Assembly: GCF_012516395.1 (NCBI RefSeq)
Contig: NZ_CP051206.1
Span: forward strand, 4,345,334-4,409,333
Reading direction: 5' to 3'
Source of the DNA: Dolichospermum flos-aquae CCAP 1403/13F
Lineage (GTDB): Bacteria > Cyanobacteriota > Cyanobacteriia > Cyanobacteriales > Nostocaceae
DNA: 64,000 bases
Positions 1-64,000 of this stretch are shown one piece after another. The number at the start of each line of letters is the position of its first letter. The first letter of the stretch is position 1. Both the position numbers and the translations under genes were made by a program. The notes under the pieces were generated by a model that was given only the letters and a program-made list of their open reading frames with translations, had not been told where the DNA came from and did no database searches.

Positions 1-53
1 TGCTTTTTTAATTTTTAATTGTTAATTTTTAATTCCGCCCTGCGGTACTAGTC
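1..53. repeat. Dispersed AT-rich repeat, copy 1
   Basis: A 53-bp stretch rich in TTAATT words and ending in a CCGCCCTGCGG-type palindrome. It recurs almost unchanged at 19372-19424, with one visible mismatch. It does not code for anything I can see and lies just upstream of phoU. Confidence 0.8.
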
Positions 54-97
54 AAGACTATAGTTAAGAAAATATACACACTTTTAATATAACCACT

Positions 98-766
98 GTG
101 AAAACTGTATTTGATCCTCCCAATCACGAAATACTACCAATAAAACGCTCCATTAGGCGTTTAGAACGGGATTTATTACGTATGGGGGCTTTAGTAGAAC
201 AATCATTTCGGCTGAGTCACCAAGCCCTATTTGCCGGGGACTTAATCGCAGCGGAACAAATACCCCGGTTAGATAAAAAAATTGATCGCTTTTATCGGCA
301 AATAGAATCAGACTGCACAACTATTATCATTCGTCAAGTACCCACAGAAAGAGATTTGCGCTGTATAAGTGCTTTTATGCAATTGGTGCGTGACTTAGAA
401 CGAATTGGGGATTATGCCGAAGAGTTAGGGGAAATTGCCATTAAACTCTTCCCTTATCCTCAACATAGTTCCTTACCAGAAATTGCAATTATGTCCCAGC
501 ACGCCCAAGCAATGTTAGCAACTTGTTTAGTCGCATTGGCAGACCTAGACGAAACCAGTGGACAAAGAATGAAGCAGTTAGATGATGCTGTAGATAATGC
601 TTATGAGCATCTTTATCAAACCTTTGCCCAACAGGAAAATATTTCTGGCGTAATTGAGCCAATTCTCTTGTTAACTTTAGCAATTCGTTGTTTAGAACGC
701 ATGGCAGATCACGCAACTAATATTGCTCAACGAGTTACATATATTGTTACAGGTCAGCGATCGTAA
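98..766 (+). CDS. phoU: Phosphate signalling regulator PhoU
   Basis: PhoU-type cytoplasmic helical-bundle protein, 222 aa, a usual length for the family. PhoU proteins work with the Pst phosphate transporter to hold the phosphate-starvation response off when phosphate is plentiful. The sequence shows the two repeated PhoU helical modules: one near residues 20-110 around DLERIGDYAEELGEIA, the other near 125-215 with the partner motif CLERMADHATNIAQRV. These are the metal-binding E/DxxxD-type motifs of the family. The start is GTG at 98, with no good upstream alternative. Any pst operon partner would lie left of the window; a PstS-like gene lies far away at 55.8-56.9 kb. Confidence 0.93.
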   Translation: MKTVFDPPNHEILPIKRSIRRLERDLLRMGALVEQSFRLSHQALFAGDLIAAEQIPRLDKKIDRFYRQIESDCTTIIIRQVPTERDLRCISAFMQLVRDLERIGDYAEELGEIAIKLFPYPQHSSLPEIAIMSQHAQAMLATCLVALADLDETSGQRMKQLDDAVDNAYEHLYQTFAQQENISGVIEPILLLTLAIRCLERMADHATNIAQRVTYIVTGQRS

Positions 767-870
767 ATTGGATATTGATCCCCATCAATACATACCATAG
801 ACAGGGTATAATCTCAAATTTATCAAATAATAAATAAATCATAACCTTGTATAAAAATTTTGATATTTAG

Positions 871-900
871 TTGTTTTAATTGCCATTAATGATGTAGAAT
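871..900 (+). promoter_or_regulatory. Candidate sigma70-type promoter of the porin gene
   Basis: TTGTTT at 871-876 and TAGAAT at 895-900 are separated by 18 bp. They lie about 80 bp upstream of the porin start in a 200-bp AT-rich gap. The match is fair only. Confidence 0.3.
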
Positions 901-983
901 CACTATAGAACATTTATGTATAAGTTCCCTTGGGACTTTACCATAGACTGGATTCACTATAGGTGTGAGAGAGATTGAAATTT

Positions 984-2639
984 ATGAAAAAAGCTTTTTG
1001 GAATATCCTCAAGGTTAGTCCTGTCCTAGCTTTGACCTTACTAACTGGTAACAGTGCATTTGCTGGTGAAGCTAAGGAACAAGTAACAAGTGTTGCTGAA
1101 TTGTCCCAAGAGTCCAACAGCTTGGGTCAAATAACATCCGTTTCTCAGTTTTCCGACGTACAACCCACAGATTGGGCGTTTCAAGCTTTACAATCTTTAT
1201 TTGAACGTTATAGCTGTGGAGTTAGTGGTTATACTAATGGTACTTTCCGTGGTAATCGCGCCTTGAGTCGTTATGAATTTGCGGCTGGTTTAAATTCCTG
1301 CTTAGACCGCGTTAATGAACTCATTGCTACCGCAACCGCTGACATGGTGAGCAAGCAAGATTTAGCTACCTTGCAACGTTTGCAAGAAGAATATTCCACT
1401 GAACTAGCAACTATTCGCGGTCAAGTAGATGCTTTAGAAGCTCGTACTGGCGAATTAGAAGCTAATCAGTTCTCCACCACCACAAAACTATCTGGTGAAG
1501 CGATTTTCAGCGTATCCCAAGCTTTTGGGGATAAGGTAGCAGACACTGACACAAATCCCGATAATAACCCTGACCTAAACAGCACTGCAACCTTCTCTAA
1601 TCGAGTGCGGTTGAGTTTGAACAGTAGTTTCACTGGTACAGACCAATTGCAAACTCGTTTGCAAGGGATAAATATCATACCCAACAGTGCCGTTACGGGT
1701 ACTAACATGACCCGCTTAGGTTATGATGGTAGTGCAACTGGTAATAATAGCAATAACACCGTAACTATTGACAAACTCAACTACGCTTTCAATTTAAAAA
1801 ACAATATTCGTGTCAGGATTGACGCTATTGGTGGTGAGTTGAACGAAAATGTCAATGTTTTCAACCCTGACTTTAGAAGCAGTGGTACAGGTGCTTTATC
1901 TCGCTACGGACGTTTCAGCCCCATTTATCGTCAAGCAGCTGACGGTGCTGGTATCACTGTTAACGTCAATCCTAATGGTAAATTGGCCTTGAGCGCAGCT
2001 TATTTTGCCACAGGTAGAAACAATGCAGCAGATCCTAGCGCACGGAGAGGACTATTCGATGGTAGTAATACACTGTTTAGTCAATTGGCTATTAAACCCA
2101 ACCAAGCTATCAACATTGGACTGACCTATGCTCATACTTATCAAGGTAGCGACAATCGTTCATTATTCGGAGATACTGGCAGTGCCTTCGCTAATAATGC
2201 TGGTAATGCTGGTAGTGAATCTAACAACTACGGTATACAAGGTACCTTGCAACCCACAAAGAATATCACCCTGGGCGGTTGGGCAGGTTATACAACAGCT
2301 AGTACCTTAGCAGGCACTCCACAAAGTGCTGAAGTTTGGTACTGGGCTACTACTTTGGGTATCAAAGACTTCGGTAAAGAAGGTAATACTTTGGGTTTAA
2401 TCTTCGGTCGCTCACCTAAAGTCACTGGTTATAAACAAAGTGGACAATCTGTTATCAATGCACTAAAAGATACAGGTAGAGAATCAGGCACTTCTTATCA
2501 TATAGAAGGTCTTTACAAGGTGAAGCTTTCTGATAATATCCTTGTTACTCCAGGTGTAATAGTCATCTTGAATCCTGAGCATAACGACAAGAATAGCACC
2601 GAGTACGTTGGTACTTTACGGACTACCTTCACTTTCTAG
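984..2639 (+). CDS. SLH-domain outer-membrane porin (OprB type, iron-uptake porin family)
   Basis: Cyanobacterial outer-membrane porin of about 551 aa. An N-terminal signal peptide (KKAFWNILK followed by a hydrophobic core ending in SAFA) is followed by one SLH domain at about residues 55-115 (FSDVQPTDWAFQALQSL, then FRGNRALSRYEFAAGL), which tethers the protein to peptidoglycan. A coiled-coil stretch spans about 115-165. The rest is a Gly/Asn/Thr-rich OprB-like beta-barrel ending in Phe, as expected for insertion by the BAM machinery. I prefer ATG at 984 over TTG at 975 because the GAGAGA ribosome-binding stretch is then about 9 nt away. It is monocistronic and followed by a hairpin. The substrate is unknown; this family is often named iron uptake porin. 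Confidence 0.9.
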   Translation: MKKAFWNILKVSPVLALTLLTGNSAFAGEAKEQVTSVAELSQESNSLGQITSVSQFSDVQPTDWAFQALQSLFERYSCGVSGYTNGTFRGNRALSRYEFAAGLNSCLDRVNELIATATADMVSKQDLATLQRLQEEYSTELATIRGQVDALEARTGELEANQFSTTTKLSGEAIFSVSQAFGDKVADTDTNPDNNPDLNSTATFSNRVRLSLNSSFTGTDQLQTRLQGINIIPNSAVTGTNMTRLGYDGSATGNNSNNTVTIDKLNYAFNLKNNIRVRIDAIGGELNENVNVFNPDFRSSGTGALSRYGRFSPIYRQAADGAGITVNVNPNGKLALSAAYFATGRNNAADPSARRGLFDGSNTLFSQLAIKPNQAINIGLTYAHTYQGSDNRSLFGDTGSAFANNAGNAGSESNNYGIQGTLQPTKNITLGGWAGYTTASTLAGTPQSAEVWYWATTLGIKDFGKEGNTLGLIFGRSPKVTGYKQSGQSVINALKDTGRESGTSYHIEGLYKVKLSDNILVTPGVIVILNPEHNDKNSTEYVGTLRTTFTF

Positions 2640-2670
2640 AATCAACTGAGATTAATAGTTTAGTATGAGT

Positions 2671-2695
2671 AGGGGTTTAGCAGTGCTAAACCCCT
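2671..2695. terminator. Hairpin downstream of the porin gene
   Basis: An AGGGGTTTAGCA arm pairs with TGCTAAACCCCT around a one-base loop. It sits 30 bp after the porin stop. The same hairpin recurs at 12212-12238, so it is a dispersed element that may also work as a terminator. Confidence 0.6.
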
Positions 2696-2712
2696 AGATT
2701 TATTTGTGAAAT

Positions 2713-2827
2713 ATCTCTCGTTCCCATACTCTGTATGGGAATGAATTCTATAAGGCTCTGCCTTTAATAATACAATTAGGCAGAGCCTACATCATGGCAT
2801 TCCCAGTCAGAGACTGGGAACGAGATA
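2713..2827. repeat. MITE-like palindromic element
   Basis: A 115-bp non-coding element. Its ends are inverted copies of each other (ATCTCTCGTTCCCA and TGGGAACGAGAT). Each end carries its own small hairpin (TCCCATAC/GTATGGGA and TCCCAGTC/GACTGGGA), and the centre holds another inverted repeat, AGGCTCTGCCT with AGGCAGAGCCT. It fills the gap between the porin gene and glcE. Confidence 0.7.
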
Positions 2828-2885
2828 ACCTCTTAGCTTTACGCAAAATATAATTCATATTAAATTAAGAATAAAAAAGAGACTA

Positions 2886-4172
2886 ATGAATTCAATAGCA
2901 TCTACCTTAACTTCTATTCTCAGCACCGAAAACGCCGTTATATCCTGGGAAAATCTCAGCCCCACCCAACAGCATAATATCCAACAGGGAATAGACCCCA
3001 AAAGCCAGCCTAGTTGTGTCATTTATCCCCATAGCCAAGCAGAATTAGCCGCCGTTATCACCACTGCCAACAGTCACAAATGGCGTGTTCTAAGCTGTGG
3101 TAGCGGGAGTAAAATCAATTGGGGTGGTTTAGCTAAAAATATTGATATTATTGTCAGCACCGAACGCATTAACCAACTCATAGAACACGCTGTAGGTGAT
3201 TTAACTGTCACTGTTGAAGCAGGGATGAAATTTGCCCAGCTTCAGGAGATTTTAGCTAAACATCACCAATTTTTAGCACTTGATCCCGCTTTTCCTAATT
3301 CTGCTACTATTGGTGGTATGGTTGCTACTGCCGATACGGGTTCTCTGCGGCAACGTTATGGTGGTGTGCGTGACCAACTTCTAGGTATAACTTTTATCCG
3401 CGCAGATGGTCAAATCGCCAAAGCTGGGGGAAGAGTCGTTAAAAATGTGGCTGGTTACGACTTAATGAAATTATTTACTGGTGCTTACGGGACATTAGGA
3501 ATTATCAGCCAAGTCACTTTTCGAGTTTATCCCATTCCTGAAACTTCGCAAACTGTGATATTAACTGGAAAACCTGAAGCTATATCCCAAGCAGTGAGAA
3601 CTTTACAAAGTTCGGAATTAACACCAACTCAAGTTGATTTATTATCAAGTAAGTTAGTTACTAATTTAGATTTGGGAACAGGAATAGGATTAATTACCCG
3701 CTTTCAAAATATTAATGAAAGTGTCCAAGAACAGTCAAAACGACTTTTAGCAATTGGCGAAAAGTTAGGCTTACAGGGGGTAATTTATTTGGGAAATCAG
3801 GAAATTAATTTATGGCAACGATTACCAGAACAAATACATTCTCATGTGACAGAATCTACAATTACCTGCAAAGTAGGAGTATTACCAACTGCGGCTGTGG
3901 AGATTATCAATCAAATAGATATTGGTTTAATTCATATTAGCAGTGGTTTGGGTTTAGTCCGTTTAGAAAATAAAGATCAGATTTTACCTTTGCGGAATTT
4001 ATGTGCAGCAAATTCTGGTTTTTTAAGTATTTTATCAGCACCTGTTGAGTTGAAGGAAAGGTTTGATGTTTGGGGGTATAATGGTAATGCTTTGGCAGTA
4101 ATGCGGGGAATTAAAACACAGTTTGATGGTAATTTTATTTTAAGTCCTGGTCGGTTTGTGGGTGGGATTTAA
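2886..4172 (+). CDS. glcE: Glycolate oxidase FAD-binding subunit GlcE
   Basis: FAD-binding (PCMH-fold) oxidoreductase subunit of 428 aa, matching GlcE of glycolate dehydrogenase, which oxidises photorespiratory glycolate to glyoxylate. The FAD_binding_4 region is clear: VIYPHSQAELAAVI near residue 45, LSCGSGSKINWGG near 75, and the flavin-site stretch NSATIGGMVATADTGSLRQ near 140. KAGGRVVKNVAGYDLMKLFTG follows near 185, and the C-terminal half is the substrate-side domain. The next gene, 64 bp downstream, encodes the iron-sulfur subunit GlcF, so the two likely form one unit. The catalytic GlcD subunit is not in the window. Start is ATG at 2886, preceded by AGAG. Confidence 0.88.
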   Translation: MNSIASTLTSILSTENAVISWENLSPTQQHNIQQGIDPKSQPSCVIYPHSQAELAAVITTANSHKWRVLSCGSGSKINWGGLAKNIDIIVSTERINQLIEHAVGDLTVTVEAGMKFAQLQEILAKHHQFLALDPAFPNSATIGGMVATADTGSLRQRYGGVRDQLLGITFIRADGQIAKAGGRVVKNVAGYDLMKLFTGAYGTLGIISQVTFRVYPIPETSQTVILTGKPEAISQAVRTLQSSELTPTQVDLLSSKLVTNLDLGTGIGLITRFQNINESVQEQSKRLLAIGEKLGLQGVIYLGNQEINLWQRLPEQIHSHVTESTITCKVGVLPTAAVEIINQIDIGLIHISSGLGLVRLENKDQILPLRNLCAANSGFLSILSAPVELKERFDVWGYNGNALAVMRGIKTQFDGNFILSPGRFVGGI

Positions 4173-4184
4173 GTTTTAATTAAA

Positions 4185-4217
4185 AACGAACCGCAGAGGC
4201 GCAGAGGTCACAGAGGT
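4185..4217. repeat. GAACCGCAGAGGCGCAGAGG-type dispersed repeat
   Basis: A 33-bp copy of a repeat family built from CGCAGAGG/CACAGAGG words, lying between glcE and glcF. Related copies are at 15155-15190, 22051-22083, 26073-26106, 30203-30237 and 42154-42184, in both orientations. Confidence 0.8.
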
Positions 4218-4236
4218 TAAGAGGGGAGAAATATAA

Positions 4237-5586
4237 ATGCAAGTTTCGGAAGGTTCGGTGAATAATACTGCTAGTATTAAGAATTTGCAGGGTTTTGATG
4301 GAAGTCATCCACCTGATCCTAAGTTAATTGATAGTTGTGTTCATTGTGGTTTTTGTTTGTCTACTTGTCCTAGTTATCGGGTATTAGGTAAGGAGATGGA
4401 TTCTCCCAGGGGACGGATATATTTAATGGATGCTATTAATGAGGGGGAAATTGCTCTCAATACGGCTACTGTTGAACATTTTGATTCTTGTTTGGGTTGT
4501 CTAGCTTGTGTTTCTACTTGTCCTTCTGGTGTGCAGTATGATAAGTTGATTTCGGCTACTAGACATCAGGTGGAAAGAAATTATAATCGCAGTTTACCTG
4601 ATAAGTTGGTTCGACAATTGATTTTTTCTCTGTTTCCTAATCCTGATCTTTTAAGAATTTTACTTTTTCCTTTATTAGTTTATCAAAAGTTAGGAATTTC
4701 TAAGGTATTACAAGCAACTGGGTTAATTAAAGCCATATCTCCCCGGTTAGCTGCTATGGAATCTATTTTACCGGAAATTACTCTTAAATCTTTTCAGGAT
4801 AATTTACCAGATATCATCCCAGCGAAGGGTGAAAAAAGATATCGGGTTGGTGTAATTTTAGGATGTGTGCAAAGGTTGTTTTTCTCTGATGTCAATGAAG
4901 CGACAGTAAGGGTTTTAACTGCGAATGGTTGTGAGGTGGTAATTCCTAAATCTCAAGGTTGTTGTGCTGCGCTTCCTGAACACCAAGGACAAACGGAACA
5001 AGCGAAGGTTTTAGCAAGACAAATGATTGATAGTTTTGCTGATACTCATGTGGATTTTGTGATTATCAATGCTGCTGGTTGTGGTCATACTTTGAAGGAA
5101 TATGGTCATATTTTAGCAGATGATCCAGAATATGCGGAAAAAGCTAAAGTATTTGCCGCGAAAGTTAAGGATTCACAGGAGTTTTTAGCTAATGTGGGTT
5201 TAACGGCTAAACTTTCACCTTTGACTGATAAAAATCTGACTTTAGTTTATCAAGATGCTTGTCATTTATTACATGGTCAAAAAATTAGTGTTCAACCTCG
5301 TCAACTTTTAAAACAAATTCCGGGTGTGACTTTAAAAGAACCTATTGACGCGGCTTTGTGCTGTGGTAGTGCGGGGGTTTATAATATGTTACAACCGGAA
5401 GTTGCGGAAGAATTAGGTAAACAAAAAGCCCAGAATTTATTAAATACTGGTGCAGATTTAATTGCTTCTCCTAATCCTGGTTGTAGTTTGCAGATTAGTA
5501 AATATTTGCAGGGGAAAACTATTTCTGTCATGCACCCAATGGAGTTATTAGATTATTCAATTCGGGGTGATAAGTTGGAGATTTAG
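4237..5586 (+). CDS. glcF: Glycolate oxidase iron-sulfur subunit GlcF
   Basis: 449-aa electron-transfer subunit of glycolate dehydrogenase. Two [4Fe-4S] motifs are visible near the N-terminus: CVHCGFCLSTCP (about residue 34) and CLGCLACVSTCP (about 87). Two CCG domains follow, with GCVQ...GCCAALPEHQG near 210-250 and ACHLLHGQ...CCGSAGVYN near 345-385. This is the standard GlcF order, and the length is normal for the family. It lies just after glcE and is probably co-transcribed with it. The small gap contains a dispersed repeat. Confidence 0.92.
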   Translation: MQVSEGSVNNTASIKNLQGFDGSHPPDPKLIDSCVHCGFCLSTCPSYRVLGKEMDSPRGRIYLMDAINEGEIALNTATVEHFDSCLGCLACVSTCPSGVQYDKLISATRHQVERNYNRSLPDKLVRQLIFSLFPNPDLLRILLFPLLVYQKLGISKVLQATGLIKAISPRLAAMESILPEITLKSFQDNLPDIIPAKGEKRYRVGVILGCVQRLFFSDVNEATVRVLTANGCEVVIPKSQGCCAALPEHQGQTEQAKVLARQMIDSFADTHVDFVIINAAGCGHTLKEYGHILADDPEYAEKAKVFAAKVKDSQEFLANVGLTAKLSPLTDKNLTLVYQDACHLLHGQKISVQPRQLLKQIPGVTLKEPIDAALCCGSAGVYNMLQPEVAEELGKQKAQNLLNTGADLIASPNPGCSLQISKYLQGKTISVMHPMELLDYSIRGDKLEI

Positions 5587-5602
5587 AACATTATAATATC
5601 CA

Positions 5603-5665
5603 GATCCCCGACTTCTGAGATTAATTTATAATGTATTTACAAGATCCAGAAAGAAGTCGGGGATC
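5603..5665. repeat. REP-like inverted repeat (GATCCCCGACTTCT)
   Basis: Two perfect 14-bp arms, GATCCCCGACTTCT and its reverse complement, sit about 35 bp apart just after glcF. A compact version with the same arms and a 3-5 nt loop occurs at 53416-53447. It may act as a terminator for glcEF. Confidence 0.75.
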
Positions 5666-5760
5666 TTATTTCAGTTCATTATTATTCAAGACTAACAACT
5701 ACAGCTTGACCTTTCACTAATGTAGATAAAATATCTAAAATCTTTGGAACTAAAGGTTTT

Positions 5761-7974
5761 AACCCACATTCCGCACCCCAAACTGTCACAGATCAAAAAA
5801 GCCCTTAAAGTAGTACATAATAACTAAAGTCAATTCAAAAATTAAGATGCTTAATGATAATAAATAGCATTAAAAGCGAAATGGTGTGAGAAAGTGAAAC
5901 TTGGTAACAAAAGAAAAAAATGAATTGATAACCAAATAAGAAATAATTGATAACAACAGAAGTATGAGAGGAAACTGTTGTGAAATTAAAACCTCAAGAA
6001 ATGGAAATTCAGAACATAGACCATCTAGGGATAGTAGCAGGAATCATAGATTCAATCGGAATAGTAGAAATAATAAATGAATTAATAGGAGTCGAAAAAG
6101 ACGAAAAAGTAAATGCAGGTCAAGTGGTAAAAGCCATGATAATAAACGGGTTAGGATTTGTCTCCAAACCGTTATATATGTTTCCCAAATATTTTGAAAC
6201 AATAGCCTGTGAGCATTTAATAGGAGCAGGAGTAAAACCAGAATATCTCAACGACGATAAATTGGGGAGAGTCATGGATAAACTGTTTATAAAAGGCTTA
6301 GATACAATCTTTTTTATCATAGCCTTAAAAGCTGCTCAAAAATTTGGAGTATCACTATCAACATCACATCTAGACTCATCATCAATGCACGTGCATGGGC
6401 AGTATAACACTAGCTTACCATTCGTAATATTTGAGAGTCAAAAAGTAGGAAATAACCAAGAATTAGAAGAATTAGCAGTAAAATCACCAAAAGAAATAAC
6501 CATCACCTACGGTTATTCTCGTGACCATCGTCCAGACTTAAAACAGTTTATCATAGAAATGATATGTTCAGGAGATGGAGACATACCAATATTTTTAAAA
6601 CTAGCATCGGGAAACCAAGCTGACTCATCATGTTTTGGTAAAATAGCAGTAGAATATCAAAAACAATTAGAAGTTAATAGTCTCATGGTTGCTGACGCTG
6701 CTTTATATACAGAATCAAACCTGAAAATGATGTCAGAATTACGTTGGTTATGTCGAGTACCATTAAGCATAAAAGCAGCAAAATCATTAATATCAACATT
6801 AGCAGAATCAGAATTTATTGATAGTACAATACCAGGATATAAATTAGCATCAAAAATCCAAAATTATGCAGGGATAGAACAAAGATGGTTAGTAGTGCAA
6901 AGTCAAGAAAGAAAAGAATCAGACCTGCATAAGCTCACACAAAAAATTACCAAAGCAGAATCAAAAGCTGTGCAAGATTTGAAAAAGTTATCACAAGAGA
7001 GACTTGCATGTGTTGCAGATGCTATCAAGGCATTATCAAAATTATCAAAACAATTCAAATATCATCAAATTCACGAAAGTACGGTGACTCAAGTAAAATC
7101 TAATAAAAAAGATACTTCAGGAGAAATATCCTATCAAATATCAGCTACAGTCTCCCAGGATGAAAGTAAAATTAATACAGAATTGCTGAGTGCGGGACGT
7201 TTTATTATTGCGACAAATGTTTTAGATTCAAAGGAACTAAGCAATGATTCTATGCTCAGGGAATATAAAGCTCAACAATCATGTGAAAGAGGGTTTGGTT
7301 TTCTCAAAGACCCATTATTTTTTGCCGACAGTATTTTCCTCAAAAGTCCTGAGAGAATAGAGTCTTTGGGAATGATTATGGGTTTATGTCTACTGGTTTA
7401 TACTTTGGCTCAACGTCATATTAGAAATGCTCTTTTGGAGTCTAAATCAACAATTAAAAATCAATTAGGCAAAGCAACTAATCGTCCTACTTTACGCTGG
7501 ATTTTTCAATGCTTTCAGTGTATTCATTTGGTTACACTCAATCAGGAGAAACATATTTCTAATTGGAATAAGGACAGAGATTTTATCTTGAGTCTTTTAC
7601 CAGATGATTGTTTACGTTACTATCAATTAGTCAGCTAATTATCATCTCTATCAATTTAATTTCTATGAGTAAAGATGAGCTAATCTCTTTGATTTATAGC
7701 TCCATTTTACTATGTCTATAATTTCGTTTTTTACTTTAATTGATTAGTCTAACTTATAATTATTTCTTGAATATCTCCTTTCGCTTATTCATTGACCTCT
7801 CCAGGTGGTGTGCATTCTTATTGCTTCTTATTGAGAATAGATTTTGATGACATTTTTGGTGATTTACTGTTTCTCAAATGCCTTTTTTCACTTTATCTGT
7901 TTGTTTTGATGCTCCCTTTGATTTTCATCTCCGTAATTTCCCTCTGTAACATTTTGGGGTGCGGAATGTGGGTT
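5761..7974 (+). mobile_element. Complete IS1634-family insertion sequence
   Basis: The left end (5761-5791) and right end (7944-7974) are inverted copies matching at 29 of 31 positions, beginning AACCCACATTCCGCACCCC. They bracket a single intact transposase gene. The element is about 2.2 kb. I see no convincing target-site duplication directly outside the ends (left flank ends AGGTTTT, right flank starts GTAGGG). Non-coding DNA inside the element spans 5792-5979 and 7639-7943. Confidence 0.85.
5980..7638 (+). CDS. IS1634-family transposase (DUF4277 plus DDE domain)
   Basis: 552-aa transposase, full length. The N-terminal DUF4277-type domain (IDHLGIVAGIIDSIGIVEII) is followed by the DDE catalytic core. 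Likely acidic residues are D132 in SHLDSSSMHVHG, D239 in LMVADAALYTES and E436 in SCERGFGFLKDP. A Lys-rich insertion lies between the second and third residues. The start is GTG at 5980 with an AGAGG ribosome-binding site. The reading frame is unbroken and the terminal repeats are near identical, so the element may be recently active. The codon use, with many ATA codons, differs somewhat from neighbouring genes. Confidence 0.92.
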   Translation: MKLKPQEMEIQNIDHLGIVAGIIDSIGIVEIINELIGVEKDEKVNAGQVVKAMIINGLGFVSKPLYMFPKYFETIACEHLIGAGVKPEYLNDDKLGRVMDKLFIKGLDTIFFIIALKAAQKFGVSLSTSHLDSSSMHVHGQYNTSLPFVIFESQKVGNNQELEELAVKSPKEITITYGYSRDHRPDLKQFIIEMICSGDGDIPIFLKLASGNQADSSCFGKIAVEYQKQLEVNSLMVADAALYTESNLKMMSELRWLCRVPLSIKAAKSLISTLAESEFIDSTIPGYKLASKIQNYAGIEQRWLVVQSQERKESDLHKLTQKITKAESKAVQDLKKLSQERLACVADAIKALSKLSKQFKYHQIHESTVTQVKSNKKDTSGEISYQISATVSQDESKINTELLSAGRFIIATNVLDSKELSNDSMLREYKAQQSCERGFGFLKDPLFFADSIFLKSPERIESLGMIMGLCLLVYTLAQRHIRNALLESKSTIKNQLGKATNRPTLRWIFQCFQCIHLVTLNQEKHISNWNKDRDFILSLLPDDCLRYYQLVS

Positions 7975-8118
7975 GTAGGGAAGGGGGCAGGGGGGTTAGG
8001 TTTTTAGAGATTATGGGTTTCATCTAATACTTTATGGCTAACGCCACGCTTCGCTATCAAACAACCTCTAAACATCAACCCCTTTTTCTGTTTCTATATT
8101 CTTTCTTGTTCCTGACTC
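7975..8118. other. Intergenic gap between IS and folP
   Basis: G-rich then AT-rich DNA to the end of folP. It contains a short CCTGACTCCTAACC stretch of the heptanucleotide-repeat type and a word shared with other cyanobacterial repeats (ACGCTTCGC). No gene is seen. Confidence 0.5.
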
Positions 8119-8964
8119 CTAACCTTCACGATAAATAGCATCTGCTACTAAAGTAACTTCTTGCATTTCCTGAACATCGTGAACTCGGAGGATATCTGCA
8201 CCATTGAAAATGGCTGCACAACAGGCTGCGGCTGTTCCCCAAACTCGCAATTTCGGATCTGGTTGATGAAGAATATTACCTATAAAACTTTTACGAGATG
8301 CTCCCACCAAAATTGGAGAATTGAGTGTTTTTAATGATTCTAAACGGCGAAAAATTTCTAAATTCTGCTCATGGTTTTTAGCGAAACCAATACCAGGATC
8401 AATAATTATTTTATTTTTGTCAATTCCCAAAAGTGTAGCCTTTGTAATTTGCTCAGATAAAAAGTTATAAATATCAGCAATTAGATCTTCATAATCAGTA
8501 CATTTTTGCATAGTTTGGGGAGTTCCTTGGATGTGCATTAAGACAATCGGCACATTTAAACTAGCAACAGTTGGCAACATTTGCGGGTCAAATGTTCCAG
8601 CAGAAATATCATTAATTATATCTGCTCCAGCGATAATTGCTGCTTTAGCTACTTCGCTTCTAGTAGTATCTATAGAAATAGGAATATCAATAACTGGACG
8701 TAGCAACTCCAAGACCGATAGCACCCGCTCAAGTTCTGCTTCTAGGGATATTTGTTCTGCCCCTGGACGGGTTGATTGTCCACCAATATCAATAATATCA
8801 GCACCAGCCGAAACCATTGCTTGTGCCTGGGTTAAAGCCGCTGAGGTGGTGTTAAATTTACCACCATCACTAAAACTATCCGGGGTGACATTCAAAATTC
8901 CCATGAGATAAGTCCGCTTTCCCCAGGTAAAACAGTGATCTCGGATAGTTAAGTTGTTAGACAT
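8119..8964 (-). CDS. folP: Dihydropteroate synthase FolP
   Basis: 281-aa TIM-barrel enzyme that joins p-aminobenzoate to 6-hydroxymethyl-dihydropterin pyrophosphate in folate synthesis. Signature stretches are MGILNVTPDSFSDGG near residue 22, GADIIDIGGQSTRPGAE near 55, IDTTRSEVAKAAI near 98, NDISAGTFD near 117, IIDPGIGFAKN near 187, and the C-terminal LRVHDVQEM. All are typical of FolP. Length is normal. It is followed on the same strand by no closely spaced gene; tpiA lies 47 bp upstream in the same direction, so tpiA-folP may be co-transcribed. Confidence 0.95.
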   Translation of the reverse strand: MSNNLTIRDHCFTWGKRTYLMGILNVTPDSFSDGGKFNTTSAALTQAQAMVSAGADIIDIGGQSTRPGAEQISLEAELERVLSVLELLRPVIDIPISIDTTRSEVAKAAIIAGADIINDISAGTFDPQMLPTVASLNVPIVLMHIQGTPQTMQKCTDYEDLIADIYNFLSEQITKATLLGIDKNKIIIDPGIGFAKNHEQNLEIFRRLESLKTLNSPILVGASRKSFIGNILHQPDPKLRVWGTAAACCAAIFNGADILRVHDVQEMQEVTLVADAIYREG

Positions 8965-9011
8965 GAAATTTTTTAACTTTTAATTGATGTATCCCCAATC
9001 CCCAATCCCCA

Positions 9012-9737
9012 TTATTGATAGTTGACAATTCTGGCAAAACTATCAGCTTTTAGACTAGCGCCACCAACGAGAGCGCCGTCAATTTCTGGTTGTGCCATAA
9101 TTTCATCAATATTATTCGGGTTGACTGAACCGCCATATTGGATAGGAACTAGGGGATTAGTTAATTGACTGCGAATTAAGCCAATTACCCGATTTGCTTC
9201 CTTGGATTCACAGGTATCACCAGTACCAATTGCCCAAATTGGTTCATAAGCAATAATTAGGTGAGTTTGATCAATATCTACCAAGTCTTTTTTTAATTGG
9301 TTGCTAATTATTGATTCTGTTTCCCCTGCGTCTCGTTGTTGTTTAGTTTCCCCAACGCAAAGAATGGGTGTGAGTCCATGCTTTTGGGCGGCTTTAAGAC
9401 GGAGATTGACAGTTACGTCAGTTTCTCCGAAGAATTGCCGTCTTTCACTGTGTCCAACAATGACAAAACGCACACCGATTTCCGTGAGCATGGGGGCAGC
9501 AATTTCGCCTGTATATGCTCCATGTTCTTCCCAGTGGACGTTTTGTGCGCCCAAATTTACACGGCTACCATGTAAAGATTTGGACAGCAGGCTTAAGTCG
9601 GTGAAGGGAGGACATAATACCACTTCTCGTTCTGAGGGGGTTTCCTCCAGGTGAGGCAAAAATCCGCTTAAAAATTCTGCGGATTCTGCCTGGGTTTTAA
9701 ACATTTTCCAGTTTCCAGCAATAACGATTTTCCGCAC
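9012..9737 (-). CDS. tpiA: Triose-phosphate isomerase
   Basis: Interconverts dihydroxyacetone phosphate and glyceraldehyde 3-phosphate in glycolysis and the Calvin cycle. The family hallmarks are the N-terminal GNWKMFK, catalytic His in VGHSERR, catalytic Glu in [11 protein letters not shown], and the phosphate-binding YGGSVNPNN and [10 protein letters not shown] choose GTG at 9737, giving [14 protein letters not shown] and a 241-aa protein of standard length. A TTG at 9782 would add 15 residues that family members lack. It lies 47 bp upstream of folP on the same strand. Confidence 0.95.
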
Positions 9738-9782
9738 AGGTGATTTAATCAAGATTTTAATGCTACTAGATGCACTTTTCAA

Positions 9783-9968
9783 TGTACTACTTTTTTAGGA
9801 CTATTCACTAAGCAGAATTCACTGACTCACAGAAATAGTCGTCAGTAGTAATATAGGCTGATGGTTGGTTTTTTAACTTAGATAGAGTTTTTGTATCAAT
9901 CAAAAATTAAGCTATTTGCCAAAATTAGGTGAGCAGTTGCGCTTGATTACGTAAACGCAACTACTAAA
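9783..9968. other. Intergenic gap
   Basis: 186 bp of AT-rich DNA between tpiA and the HEAT-repeat gene, presumably holding the tpiA promoter. No element stands out. Confidence 0.4.
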
Positions 9969-10631
9969 TTAAACTAACTGCAAACCAGCTTTTGCTTCTT
10001 TGGCAATTGCCTCTACTTCGTCATTTACCAAGGTTGCTAGAATAGATTTAGCTTCATCACTACCCAAACGAGTTAAAGCTTGTACTACTCTGTAACGTAC
10101 TTGCCAATCTGGATTAGTGCTGTATGGAACTAGGAGAGGAACTGCTGTTGGATCTCCCAATTCACCAAAGGAACTAATGGCCGCAGTTTGAATTAAGCCA
10201 TTATCGGAAGCAAGTGCTTGGGTAAGCAATTCAAAGGCTCGCGGATCTCCTAATTCTCCTAATGTCGCAATAATGCTAAACTGTACCAGCCATTCTGGTG
10301 TTTCTTGGTAAAGCTGTTGTAAGTCTTCAAAAGCGTCATGTAATTTCAGCGCACCTAAACAGTCTGCTGCGGCTGCTTGAACATCTGCTTCTGGATCATG
10401 AAGTAAACCTCGGAGGATATTCAAGGATAATGGTAAATCCTGTGTTCCCAGGGTATCCATTTGACTTACGGCCGAATAACGGACACGCGCACTTTTATCC
10501 TGAATGGCAATTTGGACTAATTCTAAACCGATTTGTGGTTCTAGTTCCCGAATTTGATTGACTGCACGCAAGCGATCGCCTAAATTGTCAGAACGCAGTA
10601 ATTCTCTTATACTATCAGCAGACACACTCAT
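9969..10631 (-). CDS. HEAT-repeat protein, NblB-like phycobilisome degradation factor
   Basis: 220-aa protein built almost wholly of HEAT/PBS-lyase-like helical repeats. Repeated units such as ARVRYSAVSQMDTLG, ADVQAAAADCLGALK, WLVQFSIIATLGELGDPRA, LIQTAAISSFGELGDPTA and WQVRYRVVQALTRLGSDEA run through residues 45-205. Length and repeat pattern fit the cyanobacterial NblB family, related to CpcE/F bilin lyases and linked to phycobilisome breakdown under nutrient stress. I recognise the family by pattern only. A different HEAT-repeat lyase relative is possible. The gene stands alone. Confidence 0.68.
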   Translation of the reverse strand: MSVSADSIRELLRSDNLGDRLRAVNQIRELEPQIGLELVQIAIQDKSARVRYSAVSQMDTLGTQDLPLSLNILRGLLHDPEADVQAAAADCLGALKLHDAFEDLQQLYQETPEWLVQFSIIATLGELGDPRAFELLTQALASDNGLIQTAAISSFGELGDPTAVPLLVPYSTNPDWQVRYRVVQALTRLGSDEAKSILATLVNDEVEAIAKEAKAGLQLV

Positions 10632-10662
10632 TTAATTGTCCTTTGTCAGTTGTTAATTGTTA

Positions 10663-10735
10663 GTAGGGGCGAAGCATTTGGAAGATAAATTATCAGTCAT
10701 TGCCAAAAATAGTTCTCCAAATGCTTCGCCCGTAC
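10663..10735. repeat. 73-bp palindromic MITE-like element, copy 1
   Basis: Ends GTAGGGGCGAAGCATTTGGA and the inverted TCCAAATGCTTCGCCCGTAC enclose a 33-bp core. The same element lies at 60568-60640 in the opposite orientation and at the same length of 73 bp. Both copies are flanked by TTGTCAGTTGTTA/TAACAACTGAC-type words. Confidence 0.85.
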
Positions 10736-10770
10736 AGTTGTTAGTTGTCAGATAATATTTCTCTCCTTTG

Positions 10771-11229
10771 CTACTCTGCGGCCATAGTGCGAATAATATC
10801 ACCACGAGTTAGAATACCAATTACCTTACCCGCATTGTCAAGGACTGGGAGACGATGAACTTTGTGATCTTGTATTAATTTTGCTGCTTCTCTTAATGGT
10901 TTATCAGGAGAAATAGTTAGGGGATTTTTACTCATAACTTCCCCTACTGTTTGTCCTAAAGCTTTATGTAAATCTCGTTCATAGGTTGCAGGATTTTGTA
11001 AATAAATCACACTATCCAAAATCATGATATATGCAGGGGGAGTTATACCAGTTTCTTGCCACATCAAATCTGTTTCTGAGATAATTCCGACTAATTTACC
11101 TGCGTCATCAATTACAGGTAAACCGCTAATGTGTTTTTCTGCCAGAATTTGGATAGCTTCTTTTAAGGGAGTTTGAGGATGGACAAGGATAGGATCACGA
11201 CTCATTACGTCAGCAACGGTTTTAGACAT
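10771..11229 (-). CDS. CBS-domain pair protein
   Basis: 152-aa protein made of two CBS domains. CBS 1 covers about residues 1-60 (VADVMSRDPILVHPQTPLKEAIQIL, then ISGLPVIDDAGKLVGIISETDL). CBS 2 covers about 90-150 (VGEVMSKNPLTISPDKPLREAAKLI, then VHRLPVLDNAGKVIGILTRGDII). Stand-alone CBS pairs bind adenine nucleotides and act as energy sensors; some modulate thioredoxin or other enzymes. No effector domain is fused and no partner gene is adjacent, so the target is unknown. Confidence 0.9.
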   Translation of the reverse strand: MSKTVADVMSRDPILVHPQTPLKEAIQILAEKHISGLPVIDDAGKLVGIISETDLMWQETGITPPAYIMILDSVIYLQNPATYERDLHKALGQTVGEVMSKNPLTISPDKPLREAAKLIQDHKVHRLPVLDNAGKVIGILTRGDIIRTMAAE

Positions 11230-11445
11230 TTTTTTACTTACACCTTTTATAAAAGTCTTTTTAACTATTGTAGGAAATTATTGGTAACAAATAAAATACA
11301 GTTAATAGATTGTTACTTTTCATTTTAAAAATAAACGTTGTTTTTGTTGAAAAAGCATTTTTAGCAATGCCATTGTACCATAAAAGCCTAATTTTTCAAT
11401 TAATTTTAACCATTCGACTAAGGAAGCAGATTTTTTTGATATTTT
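11230..11445. other. Divergent intergenic region
   Basis: 216 bp between the divergently oriented CBS gene and the hypothetical gene at 11446. It is very AT-rich and must hold both promoters. No clear boxes. Confidence 0.4.
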
Positions 11446-11859
11446 ATGCTGTCCAACTTTTTTTACCAATTGTCAACAGGCTCAAATAATTATGCAAACG
11501 TCAACTCTAATATAGGATCTCTAAACTATCCAAACTGCGGCGGTAGTTGTGGCTTTGTAATTATGCGTACTACTCCCACTAATAATATTAATGGTACAAG
11601 TAGCAATCAAATTGAAGGAATTATTGGTGTAATTCATTCCTTTCGCTCACCTGATCAAAAAAATGCTGAAACTAATCGTCAATTAATAGATATTCAAAAA
11701 CAAAGAAGTGAAAGTGAGATTGCGAGTAATTACATCAAAGCAATTGCCGATGCTTGTCAAGCCAAAGATTCAATTAGATCAGAACTAAGTGCTAAAGGAT
11801 TAGCTCGAATTTGGAACGTAGATTATAAAACCTTACTTCACCCTAGCTGCGGCTCATAA
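11446..11859 (+). CDS. Hypothetical protein with Asn-rich N-terminus
   Basis: 137-aa protein that I do not recognise. The N-terminal third is rich in Asn, Ser, Gly and Tyr with a Cys pair (YPNCGGSCGF). A central hydrophobic GIIGVIHSF is followed by a charged helical region with KQRSESEIASNYIKAIADACQAKD, and the end is LHPSCGS. Four Cys residues could form disulfides, suggesting an exported protein, but no signal peptide is visible from this ATG. The true start may differ. A small Cys-rich gene follows on the same strand after about 160 bp. Confidence 0.5.
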   Translation: MLSNFFYQLSTGSNNYANVNSNIGSLNYPNCGGSCGFVIMRTTPTNNINGTSSNQIEGIIGVIHSFRSPDQKNAETNRQLIDIQKQRSESEIASNYIKAIADACQAKDSIRSELSAKGLARIWNVDYKTLLHPSCGS

Positions 11860-12017
11860 TATTGAGAATTAATATTTCACTTTCTTTTTCTTTTATCATT
11901 TTTGAATAATAATTTTGTGATTCATTATATCAACAATGTGATTTTAACTAATATTGTTTCAACTAAATAAACCCGATATTCCCATATCAAATTAAGCCCT
12001 AAATAAAAGCAAAAATC

Positions 12018-12179
12018 ATGGCTAATGAAAAATCACCAGACATTCAAAATACTAACAATGCCGATAACAAAGAACATAAAATTGAATGTTCTTCCTGTCA
12101 ATGTAAAGGGAGAATCCAACCTTATGGTTCACGCAGATTATCCAAATGTCAAAAATGCCAAGGAACAGGTTTTTGTTAA
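12018..12179 (+). CDS. Small zinc-knuckle protein (53 aa)
   Basis: A short gene that a length cut-off would miss. ATG at 12018 opens 53 codons. The first 25 residues are polar (Asn, Lys, Asp). The rest carries two Cys pairs resembling half of a DnaJ zinc domain: CSSCQCKGR near residue 26 and CQKCQGTGFC at the end. The CxxCxGxG pattern is typical of zinc knuckles in small cyanobacterial proteins of unknown role. It is followed 32 bp later by a hairpin. Function unknown; metal binding is likely. Confidence 0.65.
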   Translation: MANEKSPDIQNTNNADNKEHKIECSSCQCKGRIQPYGSRRLSKCQKCQGTGFC

Positions 12180-12211
12180 AATCAAAATTGATAATTAAAT
12201 TCAGATTTCGT

Positions 12212-12238
12212 AGGGGTTTAGCATTGCTAAACCCTTCC
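12212..12238. terminator. Hairpin between convergent genes
   Basis: AGGGGTTTAGCA pairs with TGCTAAACCCTT around a short loop, placed between the small Cys-rich gene (+) and the Nudix gene (-). It could end both transcripts. It is the same dispersed hairpin as at 2671-2695. Confidence 0.6.
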
Positions 12239-12256
12239 TAATAACTATCTAATTTA

Positions 12257-12679
12257 TCAATTCTCCTGATGATATTTCCTCAAAGCCGCAATAATTTCCC
12301 TATTCGCTTCTGGAAAAGTAAAATTATCCAATTCATCCAAACTTACCCAGCGAATTTCATCACATTCTAGGGCTTGAGGAACACCCGCTAAATGTTGAGA
12401 ATGATGAACTATCAAAGTCACCCGCAAATGAGCATAAGTGTGGTCAATAGTAATCAGATGTTCTCCAACTACAATTTCTATACCCAACTCTTCCGAAATT
12501 TCTCGTTTAATACATTCTTGAATAGTTTCACCAATTTCAATTTTTCCCCCTGGAAATTCCCATAAACCACCCATTGTCCCAGTAGGAAGTCGTCTATCAA
12601 TTAAAATCTGTTTTTGGTCATTCCAAATAACAGCAACACCAATAATTTTATGAGGAATAGAAGAACTACTTTCATTCAT
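12257..12679 (-). CDS. mutT: Nudix hydrolase, MutT-like 8-oxo-dGTP diphosphatase
   Basis: 140-aa Nudix enzyme. The Nudix box is complete at about residues 40-62: GGKIEIGETIQECIKREISE continuing EELGI, with all catalytic Glu residues. MGGLWEFPGGK before the box and the length match MutT, which removes 8-oxo-dGTP to prevent A:T to C:G errors. Some MutT relatives have other substrates. ATG at 12679 (MNESSSSIPHK) is preferred over TTG at 12697. Convergent with the small Cys-rich gene. Confidence 0.85.
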   Translation of the reverse strand: MNESSSSIPHKIIGVAVIWNDQKQILIDRRLPTGTMGGLWEFPGGKIEIGETIQECIKREISEELGIEIVVGEHLITIDHTYAHLRVTLIVHHSQHLAGVPQALECDEIRWVSLDELDNFTFPEANREIIAALRKYHQEN

Positions 12680-12887
12680 ATAATTACTCAGTACCAATAA
12701 ATAAAAAAACTCAGTAGACTAATTATATATCTACCGAGTTTATATTTATTTTGAGAATTTTGCTAAATGTTAGTTTGATGTGTTAATAAATTAAATAAAA
12801 AATACCCCTTGGATTATAATCAAAATTATTGTAAAAAAAATAGTTGAGAATATCAAGTCCTGAAATGAACGTTTTTAGGGGCAATTA

Positions 12888-12903
12888 TTGAGAATATTCT
12901 CAA
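12888..12903. promoter_or_regulatory. Perfect 16-bp palindrome, possible operator
   Basis: TTGAGAATATTCTCAA is a perfect palindrome. A related half site (TTGAGAATATCAAG) lies about 45 bp to the left. Such a site could bind a dimeric regulator of the Nudix gene, whose start is about 210 bp away. Regulator unknown. Confidence 0.3.
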
Positions 12904-12995
12904 GATTATTGACAATAGAGAAGAATGCGCTTTTTTTTGAAAATCTGATTGAAAAAACTTATAGGTTTCGGGAAAAACCATAAGTTAAAAAGTAG

Positions 12996-13021
12996 TTGGG
13001 TTGACTGGAGAAAACCCAACT
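12996..13021 (-). terminator. Terminator hairpin of the GHL10 gene
   Basis: GTTGGGTT and AACCCAAC arms around a 10-nt loop, placed 10 bp beyond the stop codon of the minus-strand GHL10 gene and followed on that strand by a T-rich run. Confidence 0.6.
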
Positions 13022-13030
13022 TGCTAATTA

Positions 13031-15046
13031 TCAAGTTACGGTAATCATCATACCTGCACTTTCATTCCCTAATCTATCCACAGCACAGACTGCATAAGTT
13101 CCTGGTAGAACTGTCGCAAAGGTAGTACCAGCGGATAAAATGCGTTGAATTAGCCAATTATTGCTATTTTGCAAATACAGAGTCCAAGAACGCACAAGTT
13201 GATCATCTCCTGCTTCCCAGTTTAATTTACCATCCATAAACTTGAGGTTTTTGGGAGGTGGTGGCGTAATGGAACTTTGCCATGACATAGTGGGAATTAA
13301 GGCAGGTGTGGGATAATAGGTTTTAAATTGGTCAGCGATGCCTTGGCGATTTTCCTGAATGCCAGTCATACTAAAAAAGATATTACCTAAAGACAAATTA
13401 CCTGCTAAATTCCGAGAAATCTGAATTTGCTTGGCAATTTCGCTATTTTTCCATTCCTTACCATCTAATTGTCCGAGATTATTACCTGCATAGATGTGAC
13501 GCTGTTTAGTATTGATTTCGGTCCACCATTGCAGTAAAGTTTGATAGGCTTGTTTGGTTTGGTCAGTACGCCAGTAGAGTTGAGGAGCAATATAATCTAT
13601 CCAGCCTTGCTGTAACCATTTTTTAGAATCTGCATAGAGGACACTGTAGGCATCTAAACCGACAATTCCCGCAGGTTCTCCAGAACGATAAATACCAAAA
13701 GGACTAATTCCAAACTTTACATGAGGTTTGGTGGCTTTAATTCCTTGAGAAAGTCGCAATACCATTTGATTGACGTTTTCGCGTCGCCAATCTTCTATAT
13801 TTAGTTTACCCCCACTGGTTTGATATGCTGCGTAGGTTTTATGATCAGGAAAAGGTTGACCAGATATGGGATAGGGGTAAAAATAATCATCTAAATGAAT
13901 AGCATCTAAATCATAACGACGGACAACATCAATAATGACGTTGTATGCTCTGTCCTGAACGATTTTTGCACCGGGGTCCATCCATTGTTGAGTACCCCAT
14001 TGATAAACAACTTCGGGGTTTGTAACTGCAATGTGGGGACGAACGGTAGAAACTCGACTATTTGCTCTAGCACGATAAGGATTAAACCAAGCGTGTAATT
14101 CAATATTGCGTTGATGACATTCGGCGATCGCAAACTCCAAAGGATCATAAAATGGTGATGGGGCTTTTCCCTGAGTTCCCGTTATCCAAGCACTCCAAGG
14201 TTCTAATTCCGAAGCATATAAAGCATCACCTTCTGGTCTTACCTGCAAAACTAAAGCATTGAAATTCAAAGCTTGTAACTGTTTAATAATCGCTAATAAT
14301 TCCGCTTTTTGCTGTTCCACAGCCAGTCCCGGTCGAGAAGGCCAATCACTATTCCATACAGACGCAACCCAAGCCCCCCGAAATTCCCGCCGATGATTTA
14401 GCTTAACAGTATGAGCAGTTGTAGGTTTAGGGATGGTTGGAGGAACAACAATATAATCAGTCGGGATTTTTTCCGCTTTTCCTAAATATACTAAAGCCTG
14501 ATAAACCATTACTGCGACTTCTGCACGAGTAGCGGCTGTTTTGTAATTAAGTATTTTTTTGTTCGGATAACTAACTACCCAACCAGCACGAGTTGCTAAC
14601 GCGACTTGATTAATCCCATAGTAAGGAATTAAAGATCCATCTTGATAAATTTCTGCCAGTTTACTTACTAAATCTAGGTCAACTTGACCAGCAAGTTCTA
14701 AGCCATTGACCATTGCTACTAAAGCATCACCTCTAGCAATACCTTCATCTATCCCAAAGCGCCGATTTGGATAACCCGTTAAAAATCCAGTTTCATAGAC
14801 CTTTTTAATCGCGTTTATCGCCCAATGCGTCTGGGGAACATCTACAAAAGGTACATATTCCCGTTTGACAGGCAGGGAAAAAATTGCGGCGATAATAGCT
14901 GCAAATTCAGCACGAGTCACAGGGTTATTAGGGCGATAAGTTCCATCAGAATACCCACTGAGAATTCGCCGTGCTGCTAAAGCTTCAATAAACCCTTGGG
15001 ACCAATGACCTTGAATATCCGAGAATCTTATAGAACTAGATACCAT
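13031..15046 (-). CDS. SLH-domain protein with GHL10 (DUF187) glycoside hydrolase domain
   Basis: 671-aa protein. Three SLH modules fill about residues 5-190 (FSDIQGHWSQGFIEALAA, FVDVPQTHWAINAIKKV, then IPYYGINQVALATRAG), each with a TRAE/ARGD-type motif. From about residue 220 comes a GHL10 TIM-barrel (REFRGAWVASVWNSDWPS, QVRPEGDALYASELEPWS, HAWFNPYRA, DAIHLDDYFYPYP, FGISPFGIYRSG, IDYIAPQLYWR). The Asp/Glu pattern fits the family, which acts on cell-wall or exopolysaccharide glycans. A fibronectin-like segment may close the C-terminus. The TTG/ATG start gives no obvious signal peptide, which is odd for an SLH protein. A terminator follows. Confidence 0.85.
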   Translation of the reverse strand: MVSSSIRFSDIQGHWSQGFIEALAARRILSGYSDGTYRPNNPVTRAEFAAIIAAIFSLPVKREYVPFVDVPQTHWAINAIKKVYETGFLTGYPNRRFGIDEGIARGDALVAMVNGLELAGQVDLDLVSKLAEIYQDGSLIPYYGINQVALATRAGWVVSYPNKKILNYKTAATRAEVAVMVYQALVYLGKAEKIPTDYIVVPPTIPKPTTAHTVKLNHRREFRGAWVASVWNSDWPSRPGLAVEQQKAELLAIIKQLQALNFNALVLQVRPEGDALYASELEPWSAWITGTQGKAPSPFYDPLEFAIAECHQRNIELHAWFNPYRARANSRVSTVRPHIAVTNPEVVYQWGTQQWMDPGAKIVQDRAYNVIIDVVRRYDLDAIHLDDYFYPYPISGQPFPDHKTYAAYQTSGGKLNIEDWRRENVNQMVLRLSQGIKATKPHVKFGISPFGIYRSGEPAGIVGLDAYSVLYADSKKWLQQGWIDYIAPQLYWRTDQTKQAYQTLLQWWTEINTKQRHIYAGNNLGQLDGKEWKNSEIAKQIQISRNLAGNLSLGNIFFSMTGIQENRQGIADQFKTYYPTPALIPTMSWQSSITPPPPKNLKFMDGKLNWEAGDDQLVRSWTLYLQNSNNWLIQRILSAGTTFATVLPGTYAVCAVDRLGNESAGMMITVT

Positions 15047-15103
15047 ATTGAATGAGATAGTTGCATCCTTTGTTAATTTAGCAATATTTAAGTCATAGCT
15101 GCT

Positions 15104-15252
15104 AAGGGACTTCCGGGAAATAAATTATCCCAATAAATAAATAAATAAATGAATAAACGAACCACAGAGGCACAGAGAACACAGAGAGAGAAGAAATAGA
15201 GAGGGTTTTTGCGTTAGTTTTGGGACATTTTTTTATTTGGAAGTCCCTAATG
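15104..15252. repeat. Composite repeat with GGGACTTCC inverted ends
   Basis: The gap between the GHL10 and SagB genes holds inverted ends AGGGACTTCC (15104 region) and GGAAGTCCCT (15239 region). Inside are an ATAA tandem run (about 15132-15154) and a CACAGAGG-type repeat copy (15155-15190). The GGAAGTCCCTTAG word recurs near 52051. Another degenerate CTCTGAG repeat follows at 15278-15310. Confidence 0.6.
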
Positions 15253-15337
15253 ACAGTAAAGAAAAATTCCTCAAACTCCTCCTCTCTGAGCCTCTGAGAC
15301 TCTGCGTGTTAGCGAAGCGGGGCGAAGCCTAAAAAAA

Positions 15338-16066
15338 TTATCCCTTCCTCCCAACAGCAACACAATAAAGAGCAGCATGACGTTCTCCATCAATACCCAA
15401 CATAGCGTTTAAACTCATATCATCAAATCCACCAATACAGAGACTATCCAGTCCCAATTGCCCAGCCATTAAGCAGATATTTTCGGCTTGATGACCAGCT
15501 TCTAAAAGAGCAAAGCGGTAGCCCCGCGCCCCATACTTGCCCATTGAGCGCATAAAAACCGATGTGAACACAAACAGAGCATTGGCATTGAGAATGTAAT
15601 CCTGCTGCAATAATGGTTCGACAAAATCCGTTGGGACGGCATCATTTACCCAATGTAACCCGTGTCCGCGAGGTTCATAGTGATATAGTCCGCTAACCAA
15701 ACCTGCTACCGCTTGTGTGGATACGAACACCTCCAGAGGATAAAGTCCCCCCGCAGAAGGAGAGTTACGAGCCTCATAGCATTGACCATCCACTTCCCGC
15801 AGTCCGTTGAGTCCACATCCTGAGTCGAGCAGTTGAGCTAAGGCGACCAGTGGCATTACCTGACGCTCAAATGATCGGACAGAAGTACGTCGCGCTAAAA
15901 GCTCAGACAGCGGGTTATCACGTGGTGCTTTTGGCAATTCCAGAAAAGGAGCTTCTGGCAGATATCGCAGTTCAGTAGCCGGAACCCGCTTAACATAACT
16001 TTTAGGGACTGGAGAGTTTAAATGATAGAGAAGAGCTAACTCCAGAGGTTCATTGGCTGTGTGCAT
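15338..16066 (-). CDS. SagB-type azoline oxidase (FMN nitroreductase fold)
   Basis: 242-aa flavoenzyme of the SagB/ThcOx family, which oxidises thiazolines and oxazolines on RiPP precursors to aromatic azoles. Family stretches include LSELLARRTSVRSF (FMN phosphate binding, about residue 53), the NSPSAGGLYPLEVFV block (about 101), YGARGYRFALLEAGHQAENI (about 177), and the GLDSLCIGGFDD segment near 203. It is the last gene of the TOMM operon, 59 bp after the YcaO gene. The length is short for SagB proteins with N-terminal docking regions but complete for the catalytic domain. Confidence 0.88.
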   Translation of the reverse strand: MHTANEPLELALLYHLNSPVPKSYVKRVPATELRYLPEAPFLELPKAPRDNPLSELLARRTSVRSFERQVMPLVALAQLLDSGCGLNGLREVDGQCYEARNSPSAGGLYPLEVFVSTQAVAGLVSGLYHYEPRGHGLHWVNDAVPTDFVEPLLQQDYILNANALFVFTSVFMRSMGKYGARGYRFALLEAGHQAENICLMAGQLGLDSLCIGGFDDMSLNAMLGIDGERHAALYCVAVGRKG

Positions 16067-16125
16067 TGTCCTAATTTCCTCGTTTGTTTAATCAACAACC
16101 CGCTAACGGCTCGCTGACGGCTGTT

Positions 16126-17436
16126 TTAAGCCATAGGATGTGGGCAGGGATTTAAGTCATTTTTAGTCCGTCGGCCACCATAACCCAACCTTTCTGGGAC
16201 CTCGAATAACCGCCGAGTCCCCAGTGGTTCTTGTCCATAACCAAAATAGATAGGGACTATTTCACTGGCTAAAGTCCGCACCACTCGAAAACCAAGAGAG
16301 GCGATATCAGGGGCAGTAATTTCCACTACATAAGGTTCAACACCTACTGAATTTAACTTGGCAACTACTGATTGCAAATTCTCTGCTTCAGACTCAGATT
16401 CGTAAGTTGGTAAATATTCAACTTGGCAAGATTGGTCATGGTGAAATAGAAAATCCAACTCACCTAGCCGAGCCGTCGTGTAAAAAAAAGCGTTGTGATC
16501 ATCTAAATTCTGAATATCACTATATTGATGGAGATTAGCCCCAGCGCCAGTTTTCATCCGTTCTATGTCACCAAAGCGAGCTTGACAAACTTCAAAAACT
16601 GCCTTGTGGAAAGCCGTTGGTGCATCAAGATGACATCCCATACCAGTGGACACAGCGGGACCTTTGCCCGAACGGTCAATTAACATGGCCATGAAAACCG
16701 GGACTTGAATATCAGTAGTTAACTCGAAGACAACTAACTCAATGCCAAAGCGGGCATAGTGACGGGCAATTTCCGTCTCAATTCCTGGCAGGTGGTCGAA
16801 ATAGATGCGTGGGGCAGGGAGGCGATTTAACCAGGTAATAATGAAAGCATCACGCTCAATTAATTCGCACAAACCCCGGTAGGCAGCAAACTCCCAAGAT
16901 GGTCCACTAGCCATACCGTTAGAACTAACAGGTAAAATATAATCTCCTGGTTGGTCGCCACCCCAGTCTAAATAAACCAAAAAGGCTGGAACTAAAACCT
17001 GTTGCTTACTGGTTAAGGAAAGGGCATTCATCCACGAAGTCTGCGTTGTGGAATTAAAGGCCGGGAAAGGGAAAGTTGGGTGAGAGTATTGTTGGTTAGA
17101 AAAAGGAGAAAAAACGGTCGAAGGGACGGCACGATTACCTAATTCTTCGTAGCTACTAACAATTATTTGCCGATAATCAACAATACCACCGCAGTATCTT
17201 TCTATAGCTTCGCCCACAGCCCCAAAAATGGCTTGTTCATCCGTCATGCCCCTACCGACACCGTAGCGTAAATCATCAGGCTGTTTACGAAGCTGAAAAT
17301 TGGCTAATTCGGCTTGCCACAAAACGGGAAAATCGAACTCTGTATAAGGCTTGGTGAATCTATCTAAGGAGCGGATAACGCCAGTATGGGGGCTGACTAG
17401 ATCTTGCCAACGGGGACGTGCAATCGCTGTATTCAC
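16126..17436 (-). CDS. YcaO cyclodehydratase of the TOMM cluster
   Basis: 436-aa YcaO protein that uses ATP to activate peptide amides so that Cys (or Ser/Thr) side chains cyclise to azolines. Visible YcaO features are RYGVGRGMTDEQAIFGAVGE near residue 58, then AIERY, GMASGPSWEFAAYRGLCELI near 174, the catalytic-core ERDAF, and PAVSTGMGCHLDAPTAFHKA. The C-terminus LNPCPHPMA resembles the Pro-rich end of azoline-forming YcaO enzymes. I choose GTG at 17436, preceded by GGAGAG 8 nt upstream; the longer frame to 17535 runs into a dispersed repeat. It lies 11 bp after the E1-like gene. Confidence 0.9.
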   Translation of the reverse strand: MNTAIARPRWQDLVSPHTGVIRSLDRFTKPYTEFDFPVLWQAELANFQLRKQPDDLRYGVGRGMTDEQAIFGAVGEAIERYCGGIVDYRQIIVSSYEELGNRAVPSTVFSPFSNQQYSHPTFPFPAFNSTTQTSWMNALSLTSKQQVLVPAFLVYLDWGGDQPGDYILPVSSNGMASGPSWEFAAYRGLCELIERDAFIITWLNRLPAPRIYFDHLPGIETEIARHYARFGIELVVFELTTDIQVPVFMAMLIDRSGKGPAVSTGMGCHLDAPTAFHKAVFEVCQARFGDIERMKTGAGANLHQYSDIQNLDDHNAFFYTTARLGELDFLFHHDQSCQVEYLPTYESESEAENLQSVVAKLNSVGVEPYVVEITAPDIASLGFRVVRTLASEIVPIYFGYGQEPLGTRRLFEVPERLGYGGRRTKNDLNPCPHPMA

Positions 17437-17439
17437 TGT

Positions 17440-17525
17440 GTTCTCTCCTATCTTTTTCCGTTCCCTGTTCCCTCTTCCCTGCGATGCACTGAGCTTGTCG
17501 AAGTGTTCCCTTTCTGTGTTGAACA
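17440..17525. repeat. Dispersed repeat at the E1-like/YcaO gene junction
   Basis: A segment with the words CACTTCGACAAGCTCAGTG (on the minus strand) and runs of GGGAACAGGGAA/GGAAGAGGGAA. It is not conserved coding DNA. It supplies the last 20 or so residues of the E1-like protein and falsely extends the YcaO frame upstream. Confidence 0.6.
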
Positions 17526-18626
17526 ATGGGGACAACCTGGTTTTTTGAGGACAACGTTATGAGTAAGTTTTGTGCCAAGTAAGTCTATATGTAGTAGTTT
17601 TCCGTCAGTAGCGATCGCCAAACCGAGCATCATTTTCACAGCCTCAAGAGCTAAATAGCTACCCACCAACATCTGACCTATCGGTAAATTTTCCCGTAGC
17701 CGTGGTTGAGAACGCCGTTCTCGGTTGAGCAACTGTTCAACCGCCAATTCTGCCTCTGGAAACTTGGAACAAGCCATAGACCGCATCCGATAGCATAGAT
17801 AACAGGGTTTGTCCTGGGAAAAAACCAACGGACCGACAGTTCCCTCCACCCCAGCCGCTCCACCCGGTAGCAATGGGCGCTGCATCTTCAAGCATAGTCT
17901 GTTCAGACGATAGGCTAGATTCACAGATACGGCATCAGTAGCGACAATTACCAGGTCAACGTCCTCCAGCAAAGAATTGATGGTTGCGTCGTCATTTAAA
18001 CCATCTGTGACAATCTCAGCCTCAGTGATTCCGCCAATGGACTCAATCTGTCGCGCTGCTTCCACACTCCGAAAAGTGCCAATTTTATTCAATCCCGAAC
18101 CTGACATCATCAGGGAATCCGCCGGCAGGATACAGGCATCATCACACAAACGGACAAAACCAATCCCAGCAGTAGCTAGGTTAATTGCTGCTATCAGTCC
18201 CGAACCTCCCAGTCCAAAAACAGCAATTCTCGCATTGGCTAAGTTTTTTCGAGCATCTTTTTGGTCAAAGCCTAATTCATGATAAAGGCTGATTTGAGGA
18301 AGTAAATAAGCACGACTATCTAAATCATTTGTATTTTCTAGAGACTCTTCTACTAAGCGATTGTCCATCAAAAACTCTAAACATTGATTTAGGGAAGAAT
18401 CTGTCAATTGTTCGCCAATTGCATTGCGGATTTCTCCTATGGTGCGAGAGCCATCTAGTAAAGGTAAAACAATATTTTCCACATTATGCAGAGCTTGACC
18501 ATGGACTCTCAGGGTTCGTCGTGTTGTATTAAATATCATACTTTCTTCGCCACTGCAATCTGCCGGCATCACGTTAATAACAACGTGTTCTAGTAGTCGG
18601 AGCCGCTGACCATCATTTAATTTCAT
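17448..18626 (-). CDS. E1-like TOMM cyclodehydratase partner (ThiF family, leader-peptide binding)
   Basis: About 392 aa from the ATG at 18626. Residues 1-100 form a winged-helix RRE-like region (LLDGSRTIGEIRNAIGEQL, LEFLMDNRLVEE) that should bind the precursor leader. From about 130 a ThiF/E1 Rossmann domain follows, with GLGGSG at 138-143 and DLVIVATDAV near 224. Two Cys pairs, C275xxC278 and C365xxC368, form the structural zinc site. This family presents the precursor to YcaO. It is the second gene of the operon. The end (about residues 369-392, Ser/Thr/Arg/Gly-rich) comes from a dispersed repeat. TTG at 18644 is an alternative start. Confidence 0.88.
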   Translation of the reverse strand: MKLNDGQRLRLLEHVVINVMPADCSGEESMIFNTTRRTLRVHGQALHNVENIVLPLLDGSRTIGEIRNAIGEQLTDSSLNQCLEFLMDNRLVEESLENTNDLDSRAYLLPQISLYHELGFDQKDARKNLANARIAVFGLGGSGLIAAINLATAGIGFVRLCDDACILPADSLMMSGSGLNKIGTFRSVEAARQIESIGGITEAEIVTDGLNDDATINSLLEDVDLVIVATDAVSVNLAYRLNRLCLKMQRPLLPGGAAGVEGTVGPLVFSQDKPCYLCYRMRSMACSKFPEAELAVEQLLNRERRSQPRLRENLPIGQMLVGSYLALEAVKMMLGLAIATDGKLLHIDLLGTKLTHNVVLKKPGCPHCSTQKGNTSTSSVHRREEGTGNGKR

Positions 18627-18681
18627 AGACTTTATTATTGCCAAGGTTTAATCCTGCTATAAATAGCGATCAAAAAAATTA

Positions 18682-18729
18682 AAAACCCTGTTTCTGACAA
18701 CCGAAAATATTGAATAAAAACAGGGTTTC
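18682..18729 (-). terminator. Hairpin between precursor and modification genes
   Basis: Arms AAACCCTGTTT and AAACAGGGTTT around a loop of about 25 nt, between the precursor stop and the E1-like start. As a partial terminator it could give more precursor than enzyme mRNA, as is common in RiPP operons. The activity is inferred. Confidence 0.5.
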
Positions 18730-18819
18730 TGTTGATTTTTTTGGACGAATTTGATGATTTTAACCTCAAGAAACTCGGTTGATCAAATTACTAAATCCCT
18801 ATTCTGTCTTCAGGTTTAG

Positions 18820-19191
18820 TTAGTATCCAAATCCAAGCTCATCAATATCTCCCATCAAATTTGATGCTGTCCCATGGTCGGCAAATCTACAACCACCACA
18901 GCCACCGCAAGGTCTACAACCACCACAGCCTCGACAGCCGCAGCCACCACAGCCTCGACAGCCTCGACAGCCTCGACAGCCACCGCAACCGCCGCAGCCA
19001 CCACCACCACAGCCACCGCAATTAGCAAACCATCTTTGAGTGATTTCAGAGTCGAATTCTCCCGACATTGCTAATTTTTCTAAAGCTGCTATTTCCTCCT
19101 CAGACAACAGAAGTCTTTCTAGTTTGTCTGCTTGATCTACCAAACGCATTTCTACATATATTGGTTGGTCGAGTGTTTTTTCTGCAAGCAT
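18820..19191 (-). CDS. Cys-Gly-rich TOMM (RiPP) precursor peptide
   Basis: 123-aa precursor from ATG at 19191, which has AAAGGAG 9 nt upstream. Residues 1-57 are an acidic helical leader ([19 protein letters not shown]). The core, residues 58-101, holds 15 Cys almost every third residue, separated by GG, RG, G or RP ([13 protein letters not shown] type). A tail of 22 residues without Cys follows, ending DIDELGFGY. This layout resembles heterocycloanthracin-type precursors, whose Cys become thiazoles. The three enzymes downstream on the same strand match that chemistry. The leader is neither Nif11-like nor nitrile-hydratase-like to my eye. The product and activity are unknown. Function as a substrate is inferred from core pattern and context. 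Confidence 0.85.
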
Positions 19192-19305
19192 TGTCACCTA
19201 CTCCTTTCAACTTAAATTTAATAACCTGGTTGCAAATCTCTATTTGAGTTGATAAAAAGCTGGAATGATGTTTTTAAATCAACCAGTTTTCACAAATTCT
19301 TCAAA

Positions 19306-19335
19306 ATTACACTAGTCCACAACGGTGTAAGTCAA
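19306..19335 (-). promoter_or_regulatory. Candidate promoter and operator of the TOMM operon
   Basis: On the minus strand TTGACT (19335-19330) and TGTAAT (19311-19306) are 18 bp apart. They lie about 115 bp before the precursor start. The inverted repeat TTACAC/GTGTAA (19307-19312 and 19325-19330) overlaps both boxes and could be an operator. Confidence 0.4.
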
Positions 19336-19371
19336 CTAACCATTAAAGATTCATGAAAAGCTTATACAATC

Positions 19372-19424
19372 TGCTTTTTTAATTTTTAATTGTTAATTTT
19401 TAATTCCGCCCTGCGGTATTAGTC
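19372..19424. repeat. Dispersed AT-rich repeat, copy 2
   Basis: Near-identical to the first 53 bp of the window, same orientation. It sits between the TOMM operon promoter and the transporter genes. Confidence 0.8.
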
Positions 19425-20186
19425 CACAAAAGAGCAAAACCACTTTCTGATTAGTGTGGGGAACTATCAGATGGGATTTATATTCTGTGAAACCTTGTCT
19501 TTTATGAAAATTGCTCTTTTCAGGGTCGCCAATTATGTCTTTGTTTGCTTATCCGATTCTTACAAGAATATCTTTTTCTAGATAATTTTCTTCTTTCTTA
19601 AGTAGTATTATTTTATCTCTTGATAGAGGAGGAATCAATTTATGAAATTGTGCTAATGGTGAATGAAAATTCTTGTAACAGAGAATAATTTTATAGTTAA
19701 AGCGAATTTAAAATAATGCTTATGACCGATTGAAAAGCGTAGCTCTATTTCTCTATAATTACTCCTTTAGTAAGGTTATCAGACTTGATTACTTTTCAGG
19801 ATTTATCTAAAAATAGCAAATCAAATATCTGATCATCCTTTAATGATCAAGGTTATATTGGTTCTAGGCTGTTTTGATATCCGTGAAAATTCTGAACAAC
19901 AGACATTTGAAAATTTTTGAAATATTCATCCCTAAGAAGTGGAGAACAAAATTTTTCAAAAGTAGAATATTAAAGTAATAGATAGCAGAATCCGAAAAAA
20001 TTCCTGATCAACTTTGCAGCGACTGATTGCTGGTTAAGTTGGAAAAGGATAAAATTTGATCACTGCATATTTTATTCTTGAAAAATAAACTCTCCCAAGT
20101 GATAAGTCTAGTTATTACTCAGAAAATATCAAACTTTTGGAAATCAGAGAATTATCTAACCCTTTATAAAAATTCAGGTTTAATTA
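19425..20186. other. 760-bp gap between TOMM operon and exporter genes
   Basis: AT-rich DNA without a supported gene. A strong ribosome-binding stretch (GAGGAGGAAT at 19626-19635) precedes an ATG at 19643, but that frame stops after four codons. A 25-codon frame begins with ATG near 19504. Neither resembles a known protein. Confidence 0.5.
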
Positions 20187-21998
20187 ATGAGCGATTTAAG
20201 AGTTTGGTTTGGAGACTACACTAGAATTTTATTTCGTTCTTTACCCTTATTATGGACAGCAGCACCTCAAGAAATGGTGTTTTTAATTGCTGTGACTTTA
20301 TTGCAAGGGTTTCTTCCTGGGGTTAGTGTTTGGATTACCAAACTGGTAGTAGATACTGTGGCTACAGCCTTAACAACTGGTCAAGCATTAGATGATTCAA
20401 TTTTGTGGTATTTGGTAGCAGCATGGGTGGGAGCTTTGCTATTAGAAAACCTTCTCTATCCTTGGATATTGGCACTTCAAGGAAATCTCAATGATAAATT
20501 AGCGGCTCATATTAGTTTATTATTAATGCGAAAAGCTGATAGTTTTGCCGACTTGAGCCGTTTTGAAGATGCTGAATTTTATGATGAGTTACAAATTCTG
20601 CAACAACAAGTTAGCTATAAACCCTTAAACTTAGTTGAGAACTTGGTAGAATTAAGTCGCTCATTGATTACTTTAATCGTAGTAATTGGGCTATTAATTC
20701 CCCTGGCTTTTTGGATACCATTGGTAATTGCGATCGCTACTATACCCCAAATAGTAGTTTCTTCGCAATATGGTAGAGAGATTTGGATCACTTTATTTGA
20801 AAACAGTCCTCAAGCCCGAAAAATGCAGTATTACACCTCTTTAATGCTGACTGACACCTATGCCAAAGAAGTTAGATTATTTCAGCTAGGTGCATTTTTT
20901 ATGCAGCTTTACGGACAAGCATTTCAATCTTTACATCAATCCATGGGTCATTTGCGAGGTAAACAAGCATTTTGGTCATCTAGTTTAGCTATTTTGAGTA
21001 CATTAGGAAACGGGTTTTCTTTCTATTGGGTAGTCAAGCAAGCTTTTAGAGGACTGTTAAGCCCAGGAAGTGTACTTCTGTTCGTACAATCATTAACTTA
21101 CTTCCAGAATAGTTTAGAAAGATTTGTCAGTCATTGGTTGGATTTGTTCGAGAATATTATTTATATGCAGCAGTTTTTCAACTTTCTCGACAGTCCTACC
21201 CCCATGGTATTGAACATACCCGGAGAAAAAATCCCCACTCCGATTCGTGCAGGTATTACTTTTGAGCAAGTTGATTTTCACTATCCAGATGGTAGATTAG
21301 CACTCAAGGACATTTCTTTTACCCTTTACCCAGGACAAACAGTCGCCATAGTTGGCGAAAATGGCGCAGGTAAAACCACTCTAGTCAAACTATTAACCAG
21401 GCTTTACGACCCCACCACAGGACGGATTATCGTTGATGGGATAGACCTTAGAGATTTAAATTTAGAACAGTGGCGGCAGCAAATTGCGGGGGTTTTTCAA
21501 GACTTTGGCCATTACGCACTCACCCTGGGAGAAAATATTGCATTAGGAAATTTAGCAGCGTTAGAACATCGAGAGATTCTTAGATATGCAGTAGAAAAAG
21601 CCGATATCGTCAAACTAGTTGATGATTTTCCCAGTGGGGAAGATACACAATTGGGTAAACAGTTTGGCGGTACAGAACTTTCTGGAGGACAGTGGCAAAA
21701 ATTAGCTCTAGCTCGTGCTTTTGTTCGCAAAGAAGCCCAACTACTACTTTTAGATGAACCTACCGCAGCCCTTGACCCCCGCAGCGAGTGTGATTTTTAC
21801 CTGCGTTTTGTGGAACTAGCGGAAGGCAAAACCACCATTCTGATTACCCACAGATTAGCCTCGGTGCGAATGGCTGACCGGATTTTAGTCCTCAAAGATG
21901 GTCATTTAATTGAGGATGGTACTCATCAAGAACTTTTACAACTGGGAGGAGAATATACCGCGCTTTGGAATATGCAGGTAGAACAGTACGGAGTGTAA
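20187..21998 (+). CDS. ABC transporter, fused permease and ATPase
   Basis: 603-aa exporter-type half transporter of the inner membrane. Six hydrophobic segments lie in residues 30-320. The ATPase follows from about 355: Walker A GENGAGKTT at 390-398, signature LSGGQ at 498-502, Walker B LLLLDEP near 519, D-loop AALD, and switch His in ITHRLASV. No peptidase C39 domain is present, so any leader removal needs another protease. It is the first of three transport genes on the plus strand, divergent from the TOMM operon 1 kb away. Exporting the TOMM peptide is a reasonable guess but not shown. Confidence 0.9.
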   Translation: MSDLRVWFGDYTRILFRSLPLLWTAAPQEMVFLIAVTLLQGFLPGVSVWITKLVVDTVATALTTGQALDDSILWYLVAAWVGALLLENLLYPWILALQGNLNDKLAAHISLLLMRKADSFADLSRFEDAEFYDELQILQQQVSYKPLNLVENLVELSRSLITLIVVIGLLIPLAFWIPLVIAIATIPQIVVSSQYGREIWITLFENSPQARKMQYYTSLMLTDTYAKEVRLFQLGAFFMQLYGQAFQSLHQSMGHLRGKQAFWSSSLAILSTLGNGFSFYWVVKQAFRGLLSPGSVLLFVQSLTYFQNSLERFVSHWLDLFENIIYMQQFFNFLDSPTPMVLNIPGEKIPTPIRAGITFEQVDFHYPDGRLALKDISFTLYPGQTVAIVGENGAGKTTLVKLLTRLYDPTTGRIIVDGIDLRDLNLEQWRQQIAGVFQDFGHYALTLGENIALGNLAALEHREILRYAVEKADIVKLVDDFPSGEDTQLGKQFGGTELSGGQWQKLALARAFVRKEAQLLLLDEPTAALDPRSECDFYLRFVELAEGKTTILITHRLASVRMADRILVLKDGHLIEDGTHQELLQLGGEYTALWNMQVEQYGV

Positions 21999-22050
21999 TA
22001 CAAAAAAACTTAATTCTAGGACTTACGCAGAAATCATCTTCCACTCTCAT

Positions 22051-22083
22051 TTCTCTGTGTCCTCTGCGCCTCTGTGGTTCGTT
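22051..22083. repeat. CTGCGCCTCTGTGG-type dispersed repeat
   Basis: Inverse-orientation copy of the CGCAGAGG repeat family. It lies between the ABC gene and the HlyD gene and falsely lengthens the HlyD reading frame at its start. Confidence 0.8.
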
Positions 22084-22095
22084 ATTCCATCAGTC

Positions 22096-23418
22096 ATGAA
22101 CATCAAAAATCCGATTCCTTGGCTCATTGGGCTGACTGCATTTGGTTTATCTGGAATGGGTATTGCTTACTTCAGCCATTGGTATCAACCCAGCAAAAAT
22201 GATATTACAGATTTAACAGTCCCTGTCACTACCAGCAACTTAAACATTAAAATCAAAACCAATGGAGTTGTCCAACCAGTTCGCAAAATTAATATTAGCC
22301 CAAGAGAAGCCGGTCGAATTGCCAAACTCTATGTAGATGAAGGTAGTTCTGTCCAAAAAGGACAATTAATCGCAGAAATGGAGCGTCAAGCCTTTCAAGC
22401 CCAGGTGAATCAGTATCGAGCACTGTTATGGAAGGCAAAAGCCGAATTACAAGAAAAGCGTAAGGGTTACAGACCGGAAGAAATTGCCATAGCTCAAGCT
22501 GATGTGCGTAAGTACACGGCGCAAGTGAGGGAAGCTCAATCTCGCTTGGCATTAGCCTCTCAACGAGTCAAGCGCAGGCAATATCCTACATCTCAAGGAG
22601 CAGTATCCCGTGATGATTTAGATGCCGTCTTGAACGAGGAAAAAAGCGCTAGGGATAACTTACAACAAGCTAAATTTAGTCTGATATCTGCCCAACAACA
22701 AGTGAAAAAACTACTTTCCGGTTATCAAACTGAGGAAATTACCAAAGCTGGTGCTGAAGTAGCTCAAGCAACTGCCCAATTACAATTTTACGAAAATCAG
22801 TTAGAAAATACTTTCATTCGCGCCCCTTTTGCTGGCTTAATTACCCGACGTTTTGCCCAAGCGGGGGACTTCGTAACTCCAAATACTTCTGTTTCTACCA
22901 ATGAAGGGGGAACTAGTGCCTCCATTGCTGAATTATCCAGTGGTTTGGAAATAGAAGCTAAAGTTCCCGAAGTGAATATGGCGCAAATTCAGAAAAATCA
23001 GCCTGTAGAAATTCGCCTTGATGCTTTTCCTGATCAAGTTTTTCAAGGGAAAGTCCGTTTGATTGCTCCTAGAGGAGTTAAGGAAGAAAATGTCACTTTT
23101 ATGCGAGTCAAGATTGCTTTGGCAACGGGTCAAGATAAACTCAAGGTAGGGCTAAATGTGAAGTTAACTTTTTTGGTGAATGACATTCGCAATGCCTTGG
23201 TTATTCCTTCGGCTGCGGTGGTTTCTGGGAAGGGAGGGCAGGTGGGTGTACTGTTACCAGATAAAGATAATCAAGCAAAATTTCATCCGATACAGGTAGG
23301 AATTACTTCTGGTGATAAAACCCAAATTTTAGGCGGACTTTCCGAAGGTGAACGGGTTTTTATTCAACCACCAGCTAATCAATTAATTGATGGTATTGAT
23401 CGTGTTACTGGATCTTAG
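22096..23418 (+). CDS. HlyD-family membrane fusion protein (efflux RND/ABC adaptor)
   Basis: 440-aa periplasmic adaptor from ATG at 22096 (MNIKNPIPWLIGL). One N-terminal membrane segment is followed by a biotinyl-lipoyl-like half (GRIAKLYVDEGSSVQKGQLI, near residue 75), an alpha-helical coiled-coil hairpin (about 110-250), and the matching half (NTFIRAPFAGLITRRFAQAG). Beta-barrel and membrane-proximal domains follow. It links an inner-membrane pump to the outer membrane. The longer frame from GTG at 22057 is repeat-derived. It is followed by a MacB-type permease, the usual partner, so the pair likely works together. Confidence 0.9.
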   Translation: MNIKNPIPWLIGLTAFGLSGMGIAYFSHWYQPSKNDITDLTVPVTTSNLNIKIKTNGVVQPVRKINISPREAGRIAKLYVDEGSSVQKGQLIAEMERQAFQAQVNQYRALLWKAKAELQEKRKGYRPEEIAIAQADVRKYTAQVREAQSRLALASQRVKRRQYPTSQGAVSRDDLDAVLNEEKSARDNLQQAKFSLISAQQQVKKLLSGYQTEEITKAGAEVAQATAQLQFYENQLENTFIRAPFAGLITRRFAQAGDFVTPNTSVSTNEGGTSASIAELSSGLEIEAKVPEVNMAQIQKNQPVEIRLDAFPDQVFQGKVRLIAPRGVKEENVTFMRVKIALATGQDKLKVGLNVKLTFLVNDIRNALVIPSAAVVSGKGGQVGVLLPDKDNQAKFHPIQVGITSGDKTQILGGLSEGERVFIQPPANQLIDGIDRVTGS

Positions 23419-23454
23419 CCTACTCTCTTTTTACTGGAAGAATATTGATTAAAT

Positions 23455-23515
23455 GAACCACGAAGGAGCGAAGAACACGAAGAAAGAAGGAAGAAGAAAG
23501 AAGGAAGGAAGAAAT
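23455..23515. repeat. GAACCACGAAGG/GAAGGAAGAA purine-rich repeat
   Basis: Purine-rich dispersed repeat between the HlyD and MacB-type genes. A close relative is at 63077-63130, after ndhF. Confidence 0.7.
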
Positions 23516-23549
23516 TAAGTAATTTTATGCTGGGAAGGGATTATGAATT

Positions 23550-24755
23550 ATGAATTTGTTAGAAAGTGTGAACATGGCTTTTGCTACTCTCGCTGCTAAT
23601 AAACTTCGTAGCGGACTAACTATGTTGGGAATAATTATTGGCAATGCTTCAGTTATTAGTATGATTGGGATTGGGCAGGGCGCACAGAATCTTGTGTTGG
23701 GTAAACTTGAGGCGTTTGGAGCAAATCAACTGACGGTATATAGCACTTTTGAAGATGATGAAGGCATGAAATTTCCTGATGCTCAATTGGTGTTATCAGA
23801 TGCAGAAGCAATTAAAGCTCAAGTTCCTAGTGTGAGCAAAGTTGCGCCTATAGATGAGCAAAAAATGTCAATTAGTTTTAATAACAAGTTAACATCAACA
23901 ACTGTTAAAGGCACTACCTTTGATTTGCTTGCTGTGCAGAATCTTACTCTTGTCACTGGCAGAATGTTTAACCAAATACAACAGCAAGAACAGGCTCAAG
24001 TTACTGTTTTGGGTGCAGAAACTAGTCGGAAACTTTTCGGCGATGAAAATCCTGTAGGGCAAGAAGTTCTCATTAATAATATATCGTTTCAAGTGATTGG
24101 TTTATTGCAATCAAAGGGTGCATTTGGTGGGGAGAATTCTGATCAAACTGCTATTGTTCCCCTCACAACATTTGCTAATAGGTTAGTGGGACGCAGATCA
24201 ATATCTGATATTCCTCTCAGTTATATTTTAGTGACTGCCAAAAATAGAGATAGTATTCGCGCCGCAGGTTTTCAAATTACTAATATTCTGGCTCGACTAC
24301 ATGGGAAAAAAGATGTGGCTGTTTTTGCTAATAAGAAGTTTCAAGAATTGGTAGTTCAGGTAACTGGTGTTTTGTCATTATTATTAGCTTTAATTGCGGC
24401 TATTTCTTTGTTAGTGGGTGGCATTGGTATTATGAATATTATGTTAGTTTCTGTGACTGAACGTACTCAAGAAATTGGGTTGCGTAAGGCAGTTGGGGCA
24501 ACTCAGAATGATATTTTAGCGCAATTTTTAATTGAGGCAATTATTCTCTCTCTCTCTGGCTGTCTGCTGGGCATAATTGTAGGAGTTGGGGGAACTATGC
24601 CGTTAGCCTTCTTCACGCCTTTGACTCCTCAATTTCCTCTATATGCGATTGTTGTCGCCGTGGGAATATCCGGGAGTATAGGCTTGATTTTTGGTGTATT
24701 TCCAGCCCGACAAGCAGCAATGTTAGACCCAATTGTTGCCCTAAGAAGTGGGTGA
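23550..24755 (+). CDS. MacB-type ABC transporter permease
   Basis: 401-aa permease of the MacB/FtsX type. An N-terminal membrane helix (KLRSGLTMLGIIIGNASVIS), a large MacB periplasmic core domain (residues 50-265), then three C-terminal helices with the conserved ERTQEIGLRKAVGAT loop that couples to the ATPase (near 310). It follows the HlyD gene, giving a MacAB- or DevBC-like arrangement. The expected separate ATPase gene is missing next to it, so a distant or shared ATPase must power it. The upstream ABC half transporter already carries its own ATPase. Confidence 0.9.
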   Translation: MNLLESVNMAFATLAANKLRSGLTMLGIIIGNASVISMIGIGQGAQNLVLGKLEAFGANQLTVYSTFEDDEGMKFPDAQLVLSDAEAIKAQVPSVSKVAPIDEQKMSISFNNKLTSTTVKGTTFDLLAVQNLTLVTGRMFNQIQQQEQAQVTVLGAETSRKLFGDENPVGQEVLINNISFQVIGLLQSKGAFGGENSDQTAIVPLTTFANRLVGRRSISDIPLSYILVTAKNRDSIRAAGFQITNILARLHGKKDVAVFANKKFQELVVQVTGVLSLLLALIAAISLLVGGIGIMNIMLVSVTERTQEIGLRKAVGATQNDILAQFLIEAIILSLSGCLLGIIVGVGGTMPLAFFTPLTPQFPLYAIVVAVGISGSIGLIFGVFPARQAAMLDPIVALRSG

Positions 24756-24768
24756 TTATTGAGATTTT

Positions 24769-28461
<3,693 letters not shown>

Positions 28462-28624
28462 GCGCTTTTGCTACGAAATATTTCTTTACATTGATCTTAA
28501 ACATTTTTGGAGATTAATGGGGGAATCTCTACCTAGAGATTAAAATAATGTCTATGCTTTTTGGAACTATATTAACCAGTAGCAGACTCTTGGCATAGTA
28601 AAAAAGTCAATTAAGGAGATACAA

Positions 28625-29623
28625 ATGAAATTCGGTATTGATATTGGTCACAATTGCCCTCCTGATAGTGGTGCAGAGGGAATTAAATCCGAAAATAAGT
28701 TAACAATGGAAGTGGGTAATAAGGTTATAGCTAAATTAGAAAATTTAGGACATACAGTAATTGCCTGTAAACCGAATAGTGCCAGGACAGTAAATCAATC
28801 TTTAGGTAGCCGGTGCGAAAAAGCCAATAGTAACCGAGTAGATATTTTTGTATCTATTCATTTTAATGCTTTTAATGGACAAGCTAATGGAACAGAAGTA
28901 TTTGCTATTAGCGACGCTGGCAAAAAAGTTGCCCAAAAAGTATTAGATGAAATTGTCAAATTGGGCTTTTTTAATCGTGGTGTTAAAAGTGGCTCACATT
29001 TGTATGTTCTCAGAAGAACAAATATGCCAGGAATTCTTATAGAATGTTGCTTCATTGATTCTGCCAAAGATATACAACTATATGATGGTGAAACAATGGC
29101 TAATGCCATAGTTGCCGGCTTAACAGGTAAAGTAGCAAATACTCCTGTAAATCCTGTTCCTGGTGTGTCTATTCCTATTGCTGTTCCTGTTCCTAATGCT
29201 TCTGTAAATACTGTTATAGATGAAGAACAGAATAAAGATAAGAGCATTCTCAGACTACAACAAGCTTTAAATCGGCTGAAAATTACTGATAAAAATAATC
29301 AGCCCCTAGTCGAAGATAATGGCATGGGACAAGCTACATCTTCCGCAACGGAAAAATTTCAGAGAATTGTGGGAGTTTTACCCACAGGAATAGCAGGTAA
29401 TACTACTTGGGATGCTATCAATCAAATATTAGCTAAACGAGTTGTGCAAGGGACTCATACTAGTGGTGTAATTATCAGATATTTACAATATCGTGTCGGT
29501 GCTGATCCTGATGGTATCTATGGTCCACAAACACAAGCAGCAATCAAGAAATTTCAACAACAAAACGGTTTAACTGCTGATGGTATTATTGGGGCAATTA
29601 CTTGGCAGAAATTGGTAGGTTAG
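28625..29623 (+). CDS. N-acetylmuramoyl-L-alanine amidase with peptidoglycan-binding domains
   Basis: 332-aa cell-wall hydrolase. An Amidase_3 zinc domain fills residues 1-175: GIDIGHNCPPDSGAEG (zinc His), VDIFVSIHFNAF (second His), and the catalytic Glu in GILIECCFID. A Pro/Val linker (about 178-205) leads to two PG_binding_1 domains (about 213-275 and 283-332; WDAINQIL, DPDGIYGPQTQAAIKKFQQQ). No signal peptide is visible, so it may be released on lysis or exported otherwise; phage-type endolysins share this form. Start is ATG at 28625 with AAGGAG upstream. Confidence 0.9.
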   Translation: MKFGIDIGHNCPPDSGAEGIKSENKLTMEVGNKVIAKLENLGHTVIACKPNSARTVNQSLGSRCEKANSNRVDIFVSIHFNAFNGQANGTEVFAISDAGKKVAQKVLDEIVKLGFFNRGVKSGSHLYVLRRTNMPGILIECCFIDSAKDIQLYDGETMANAIVAGLTGKVANTPVNPVPGVSIPIAVPVPNASVNTVIDEEQNKDKSILRLQQALNRLKITDKNNQPLVEDNGMGQATSSATEKFQRIVGVLPTGIAGNTTWDAINQILAKRVVQGTHTSGVIIRYLQYRVGADPDGIYGPQTQAAIKKFQQQNGLTADGIIGAITWQKLVG

Positions 29624-29702
29624 ATAAATTTTCATTTAATTTATTGATACCTAATTCCTCAAAGAATACTACTGATAAATAGGGAGTAAATCTCCCTCTT
29701 CC

Positions 29703-30200
29703 CTATCTGCGAAAATGCAAAATTGGCATAGCAAATAAACCCCAAGCCAAACCCGTAATCAAACCAAAAGGGGTAACAATATAATTATCAAAATCCCATA
29801 AACCGAAAATCTGCGCTGCTAATTCCAACGGATAAGCCATCATTAATACACTAGCAAAAGCCGCACCAGTCCAACCATATTGACTTAACCAAAAACCGCC
29901 TTTGCCATTAGTTAAACCATACAAAATTCGCGTAATTAATAATCCCGTTACCGTTCCATAACAGCGCATACAAACCGCCATAATAAAAGGTGGAGATAAC
30001 TCCAAACCCATAGTAGGCTGCGGACATACATGATTACCCATAAAGTAAATAATGTCCGCAATCCCCGGAAGTAAAAACACAGCAGAAGCAGCCAAAAAAG
30101 GTGCAATAGGGGGACCAAAAACCATCCCAGCTAATAGGAAATCCGCAAAAAAACTCACCCAATTAACTTGTAACCCTCTTAACAAAACTACCCTTTCCAT
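29703..30200 (-). CDS. DUF2085 membrane protein
   Basis: 165-aa membrane protein from ATG at 30200. About four hydrophobic segments flank the DUF2085 motif MGNHVCPQPT...MAVCMRCYGTVTG. The Cys and His of the motif are invariant, and the role is unknown. A frame starting at 30272 adds 24 residues, but that part is a translated CGCAGAGG repeat (NEPQRRRGHREN), so I reject it as the true N-terminus. Confidence 0.8.
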   Translation of the reverse strand: MERVVLLRGLQVNWVSFFADFLLAGMVFGPPIAPFLAASAVFLLPGIADIIYFMGNHVCPQPTMGLELSPPFIMAVCMRCYGTVTGLLITRILYGLTNGKGGFWLSQYGWTGAAFASVLMMAYPLELAAQIFGLWDFDNYIVTPFGLITGLAWGLFAMPILHFRR

Positions 30201-30202
30201 AT

Positions 30203-30237
30203 TCTCTCTGTGTCCTCTGCGCCTCTGCGGTTCGTTT
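30203..30237. repeat. CTGCGCCTCTGCGG-type dispersed repeat
   Basis: Copy directly against the start of the DUF2085 gene, same family as 4185-4217. Confidence 0.8.
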
Positions 30238-30277
30238 TCTGCAATTAGTATTATAGGGTAGAAAATACCCAAAATGA

Positions 30278-31054
30278 TTATAAATCATCATTTGGATCTA
30301 TCCCCATTGCCCGTAAACGTGCTGCTAATTGTGCAGCTTTAACTTCTGCTTTTTCAGCCCTTAATTTTTGTAATTGAGCTTCTTCCTGACCTACCAATAA
30401 CAAATTACCATCTAAATCCCACCAGCGTAGCCAAAGTTGTTCAGGATTATTTAAGTAACTTCCTTGCCATAGTCCCAATTCTACAGCTAATGGCGCAATA
30501 GGATAATGTCCGCGTTCGTTAGGCTGCATTTTTTGGTAAGAAAAATCAACCAAATGATAAACTTCTAATTTGCTATTATTCACTTCATAAATAGCATAGT
30601 AGGGAATGCGGATAATGCGCTCGTATACCCAGAATTTACCAGGTTTTTCACCTTCTTTTAAACCCGGTAGAGGAGTTGTATCTCTTTCTTCTTCACCATT
30701 ACCACTAGCTAATTCTATAGCAATTAATGGAGGAATATATTCCCGCCATAATACATAGGAACGACGAATTTTACCTGCTAATTGTGGTGCTACATCAGGG
30801 ACATAAAACCAATCTGGTGCTACTGTACCTTTTTCTGGTGGTTCTGTTTCTCGCCAATAAATACCACAATCTTGACCTATACAAAATTGTCCATCAGGAT
30901 GTAACTTTTGTAAAGTTTGAATTATTGAATCTGTGATAATTATACTTTGAGGATGTTCTTGAAAGTTTTTCACGAAAGTACCATCAGACTCTGGTAGTTG
31001 AGTATGATCAGGAAACTGCGGTGGTATAGCAATATCAGCCAGGGTTTCACTCAT
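30278..31054 (-). CDS. Uma2-family PD-(D/E)XK nuclease-like protein
   Basis: 258-aa protein of the Uma2 family, greatly expanded in cyanobacteria. The core shows YVPDVAP (Asp), then PPLIAIELASGNGEEE with the E-x-[SA] element of the PD-(D/E)XK fold, then YYAIYEVNNSKLEVYHL. A Lys/Ala/Glu coiled coil closes the C-terminus (QEEAQLQKLRAEKAEVKAAQ). The family is assumed to contain nucleases linked to mobile elements; biological role not known. It stands alone, 6 bp below the DUF2085 gene region and divergent from the kinase gene. Confidence 0.8.
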   Translation of the reverse strand: MSETLADIAIPPQFPDHTQLPESDGTFVKNFQEHPQSIIITDSIIQTLQKLHPDGQFCIGQDCGIYWRETEPPEKGTVAPDWFYVPDVAPQLAGKIRRSYVLWREYIPPLIAIELASGNGEEERDTTPLPGLKEGEKPGKFWVYERIIRIPYYAIYEVNNSKLEVYHLVDFSYQKMQPNERGHYPIAPLAVELGLWQGSYLNNPEQLWLRWWDLDGNLLLVGQEEAQLQKLRAEKAEVKAAQLAARLRAMGIDPNDDL

Positions 31055-31162
31055 ACTGTTTAAAAGATTGCAGTTGTTTATTTAGTATTATATCAGAGAA
31101 CAGGAAGCGCGGAATTACTGAATATTGTATTATAAAGGTTATACAGTCATCTATCACAGATT

Positions 31163-33124
31163 ATGATCTGCTGCTTAAACCCGGATTGTTCCCAGCCTAT
31201 CAACCCTGATCATAACAAGTTCTGTCAAAGTTGCAGAACCCCGTTAATACCATTATTAATCAATCGCTTTCGAGTATTGCGGGTGCTTTCTGCTGAAGGT
31301 GGTTTTGGGAGAACCTATTTAGCGGAAGATAGCCAGAAACTCAATGAAATTTGTGTAATCAAGCAACTTGCACCTAAACAGTCGGGAACTTACGCTTTAA
31401 AAAAAGCTACAGAATTATTTATTGAAGAAGCTAAACGTTTACAAGATTTAGGAGAACACCCACAAATACCAACGCTGTTTGCTTATTTTGAAGATAATGG
31501 TTTTCTCTATTTGGTACAACAGTTTATTAAAGGGGAGAATTTATTAGATGAATTAGCACAAAAGGGAAAATACAAGGAAACCCAAATTCGGGAATTATTA
31601 CTAGATTTATTACCATCTTTAAAGTTTATTCATGAGCGCCAGGTTATTCATCGGGATATTAAACCACAAAATATCATGCGCCGATCAAGTGATGGTAAAT
31701 TGGTGTTAATTGATTTTGGGGCTTCTAAACAATTAACTACCACAGTTCACACCTAAATAGGAACACAAATAGGTTCTTATGGGTATAGTCCATTGGAACA
31801 AATACAAGGTGGTGAAGCTTATCCAGCCAGTGATTTATTTGCTTTAGGTGCAACTTGTTTTCATTTATTAACAGGGGTTGATCCTTTTAATTTATGGACA
31901 ATAAATGGTTTTAGTTGGGTGAATAATTGGCGACAATATTTATCTGGTTCTGTGAGTCAGGAATTGGGGCAAGTTTTAGATAAGTTGTTGAAAGTTGATA
32001 TTCAAAAACGTTATCAATCTGCGGATGAGGTCATCAAAGATTTAGAAATTTCTCCTACATTTGTTGTATCTCCAGGGGGGAATAAAAATCAATCTTTGGG
32101 AAATTCTCCAACTACAATCAATCGTCGCGGTTTTATCTATGGAGGATTATTTTTAGGTGGTGTAACTGTCGCATTTGTGGGACAAAATTTATTTTTTGGG
32201 AAGAAAAATCAAACCTCAATTTCAGATACACCAACACCTGAAAATATACCAACTCCTGAAAATACACCAACACCTGAAAATACATCAACTCCTAAAAATA
32301 CAACTTCTACAAATAACCTGAAAACCTTTAGTTTTGAAGTGGTCAGCACTAACGCAACCGGAAATATTATCAACCGACGGAATGAAAGTGCAAAATATTT
32401 CACAGAAGATTTGGGAAGTGGTGTGACATTGGAAATGGTGGAAATACCAGGGGGAACATTTATGATGGGTTCACCGAAAAGTGAAGCACAAAGAGGTTCA
32501 GATGAAAGTCCCCAACACCAAGTTACTGTTCCTAGTTTCTGTATGGGGAAATATCAATTGACACAGGCACAGTATCAAGCTATCATAGGCACTAACCCTT
32601 CTGCTTTCAAAGGTGATAATCGTCCTGTTGAAGGCGTTAGTTGGAATGATGCAGTTACTTTTTGTCAACGGTTAAGCCAAAAGACAGGAAAAAACTACAG
32701 ATTACCCAGTGAAGCTGAATGGGAGTATGCTTGTAGGGCAGGAACTACTACACCATTTTATTTTGGTGAAAGCATCACTACTGATTTGGTAAACTATAAT
32801 GGTAATTACACTTATGGTTCTGCACCAAAAGGCCAGTACCGTAAACAAACCACAGATGTAGGTTCTTTTCCTCCTAACGCTTTTGGTTTGTATGATATGC
32901 ACGGTAATGTATGGGAGTGGTGTTTGGATGATTATATAGACAATTATTATGGTACGCCCAAAGATGGTCGTGCTTTAACAAGACAAAGCAAACGGAAGCT
33001 GCTGCGTGGCGGTTCTTGGAAGTATCATTCGGAAAACTGTAGATCAGCAGATCGTAACAACTCAAGCATCGGTTACAACGGTATTGGTTTTCGGATTGCT
33101 TGTGCTAGCGCAATGAAGACTTAG
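31163..33124 (+). pseudogene. Ser/Thr kinase plus SUMF1 protein, interrupted by one in-frame stop
   Basis: 653-codon gene with TAA at codon 198 (31754-31756). Upstream of it: a Cys4 zinc ribbon (CCLNPDCSQP...FCQSC), then a kinase domain with AEGGFGRTYLAED, HRDIKPQNIM and DFGASK. The same frame continues after the stop with GSYGYSPLEQ, the kinase C-lobe, one membrane helix (near residue 340), a TPEN repeat linker, and a SUMF1/formylglycine-enzyme-like domain (EIPGGTFMMGSPKSE, RLPSEAEWEYACRAG, LRGGSWKYHSENCR). Family members usually have Gln at the stop, so a single CAA to TAA change is likely. The second part alone could start at 31793. A recent mutation or an assembly error. Confidence 0.88.
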
Positions 33125-33273
33125 TGCCACTTTATACTCTTGCTTTTTTGCCCTTTTCTTTTCTTTCTCTTTTCCCTTCTTAACCCCCGCCGTTAGGCGG
33201 AAAAATAAAATTTTTTCTTTCGACAGCAAAGCCGATTGTGGTGTCTTTACTTAGGATATCACACATTTTTTAA
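33125..33273. other. Gap after the kinase-SUMF1 gene
   Basis: Contains a small hairpin CCGCC-GTTA-GGCGG near 33187-33200 followed by an A/T-rich run, probably a terminator. No gene. Confidence 0.5.
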
Positions 33274-33586
33274 ATTGTCAGAATCAGGATATCCAGGATT
33301 TAAGGATTTACAGGATGTTATTGATAAATTGCTGGTTTTCCTTTGCGTCTTTGCGTGAAAATGAATATTCAATATTGTCAGAATCAGGATATCCAGGATT
33401 TAAGGATTTACAGGATGTTATTGATAAATTGCTGGTTTTCCTTTGCGTCTTTGCGTGAAAATGAATATTCAATATTGTCAGAATCAGGATATCCAGGATT
33501 TAAGGATTTACAGGATGTTATTGATAAATTGCTGGTTTTCCTTTGCGTCTTTGCTGCTTTGCATCTTTCTTTGCGCGAAACTGAAT
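33274..33586. repeat. 100-bp tandem repeat, three copies plus a partial one
   Basis: Units start at 33274, 33374 and 33474 with a period of exactly 100 bp and near-perfect identity. Each contains GTCAGAATCAGGATATCC, TTTAAGGATTTACAGGATG and a CTTTGCGTCTTTGCGTG stretch. A degenerate fourth beginning follows at about 33587. The reading frame across it is an artefact of the repeat. Confidence 0.95.
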
Positions 33587-33750
33587 ATTGTCTGAATCAG
33601 GATTTTTGTAATATCCATATCCCTATCCCTAAATTATTTTAAATAAATTGAGTATTTGTAATTTGTATTTTGAGAATTTTCTGTTTGAAAATCGTATATA
33701 TTAACCTTAATCATAAATTTCTAAACCCTAAAAACACAACTCAAACAAAC

Positions 33751-33793
33751 ATCCTGGAAATCCTTAAATCCTGGATATCCTGATTCTGACAAT
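33751..33793. repeat. Inverted copy of the 100-bp repeat head
   Basis: 43 bp that are the reverse complement of the first part of the tandem unit (about 42 of 43 matches). It ends 17 bp before the Rpn-family gene. With the array it forms a large inverted pair around about 165 bp. Confidence 0.9.
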
Positions 33794-33809
33794 TTAATTT
33801 TATAATCTC

Positions 33810-34661
33810 ATGAGTTTTGACAACGTTTGCAAACTATTAGCAGAAAAATATCCCTTTGATTTTGCTAAATGGTTGCTTCCCCAAGCACCAAAAACCATCA
33901 AAGTCTTAAAAACCGAATTGAGTATAGAACCAATTCGCGCTGATTTTGTCACCTTCTTACAAACAGAAAATCGGATTTTACATATTGAATTTCAAACCAA
34001 CCCACAATCTAAACCTCCAATTCCTTTTAGAGAGTTAGATTATTCAGTGAGATTAATCCGTACATATCAAGTTCCTGTAACCCAAGTAGTGATTTTCTTA
34101 CAAGAAACAAATGATCCAATTGTTTTCACTGAAGAATATGTTAACGAAACAACCAGACACCGTTATCGTGTAATCAGAATGTGGGAACAAGATTCAGCCT
34201 TATTTCTCAATAATCTGGCATTATTACCATTAGCACCATTAACACAGACAAATTCACCTCAAGGCTTATTATCCCAGATTGCCAATAGTGTTGCTAAAAT
34301 TGCAGATAGGGAGACTAAACAGGATATTGCAGCTTACACAGAGATTTTAGCAGGTTTGCGATTTGAGAAAGACTTTATTCGTCAATTGTTAAGTGAGGAT
34401 ATTATGCAAGAGTCAGTCATTTATCAGGATATTTTGCAGAAGGGAGAAAGAATAGGAGAACAAAGAGGAGAACAAAAAGGAGAAATTAAATTTTGTTTGT
34501 TTTTACTTAATCAACGGTTTGGGGAACTTGATTCTTTAATAGTTGAAAGAGTCAAAGGTTTACCTGTTGAACAGTTAGAAAATTTAGGTGCGGCGTTGTT
34601 TAATATTTCTGAAGTTGCTGATTTGGTAACTTGGTTAAATCAACAAGATCATCAAAACTAA
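33810..34661 (+). CDS. Rpn-family recombination-promoting nuclease/putative transposase (DUF4351)
   Basis: 283-aa protein of the Rpn/YhgA-like PD-(D/E)XK group. The nuclease core is at the N-terminus: KTELSIEPIRADFVTFL (Asp), ILHIEFQTNP with the E-x-Q form of the motif, then ELDYSVRLIRTYQVPVTQVVIFL. A charged GERIGEQRGEQKGE stretch leads to a DUF4351-like helical end (FLLNQRFGELDSLIVERVKGLPVEQLENLG). Family members are scattered in cyanobacteria and promote recA-independent recombination in E. coli. Flanked on the left by the tandem and inverted repeats, as if they form one mobile unit. Confidence 0.85.
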   Translation: MSFDNVCKLLAEKYPFDFAKWLLPQAPKTIKVLKTELSIEPIRADFVTFLQTENRILHIEFQTNPQSKPPIPFRELDYSVRLIRTYQVPVTQVVIFLQETNDPIVFTEEYVNETTRHRYRVIRMWEQDSALFLNNLALLPLAPLTQTNSPQGLLSQIANSVAKIADRETKQDIAAYTEILAGLRFEKDFIRQLLSEDIMQESVIYQDILQKGERIGEQRGEQKGEIKFCLFLLNQRFGELDSLIVERVKGLPVEQLENLGAALFNISEVADLVTWLNQQDHQN

Positions 34662-34703
34662 TAATTTATGGTGTTGGGTTTTGCAACCCAACCTACTTGA
34701 TAA

Positions 34704-35321
34704 TTACAAATTTTTCATTAAAGCTACTAAAATTTTCATTAAAATTTCTAAATCATTGGGGACACGATAAAGGTTTAAATCTTGAGTAATTTCTTTTGAT
34801 TCCCGATGTAAAATTACAAATTGCCAAATATTACCAATAGAAACTGCACCATACAGGATAGGATGATCAATAGGAGACCAATTATCAAAGGCAATTAATT
34901 CTACAGCTAATTGGACAATTCCTCTTTCTAAATCGGCATTTTTAGCTTCAATAACTAATAATTGATTGTCAGCTTTAATATAATAATCAACAACTCCTTT
35001 TAATTGATTATTGATATTCAACCCATACTCTACTTTAACTTTAGCATGGGTATAGTGAATTAGTTCCATAATTACAGGAGCAATTAAAAATTCTCTCCTG
35101 GCGGTTTCACTGGTTAAACTAATATAGGGTAAACTTTCTTCAATACGATTTTTTAGGTCTGTTAATCTTTCTAAGTTTTGTTGAGTTGTGGGTAAGGTAA
35201 GAGATTGTGATTGAAAGCTATAGCCAAAATATTCTATAATTTCATCTGGTTCATAATTCAATTTGAAATAATCAGCAAAGGTGTAGGATTGATTAGAGTC
35301 AATTATTTGTATTTTTCCCAT
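34704..35321 (-). CDS. Hypothetical protein with PD-(D/E)XK-like core
   Basis: 205-aa protein of a type common in cyanobacteria without a known role. The middle has a nuclease-like signature: LKGVVDYYIKADNQLLVIEA (Asp, then E-x-K) ending KNADLERG, followed by VQLAVELIAFD. This resembles type I restriction R-subunit or DUF4145-like N-terminal folds. No specificity or motor gene is next to it. Start ATG at 35321. Convergent with the Rpn gene. Confidence 0.65.
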   Translation of the reverse strand: MGKIQIIDSNQSYTFADYFKLNYEPDEIIEYFGYSFQSQSLTLPTTQQNLERLTDLKNRIEESLPYISLTSETARREFLIAPVIMELIHYTHAKVKVEYGLNINNQLKGVVDYYIKADNQLLVIEAKNADLERGIVQLAVELIAFDNWSPIDHPILYGAVSIGNIWQFVILHRESKEITQDLNLYRVPNDLEILMKILVALMKNL

Positions 35322-35357
35322 AATTCCTACCTCAATAACAATTATATTGAAATGTTA

Positions 35358-35374
35358 GCGGGCAAGATGCCCGC
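35358..35374. repeat. GCGGGCAAGATGCCCGC palindrome
   Basis: 17-bp palindrome between the hypothetical gene and agrE. Recurs in the other orientation at 45353-45369. Confidence 0.8.
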
Positions 35375-35408
35375 ACCACAAGATTGAGAATCTTAAAGGA
35401 TGTATTCC

Positions 35409-37521
35409 TTATCCTACATTAGCAACATAAGGACTAGTCAACTTATCCAATTGCTGAGTTAACAGACTGAGGAACAAACCCACATCAGTCACCACACCTA
35501 CAGATTCTATTGAACCGCGATCGCTCAATTTTGTCACCACAGCCGGGTTAATGTCCACACAAACCATCTTCACACCTGCGGGAGTCATATTTCCCACCCC
35601 AATAGAATGCAGCATGGAAGACAGCATCAAAATCATGTCTGCACCTTCAATGATTTTAGAATACTCCTGTTGTGCTAAAATCAAGTTCATTTGGGTATCG
35701 GGTAAAGGTCCATCATCCCGAATTGAACCAGCGAGGGAGAAGGGAATGTTATTTTTCACACATTCATACATCACCCCACTTTTCACCACTCCCGCTTCCA
35801 CAGCTTTCGCAATGCTACCAAAACGGCGGATAGTGTTAATTACCTTCAAATGATGCCGATGTCCACCCCGCACAGCCACGCCCCGCTTCATATCCACACC
35901 CAGGGATGTTCCCAGCAGGTTTTGTTCCATATCATGAACAGCGATCGCATTTCCGCCTAAAAGACCCTGTACATAGCCTTCTCGAACTAAGCGACAGAGA
36001 TGTTCACCCCCACCTGTATGAATCACCACAGGACCTGCCGTGACAACTACTTTACCACCGCTATCCTTAATTTTACGTAACTCCCAAGCCACCTGTTCCA
36101 CGACTAATTCCACTCGTCTCTCGCTGGAAACTCCAGAAGACATAAAGCTGAACTCTTGGGAATTGCGTTGTTCGCGTGATTCAGCTTTGCGAACGGTGCG
36201 AATACCTAAAACATCCACAACTACTTTATCGCCGATTTCTAAATCACGGAGGAGTTTGCATTTTGCTACTATACCATTAGCAGTTGTGGAAATAGCGATC
36301 GCCCCATCCATGCGTTGATTTTGCACCTTCAGCCATTCTCCATTTACACGAATTTCAGTAGGATAAATCGTGCTGACATAGAAATCATCAGGAGCAACAC
36401 CCGCTTGGATCACAGGTTCTAATCTAGTATCTCGTTCGTCTTGGGGTAAATCAACCGCACCCAAATCAATCAACTGGGAGATGATTTCTTCCATCACTTC
36501 GTGAGATGGTGCAGATACCCTCACCTCAGCCGCAGATGTACTTTGACGTTGTTCTCCCAAGTTGAATTTGAGAACTTGGAAACTTCCCCCCATTTCCACA
36601 ATTAAATCTAAAGCGCGGTTAATTAAACCTGCATCTAGCAAGTGTCCTTCCATGCGAATGACACGACTTTCTACAGAAGCATTAGCGTGAATTTCCTCGC
36701 CAATAGGTTCTGTTACCCGCAAAGTCAAGCATTTAGCCGCACCACCGGCTTTGAGAAATTCTGTTAACGGGGTTTCAATAACTTGGAAACCAACTTCCGC
36801 TAACCGTGATTTTAAATTCTCACTCGTTTTGTTCATAATCACGATGCTATCCACATTCACCGCATTACAAGCAAAGTTGACAGCATCAGCTTCTTCAATA
36901 GCAATCCGCTTTTCCGGTGCGACGCGCATTTCAATCACGCGGTTGGAGTAGGAATCAAACGCGCCAGGATAATACAGCAAATAACCATTCGCCAAAGGAC
37001 AGAAGCAGGTATCCAGGTGATAAAAACGCTCATCCATTAAGCGCAGAGAAATCACCTCAATGTCCAGCCATTTAGCCAGGTAGGGGTGAGAATCCAATTC
37101 TGACCGGAAACCATATCCAGCCCACAACCAGCGTCCTTCTCGGTCTAGGAGTGCATCACCAGCACCTTCAAAGGGGAGGTCTTTGGGAAGTGTGTAAACA
37201 TTAAAACCATTTTGTTCAAACCACTGTTGAAAATACGGTTCTTCACCTTGGCGTTCTTTATGTAAAAAGCGGCTAAGAACCACATTTTCACCGAGGACTA
37301 AACCCGCGTTAGCACTGAATACCATATCAGGCCAACCTTTCTCTGGGGCAACTAAATCAACAATGGCGTGATTTTTAATGACATTGTATAATTTATTCCA
37401 TTGCTCTACGGCGCGATTCGCGTGAGGACTTATGAATATTCCCTTCCATCCAAGGATTAATCACATAATCCACATCATAATGGTCAGGAGCGCACATCAA
37501 AAACCGAATTTGGGAAACCAT
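35409..37521 (-). pseudogene. agrE: Arginine dihydrolase AgrE/ArgZ gene with a 1-base frameshift
   Basis: Matches the cyanobacterial bifunctional enzyme that turns arginine into ornithine plus ammonia (GME domain) and carries a C-terminal TIGR00300/LOR-SDH ornithine cyclodeaminase-like region. The 5' part from ATG 37521 reads MVSQIRFLMCAPDHYDVDYV, then PWMEGNIHKSS. The frame then shifts: an extra T at 37417/37418 turns a HIP1 site GCGATCGC into GCGATTCGC. Removing one base gives SRDRAVEQWNKLY, a continuous 703-aa protein and the known family length. The intact downstream frame starts at ATG 37325 (MVFSANAGLVLGEN) but lacks 65 residues of the catalytic domain. Could be a true lesion or a sequencing error. 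Confidence 0.88.
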
Positions 37522-37777
37522 AAAAATCTTACTAACTTCTAAAATGCTACTAATGTCTTCTGGATACAGAGTTTTGGTGATCCAATTCTGTCAAATCTGC
37601 TACTTAACCTCTACCTTCTCTTCTTGGTAGGCTTTACAAGGATATCGTATTATTCTATTACTGCTAGGGACAATGTGATAGGTAGGAGAGAAATGGTTGT
37701 GTTTGAATGCAATATTAACTTGTTAATTGATGGGTGATTCTGATTATTGGCTTAACTTGCTCTACAATAATTAAATT
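37522..37777. other. Intergenic gap upstream of agrE
   Basis: 256 bp between agrE and the DUF104 gene. On the minus strand the agrE frame is open for about 30 codons before the ATG but has no other start. No further feature seen. Confidence 0.4.
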
Positions 37778-38035
37778 ATGAAGTTTTCTATTATGCCCCC
37801 TACACTAAAAGCAATCTATCGTAACGGCACATTCATTTTGGAAACAGCCTGTAATTTATCTGAAGGTTCTAAGGTGGAATTACTCATTCAATCAAGTTCT
37901 GTGGTTTCACCTCCTATTTCCGATGTAGAAAGTAAACAACGGTTTCTCAAATCTCTAATTTCACGAATGCAACAAAATCCGATTCCATTAAATGCACCTC
38001 GTTTCACACGGGAGATGCTGCATGAACGCTGTTAA
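37778..38035 (+). CDS. DUF104 (AF2212-like) antitoxin
   Basis: 85-aa protein. The N-terminal half matches DUF104 small beta-rich antitoxins: TLKAIYRNGTFILETACNLSEGSKVELLI. The C-terminal half is a helical, basic tail (SKQRFLKSLISRMQQNP) that would bind a PIN-domain VapC toxin. The toxin gene should overlap the stop, but only its first codons remain (38022-38078), so this is an orphan antitoxin. A second ATG at 37793 (MPPTLKAIYRNG) is an equally likely start. Confidence 0.8.
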   Translation: MKFSIMPPTLKAIYRNGTFILETACNLSEGSKVELLIQSSSVVSPPISDVESKQRFLKSLISRMQQNPIPLNAPRFTREMLHERC

Positions 38036-38078
38036 TACTAAAATGGTATTTTCTATTTGGAATATAGGCGAAAAATGA
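38022..38078 (+). pseudogene. Remnant of a PIN-domain (VapC-type) toxin
   Basis: An ATG overlapping the DUF104 stop region opens 18 codons, MNAVNTKMVFSIWNIGEK, then TGA. Cyanobacterial PIN toxins next to DUF104 begin MNAVDTNVLLY. Here only MNAVNT fits; the sequence then diverges into the start of the ATPase gene. The toxin was deleted, leaving its start codons fused to the next gene's leader. Confidence 0.6.
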
Positions 38079-39550
38079 AAATCAAATTCTCAAATTTAGG
38101 TAGTATTCAAGAAACAGAGTTAGATTTGCGTCCTCTGACAGTAATTATTGGACCGAATAATTCAAATAAAACCTATATTGCCTATTCTACCTACGGTTTG
38201 TGGCAGTGTGCTGGTACAATATTAAGTGCCTCATTTGCTATAATCAGCAAATTAAGAGTTACTCAACAAGGAGAAGGTAATTGGTCTTTGATAATAGATA
38301 ATGATCTACTTGATTTATTTGTAAAAGATGCGGAAGAAGCAGCAAAAAACTTTCAAGCAAGTGCTTTAGAATCATTTTTTCAAGATTCAAGTCGCAAGCT
38401 TTTTTTGCAAACGTCATTTGAAATATTAATTTCCCGTCAAGAAGTGGAAAATGCCATAAATCAATTAACTCAACGGGAATCTTTTATTGTAATAGGTGGA
38501 ACTTCTCTAAAAATTAATCGCGAAGACAATAGGTTGTTTTTTGAATTTTTGAAGATAAATAGTGAAGAAAGAATAGGAGAAAATATAATAATAGATGGTA
38601 ATTTCGTTGATTTATTTGAGGATTTCTTAAATGATGTAAAAAACGATGAAAAAATAAAATTATTATTTACAGTGATTGTAAAAAAAATACTTTTTTCTGA
38701 TGTTTTTCCATTTCCTGCCGAAAGAAATGCGTTTATAAATACCTATAAAATGCTGGCAAATAGACGTTATAAACTTCTTAAGCAAACTCAAAGAGAATTA
38801 TTTAGTAGTAGTTCAGAAAAACGACTCGAACTACTAAAAGAACAAGGTGATATCCGTTATCCACAACCAGTAGAAGATTTCTTAGATTTTTTATCTGAGA
38901 TAGAACTTGAAAAAACAGTAAAAATAACTTCCAGCAATAAAAATGAATTTCAGAAGTTAGCAGATGAGATTGAAAAACAGCTACAAAACAAAAATAAAAC
39001 TAATTTAAAACCTACTAAATTAGGTGGAAAAGAAATAAAAGTTTTAGTTAAAAAAGGTTTGGAAATTGATATATATAATGCTTCTTCTTCCATTAAACAA
39101 CTTGCACCATTACTGTTATATTTAAGATATCGTGCAAGTAAAGGTCATTTTCTGGTAATAGATGAACCAGAGATGAACTTACACCCAGAATCACAAGCAA
39201 AGCTGCTGGAAGCATTATCTATTCTTGTCAATCTTGGTGTGAGAATTTTACTCACTACCCATAGTCCCTATATTATGGCACATCTGAATAATTTAGTTAA
39301 TGGTAATCATGAAAATCCTGAAATATTAAAACGTCAATCTTCATCTTTATATCTTCAAGATGAAAGAGCATTTTTACCTATTGATAAAGTTAGTGCTTAT
39401 GAAATGAAAGATAATAAATTAGTTTCATTAAATGATCCAGATTATGGCATTAGATGGGATACTTTAAGTGATGTTGCTGTAGATATTCAACAAAAGTTTT
39501 TTGAAATTTATGAAGCAGGACGAGAAAAAGCAGATGAAACAGAAGAATAA
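38075..39550 (+). CDS. AAA-type ATPase (OLD/AAA_15-like, SMC-ABC fold)
   Basis: 491-aa ATPase from ATG 38075 (MKIKFSNLGSIQETELDLRP). The P-loop GPNNSNKT at residues 26-33 is an unusual form of the GPNNSGKS type, with Asn in place of Gly before the Lys. The ABC-like signature region is SSSIKQLAPLLLYLRY (about 340), Walker B is FLVIDEPEMNLHPES (about 360-370), and the switch His is TTHSPYIMAHL (about 395). The long middle (about 50-320) is a helical arm. This is the fold of OLD nucleases and many defence ATPases but without a Toprim domain. The next gene overlaps it, implying a two-protein complex. A TTG at 38057 is a poorer start. Confidence 0.85.
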   Translation: MKIKFSNLGSIQETELDLRPLTVIIGPNNSNKTYIAYSTYGLWQCAGTILSASFAIISKLRVTQQGEGNWSLIIDNDLLDLFVKDAEEAAKNFQASALESFFQDSSRKLFLQTSFEILISRQEVENAINQLTQRESFIVIGGTSLKINREDNRLFFEFLKINSEERIGENIIIDGNFVDLFEDFLNDVKNDEKIKLLFTVIVKKILFSDVFPFPAERNAFINTYKMLANRRYKLLKQTQRELFSSSSEKRLELLKEQGDIRYPQPVEDFLDFLSEIELEKTVKITSSNKNEFQKLADEIEKQLQNKNKTNLKPTKLGGKEIKVLVKKGLEIDIYNASSSIKQLAPLLLYLRYRASKGHFLVIDEPEMNLHPESQAKLLEALSILVNLGVRILLTTHSPYIMAHLNNLVNGNHENPEILKRQSSSLYLQDERAFLPIDKVSAYEMKDNKLVSLNDPDYGIRWDTLSDVAVDIQQKFFEIYEAGREKADETEE

Positions 39551-40424
39551 TTTTGCTCAAATTCTCAAAGACAAAAAAGATAAACTTGACTGGCAAAATT
39601 TTAACTTTCTAGAAAATCTCCTAGTTTTCTGTACAGTACCAGGAAGAAGTGTTCCTAAAGAAAGTGGAGTACATTTTCGGATAACTTTAGATTCTGAAAA
39701 TCAAGCTATATGTATTTTATTTGAAATAGATAGAAGAAGTGATCCTTTAATCAAGAATCAAGCATTAAAGCGTCCAGATTATATGTCACTTTATATTGAT
39801 TCTAATTCTTGCATTTGCACGATTATTGAAATGAAAGGAAAGAATCACAACTCTTTAGAAAATGGAATTGAACAAGTTTTAAAATTGAAAGAAATTTTAC
39901 AAAATGAAATATCTGATCATTTACCAACTAAATTCAAAATTAAATGTCAAGGAATTTTATTAACTCCCTACAATTCACAAATTCCATTTAAAAAAATAGC
40001 GGAGTTAGCTGCAAATGGTTTTATTATTTTACCTATTCAATATGATCATAAAGCCGAGTTATATCCTTATGTTTCAAAGCCAAATAAAATAACAGACAAA
40101 TATAATCATCAAGAAATTACTGAATCAATGGCTTTATTGATTGAAGAGATTTTAACAAAAATAGCATTACCAAAACGTATAGAAGATGACTATTATTCCA
40201 GAAATTTTGTAATTAAGAGGGATAGAAAAGGGATTTATATTAATTATTTATTACCAGATAAAACAGATTATATAACTTTATTATCGAATACAAAATTTAC
40301 TGAAATTAATATGCAAGAACCTGAAGACAAAGAAAAAATCAAAGATGAATTAGTATTACTAAATTTAATAAATAGATTAGCAATAAAATTTTCAAATCAT
40401 CAAATATCAGAGTCTAATGACTAA
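39534..40424 (+). CDS. Putative PD-(D/E)XK nuclease partner of the ATPase
   Basis: 296-aa protein from ATG 39534, overlapping the ATPase gene by 17 bp, so translation is likely coupled. I do not recognise the family. A nuclease-like signature is visible: D82 or D89 in PDYMSLYIDSNSC, then E99-x-K101 in TIIEMKGKN, followed by a helix with Gln (ENGIEQVLKLKEIL), and later KFKIKCQGILLTPY. This is the order of a PD-(D/E)XK core. Assigning nuclease activity is inference. With the ATPase it resembles known two-gene phage-defence modules in layout, but I cannot match it to a named one. Confidence 0.6.
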   Translation: MKQKNNFAQILKDKKDKLDWQNFNFLENLLVFCTVPGRSVPKESGVHFRITLDSENQAICILFEIDRRSDPLIKNQALKRPDYMSLYIDSNSCICTIIEMKGKNHNSLENGIEQVLKLKEILQNEISDHLPTKFKIKCQGILLTPYNSQIPFKKIAELAANGFIILPIQYDHKAELYPYVSKPNKITDKYNHQEITESMALLIEEILTKIALPKRIEDDYYSRNFVIKRDRKGIYINYLLPDKTDYITLLSNTKFTEINMQEPEDKEKIKDELVLLNLINRLAIKFSNHQISESND

Positions 40425-40492
40425 TTTACCTATTTTTCAGTAATATCATGGTAAATTCTTACAGAGGTAGCCCATGATAGTTTTATAGAGAT

Positions 40493-42103
40493 ATGCAAAA
40501 CAAAAATAGTCGGTTTCTAGTTGGTAACACCAGAGGCAATAACGTTCTGATGTTTGATGCCTATACAGGCAGTCCCCTGGGGACATTTATCGAAAAGGGT
40601 AGACTTGATAACCCTGACACCTTACTCTTCGGACCAGACGGAAATGGTGATGGTAAAAGTGACCTTTACATAGCCAGTGGTACAAAAAAAGGCAGTTCCT
40701 CTATATTGAGGTTTGACGGACAAACTGGTAGTTTTATTGATGTATTTGTGGGAGATAATCCCAATACAAGTTTAGATGAAAGTGGTGGTTTAATTCGTCC
40801 CTATGGTCTTGCTTATGGATCAGATGGTAATTTTTACGTTTCCAGCTTCTTAACCGACCAAATATTACGCTATAATGGCGCAACGGGGGCATTTATTGAT
40901 GTTTTTGCCCAAGGAAATGGTAAAAAAGATAGCTTAAATGGACCAAATGGGCTACTCTTTATCAAAAATAGTCTTTATGTTACCACCCAAGGAAGTGTAG
41001 CCACTGTTAATCCTCAAACTGGAGAGGTTAAGGCTGATTTTAGCGCAGGTTTGTCTAGTCAAGTTTTACGTTACGACTCCCTAGCAGCGGGAACAACTCC
41101 CACAGTCTTTGCTACTCCCACACCATCACCTGATAGTTTTAACTTTGTCAGTTTGCTGGGTTTAGCGGTGGGTGAAGATAATGATTTGTATGTGAGTGAT
41201 TTTGCTAACGGTATTCAACGCTATGATTTGGAAACTGGGAATTTAGTCAATACTCTTTCTACAAATTATACAACTAGTCAGTCACCCAGTAATAATTTTA
41301 TTGGCGGACTTGCTTTTGCGCCTAATGGTAATTTACTCACTGTGGGTTTTAATGTTAGCACTACACAGGGGGCTATTCTCAGCTATGAAAGTGAGAGTAG
41401 TTCAGTTGTTAGTCCATTTCAGGTTTTAGTTCCTACAAACCCGGTTCTTGAACGTCCTGTGGGGATAACTTTTTTCCCTACAGAAAATCAGTTGGTATCT
41501 GGAACTACTGGAAACGATGACTTGGTTGCGGGTAAAGATTTAGAAGCAGTTGCAGATATTGTATTTACTGGTGCTGGTGATGACAAAGTTGATCTGGCTA
41601 TCAAAACCTATGCAAGTGATAATAACGTCTTCTTAGGTAGTGGTAATGACGTGATAGATGTCAGTAAAAGCGATCGCACTTTTGGCGATTTAGGTAATGA
41701 TACTTTTTATGCTACTGATGGTAAAGGTGGTAATCGGATGTCCGGTGGCGCTGGTAATGATACCTTTTTCTTGGGTAGTAATGACCGCGCTTTGGGTGGT
41801 GATGGTAACGACACCTTCTTTATCCAAACAGGTGGTAATAATTTAATCAGTGGTGGTGCTGGCGCTGATAATTTCCAGATTGTGACTCTTGAACTCCCTA
41901 AAACTCCTAATAGGATTTTAGATTTTCAGACAGGTATTGATACTATAAGTATCTTTGGTGCTAAAGCACTTGGTATTTCTGCCACTAATTTAGTATTGAA
42001 TCAAACGGCTGGCGATACTGATATCATCTTTGGTAACAGAACTCTAGCTATCTTGAGTGGCGTTACAGGCTTAAATATTAATGTCATCAACCTTGTAAAT
42101 TAA
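40493..42103 (+). CDS. NHL/beta-propeller protein with RTX-type calcium repeats
   Basis: 536-aa protein, likely secreted. Residues 5-330 form repeated propeller blades (FLVGNTRGNNVLMFDAYTGS, RPYGLAYGSDGNFYVSSF, LGLAVGEDNDLYVSDFANG, PVGITFFPTENQL). From about 345 come hemolysin-type GGxGxDx repeats (GTTGNDDLVAG, GAGDDKV, GGAGNDTFFLGS, GGDGNDTFF, GGAGADNFQI) ending in an RTX C-terminal block (ILDFQTGIDTISIFG). No N-terminal signal peptide is seen, which fits type I secretion via the C-terminus. Ligand and role are unknown; adhesion or surface-layer function is plausible. Confidence 0.85.
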   Translation: MQNKNSRFLVGNTRGNNVLMFDAYTGSPLGTFIEKGRLDNPDTLLFGPDGNGDGKSDLYIASGTKKGSSSILRFDGQTGSFIDVFVGDNPNTSLDESGGLIRPYGLAYGSDGNFYVSSFLTDQILRYNGATGAFIDVFAQGNGKKDSLNGPNGLLFIKNSLYVTTQGSVATVNPQTGEVKADFSAGLSSQVLRYDSLAAGTTPTVFATPTPSPDSFNFVSLLGLAVGEDNDLYVSDFANGIQRYDLETGNLVNTLSTNYTTSQSPSNNFIGGLAFAPNGNLLTVGFNVSTTQGAILSYESESSSVVSPFQVLVPTNPVLERPVGITFFPTENQLVSGTTGNDDLVAGKDLEAVADIVFTGAGDDKVDLAIKTYASDNNVFLGSGNDVIDVSKSDRTFGDLGNDTFYATDGKGGNRMSGGAGNDTFFLGSNDRALGGDGNDTFFIQTGGNNLISGGAGADNFQIVTLELPKTPNRILDFQTGIDTISIFGAKALGISATNLVLNQTAGDTDIIFGNRTLAILSGVTGLNINVINLVN

Positions 42104-42117
42104 AGCAATACAATGGA

Positions 42118-42136
42118 GGGCGGGGAGACCCCGCCC
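42118..42136. terminator. GGGCGGGGAGACCCCGCCC hairpin
   Basis: Strong palindrome between the convergent RTX gene and the peroxiredoxin gene, followed by CTACTTTG. It may end both transcripts. A CGCCTCTGCG repeat copy follows at 42154-42184. Confidence 0.65.
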
Positions 42137-42204
42137 CTACTTTGTAATATTTACTCTTTGCGCCTCTGCGCCTCTGCGTGAGACATATTCATTGTTATGA
42201 AAAC

Positions 42205-42843
42205 CTACTTGTTAGGTTGAGGAGTCATCCGCAAATAAGGCTTAATTTCTTCATAACCTTTGGGAAACTTGGCTTTGAGGACTTCAGGATCTTTCAAAGA
42301 AGGGACAATTACCACATCTTCACCATCTTTCCAGTCTGCGGGAGTAGCAACACTGTAATTATCAGTTAATTGCAGAGAATCAATGACGCGCAAAATTTCA
42401 TCAAAGTTGCGGCCAGTGCTGGGAGGATAGGTGAAAGTCAGACGCAGTTTTTTGTTGTTGTCAATTACAAAAACCGAACGCACAGTAACAGTAGCCGCTG
42501 CGTTGGGGTGAATCATATCATAAAGTTCGGAAACTTTACGATCTGGATCTGCCAAAATTGGGTAATTGAGAGTGGTGCTTTGGGTTTCTTCAATATCACC
42601 CACCCAGCCCTTGTGAGATTCTACATCATCAACGCTGAGAGCGATCGCTTTCACATTGCGTTTATCAAATTCTGGTTTGAGTTTGGCAACTGTGCCGAGT
42701 TCGGTAGTGCAAACTGGTGTAAAGTCGGCAGGATGAGAAAATAGTACCACCCAGCTATCACCAGCCCAGGCGTAAAAGTCAATTTCCCCATGAGTAGAGG
42801 CTTGAGTAAAGTTAGGTACTGTATCACCAAGACGAAGAGTCAT
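42205..42843 (-). CDS. 1-Cys peroxiredoxin (Prx6 type)
   Basis: 212-aa thiol peroxidase that reduces hydrogen and organic peroxides. The peroxidatic Cys lies in HPADFTPVCTTELG (about residue 45), with the conserved Arg in MIHPNAAATVTVRSVFVID. The long C-terminal domain (PADWKDGEDVVIVPSLKD) marks the 1-Cys Prx6 class. Length is typical. The cytoplasmic enzyme needs an external reductant. It is a single gene, convergent with the RTX gene. Confidence 0.92.
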   Translation of the reverse strand: MTLRLGDTVPNFTQASTHGEIDFYAWAGDSWVVLFSHPADFTPVCTTELGTVAKLKPEFDKRNVKAIALSVDDVESHKGWVGDIEETQSTTLNYPILADPDRKVSELYDMIHPNAAATVTVRSVFVIDNNKKLRLTFTYPPSTGRNFDEILRVIDSLQLTDNYSVATPADWKDGEDVVIVPSLKDPEVLKAKFPKGYEEIKPYLRMTPQPNK

Positions 42844-42945
42844 GTAAGATTCCCTGTATTCTAAAAAGACATCTATATTCTACCGTGACATTATGACACA
42901 AAAGACCGATTATCCTATCGGGCTATCGCGGTTTGCAACAAAATT

Positions 42946-44382
42946 TTAAGTTAGGTGTTCCTCAACTTTTGCAACTAATTCATTTGTCCAATGGTGGACA
43001 AGTTCAGCATTAGCGGCCTCTACCATAACTCTAATTACGGGTTCTGTTCCCGAAGCCCGAACTAGGATTCTACCATGATCACCCATTGCTACTTCGGCTT
43101 TAGCGATCGCTTGTTGGACAGGTTGACAACTTTCCCATCCTAAGCGTCGTTCCCGATCTAATACTCGCACATTCCGTAAGATTTGCGGATAGGTTTGGAA
43201 ACTTTGATCTACCATTTCTCCCAAAGAAAGATTAGCCTCTTTCACCACCGCTGCAATATGCAAAGCTGTTAATAAACCATCTCCAGTCATGGCATAATGA
43301 CTACAAAGGATATGTCCCGATTGTTCTCCTCCCAACATTCCCCCAGTTTTCTGCATTTCCGCTTGCACATATTGATCACCAACAGCGGTACGAATTAATT
43401 TACCACCTATTTGTTCCCAAGCTCTTTCAAAGCCTAAATTAGCCATAACAGTGGAAACTATCAGATTATCTGGGAGTTGTTGTTTTTGTTGTAAATGGCG
43501 ACCCCACAGGTAAAGAATGTAATCACCATTAACGGATCTTCCCGTATTATCCACAGCTAAAACCCGATCTGCATCGCCGTCAAAAGCAAAACCCATATCG
43601 GCTTGATTGGCGACTACAGCGGCTTGGAGAATATCCAAATGTGTAGAACCGCAATTGACATTAATGCGATCGCCATCTGCCTCATTATGTAAACAAATGA
43701 CCTCCGCACCCATTTCTGTAAATACCGCAGGTGCTAAACCCACCGCTGCACCCCAAGCTAAATCTAAAACAATCTTCATGCCTTGGAGAGTCAGTCCAGA
43801 TGCTAAAGGTGTTTGGATAGACTGGCTATATGTTTTAATTAACTCTGTTCGTGAATAATGTCTGCCGCAATTATTTATGTTCAAATCGGGGGATAATTGA
43901 CCTCGTAATCCCGCCTCAATTTCCCCTTGTAGGGCTTTGGATAACTTTCCACCCTGGGCATCAAAGATTTTAATTCCATTGTCTTCTGGGGGATTGTGGC
44001 TGGCGGAAATCATGATTCCCCCAATGGCATTGGTGATGCTGGCCAGATAGGCTACACAAGGAGTGGGGCATAATCCCAAATACCACACTTCTAAACCAGC
44101 AGCGGTTAACCCAGCACTCAAAGCCATGGCTAACATATCACTGGAGTTTCTGGAGTCTTGTCCGAGGATAATTGGTCCTAGATCAGTGGCATAATTACGG
44201 AGGACAATTCCCGCCCAAAAACCCACTTTTAAAGCCAAAGGTGCATTCAGTAAGTCTCCCACCTTGCCGCGAATGCCATCTGTACCAAATAAAGCATTGG
44301 TTGGTAGTGGTATGGAATTGAACATCCCACTATTTTCAACTTCGGAAATGCAGCCTTGAGTTCGAGCCATTGATGAAACCAT
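42946..44382 (-). CDS. glmM: Phosphoglucosamine mutase GlmM
   Basis: 478-aa hexose-phosphate mutase that turns glucosamine-6-P into glucosamine-1-P for UDP-GlcNAc and peptidoglycan. The four domains are complete: [11 protein letters not shown] near the start, phosphoserine loop [16 protein letters not shown] (about residue 120), metal loop [11 protein letters not shown] (about 265), sugar loop GGEQSGHI (about 350), and phosphate loop [15 protein letters not shown] near the end. I prefer ATG at 44382 with GGAG upstream over GTG at 44403. An N-terminal tail of about 30 residues precedes the catalytic fold. Divergent from the heme oxygenase gene. Confidence 0.93.
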
Positions 44383-44592
44383 AAATTTAAAAACTCCACA
44401 CAATCACACAGGAGAATAGCACTTTCTTCCATCATTCTTGACGTTAATAAAACGCCAAAGGAACTCATTGCTTAATTATTTTTAATATAAATTCTCATCA
44501 AATAGTTTTAATCTTACGTTTTAATGGGGTTTTTTCACCATTACGGACAAAAAACTTTCACAGTTAATTTTTTTACAGTTGAGAATTTTAAT

Positions 44593-45309
44593 ATGAGCAG
44601 CAATTTAGCAAGCAAATTACGCGTGGGTACAAAGAAAGCACACACAATGGCAGAAAATGTGGGTTTTGTCAAGTGTTTTTTAAAGGGAGTTGTGGAAAAA
44701 AACTCCTACCGCAAGTTGGTTGCTAACTTTTACTTCATTTACTCCGCTATGGAAGAGGAAATGGAAAAACACAAGCATCACCCAATTTTGAGCAAAATTT
44801 ACTTTCCTGAACTTAACCGCAAGCATACCTTGGAGCAAGACTTAACTTACTACTATGGTTACAATTGGCGAGAGGAAATCAAATTATCTGCTGCGGGTGC
44901 GGCTTATGTAAACCGGATTCGGGAAATTTCTGCGACTGAACCAGAATTATTAATTGCTCATTCCTATACCCGTTATCTAGGTGATTTATCCGGGGGACAA
45001 ATCCTCAAAAATATTGCCCAAACGGCGATGAAATTGGGTGAAGGTGAAGGAACTGCTTTTTATGAGTTTGCAGATATTACCGATGAGAAGGCATTTAAGG
45101 CTAAGTATAGAGCCAATTTAGATGCTATGCCTATTGATGATACTACAGGCGATCGCATTACTGAAGAAGCAAATGCCGCTTTTGGTGTGAACATGAAGAT
45201 GTTCCAAGAGTTGGAAGGTAATTTGATTAAAGCCATTGGCATCATGGTTTACAATGCCATGACTCGGAAACGGACAAAAGGTAGCACTGAATTGGTAACT
45301 GCTGATTGA
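44593..45309 (+). CDS. ho1: Heme oxygenase (biliverdin-forming)
   Basis: 238-aa heme oxygenase that opens heme to biliverdin IX-alpha, CO and iron using ferredoxin, the first step to phycocyanobilin. Marks are LASKLRVGTKKAHTMAEN with the axial His, VANFYFIYSAMEEEMEKHK, and the distal helix RYLGDLSGGQILKNIAQ with its flexible Gly pair. Start is ATG at 44593 (MSSNLASKL); the frame from 44524 adds residues that family members lack. Length is normal. Confidence 0.95.
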   Translation: MSSNLASKLRVGTKKAHTMAENVGFVKCFLKGVVEKNSYRKLVANFYFIYSAMEEEMEKHKHHPILSKIYFPELNRKHTLEQDLTYYYGYNWREEIKLSAAGAAYVNRIREISATEPELLIAHSYTRYLGDLSGGQILKNIAQTAMKLGEGEGTAFYEFADITDEKAFKAKYRANLDAMPIDDTTGDRITEEANAAFGVNMKMFQELEGNLIKAIGIMVYNAMTRKRTKGSTELVTAD

Positions 45310-45352
45310 TACTCTAATGAGATACAAACTTGAATTATGAAACTCTTGTAGT

Positions 45353-45369
45353 GCGGGCATCTTGCCCGC
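45353..45369. repeat. GCGGGCATCTTGCCCGC palindrome
   Basis: Second copy of the 17-bp palindrome found at 35358-35374, in the opposite orientation. Confidence 0.8.
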
Positions 45370-45396
45370 TACATAAGTAACTCATCACACCGGAAA

Positions 45397-45470
45397 GTGT
45401 TTGAAAAGTTGCCGGCGATTATAAATCGCTACTACACCTAGGGGTGTAATAAATTAGACTTTTCAAACAC
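45397..45470. repeat. Branched (three-way) palindromic element
   Basis: Perfect 13-bp outer arms GTGTTTGAAAAGT and ACTTTTCAAACAC enclose two inner hairpins: GCGATT/AATCGC near 45415-45429 and ACACC/GGTGT near 45434-45447. As single strand it would fold into a cloverleaf-like three-way junction. Confidence 0.75.
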
Positions 45471-45540
45471 CCCCTTAGAGAAAGAAGCAGAAGCAGCCGC
45501 AGGGAGTAGATGGTAGATTTCTCCAACTGACAACTGACCT

Positions 45541-45669
45541 AAGTAGGTTGGCGTTGAAAATTGTCGTTATAGCAAGGCAATAGGCAATAGGCAAGAGTAA
45601 AGAGTAAAGAAGTTTTCAGCGATTTTACGTTTCTTTACACAGTTTGGTTTTATTGTGTTCACCTACTTA
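45541..45669. repeat. MITE-like element with AAGTAGGT ends, copy 1
   Basis: About 129 bp with ends AAGTAGGT and ACCTACTT. Inside are GGCAATA/GGCAAGA heptamers and a GCGATTTTAC word. A second copy is at 52122-52278. Its right end reaches into the stop codon of the oxidoreductase gene. Confidence 0.8.
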
Positions 45670-46671
45670 TTTCACAAATTTAGGCATGATTTCCGCAGCC
45701 GTGAATAAGCCAGAAATGCCGCGTTGATGCAATTCCTGAGCGGCTTTGAGATAACCAAAGGCAGGACCACAGACATTAGCGGCCATGCTGGTTTCATCGC
45801 CTAATGTAAAGGTGTGAGTGGATATCTTCCCCTCAAAGGTACGTCCTGTAATTTTCACATTGGTACTTAGGGGCTTTTTGGAGTTGCGGGTATCAACAAC
45901 ACCACCAACTGTGACTCTATCCCGTGAACAAATTCCCGCGACTTCTAGCATGACATCATCGGCGTGTTCCATATTTACCAAAGTTAACACACCATTAGTT
46001 TGATCGAGTAATGCTTCTACTTCTGCGTCAGTCATGGCTCTAGCGGCTTCTACACTATAACCTGGCATATGACCAATATCTTCCCGAACAGTGGCGCGGT
46101 AGGCTTCCCAGTTAGCAATTCCCACACCAAAGGTAATTTCCACGTTGTGAATTTCGGCGTAACTTTGGGCAGCTAAAGCGGCGGCGGCGGTTAACAGTCC
46201 AGGAGTAGCACCACAGCCAGTCATGTATGTAATTCCCGCTGCTTGCAGTTCGTCTTTCATGGCCAGGAGTTGTTCGACTGCACTGGTGCGTTTAATGGCA
46301 TCTACCAGAACACCGCGCCAACCTGCTTTAATGAACTCTTTGGCTACCGAGGGAATAAAGTCATTAGGAAGGTTGGGTAAAGCCAGAAAATAACCATCTA
46401 CAGGTTGACCGGTGGCGATTAAATCCTGAATACTGCTATTGCTTAATGTCCCAACTGGTTCTAAATAACCGACTGTACCTTGATTTTGGTAAGTGGTAAT
46501 ACAAGCTTGGGTATTTAAGCCTTGGGTGGAATAAGCGTAGCCCTTTTGGTCTGCGGCTGCAACTAAGATCATTTCTCGTTTGCTGACGAGGAGTTTTGCT
46601 GCTGCTTGTCCGAGTCCACCAAATCCCAGGACTCCGACGCGAATAGGTTGGTTTGTTGGTTGTGTGTTCAT
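45667..46671 (-). CDS. Saccharopine dehydrogenase-like oxidoreductase
   Basis: 334-aa protein from ATG 46671 ([14 protein letters not shown]). An N-terminal Rossmann fold, [16 protein letters not shown] (about residue 13), binds NAD(P). A central [18 protein letters not shown] and the closing [16 protein letters not shown] complete it. It resembles the cyanobacterial saccharopine dehydrogenase-like family of unknown substrate and is shorter than lysine-pathway enzymes. No pathway partner lies next to it. A longer frame from 46719 is less likely. Confidence 0.75.
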
Positions 46672-46920
46672 AGTTAGTTTAGTAAGGTGGCATAAACCTA
46701 AATTTTCAGATAAAACCACTATTATATCAATACCTTTACCAAATTAAAAAAATATTGATTTATGGATTGGGTTGTGGAACGTTTACAAAGCAATAGCATG
46801 AAACCCAACACAGCAGAAAAATGGCCAAGGTATTGAGGGTTAATTATGCTTGATTTACATTTTTTCGGCAATAATTACCAATTGTGAAAGTGAGATTACG
46901 GAATGTGGGATATAGGTAGT
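46672..46920. other. Intergenic gap upstream of the oxidoreductase
   Basis: About 250 bp of AT-rich DNA between the oxidoreductase and the end of polA. Nothing recognisable. Confidence 0.4.
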
Positions 46921-49824
46921 TCACTTAGTTTCCATCCAATTATCCCCCGCATGAATATCAACGACTAAAGGAACAGATAAAGAAACAGCATTTTCCATTA
47001 CCGACTTAATTTGTGGTTGCAATTGGGACCACTCTTGGGGAGGAACTTCAAAGACTAATTCATCATGAACTTGTAACAATAACCGCGCTTGATAGTTCTT
47101 CAGAACTTCATGTAATTGCACCATTGCTATTTTGATAATATCCGCACTAGAACCTTGAATTGGTGCATTGGCAGCAGAACGGAGTAACCCAGCATCATAT
47201 TGACCTAAATTCTTTAATTTCTGCAAATTAATATCCTCTAACTTACTACCTTTTAACTGCCGTAAACTATTACTAGTAAATTCAAAATAACGTCTTCTAC
47301 CCAAAATAGTTTCCACATAACCATAAGCAATAGCTTCTTTTTTCACTTTCTCCAAATATGCAAAAACATTAGCGTATCTTTCATTAAATCGCTCAATAAA
47401 CAATTTCGCATCTATCGGATTTATTCCCGTTTCTCTGGCAAACTTTTGCGCTCCCATACCATAAATTACCCCAAAATTAATCGTCTTCGCAAAACGTCTT
47501 TCATCTGAACTAATATTTTCTTTCTCAAAGACTAATTTTGCCGTTACAGTATGAATATCTTCATTTTGCTGATAGGCTTGAATTAATACAGGTTCTTGAC
47601 TCAAATGCGCCAAAATTCTTAACTCAATTTGTGAGTAATCAGCAGCTACCATTAACCAACCTGATTCCGGTAAAAACGCCTTTCTAATTTGTCGGCTAAA
47701 AGCAGTCCGAATGGGGATATTTTGTAAATTGGGATGAGAAGAAGATAACCTACCCGTAGAAGTTGCAGTTTGGTTAAAATCAGTATGTAATCTTTGGCTT
47801 TTGGGATGTACCAAAGCTGGTAAAGCATCTACATAGGTAGATTTTAATTTTGATAAAGTCCGATTTTCAATAATCGCTTCTACAAATCCAGTATTATCAA
47901 CTTCTTGAAGTTTTTCTAAAGTTGCAGCGTCTGTAGAATAACCAGTTTGAATTTTGCGAGAATATTTGGTACTTAAACCTAATTTCTCAAAGAGAATATG
48001 ACTCAGTTGTTTAGGAGAACCTAAATTAAATTTTTCCCCAGCAATTTCGGTAGCTGTTATTTCTAACCTTGCTAATTCTATTTCTAACTGCTGTGAAAGT
48101 TCTTTGAGATAAGCTGAATTAATGCGAACTCCTGTATATTCAAGTTCCGCTAAAACTGCTTCTAACGGTTGTTCAACTTCATTCAACAGTTTATATAAAG
48201 TTGGCGTTTCTGCTAACTTCTCCCGTAATTTTGGTACTAAGCCAAATGTGGAATAAACATCCATTCCGCAATAATCAGCAACCGCAGAAATACTAATATC
48301 AGCAATAGTTTTCCCTTTGGGAACTAAATCTCCATAACTTTTTCCACTTAATCCCAAATATCGCAAAGATAAATCAGTTAAATTATGACTGCTATCGGGA
48401 TTAATCAAATAACTGGCTAACATAGTATCAAACACCACTCCAGCTAAATTAATGCCTTGACACCGCAGAATTAACCGATCAAATTTAGCATTTTGTAAAG
48501 CTTTGGGATAATCAGCACTTTCCAAAATTGGCCGCAGTGCTGCTAATACCAAATCTCGATTTAAATTATCACCGTTTTTATGACCAATAGGAATATAAGC
48601 AAGTTGATCTGATTCTGTTCCCCAACAACAACCAATTCCCACTAAATCTGCATCTCGTGGTTCTAGTGCAGTAGTTTCTGTATCCCAAGCAACGGGATTT
48701 TCTGGATTTGTGAACTTTCTTAAAAGTTCTACCAATTCCGTTAATTTAGCTTCTGTATTAATAATGCGTGGTTGAATTGGTGAAGCATTTTGTTTTATTT
48801 CTTGTGCTGTGTCTTCTGCACTAAAAAACCATAAATCATCGTCTGTTTCGGCGATTATTTCCGATACTTTATTTTCTACAACTTCTCCACCAAACTTTAG
48901 TTGAATCTCATTAATTGTCTCTAAAAATCTTTTAAATTCTAATTTCTCTAAAATTGGGATGAGTAAGCTATTATCAAAACCTGTTAATTGACAATCTTCC
49001 CAATCAATTTCTAAAGGAACATCACAAACTATCTTGGCTAAATAGCGAGATTTTTCCGCGTCTTCTTTACCAGTAATTAGTTTTTTCTGAGTTGCACCTT
49101 TAATATCATCTATAGCTGCATAAATTTCTTCCAGGGAATTATAAGTATTTAATAGTTGTACTGCTGTCTTTTCACCAATTCCTTTTACTCCCGGAATATT
49201 ATCTGATTTATCACCACATAAGGCTTTAAAATCAACAACTTGTGTCGGGAATACTCCTAATTTTTCTTTAACTTCTTCTGCTTTAAATTCAGCAATACTA
49301 TTTGTAGAACGTTTTAAAGCTTCTGGAGTAAAATTTAAAACTGTAATTTCTTTATCAGCATCAATTAATTGAAATAAATCTCTATCCCCAGAAAGTATTT
49401 TAACTCGATACCCAGACGCTGCGGCTTTTTGTGCTAATGTTCCCAATATATCATCTGCTTCATAACCAGGTGCAGTAAGTATAGGCAAATTCAAGCTTTG
49501 CAGTAACTCATAGAGATTTTCTAAGTCGGGAATAAAGTCTTCTGGAGTTTCTGCACGTCCGGCTTTATAAGTATCATCAGCTTGATGACGAAAAGTAGGT
49601 GAACCTAAATCAAAAGCCACAGCTACTGCTTGGGGCTGTTGTGTAGCGATTACCTCTAACAAACATTTAAAAAAACCAAAACAAACACTGGTAGGAATGC
49701 CAGCTTTTGTACGAAGTCCACCATCTCTACCTTTAGCAAAAGCAAAATAGGAACGAAAAGCTAGTGAGTGTCCATCAATTAAGATGAATGTAGGCTTGTT
49801 GATAACTGAAGAATTAAAAGTCAA
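46921..49824 (-). CDS. polA: DNA polymerase I
   Basis: 967-aa repair and Okazaki-fragment polymerase. Three domains are seen. The 5'-3' exonuclease covers residues 1-310 (ILIDGHSLAFRSYFAF, APGYEADDILGTLA, KALCGDKSDNIPGVKGIGEK). The proofreading 3'-5' exonuclease covers about 365-555, with WDTETTALEPRDADLVGI keeping its DxE pair. The polymerase follows from about 580: VAADYSQIELRILAHLS, RRFAKTINFGVIYGMG and LLQVHDELVFEVP. The start is TTG at 49824; an in-frame stop lies eight codons upstream and no ATG or GTG is available, so TTG is required. Length is normal. Confidence 0.95.
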   Translation of the reverse strand: MTFNSSVINKPTFILIDGHSLAFRSYFAFAKGRDGGLRTKAGIPTSVCFGFFKCLLEVIATQQPQAVAVAFDLGSPTFRHQADDTYKAGRAETPEDFIPDLENLYELLQSLNLPILTAPGYEADDILGTLAQKAAASGYRVKILSGDRDLFQLIDADKEITVLNFTPEALKRSTNSIAEFKAEEVKEKLGVFPTQVVDFKALCGDKSDNIPGVKGIGEKTAVQLLNTYNSLEEIYAAIDDIKGATQKKLITGKEDAEKSRYLAKIVCDVPLEIDWEDCQLTGFDNSLLIPILEKLEFKRFLETINEIQLKFGGEVVENKVSEIIAETDDDLWFFSAEDTAQEIKQNASPIQPRIINTEAKLTELVELLRKFTNPENPVAWDTETTALEPRDADLVGIGCCWGTESDQLAYIPIGHKNGDNLNRDLVLAALRPILESADYPKALQNAKFDRLILRCQGINLAGVVFDTMLASYLINPDSSHNLTDLSLRYLGLSGKSYGDLVPKGKTIADISISAVADYCGMDVYSTFGLVPKLREKLAETPTLYKLLNEVEQPLEAVLAELEYTGVRINSAYLKELSQQLEIELARLEITATEIAGEKFNLGSPKQLSHILFEKLGLSTKYSRKIQTGYSTDAATLEKLQEVDNTGFVEAIIENRTLSKLKSTYVDALPALVHPKSQRLHTDFNQTATSTGRLSSSHPNLQNIPIRTAFSRQIRKAFLPESGWLMVAADYSQIELRILAHLSQEPVLIQAYQQNEDIHTVTAKLVFEKENISSDERRFAKTINFGVIYGMGAQKFARETGINPIDAKLFIERFNERYANVFAYLEKVKKEAIAYGYVETILGRRRYFEFTSNSLRQLKGSKLEDINLQKLKNLGQYDAGLLRSAANAPIQGSSADIIKIAMVQLHEVLKNYQARLLLQVHDELVFEVPPQEWSQLQPQIKSVMENAVSLSVPLVVDIHAGDNWMETK

Positions 49825-49941
49825 CTGCTTAACCGAATTGGGAAACTATAATCTATTTTAATTTTTTTTATGCGTTATGTTGAAGAAGCTAAGTCACCAT
49901 TTTTTGATCCAGTGATGCTTTGTTGAAAGCTCTTCATCTCT

Positions 49942-50988
49942 ATGTTCCAGGTATCGCTCCCCCAATCGCTTCAGAAAAACCTACCCTTCACTGCTCTTGC
50001 GCCCATGCAAGATGTGACAAACCTGTGGTTCATGAAAGTTATTGCCCACTACGGCAGTCCTGACTACTTCTTTACCGAGTATTTCCGCGTCAATGATACC
50101 TCACGGCTCAATTCTAAAATTCTGGCAGCAATTACCGAAAATGATACCGGTCGCCCTGTTTTTGCACAAATGATTGGCGAAAGTATTCCCGATTTAGTGA
50201 GAACAGCAAAGGAACTCTGCAAATATAATATCGCGGGAGTAGATTTAAACATGGGCTGTCCCGCGCCGAGAATCTATCGCAAAAATGTTGGCGGTGGATT
50301 GCTGAGAGAACCGGAAAAAGTCGAGCGGATTTTGGGAGAACTGCGTGCTGCTGTGAATGATAAACCTTTAACCGTGAAGATGCGCGTAGGCTTTGAAAAT
50401 ACAGATAACCTTTACGAAATTCTCGATATAATCAATCGCCACAATATTGATTTGCTCAGTTTGCATGGTCGCACGGTGAAAGATATGTATCACGGGGAAG
50501 TTAAGTATGATTTGATTGCGGAAGCGGTAAGACGGGTGGATTGTCCAGTACTTGCCAATGGTAATATCAACTCGGCGACAACTGCCCTGGAAGTGCTTTC
50601 GCAAACGGGTGCAGCGGGTGTGATGGTGGGACGCTGGGCAATTGGCAATCCTTGGCTGTTTAATCAAATTCGCCAGGCTTTGCGAGGAGAACAGATCACA
50701 CCTGTTCCTTTAGTAGATGTACGCAATTATATTGATCGTTTATGTCAAACTCCCACAGCCTCAACTATGCCAGAGCGAGCGCGGGTAGGCTACCTGAAAA
50801 TGTTCCTTAACTACATTGCTTTAAGTGTTGACACTGAAGGTAATTTCCTGCGGCTGATGAGACGGGCGCAGACTGAGGTAGAACTGTTTAACCTCTGCGA
50901 TCTCTTTCTCCTTGCTGATCTGACAAAAACGTTAGCCCTAGCACCGCAAAGCGGAAGTCAAAAGTCAAAAGTCAAAAGTCAAAATTAA
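49942..50988 (+). CDS. dus: tRNA dihydrouridine synthase
   Basis: 348-aa flavoenzyme reducing uridines in tRNA D-loops. Marks are FTALAPMQDVTN (FMN), the catalytic Cys in DLNMGCPAPRIYRKNVGGGL, LTVKMRVGFE, LSLHGRTVKDMYHG and NGNINSATTALEVL, then GVMVGRWAIGNPWLF. It resembles the DusB type but the exact subfamily is not fixed. The last ten residues (SQKSKVKSQN type) come from a tandem AAAAGTC heptamer at about 50959-50985. Start ATG at 49942, divergent from polA. Confidence 0.92.
   Translation: MFQVSLPQSLQKNLPFTALAPMQDVTNLWFMKVIAHYGSPDYFFTEYFRVNDTSRLNSKILAAITENDTGRPVFAQMIGESIPDLVRTAKELCKYNIAGVDLNMGCPAPRIYRKNVGGGLLREPEKVERILGELRAAVNDKPLTVKMRVGFENTDNLYEILDIINRHNIDLLSLHGRTVKDMYHGEVKYDLIAEAVRRVDCPVLANGNINSATTALEVLSQTGAAGVMVGRWAIGNPWLFNQIRQALRGEQITPVPLVDVRNYIDRLCQTPTASTMPERARVGYLKMFLNYIALSVDTEGNFLRLMRRAQTEVELFNLCDLFLLADLTKTLALAPQSGSQKSKVKSQN
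50959..50985. repeat. AAAAGTC heptamer repeat at the dus 3' end
   Basis: About three and a half units of AAAAGTC, translated as the Lys/Ser-rich end of the Dus protein. Confidence 0.8.
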
Positions 50989-51131
50989 TATGGCGTAAGC
51001 TTTTGGCGATTGAGAATGGTTATTTTATTTACGCCGTGCTGTACTAGCACCCTCTTTGGGCGTGTAATTATGGCAACTATTTAGTTTGGATTTATCAGTA
51101 CAGCATAGAGACAATACCTTGAAAGTGTCAA

Positions 51132-51566
51132 CTACTCAGTTTCAACTTCAAATTCCTCACCACTGGGAAATTTAGACTTATCAATTTTTAAAGCAGCCTC
51201 TTTAATTAAATTTGCTTTTGCACGAGTTTCTAGTATTTCTTGATAATATTCTTCAGGTGTTAACCCATAATCTCTCTTGACATAGGCAATTTTATCTTTA
51301 ATGCAGTCCTCAATCATTAATTTGACATCAGCGAGATAGTAATCTTCATTGAATGATTTAATATGTATCTTATGAGTTATGGAAGGAACTGCGAGTTTTT
51401 TTAGACCTCTTGCTTCTTTTAATACCCGACTCCCTAATAAATTGTCATCAACATCAGAAAAAGTAAAAATTGTTTTGCCTTTTGTATTTCTTTTTAAAGC
51501 TGGTTTAAATCCTATAAAAATATCAACTGATGGGAATACATTGGTCAAAAACGAAAAATTATCCAT
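51132..51566 (-). CDS. Hypothetical protein, 144 aa
   Basis: I do not recognise this gene. It is acidic at its C-terminus (FPSGEEFEVETE) and has a central YYLADVKLMIEDCIKDKIAYVKRDYGLTPEEYYQEIL-type helical pattern, seen here in parts. The N-terminal half is hydrophobic-beta in character (FLTNVFPSVDIFIGFK). No signal peptide or membrane helix. Codon use looks ordinary. No neighbour gives a clue. Confidence 0.5.
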   Translation of the reverse strand: MDNFSFLTNVFPSVDIFIGFKPALKRNTKGKTIFTFSDVDDNLLGSRVLKEARGLKKLAVPSITHKIHIKSFNEDYYLADVKLMIEDCIKDKIAYVKRDYGLTPEEYYQEILETRAKANLIKEAALKIDKSKFPSGEEFEVETE

Positions 51567-52391
51567 TGTTATTTCCTGCTGGTTTCTGGTAATTGTCTAT
51601 TCTAATTTTTTTCTCCAGATTTAATATACAACATAGTGATTTAAAGGTTTTATATCCAACCGAAAATTACTCTCGCTTATCATAAAATATTCTGTATGTC
51701 AATAGTATATTTGTTCTATATAATTCTTTGGACAATTGCTGTCTAAAAATTCGTCTCGGAACTTGCTGTTAATTTGTAAAGTTTTGTATTATTTTTCGGG
51801 ATTTATTTCTGCAATAACCATAAATAAAGGCTTTTCAAAATAGCCTTGTCAGTCAATTAGAAAATTGACAACAATAACCCAATTATGAAATTCTCGATAA
51901 TTGTAGCAAACTCTCAAAAGTATTGCAAGCTCGTTGCTAAATAAAAATTATTCTCAATTAATTCTTAAGAAAATCTAAAGCTGAATTATCATAAGTTATG
52001 AATATTAAAACTATTATTGGGTTTCTATAAGTTTTAGTTATATTGTAATTGGAAGTCCCTTAGTTAACAAATTATATTCTTGAGGGAATAAATCCTGATT
52101 CTGCAGTAATGCGAATCAGTTAAGTAGGTTAGCATTGAAAATCGTCGTTATGGCACTAGGCAAGAGGCAAGAGGCAAGAGGCAAGAGTGAAGAGGGTTTG
52201 GGCGATTTTACTTTTCGTTAGATATTACTCTTCGAGAAGCCGCTTCGCGTCTACGGTTTTTTTCCGTTCACCTAGTTACTTGCGTTTATCAATGAAATGA
52301 CTCATTTCTAGGGCAAATTTGGGATGGTGTTGGGTTAAATGAGCTATTTATACCCGTATAATTTTAAACAATACTAAAAACTGTGGAGTTT
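51567..52391. other. 825-bp gap between hypothetical gene and HAD phosphatase
   Basis: Very AT-rich. Near 52051 lies a GGAAGTCCCTTAG word matching the inverted ends at 15104-15252. The AAGTAGGT element copy 2 follows at 52122-52278. A TATAAT box at 52357-52362 with TTAAAT 16 bp upstream could be the HAD gene promoter. No gene is supported. Confidence 0.55.
52122..52278. repeat. MITE-like element with AAGTAGGT ends, copy 2
   Basis: About 157 bp resembling 45541-45669: start AAGTAGGTTAGC, four GGCAAGA heptamers at about 52161-52186, GCGATTTTAC, and an end with GTTCACCTAGTTA. It also carries an extra CGAGAAGCCGCTTCGCG palindromic insert. Confidence 0.75.
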
Positions 52392-53243
52392 ATGGATACA
52401 ATGCCTTTAAATCAGAGTCAAGACGAAAAAGATATTAAATTGTTGGTTTTAGATATAGATGGGACAATTGCGGGACAATCCAATACTCTCAGTCATCCTG
52501 TCAAGGAAGTGATTGCTGCTGTACAAGCCAAGGGAATTAAGGTAGCTATAGCCACAGGAAGGATGTATTGTTCAGCTTTGCGGTTTCATCAAGAAATTGG
52601 CTCTACGCTGCCTTTAGTAGCTTATCAGGGAGCTTGGATTCAAGATCCAAATACTCAGGAAATTCACCGTCATTTATCTGTATCTAGAGAAATTGCCCTG
52701 CAACTCCTAGAATACTTTGAACAGCCAGATTTACAATCGCTCCTCTCAGTCCATTTTTACATCAACGACCAGCTTTATGTGCGAGAAATTACCAAAGAAA
52801 CGGAAAGTTATCAACAACGCTGTGGTGTGAATGCTATTCCCGTTGGTGATTTACGTCAATTATTAGATCATGAACCCACTAAAATTTTAGCTTTGTGTGA
52901 TGATGCGAGTCTAATTCAACAACTTTTGACTAATTTACGCCATAGATATAAACCCACAGAATTATATATGACAACATCTGTAGCCACCTTTCTAGAAGCA
53001 GCTAACACTCATGTTAATAAAGGCAATGCTGTCCGTTATCTAGCTGAAGAAATGCTAGGTTTAGAAAGTCATAATGTCATGACTATCGGTGATAATTTCA
53101 ATGATGTAGAAATGCTTAGTTATGCTGGCATTAGTGTCGCTATGGGTAACGCACCAGACCAAGTGCAAGCGATCGCTGATTGGGTAGCACCTAGTGTAGA
53201 GTTAGATGGTGCAGCCATAGCAATGGAAAAATTCTTACTTTAA
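52392..53243 (+). CDS. HAD-superfamily Cof-type phosphatase
   Basis: About 283-aa HAD IIB (Cof) hydrolase, likely acting on sugar phosphates or FMN-type substrates. All four HAD motifs are visible: LLVLDIDGTIAG (catalytic Asp pair), VAIATGRMYC, the conserved Lys in NTHVNKGNAVRYLAEEM, and TIGDNFNDVEMLSYAG. The cap domain lies between. I use ATG at 52392; GTG at 52383 or ATG at 52401 are possible. Confidence 0.88.
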   Translation: MDTMPLNQSQDEKDIKLLVLDIDGTIAGQSNTLSHPVKEVIAAVQAKGIKVAIATGRMYCSALRFHQEIGSTLPLVAYQGAWIQDPNTQEIHRHLSVSREIALQLLEYFEQPDLQSLLSVHFYINDQLYVREITKETESYQQRCGVNAIPVGDLRQLLDHEPTKILALCDDASLIQQLLTNLRHRYKPTELYMTTSVATFLEAANTHVNKGNAVRYLAEEMLGLESHNVMTIGDNFNDVEMLSYAGISVAMGNAPDQVQAIADWVAPSVELDGAAIAMEKFLL

Positions 53244-53257
53244 TTAAAAATCCAAAA

Positions 53258-53326
53258 ATAAGAAAAGACACCGACGACTGGCCGTGTTTCGTCTCGGTGT
53301 CCTTCCTAATTTCGCTCCTCACACAC
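53258..53326 (-). ncRNA. Predicted small RNA, about 69 nt
   Basis: A stand-alone transcription unit on the minus strand. It starts about 6-7 nt after the -10 box at 53332. It ends at a strong intrinsic terminator: arms GACACC..GACG and CGTC..GGTGTC around AAACACGGCCAGT, followed by TTTTCTTATTTTT. No start codon with a usable frame lies in it. The 5' part reads GGTGTGTGAGGAGCG. I do not recognise the family. Its 5' part contains GUGUGAGGAG, the reverse complement of the known Yfr1 core CUCCUCACAC. Confidence 0.55.
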
Positions 53327-53331
53327 CTGTG

Positions 53332-53360
53332 ATTGTAGTCGGAGATATTTATTTTGTCAA
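53332..53360 (-). promoter_or_regulatory. Consensus sigma70-type promoter of the small RNA
   Basis: On the minus strand TTGACA (53360-53355) and TACAAT (53337-53332) are separated by exactly 17 bp. This is the best promoter match in the window. It points into the gap, not towards a gene. Confidence 0.65.
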
Positions 53361-53415
53361 GAGAATTTCTCAAAGTTTTTGTAAAATTCCGACAAGATAG
53401 AAAGATAGGAAAGAT

Positions 53416-53447
53416 AGATCCCCGACTTCTTTGAGAAGTCGGGGATC
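53416..53447. repeat. AGATCCCCGACTTCT hairpin, compact copy
   Basis: Perfect inverted repeat with a TTG loop. It matches the arms at 5603-5665. It lies just after the DALR gene stop and may be its terminator. Confidence 0.75.
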
Positions 53448-53468
53448 TGAATTTTTGAATTTTAGCTA

Positions 53469-54344
53469 TTAAAGTTCTACAGGTGCAACAATTCCCAATT
53501 TGTCTTCTAACACAGACCTTAAAACCAATTGAGTCGCTATCAGCAATCCTAATCTTGCTTGAGCTAATTCTGGATCATGAATTTTCACTTCCCCCCAAAT
53601 CCGACAATTACACCAAAACCGCTCAAAAGCTTGACTCAAATTCTCACCTGCTTTTGACCAGTTAATGGAACTACCACTATCAGCACAAACCAAATCATCT
53701 ACCACTTTGACTAATTGGTAAATCAGAAAACTCTCATCAGCGTGATTAAGGCGAAGTTTTTGATCACAATTGAGCCAAGATATAGGGTTAACAGATACAA
53801 AACCTTTAATATTTGTCCTATCAAGTTCAATTAATCCTTCCTTTTCTGCTATACACAACAAAGAACAGCATCGTGAATGAGCGTGTTGAATTTTAAAAAT
53901 TGTTAATGAGTTGGTTAATTGGCGATTAGGAACAGAAATTTTACTTTTTGCCTGTTCACTTTGTTCTAGTGAGCATTCCTCATTTCCGCTGACAGTGAGA
54001 CAGTGTAACCAAGCCGCTAAGGTAGAGTCAACGAGTTCTATATGAATCCAACCGGGGGGAACTACTTTAACGTTAAATAAACTAGCACTATTTCGGGATA
54101 AATGCTCAACAATCGCCTGAGCAATTTCCATCGCTGGTGAATTCTGAGATTTTGATATGCTCATAGCCATACCAGAGATATATAAAATTTTCTGATTATA
54201 TCCTCCCTGATAGAGAGGAACTTTTTTCCCTTTTATGCTTGTAATTTCCCCACTATTGGTAAAAATACTGAAGAAAGACACTAAATATCCAGTTATTAAA
54301 TGCTCAATTGCTTTATTTTGAGCTAAAAGTAGTCTATAACACAC
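53469..54344 (-). CDS. DALR anticodon-binding domain protein (ArgRS-like, stand-alone)
   Basis: 291-aa protein lacking an aminoacyl-tRNA synthetase catalytic core. The second half matches the DALR domain of arginyl-tRNA synthetase: IQHAHSRCCSLLCIA (about residue 150), then ESFLIYQLVKVVDDL, and the end ARLGLLIATQLVLRSVLEDK. Such stand-alone DALR proteins are found in many cyanobacteria, function unknown. The N-terminal half resembles an added domain (LYQGGYNQKILYISGMAMSI). Start is GTG at 54344, without an ATG nearby. Confidence 0.7.
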   Translation of the reverse strand: MCYRLLLAQNKAIEHLITGYLVSFFSIFTNSGEITSIKGKKVPLYQGGYNQKILYISGMAMSISKSQNSPAMEIAQAIVEHLSRNSASLFNVKVVPPGWIHIELVDSTLAAWLHCLTVSGNEECSLEQSEQAKSKISVPNRQLTNSLTIFKIQHAHSRCCSLLCIAEKEGLIELDRTNIKGFVSVNPISWLNCDQKLRLNHADESFLIYQLVKVVDDLVCADSGSSINWSKAGENLSQAFERFWCNCRIWGEVKIHDPELAQARLGLLIATQLVLRSVLEDKLGIVAPVEL

Positions 54345-54655
54345 GTATTTCTTTGTAAAAAATTTATGGTGTGCATCATTTTATCCTGTTCCATCTATCT
54401 TCAGACAGAAGTTTAGTCTATGTAAGGAAAAATGAGAGTAGGATAAAATTTGATGAATAATGTATAAAAAATGGGTAATCTTTACTACCCTTGTTGTACA
54501 GTAGGAAGTATAAGAAAAAATAGAGAGCAATTTAGCTTTCTATCCCATTGGAGGGCTGACGCTGTTAGGCGTTATGCCTACCCCGTTAACACAAAGACAC
54601 TCCTTGCACTTTTCTTATCACGTCTTTGTTCTCAGCCAAACACTCTTTGTTACCT
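54345..54655. other. Divergent gap between DALR and Crp-family genes
   Basis: About 310 bp. A small TAGGCGTTATGCCTA palindrome lies near 54568-54582. Both promoters must be here. No gene is supported. Confidence 0.45.
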
Positions 54656-55375
54656 ATGCAATCTCAATCCTCCTTTTCCGAAGCTTCACGTCCTTTCTTA
54701 ACTTGGCAGCGAATCCTTGACTGGGCCCAAGAACACTACCGCTGCCGCACCTTCAGTAAAGATGAGCGGATTCCAGCTAGACCTGGTTTGCTCTATTTAG
54801 TCCAAAGAGGTGCTATTCGCATGGTAGGAACTGCCCAAGTCAGTGCTACTGCTAGTCAGTTAACATCTAGACGGATTAACAGAACTCCAGAAGAAGCTTT
54901 CTTGGGTTTTGTGGGAGCAGGTCAACCTTTTGAAATTGTTGCTCAGTCTCCATTTACACTCCAGTCCTACGCCCACGTTGACCAAACAGCAGTGCTGTGG
55001 ATGTACTGGCATGACCTAGACAACTGGCCTCACTTCCGCCGTGAAGTTATGGATGCTTTTAGATATCAGCACCAGCGCAAGTTGCTATGGTTGAGTGCTT
55101 TAGGACAACGTCGCACAATTGACAGACTCTTAGGATTTCTCACCCTACTGATTGAGGAATATGGAGAGCCTTCAATGAGCGAAACTGATCCTGATGTCAT
55201 TCGTGGTTATTCCTTGCCCTTCCCCCTCACCCATGCCCAAATAGGCAGCGCCATTGGTTCAACCCGTGTTACTGTCACTCGTTTAATGGGTAAATTACGT
55301 CAACGGGGCTTAATCCTGACCCAAGGAGATAATCTGATTTGCCTACCCGCTGAATCTATCAATAGAGTCAGCTAG
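54656..55375 (+). CDS. Crp/Fnr-family transcription regulator
   Basis: 239-aa regulator from ATG 54656 (MQSQSSFSEASRP). The N-terminal cyclic-nucleotide-like beta-roll (YLVQRGAIRMVG...FLGFVGAGQPFEIVAQ, residues 45-120) and dimer helix (FRYQHQRKLLWLSALGQRRTIDRLLGFL in parts) lead to a C-terminal winged helix (LTHAQIGSAIGSTRVTVTRL, about 195-215). The SxRxTxTR recognition helix resembles NtcA-type regulators. Effector and regulon are unknown. It is not NtcA itself by sequence. Confidence 0.88.
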   Translation: MQSQSSFSEASRPFLTWQRILDWAQEHYRCRTFSKDERIPARPGLLYLVQRGAIRMVGTAQVSATASQLTSRRINRTPEEAFLGFVGAGQPFEIVAQSPFTLQSYAHVDQTAVLWMYWHDLDNWPHFRREVMDAFRYQHQRKLLWLSALGQRRTIDRLLGFLTLLIEEYGEPSMSETDPDVIRGYSLPFPLTHAQIGSAIGSTRVTVTRLMGKLRQRGLILTQGDNLICLPAESINRVS

Positions 55376-55561
55376 GATCTAGTTCAAATCTTTAATGAGC
55401 AGCAAATTGATAGATGTTGACTGAGAGCTTGCCACTCTCGGACACACCAATGGCAGGTATCGGCGGATTCTAACTAGTCCAAATTGGGTAATTAGTTCTG
55501 TGAGCCTGCTCCTCATAATATCTCGCGGTAAGTCGGAAACTCAGGGGCTTTAGCCCTGAGA
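55376..55561. other. Gap after the Crp gene
   Basis: Contains a CTCAGGGCTAAAGCCCCTGAG palindrome near 55540-55560. No gene. Confidence 0.5.
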
Positions 55562-55734
55562 GTGTCAATTTCACCAATCTGTTTGACCACCACAAACAGA
55601 TTTTGGGTAATCGGGTATGAAATGAAGATGTCCTGGACAAAAAGTTCTCTAGTGCCGCATTTATGATGAAGGCACTCATAACGCTAGATCGGCAAATTGG
55701 GGCCACCCACCTGGTTCCAATTATTGATCTCGGC
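55562..55734 (-). pseudogene. Decayed fragment of a second pstS-type gene
   Basis: On the minus strand AEINNWNQVGGPNLPI (from 55734) is followed by a stop. Later, in another frame, come GTRELFVQDIF and then YPITQNLFVVVKQIGEIDTL. The intact PstS-like protein next door has KITNWQQVGGTNLPI, GGTVDFFVENVL and YPITRNLFVIIKQNG at the matching places. So this is a shrunken, frameshifted copy with internal deletion. Confidence 0.75.
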
Positions 55735-55809
55735 TTTTGGTATCATGAAAACTCAGGCACTTTTCCAGGTTATAGATAATTCTTTTTTCTTTCTTCCTCC
55801 TGACTCCTT

Positions 55810-56883
55810 TTATTTGATTCTGACAAATCCAGCTTTTTCAATCAGTTCTTGACCTTGAGATGTAACTAACCAATTTGCATACACTTCCCCGGCTTGTTGA
55901 TCTGATTGACCATTTTGTTTTATGATCACAAATAAATTGCGGGTGATTGGGTAGTTGCCATTGCGAAAGTCTTGAGAATTCAACTGGTTAGGCTTGTTGG
56001 CACATTGAGATTGAGTTATTTTTGGTTGTTGGTAAGGTGCTATTAATTGCTCACTTGTCCGTCCTATTGGTAGGGATTTGATTGTACATTGAGGGACAAT
56101 CTCTGGAGCAGAACCATAATAGATAGCACCAGGAGCAATAGCTACTTTGCGGATAGCTTCTGTGGTTGTACCAATGTAATTAATATTGTTGCCAAATTTA
56201 TCTTTATTGAGAACGTTTTCGACAAAAAAATCTACTGTGCCACCGGCTTCTTTGCTGCGAGATAGGGGAATAATGGGTAAATTTGTACCACCTACTTGTT
56301 GCCAGTTAGTAATTTTGCCAGTGTAAATATCTTTAAGTTGAGAAACTGTTAATCCTGGAATATTTAGGTTATGATTAACAGCGATCGCAATTCCATCAAT
56401 GGCTACAGTAATTTCTTTTAAGCTAAATCCTTTGGTTTTGGCAGTTTCGTTTTCTTCTGGTTTAATGGGACGAGAAGATTGAGAAAAAGCTAGTTGATTT
56501 GCTATCAACATTTTAATCCCAGTTCCTGAACCTGGTTTTTCGTTAATGGGTTGGGTATAACGTAAATCAAACTGAGGACAACTATTTTTGAGGACTGAGT
56601 CTACATCCCGACGGATAGGAGCCCATGTTGTACTACCACTATAACTAAATATACCTTGTGGTAAATTGGGGATTTTACAATTACTGACTGGTGGCGGATT
56701 AGGGTTAATAATGTTGTTACTGGGGTTTTGAGTGAGATTCTGATTAGCAGAGTTAGTGGTACTAGAATTATTGTTAATTCGCCCCCAATGTTCCATTAAA
56801 GAAAGCAACAGCAAAACCAAGCTTAATCCAGAGGTAAGAACAAGAGATAAGAGCAGTGACAGAGTTTCTTTTTTTTGAGACAT
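55810..56883 (-). CDS. PstS-like phosphate-binding protein with N-terminal anchor
   Basis: 357-aa protein. A hydrophobic N-terminal segment (residues 10-30) anchors it or serves as signal. An Asn/Pro/Thr-rich linker (about 35-68) leads to the PBP-like domain: GIFSYSGSTTWAPIRRDVDS (phosphate loop), GSGTGIKMLIANQLAFSQSSRP, TVAIDGIAIAVNHNL, YTGKITNWQQVGG, and ends YANWLVTSQGQELIEKAGF. This is the PstS fold. It lies 47 bp after a truncated kinase on the same strand; related cyanobacterial proteins combine a kinase with such a domain, so it may be a sensor rather than a transporter part. Confidence 0.82.
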   Translation of the reverse strand: MSQKKETLSLLLSLVLTSGLSLVLLLLSLMEHWGRINNNSSTTNSANQNLTQNPSNNIINPNPPPVSNCKIPNLPQGIFSYSGSTTWAPIRRDVDSVLKNSCPQFDLRYTQPINEKPGSGTGIKMLIANQLAFSQSSRPIKPEENETAKTKGFSLKEITVAIDGIAIAVNHNLNIPGLTVSQLKDIYTGKITNWQQVGGTNLPIIPLSRSKEAGGTVDFFVENVLNKDKFGNNINYIGTTTEAIRKVAIAPGAIYYGSAPEIVPQCTIKSLPIGRTSEQLIAPYQQPKITQSQCANKPNQLNSQDFRNGNYPITRNLFVIIKQNGQSDQQAGEVYANWLVTSQGQELIEKAGFVRIK

Positions 56884-56930
56884 GGGTGGTTTCCTTAGTG
56901 CTTTTTTTCTAAAGAATTGAAGACATTAAT

Positions 56931-57515
56931 TTATAAATAAGTCGAAATAATGTTGTTACTGCTAATACCTTTGTCATGGATGAACTGGAGAACTGGGAGA
57001 ATTTCCCTGAGTATTTTTAGGATTTTTATCTCAGAAAAATTGCCCTGTTCAACTAATTCTTCTTCTAGAGTTTGTCCAGAAATATATTCTTGAACTAAAT
57101 AAAAAAACTGCTCTGACTTATTTATTTTTAGGTTAGGAACTGTAATCGTAAAAAAAGCAAATAATTTAGGTATTTGCTGATGTTCATTACCTATTTCTTC
57201 TAAAACTCCTGCTTCTTGTGTAAATAAAATTCTGGCTTTTTCTAAGGCATCTTCCGTTAAATTACCACTTGGTTGAAATTGCTTAACTACACATTGACGC
57301 ATTCTCGGAGTATCACGATCAATTGCCAAAAAAGCAGCACCAAATCCCCCCCTAGCCAAAAGTTTAATTGGCAAATAGTGGTCACGTAAAATCAGAGGCA
57401 TACCGCAGTTAGTACAAAATTTTTGCGGTACTGTTTTTAGTGTTTTAATATCATCTAAATCAGGAAAGTGATTTTTAGGATGTTGACAGTGGGGACGAGT
57501 GCAGCAGACTTCCAT
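56931..57515 (-). CDS. Truncated Ser/Thr kinase lacking the catalytic loop
   Basis: 194-aa protein. An N-terminal Cys4 zinc ribbon (CCTRPHCQHP...FCTNCGMPL) is followed by a kinase N-lobe (LLARGGFGAAFLAIDRD, VVKQF, YLVQEYISGQTLEEEL). It ends at FIHDKGISSNNIISTYL where intact relatives have HDKGVIHRDIKPSNII, so the HRD catalytic loop, DFG motif and C-lobe are missing. It is probably inactive as a kinase. The gap to the PstS-like gene is only 47 bp; a deletion may have removed the part between them. Confidence 0.75.
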   Translation of the reverse strand: MEVCCTRPHCQHPKNHFPDLDDIKTLKTVPQKFCTNCGMPLILRDHYLPIKLLARGGFGAAFLAIDRDTPRMRQCVVKQFQPSGNLTEDALEKARILFTQEAGVLEEIGNEHQQIPKLFAFFTITVPNLKINKSEQFFYLVQEYISGQTLEEELVEQGNFSEIKILKILREILPVLQFIHDKGISSNNIISTYL

Positions 57516-57593
57516 ATTATTTGTTATTCAAATGAGTCATTGGTCATTAGAAATTTGTCGTTAACTAATGACTTTTGACTGGTAACAAGGTTT

Positions 57594-58610
57594 TTAATTG
57601 GCATCAGAACCGTTAGATGTTGCTATATCCAATGTACTATTTATCACTTGATTGATTTGTGATAATTTTAACACCTCCTGTGTCCAGGCTGGGTTAGCAA
57701 ACTGAGGTAAAATTTCCTGACTAAAAGCTTCTGCGGCTTTGGATCTATAGCGATTGGGGTTACATATTAGCCAGAGTGTCCGCTTCACCACTACTCCTTC
57801 GATAGGGGTACGATGGAGAACACCCATTTGTAACTCCTTAGCGATCGCTGAAGTAGAAACAAAGGCAGCACCTAAGCCAGATTGGACAGCGTTTTTAATA
57901 GCTTCTATGGAATTTAGTTCCATTTCAAACTTAAACCGCCTAGTGTCAATATCACAACGGGCTAAAACCTGATCAATGACTTTGCGAATAGTTGATTGGG
58001 AGTCAAGAGCAATGAATTGTAGTTTATATAGGTCTTCTTTTTGAATTGTTTCTAATTTGGCAAAGGGATGGGATGTGGGTAAAATGAGTACCAATTCATC
58101 TTCAGCATAGGGAACAGTTTCTAAAGATTCCGCTAATTCAGTGGGAATTTCCCCACCAATAATTGCTAGATCAACCTGGCCATTAGATACACTCCAAGCC
58201 GTGCGACGGGTAGAATGGACGTGCAATTGTACAGCTACATCTGGATATTTTTGGCGAAATAAGCCGATCATTTTTGGTAACAGATAAGTGCCAGTGGTTT
58301 GGGAAGCACCAACAATCAATGTACCTCCTTGGAGATTTTGTAAATCTTCAATGGCGCGGCAGGTTTCCTGACACAAACTGAGGATTTTGTCCCCATAGCT
58401 CAGAAGTAGATGTCCCGCTTCAGTCAATTGAGCGCGACGGCCTCCTCTGTCAAATAGGGGAACATCCAGTTGTCGTTCCAGGTTTTGAACTTGCAAACTC
58501 ACAGCAGGTTGGGAGACGTAAAGGCTATCAGCAGCCCGCTTAAAACTCCCTTCTTGGGCGATCGCTTTGAGAATTCGTAACTGATCTAAAGTAAAAGGAA
58601 GGTCAGACAT
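57594..58610 (-). CDS. rbcR: LysR-type regulator, RbcR/NdhR-like
   Basis: 338-aa LysR regulator. N-terminal winged helix ([20 protein letters not shown], then [20 protein letters not shown]) and C-terminal effector domain ([20 protein letters not shown], then [14 protein letters not shown]). It resembles the RbcR/Ycf30 group that senses carbon status and controls Rubisco or NDH-1/CO2-uptake genes. Location near ndhF and nnrU fits this group. The exact member (RbcR, NdhR or CmpR) cannot be fixed here. Confidence 0.82.
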
Positions 58611-58980
58611 AAGGCTTAACCCACAACCTGGGATTCATGAGCAACTTTAAAAATAAATCAAAATGAATAGTTTGGTGACTAAGCATGATTTATGGCATTG
58701 TTAAGATTTGAACAACTAACTAAAATACTTACCACAACATCTTGACAAAAATCTTCCTGTATATAATCAAGCATTCAGCCGTCAGCCTTCAGCTATCAGA
58801 TTTTAAGACGGAAATACAGGTAATTAAAACTAATTGCCTGGGTGTAACTTCAAGAAAATGAATAATTCGTCTTCTTTACTCCTGTTCTTGGCTGACTACT
58901 GATAGCTGATAGCTTACACCAGTCAAGATGTTTACCAATAGTAGCTTCTTTGAATTTGAATTTTGAATTGAGTTGTATAT
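58611..58980. other. Divergent gap between rbcR and nnrU
   Basis: 370 bp holding the two promoters. Heptamer-like words (CAGCCGTCAGCCTTCAGC near 58778; TGATAGCTGATAGC near 58897) are present. No gene. Confidence 0.5.
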
Positions 58981-59697
58981 ATGATGTCCAATCCTTGGTT
59001 TACCTCCAGTCATTTTGTCATACTAGGGTTACAATTAGTTTTTGCGATCGCCCATAGCGGGGGGGCTGCTGTGCGTCCTTGGGCAGAAAAATACCTTGGA
59101 CCGAGGCTTTATCGCATTATCTTTGCATTAATTAGCCTGCCTTTGGCTGTGATCTTAATTGTTTACTTTTTTAATCACCGTTACGATGGCTGGCAACTTT
59201 GGCAGGTACAAGGTATACCAGGAGTGGGAGCATTAGTTTGGGTACTATCAGCTATATCCTTTTTATTTTTATATCCTGCTACCTTCAATCTACTAGAAAT
59301 TGCGGCTATTCAAAAGCCCCAAGTTCATCTTTATGAAACAGGGATTATCCGTATTACCCGTCATCCCCAAATGGTAGGACAGGTTATTTGGTGTGTAGCC
59401 CATACCCTGTGGTTAGGAACTAGTTTCACTCTTGTTACCTCAATCGGTTTAGTAATACATCACCTATTTGGAGTATGGCATGGCGATCGCCGTTTAAGTC
59501 AACGCTATGGAGAAGCTTTTGAGATGGTCAAACAACGGACTTCGATTATCCCCTTTCAAGCGATTATTGATGGCCGTCAATCTTGGAACTGGGAAGAATT
59601 TCTCCGCCCTGCTTATTTAGGAGTTGCCATTTTTACTGGTCTATTATGGTGGTCGCACCCCTTGTTATTAGTGGCAACAAGTAGGATAATGTGGTAG
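58981..59697 (+). CDS. NnrU-family membrane protein (Z-ISO-like)
   Basis: 238-aa polytopic membrane protein with about six helices. NnrU family marks: AIAHSGGAAVRP, GPRLYRIIFALIS, RITRHPQMVGQVIWCVAHTL (conserved His), and HLFGVWHGDRRLSQRYGE. The plant relative Z-ISO isomerises zeta-carotene at the 15-cis bond with heme. In cyanobacteria the function is less clear. It sits between rbcR and the trx-ndhF genes. Confidence 0.85.
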   Translation: MMSNPWFTSSHFVILGLQLVFAIAHSGGAAVRPWAEKYLGPRLYRIIFALISLPLAVILIVYFFNHRYDGWQLWQVQGIPGVGALVWVLSAISFLFLYPATFNLLEIAAIQKPQVHLYETGIIRITRHPQMVGQVIWCVAHTLWLGTSFTLVTSIGLVIHHLFGVWHGDRRLSQRYGEAFEMVKQRTSIIPFQAIIDGRQSWNWEEFLRPAYLGVAIFTGLLWWSHPLLLVATSRIMW

Positions 59698-60149
59698 TTT
59701 ACTCTGATCCCCAAGATCAACAAAACATATAAATTTAATAGAACTTTGTGCTGATCACTTGCTACCAAAACAATGTATGATAGACTCAAACATATATCAT
59801 TAAACTGTTGAAAACTGGGATTGGGGAAAGAATTTATCCGCCAGGCTGAAGTGGGTTTTATGGTAGACAAAAAGTCACCATCTACCTTAGTCGAAACGGT
59901 AAATAAATATCAATGTATAGACTGCACCCAGCCGCGCTCTCAGCATTGTAAAATTTTTCACAAGCAATAGCAATCAGGATTGGAAATGGAGAACAGCCAG
60001 CGCGACAATCACGGTGGCTTTTTTGTCAGCAGGAAAACATGAAAATCCTCAATTTAAAATTTAAACCCCAAAATGGGATAACTTACCAATTTGCTGCTGC
60101 TGACAGCTAATTTTGAGATAAAAACCTTATAATCACGAGAGGCATCATA
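59698..60149. other. Gap between nnrU and thioredoxin-like gene
   Basis: 450 bp. Only a weak 36-codon frame (59860-59970) is found. Nothing else recognised. Confidence 0.45.
59860..59970 (+). CDS. Possible 36-aa Cys-containing peptide
   Basis: A short frame MVDKKSPSTLVETV... ending HCKIFHKQ, with CIDC and a later His-Cys pair that could bind metal. No clear ribosome-binding site. Coding status is uncertain. Confidence 0.25.
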   Translation: MVDKKSPSTLVETVNKYQCIDCTQPRSQHCKIFHKQ

Positions 60150-60548
60150 GTGTTGTCGGTTAATGAACGGACATTTACTCAAGAAGTTTTAGAATCTTCA
60201 GTTCCTGTTTTGGTTAATTTTGAAGCGCCCTGGTGTGGACTATGTCGCATCATTCACCCGCTATTATTACAATTCCAGGCTGAATGTGGTGATGAACTTA
60301 AATTGGTGGGAGTCAACGCTGACCAAAATTTTAAGTTGTCTAATACCTATAGACTGAAATCACTACCGACTTTACTATTAATTGAAAAAGGTATAGTCAA
60401 ACAACGTTTAGAAGGTTTTCCCGGTAAAGACGATTTACGTCAAGCCTTAGAAGCAATTAAATTCACCTATACAAGTCACGAGAAAATAGGTATAGCAGGA
60501 GTCAGGGGGCAGGGAGCAGGGGGAAAGAATTATTCCAATCACAACTGA
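60150..60548 (+). CDS. Thioredoxin-like protein
   Basis: 132-aa thioredoxin fold. FEAPWCGLCRIIHPLLLQF holds the active site as WCGLC, in place of the usual WCGPC, so redox potential may differ. The cis-Pro motif SLPTLLLIEKG and the closing helix DDLRQALEAI complete the fold. The last 20 residues (GVRGQGAGGKNYSNHN part) come from a G-rich repeat and are not part of the family. Start is GTG at 60150. Upstream of ndhF. Confidence 0.85.
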   Translation: MLSVNERTFTQEVLESSVPVLVNFEAPWCGLCRIIHPLLLQFQAECGDELKLVGVNADQNFKLSNTYRLKSLPTLLLIEKGIVKQRLEGFPGKDDLRQALEAIKFTYTSHEKIGIAGVRGQGAGGKNYSNHN

Positions 60549-60567
60549 CAACTAACAACTGACAACT

Positions 60568-60640
60568 GTACGGGCGAAGCATTTGGAGAACTATTTTTGG
60601 CAATGACCGATAATTTATCTTCCAAATGCTTCGCCCCTAC
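60568..60640. repeat. 73-bp palindromic MITE-like element, copy 2
   Basis: Reverse-complement copy of 10663-10735, equal in length and nearly identical. Confidence 0.85.
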
Positions 60641-60778
60641 TAACAACTGACCAAATATAAAACCATGCTTAACACTCCACCTAAAGGGTATCAGGTGGGG
60701 TATTTTATCCTCAAGGGTGTGTGTCACAATTATTAGCAGTTCTGATTATTCAGTTAACTCAAGTTTGAAGTGGGAAAA

Positions 60779-60794
60779 TTCAAGCTAACTTGAA
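60779..60794. promoter_or_regulatory. Perfect inverted repeat upstream of ndhF, possible LysR operator
   Basis: TTCAAGCTAACTTGAA has 6-bp perfect arms around CTAA. A related half site, TCAAGTTTGAAG, lies about 20 bp upstream. LysR regulators such as RbcR/NdhR bind palindromes of this kind, and one is encoded 2 kb away. Binding is inferred. Confidence 0.35.
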
Positions 60795-60917
60795 AGTATT
60801 GGGCTATCAGAAGTAGCTTATTTCTTTTCAATCAGCAATCCCCAATTGAATTTTCATTTTTTGGGCATCTTCTCAATTCAATATATTTGTACAGAATTCT
60901 AAAAGTAGGCGTTAGTG

Positions 60918-62996
<2,079 letters not shown>

Positions 62997-63004
62997 TTTT
63001 AATG

Positions 63005-63023
63005 GGGGCGGTTTGTCCGCCCC
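63005..63023 (+). terminator. Hairpin after ndhF
   Basis: GGGGCGG and CCGCCCC arms around TTTGT, 8 bp after the ndhF stop. A purine-rich repeat follows at 63077-63130, related to 23455-23515. Confidence 0.6.
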
Positions 63024-63207
63024 TGGATTATGAAGGTTTCGCGCAAAGACGCTAAGGAGCAAAGGCGCAGGGTTAATGAACCACGAAGGGACGAAGGACA
63101 CGAAGGAAGAAGGAAGGAAGAAGGAAGGAATATAGATAATGTTGCATATAGGTTTATTTGAGTTAAGATTGCTAAATAAGGTATAAAAACATCTATTTTC
63201 ATCTACC

Positions 63208-64000
63208 ATGTGGACACCCCATCAATCTATTAATGACGGTAAATATATTATTCAAAATGTTTTGGGTGAAGGTGGTTTTGGGATTACCTATAGCGCCAGA
63301 GAAACAAGTACCGGGGAAATAGTCGCTATCAAAACTTTGAACGGGAAGCGACAAAGGGCTAAGGATTTTCCTAAGCAACAAGAAAGATTTGTTAATGAGG
63401 CTTTTAATCTCCGCGCTTTTTCTCATCCCCATATTGTCAAAGTCTATAAGATGATTCAGGAAGATGGACTTTGGGGAATGGTGATGGAATTTATTGATGG
63501 TGTAGATTTGAATGATTATGTGGATGAAAATGGTCAATTATCGGAAGATGATGCACTATTATATATTGACCAAATCGGACAAGCTTTGGAATATATTCAC
63601 CAACAAGATGGGATGATTCATCGGGATATCAAACCCCATAATATGGTCTTACGTCGCGGCAAAAAGGAAGCGGTTTTAGTTGATTTTGGTTTAGCTTGTA
63701 ATATTGATAAATTCACAACTAGGGATGGACGCACCCCTGGTTATGCACCACCAGAACAGTATACTCCTGGTGAACAGTTAGGTTTTTATACGGATGTTTA
63801 TGCTTTAGCGACAACACTTTATTATTTATTGACTGCGGATGGAATGAAAGATAAGGATGAATATATACATGAGTCCATTATTCGCAAGTATAGTTCTTTA
63901 GCTTTAAAGCCACCACAATATTATAATTCTCGCATTAGTGACAGAGTGAATGATGCGATTATTAAGGGTATGGAGTTGGAAGTAGAAAACCGTCCTCAAA
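63208..64000 (+). CDS. Ser/Thr protein kinase, N-terminal part
   Basis: Open from ATG 63208 to the window edge, so the C-terminus is missing. All kinase motifs are present: Gly loop LGEGGFGITYSARE, VAIKTL, HRDIKPHNMVL, DFGLAC, and PGYAPPEQY in place of the APE motif, then DVYALATTLYYLLT. Unlike the two other kinase genes in this window, it has no zinc ribbon and its catalytic core is intact. What domain follows the kinase cannot be seen. Confidence 0.92.
   Translation, partial: MWTPHQSINDGKYIIQNVLGEGGFGITYSARETSTGEIVAIKTLNGKRQRAKDFPKQQERFVNEAFNLRAFSHPHIVKVYKMIQEDGLWGMVMEFIDGVDLNDYVDENGQLSEDDALLYIDQIGQALEYIHQQDGMIHRDIKPHNMVLRRGKKEAVLVDFGLACNIDKFTTRDGRTPGYAPPEQYTPGEQLGFYTDVYALATTLYYLLTADGMKDKDEYIHESIIRKYSSLALKPPQYYNSRISDRVNDAIIKGMELEVENRPQ

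Follow-up and report, generated by a model that had tools for sequence, protein, structure and literature searches.

The stretch of DNA that we analyzed, called the window below, is 64,000 nt of Dolichospermum flos-aquae CCAP 1403/13F (GCF_012516395.1, NZ_CP051206.1, positions 4,345,334-4,409,333, forward strand), and all coordinates are window positions, with 1 as the first letter. A first-pass annotation had flagged the region 15338..19335 and described there, on the minus strand, the order precursor, E1-like protein, YcaO and SagB. All four genes are present and open (Table 1), and counting confirms both the 15 Cys of the 44-residue precursor core and the separate, Cys-free 22-residue tail. 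The extent needs to be redrawn, as 19192-19335 is DNA upstream of the precursor and the functional unit extends to at least 21998, the end of an exporter gene.

Table 1. Features of the cassette and its surroundings in the window.
Feature	Position	Strand	Remarks
SagB/McbC-type flavin dehydrogenase, 242 aa	15338..16066	-	TIGR03605; KYGARGY motif
YcaO cyclodehydratase, 436 aa	16126..17436	-	GTG start; ends PCPHPMA; TIGR03604, PF02624
E1-like (ThiF/MoeB family) scaffold, presumed leader-binding C protein	17448..18626	-	TIGR03882, PF00899; aligned with 11 relatives
Hairpin and T-run between precursor and E1-like gene	18682..18726	-	-14.5 kcal/mol
Precursor peptide gene, 123 aa	18820..19191	-	ATG with Shine-Dalgarno; aligned with 22 relatives; 32 precursors in 31 loci
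Acidic, Cys-free tail, residues 102-123, ends FGY	18823..18888	-	alignment of 23 precursors
Core, residues 58-101	18889..19020	-	15 Cys in 44 residues
Leader, residues 1-57	19021..19191	-	conserved over 23 aligned precursors
Inverted repeat CACT-N8-AGTG	19441..19456	-	upstream; possible operator
Divergent ABC exporter, 603 aa	20187..21998	+	Pfam ABC_tran
Membrane-fusion (HlyD/RND-type) protein	22057..23418	+	TIGR01730 over cut-off; companion in close relatives
MacB-like FtsX permease	23550..24755	+	PF12704, PF02687; companion in close relatives

The most likely start codon of the precursor is the ATG at 19191, which follows a Shine-Dalgarno sequence (AAAGGAG, 19201-19207). Its core Cys residues are spaced by 3,5,3,3,3,3,3,3,2,3,3,3,3,3, and the remaining core residues are 23 Gly, 5 Arg and 1 Pro. 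Outside this core, none of the window's 21,908 stop-free 44-residue stretches (six frames) holds more than seven Cys. The 32 precursors contain 469 Cys in total, with 356 of 437 spacings exactly 3, and 362 of the 469 Cys are preceded by Gly, a usual context for azoles. Their cores include nine Ser/Thr and no Asp/Glu, and the mean net charge is -5.1 for the leader, +5.6 for the core and -4.0 for the tail. Among relatives the Cys-X-X core differs both in its length and in the order of its units, with 20 Cys in one relative compared with 15 in the window's precursor, whilst the leader and tail are kept. Tail residues F121 and G122 are invariant in all 23 aligned precursors, which were collected without demanding that C-terminal end. 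The leader gave a dN/dS of 0.195 (pooled, 40 codons, 199 non-independent pairs) and the final 16 codons of the tail 0.537, i.e. a weaker constraint. Since 30 other genomes show the leader, the core pattern and the tail next to the same genes, the precursor is not a chance frame.

The first-pass annotation did not recognise the leader type, and this holds for the profile libraries: the window precursor has no NCBIfam match at E<=0.01 or at E<=10 and no Pfam match at E<=0.01. NHLP and Nif11 leader models are absent from the five NCBIfam families that the 23 precursors match at E<=10, and a search with the leader among PDB sequences had no match at E<=10. A likeness of the leader to the cyanobactin recognition sequence was considered as a lead only. 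A weak match elsewhere in the host genome (G000:C1:4112571) was rejected as a second precursor, being a tandem-repeat translation beside unrelated genes. Weak matches in 24 more genomes of the order were also rejected, as the leader is absent at the one place inspected in each. None of these matches begins before profile position 44; almost all of the inspected places are translations of simple Cys-X-X repeats, those in L153 and L159 being other sequence.

Two non-coding elements accompany the precursor. The hairpin between the precursor and the E1-like gene is more stable than its 20 shuffles (mean -3.5, lowest -9.7 kcal/mol) and may be a partial terminator. Hairpins of this ACCCTG/CAGGGT type are found at 10 of 32 precursors, and in three of these ten (L019, L028 and L119) a shuffle reached a lower energy; a consensus scan did not list the hairpin. 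Of the 31 loci, 13 have the CACT-N8-AGTG repeat, between -177 and -284; this is a raw count, and the repeat is a possible operator that we treat as a lead only. An Rfam search returned three sub-threshold matches and nothing else.

The three enzyme families named in the first-pass annotation each score over their NCBIfam cut-off in an HMM search. The E1-like protein matches TIGR03882 with 54.4 bits (cut-off 36.9) at residues 256-381, and TIGR03603 with 44.6 bits, below its cut-off of 187.65. Its N-terminus shows only sub-threshold winged-helix matches and its AlphaFold model is of low quality (mean pLDDT 43); by its family it is presumed to be the leader binder. A MccB-like adenylation of the precursor C-terminus by this protein was considered and judged unlikely: MoeB and MccB can be aligned with it, but the LSNLQRQ stretch of MoeB, whose residues we assume to matter here, is replaced by a variable one. 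The YcaO protein scores 311.7 bits against TIGR03604 (cut-off 219.25) and is the genome's sole PF02624 match (E<=0.001). It can be aligned with MusD, LynD and TruD across residues 9-434, including the SNGxAxG...ExxERD stretch and a proline-rich C-terminus, which we take to be the ATP-site and C-terminal motifs. The SagB protein scores 127.9 bits against TIGR03605 (cut-off 78.4) and matches McbC (6gos) and CyaGox (5lq4). The reading frames of YcaO (432-445 aa) and SagB (241-253 aa) are intact in all 29 translated loci, which exclude L021 and L032, and KYGxRxY is found in 26 of the 29 SagB proteins, the pattern missing those of L033, L113 and L114.

These genes had been called a complete set for making thiazoles. 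The three enzyme families bear this out, but the divergent exporter was overlooked, and the conserved cassette contains no gene that can be recognised as a leader protease. No protease was found by NCBIfam and Pfam among the ten window proteins scanned, no sixth family, protease or other, is common to all 23 loci compared across genera, and the Pfam matches of the exporter at E<=0.01 include no C39 or other peptidase domain. This lack of a protease for maturation, in the cassette as in the exporter, counts against the azole peptide reading given below. The exporter adjoins the precursor in 31 of 31 loci, with a gap of 0.4-1.3 kb (3.2 kb in L115). Within the host genus its orthologue is present in 7/7 cassette genomes and in 0/9 others. 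Beyond the exporter, in this genus, sits the membrane-fusion/MacB-type pair. The membrane-fusion protein, whose true start is likely the ATG at 22096, lies beside the exporter in nine distinct relatives with 88-96% identity. No ATPase domain was matched in the MacB-like permease, and its orthologue (90-100% identity, E<=1e-100) follows the same distribution of 7/7 and 0/9 once a 49-53% paralogue carried by all 16 genus genomes is set aside. No immunity gene was recognised in the cassette.

The initial reading depended on homologues of the precursor lying near other YcaO genes, and these exist. Counting the window's genome, 31 distinct genomes, all from one family, have the precursor beside such enzyme genes; it stands together with YcaO in 30 of them, and in the 31st the locus is cut by a contig end. 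All three enzymes accompany it in 29 of 31, the exceptions being that cut locus and one with SagB on another contig. The E1-like family is present in 15 of 386 phylum genomes (E<=1e-25), all within the window's family and all also on the precursor list. Pairwise distances of the E1-like protein, YcaO, SagB and the exporter correlate with r of 0.88-0.96 (406 non-independent pairs, 29 loci), and across genera (23 loci) only the five cassette families recur, besides MFP-like and MacB-like families in some. A plasmid search with the E1-like protein gave remote relatives only, the best-ranked being 32.5% identical. One could still ask whether the core is left unmodified, as a metallothionein-like Gly/Cys protein, with the YcaO set acting on something else. 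The azole chemistry is read from enzyme families, and a long core with a conserved tail would suit such a protein, but the company of all three enzymes in 29 of 31 genomes and the prevalence of Gly before Cys make this extremely unlikely.

The cassette is patchy, being found in 22 of 388 genomes of the order and in 7 of 16 in the genus. Of the 30 window flank ORFs, none was found beside the cassette in the six genus relatives that carry it, one fragment match at 48% excepted, in a comparison made over short flanks. In the Anabaena sp. 90 copy, a transposase is described between C and D (Cox et al., 2015, PMC4603692). Patchiness and this transposase suggest that not every copy may still be functional. 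These three observations would suit a selfish or relic cluster in decay that mobile elements have spread and that has no working product, but every gene in the window is open, as are YcaO and SagB in the 29 translated loci, each of the 31 loci has a full-length open precursor, and dN/dS is 0.195 for the leader and 0.537 for the tail; we consider such a relic very unlikely. The flanking 70-nt inverted repeats at 15149-15218 and 22021-22090 resemble the ends of a mobile unit, but they were set aside as evidence because the element occurs five times in the window.

With genes, families, intactness, co-inheritance and the conserved leader and tail observed as above, the cassette is very probably a linear azol(in)e peptide (LAP/TOMM) biosynthetic system that makes an exported cationic polythiazole peptide. 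It has the features of that class: a SagD-type YcaO, an E1-like partner, a SagB-type dehydrogenase and an adjacent precursor with a leader and a Cys-rich core. Ring formation and the order of steps can be proposed from the enzyme families. The conserved leader would dock on the E1-like protein, which would present the core to YcaO, and with ATP the Cys side chains would be cyclised onto the preceding, mostly Gly, carbonyl to give thiazolines, which the SagB-type flavoenzyme would oxidise to thiazoles. The product would be cationic and would string together as many as 15 thiazoles, with mostly Gly-Gly or Arg-Gly spacers. A protease, none of the recognised cassette proteins, would remove the acidic leader, and the divergent ABC transporter would export the ripened peptide and probably also protect the producer.

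The system is probably already in the literature. By description only, it most likely belongs to the 'anabaenasin' TOMM group, named without a characterised product by Cox, Doroghazi and Mitchell (2015, PMC4603692). The group is described there with Anabaena/cyanobacterial carriers, separate C and D proteins, an unusual C protein, a D protein nearest to the haloazolisin and mobilisin groups and five listed precursors rich in Gly and Cys; discrete C and D genes (in the window and relatives) and a Gly-/Cys-rich precursor are found here. We saw no differing feature in that description, and its passages on the group are silent on the conserved tail, the pump pair and the divergent exporter. Our literature search found no described product or purpose for the family, and sections of the work on cyanobacterial bacteriocin clusters (PMC3140520, PMC3542288, PMC7232259) gave no description of the cassette.

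Heterocycloanthracin/sonorensin has a similar architecture, a leader followed by a Cys-X-X array and a short conserved C-terminal motif (Haft, 2009, PMC2674419). Its array (CGG, RCG) has ~13 Cys and varies by tripeptide indels (PMC2674419; Cox et al., PMC4603692), as the core does here. The motif is described as [FY]EY or WNWWII, compared with FG[YNH] in this family; its enzymes are a fused C-D protein and an F protein, whereas the E1-like protein and YcaO are separate here, and its precursor is usually far from the operon, whereas ours is adjacent. The heterocycloanthracin model TIGR03601 matches 8 of 23 precursors at E<=10, the window's not among them, with a best score of 22.6 bits (cut-off 35), and the four matches seen in detail, from 10 precursors, cover core residues 55-99 only. 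As leader and enzyme layout differ, we do not file the cassette under heterocycloanthracin. Phazolicin/klebsazolicin shares the five kinds of gene, namely precursor, C, B and D proteins and exporter (phzEACBD for phazolicin); the phazolicin core also has positive charges, and its exporter, PhzE, protects the producer (PMC6783444); the phazolicin core is reported with Ser/Thr/Cys and eight azoles, whereas here it is a long, almost Ser/Thr-free Cys repeat with a conserved tail. In micrococcin the separate scaffold, cyclodehydratase and dehydrogenase TclI/TclJ/TclN likewise turn several Cys into thiazoles (PMC10634744), yet it is a thiopeptide with a 14-residue core with six Cys, and no further modification enzymes are seen here. 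The cyanobactin heterocyclases MusD, LynD and TruD (PDB 7u58, 4v1t, 4bs9) are by sequence the best solved relatives of the YcaO protein (E 2e-28 to 2.9e-23), but cyanobactin clusters are described with a fused C-D enzyme and PatA/PatG-type proteases (Cox et al., PMC4603692), neither of which is seen here.

Another question regards the role of the product. The same chemistry may yield a metal-handling or signalling peptide, e.g. a soft-metal ligand of thiazoles/thiazolines and remaining Cys. The regular C-X-X array with its dense supply of sulphur and nitrogen donors, the pump-type gene that accompanies the cassette in the genus and the lack of a recognised immunity gene are compatible with it. 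Yet leader and enzymes are retained around a core of hypervariable length and order, a pattern more in keeping with conflict molecules like heterocycloanthracin than with a fixed ligand, and the few families recurring across genera also speak against it; we regard it as unlikely. An antibacterial weapon is the likeliest role for the polythiazole peptide, a guess that could fall either way, and the peptide's target and whether the tail is kept on the product are also at the level of a guess. A bolder and rather doubtful suggestion is that the family forms a LAP class of its own. Here both ends of the precursor would be recognised, the acidic leader and the conserved acidic FG[YNH] tail clamping and masking a strongly cationic polythiazole core of 9 to 20 rings, and precursor, enzymes and exporter (with the membrane-fusion/MacB pump in one genus) would move between genomic sites as one peptide-making, carrier-protecting unit.

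The product, if it is made, could be a ribosomal peptide with as many as 15 thiazoles (in one relative 20), more than the eight azoles reported for phazolicin (PMC6783444), and a cationic polyazole from bloom-type cyanobacteria. With leader and tail conserved and the core free to rearrange, the family offers a ready-made series for studying how one iterative cyclodehydratase copes with many sites and what the tail contributes. Since the exporter and the MacB orthologue are present or absent together with the cassette in one genus, self-protection of the producer becomes a testable idea.

The cassette in the window consists of four genes on the minus strand and an ABC exporter that is transcribed divergently from them. 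The first-pass annotation had proposed a complete azole-forming set, and its family assignments hold: the E1-like protein, YcaO and SagB (3/3) scored above the curated family cut-offs, and the precursor contains exactly 15 Cys in 44 residues followed by a Cys-free tail of exactly 22 residues. The runner-up in Cys density elsewhere in the window has only 7 Cys in 44 residues. The contig bearing the window is 5.15 Mb of a 5.22 Mb genome, and the sole YcaO-family match of this genome is the cassette YcaO. No C39 peptidase domain was matched in the exporter.

Features of the window (positions in the window)
Feature	Position	Strand	Remark
Precursor gene	19191-18820	-	First in order of the four minus-strand genes
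E1-like protein gene	18626-17448	-	After the precursor; curated cut-off passed
E1-like protein C-terminus (...STSSVHRREEGTGNGKR)	17448-17510		Repeat-derived look; outside the part aligned with relatives
YcaO gene	17436-16126	-	After the E1-like gene; curated cut-off passed
SagB gene	16066-15338	-	Last in order; curated cut-off passed
ABC exporter gene	20187-21998	+	Divergent; ATPase domain present
Membrane-fusion protein (MFP) and MacB-like permease genes	22057-24755	+	No separate ABC ATPase gene adjoining
Magnesium chelatase subunit H gene	24769-28461		Low-complexity EPQRHREHREEEE stretch
Dispersed repeat (CTCTGTGCCTCTGTGGTTC type)	26085-26103		One of 5 copies in the window; inside the subunit H gene, which is still open
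53-aa frame	12018-12179	+	Several CxxC pairs, zinc-finger-like look; outside the cassette

Relatives of the precursor were found by its leader in 16 of 120 genomes, including the window's own, and a second leader scan gave at least 11 loci in named genomes. A profile search across the order matched 46 of 388 genomes; 22 of these matched from the leader onward and all belong to the family of the window. The remaining 24 matches begin only at profile position 44 (E 1.7e-8 to 9.9e-4), and at the one place inspected in each of these genomes no leader was found (0/24). In related cyanobacterial genomes there are tandem repeats that can be read as Cys-X-X peptides (loci L096-L103 and L146-L161) and can imitate precursor cores during searches. 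At E<=1e-25 the E1-like family is present in 15 of 386 genomes of the phylum, all of the same family as the window and all precursor-positive, with the weakest match at E 2.7e-186.

The composition of the cassette was followed in 31 distinct genomes (duplicate loci L037, L041, L042 and L043 excluded; L040 is the same as L119, where the precursor was detected via reading frames and not by tblastn). Among the first 23 loci, the families recurring across genera were the exporter (23), the precursor (23), the E1-like protein (22), YcaO (22) and SagB (21), and further recurring frames overlap these five genes by median position; eight more loci (L111-L118) carry all five families. Exporter and precursor occur together in 31/31 genomes, separated by 0.4-1.3 kb (3.2 kb in L115). 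The E1-like protein and YcaO are found at the cassette in 30/31, the exception being a contig end in a genome whose E1-like gene sits on another contig, and SagB in 29/31; of the remaining two genomes, G050 (locus L032) has its SagB on another contig and the other is the one cut by the contig end. Distances between the proteins correlate with r of 0.88-0.96 over 29 loci, in which the pairs are non-independent. In locus L038 (8001-8878) two precursors, one holding 20 Cys and the other 12, stand in tandem ahead of a single enzyme set.

No two of the 32 precursors are identical. They hold 469 Cys, 9-20 apiece, spaced by 3 in 356 of 437 cases, by 2 in 51, by 4 in 29 and by 5 in one, which is the window precursor's own. 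Gly precedes 362 of the 469 Cys, and the 854 core spacer residues include 568 Gly, 170 Arg and 31 Pro, with 9 Ser/Thr and no Asp or Glu in the cores. Mean net charge is -5.1 for the leader, +5.6 for the core and -4.0 for the tail. The C-terminal ends are FGY (29), FGN (2) and FGH (1); the extraction, which yielded a precursor in 31/31 loci, demanded FG ahead of the last residue, and the 23 precursors found earlier without this requirement have FG in 23/23. Pooled dN/dS is 0.195 over 40 leader codons versus 0.537 over the last 16 codons (199 non-independent pairs of QRW-type precursors with leader identity >=80%), so the tail is less strictly constrained than the leader. In L111, L112 and L114, three genomes from a single genus, another sequence stands in place of the leader's QRW end, and the tail end is kept. 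The precursors of L113 and L033 have variant cores with CGGYCGGY repeats, a Cys spacing of 4 and tails ending in FGN.

Within the genus the cassette, the exporter and the MacB-like gene coincide. The E1-like protein is present at 86-100% identity in 7 of 16 genomes, the other nine giving matches of <=26% only, and the exporter orthologue (93-100%, E<=1e-100) and the MacB-like orthologue (90-100%) are confined to the same seven. Exporter paralogues at 33-37% occur in G014, which has no cassette, and in G012, which has one; a MacB-like paralogue of 49-53% is found in 16/16. Were the 16 genomes independent of one another, which as relatives they are not, the chance of such a coincidence would be 1 in 11,440. 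The MFP gene was observed beside the MacB-like gene in locus neighbourhoods; over the first 23 loci, an MFP-like family lies beside the exporter in 13 (three at a mere 26-29% identity) and a MacB-like permease in 10. In L117 and L118, from another genus, an MFP/MacB pair of 50/58% identity is located past SagB instead, and it may be a different paralogue, given the value of 50% for the second MacB of the window itself. None of 30 flank ORFs of the window matched the cassette surroundings of six genus relatives, except for one 48% fragment (L028), or those of three further loci. This suggests, rather than proves, that the cassette moved between sites as a unit, because the compared flanks are short (0.25 kb past MacB in L025; none on the enzyme side in L021).

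Going by what is established for these families, the E1-like protein of the cassette would bind the precursor leader, YcaO would convert core residues to azolines at the expense of ATP and SagB would oxidise the azolines. The YcaO alignment with MusD, LynD and TruD spans nearly its entire length, and 26 of 29 SagB proteins carry the KYGxRxY motif. Leader binding is the weakest step of the proposed mechanism: structure prediction gave a poor model for the E1-like protein (mean pLDDT 43), the protein's first 120 residues gave only below-cut-off matches to winged-helix families, and among six E1-like proteins scanned PF21782 was sub-threshold in all six (best E 0.00039) and RiPP_bind_ApyI in two (E 0.08-0.1). 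An antibacterial action of the product would be a guess by analogy.

Possible regulatory signals accompany the precursor gene. An AGGAG motif occurs no more than 18 nt from the start codon of 30/32 precursors. A hairpin with a T-run 3' of the window precursor folds at -14.5 kcal/mol versus a mean of -3.5 over 20 shuffles, and could set the precursor level above that of the enzymes; this type is present in 10/32 precursors, including the window's, and absent from 22, and for three of the ten a shuffle folded better. A CACT-N8-AGTG repeat upstream of the precursor in 13/31 loci is only a lead to a regulatory element. A second inverted repeat, TAACTAT...ATAGTTA, occurs there in 12/31 loci (e.g., at about -167 in L034) but was not found in the window.

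In the parts of the paper used here, anabaenasins are described from 11 species, Anabaena sp. 90 among them, with separate C and D proteins, a unique C protein and five precursors rich in Gly and Cys (Cox et al., 2015, PMC4603692), and the cassette fits this description in its separate C and D proteins and its Gly- and Cys-rich precursor. A Cys-X-X array capped by a conserved C-terminal motif, as seen here, was likewise already known from heterocycloanthracin, according to the portion consulted (Haft, 2009, PMC2674419). As far as the sections drawn on go, phazolicin is a worked precedent of an azole peptide with a set of five genes, in which the exporter gives the producer protection (PMC6783444), and micrococcin is one in which scaffold, cyclodehydratase and dehydrogenase are separate proteins (PMC10634744). 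Relative to what those parts of Cox et al. (2015) and Haft (2009) contain, our analysis adds the linkage to the exporter and pump, the conservation of the tail across 31 genomes and the distribution of the family.
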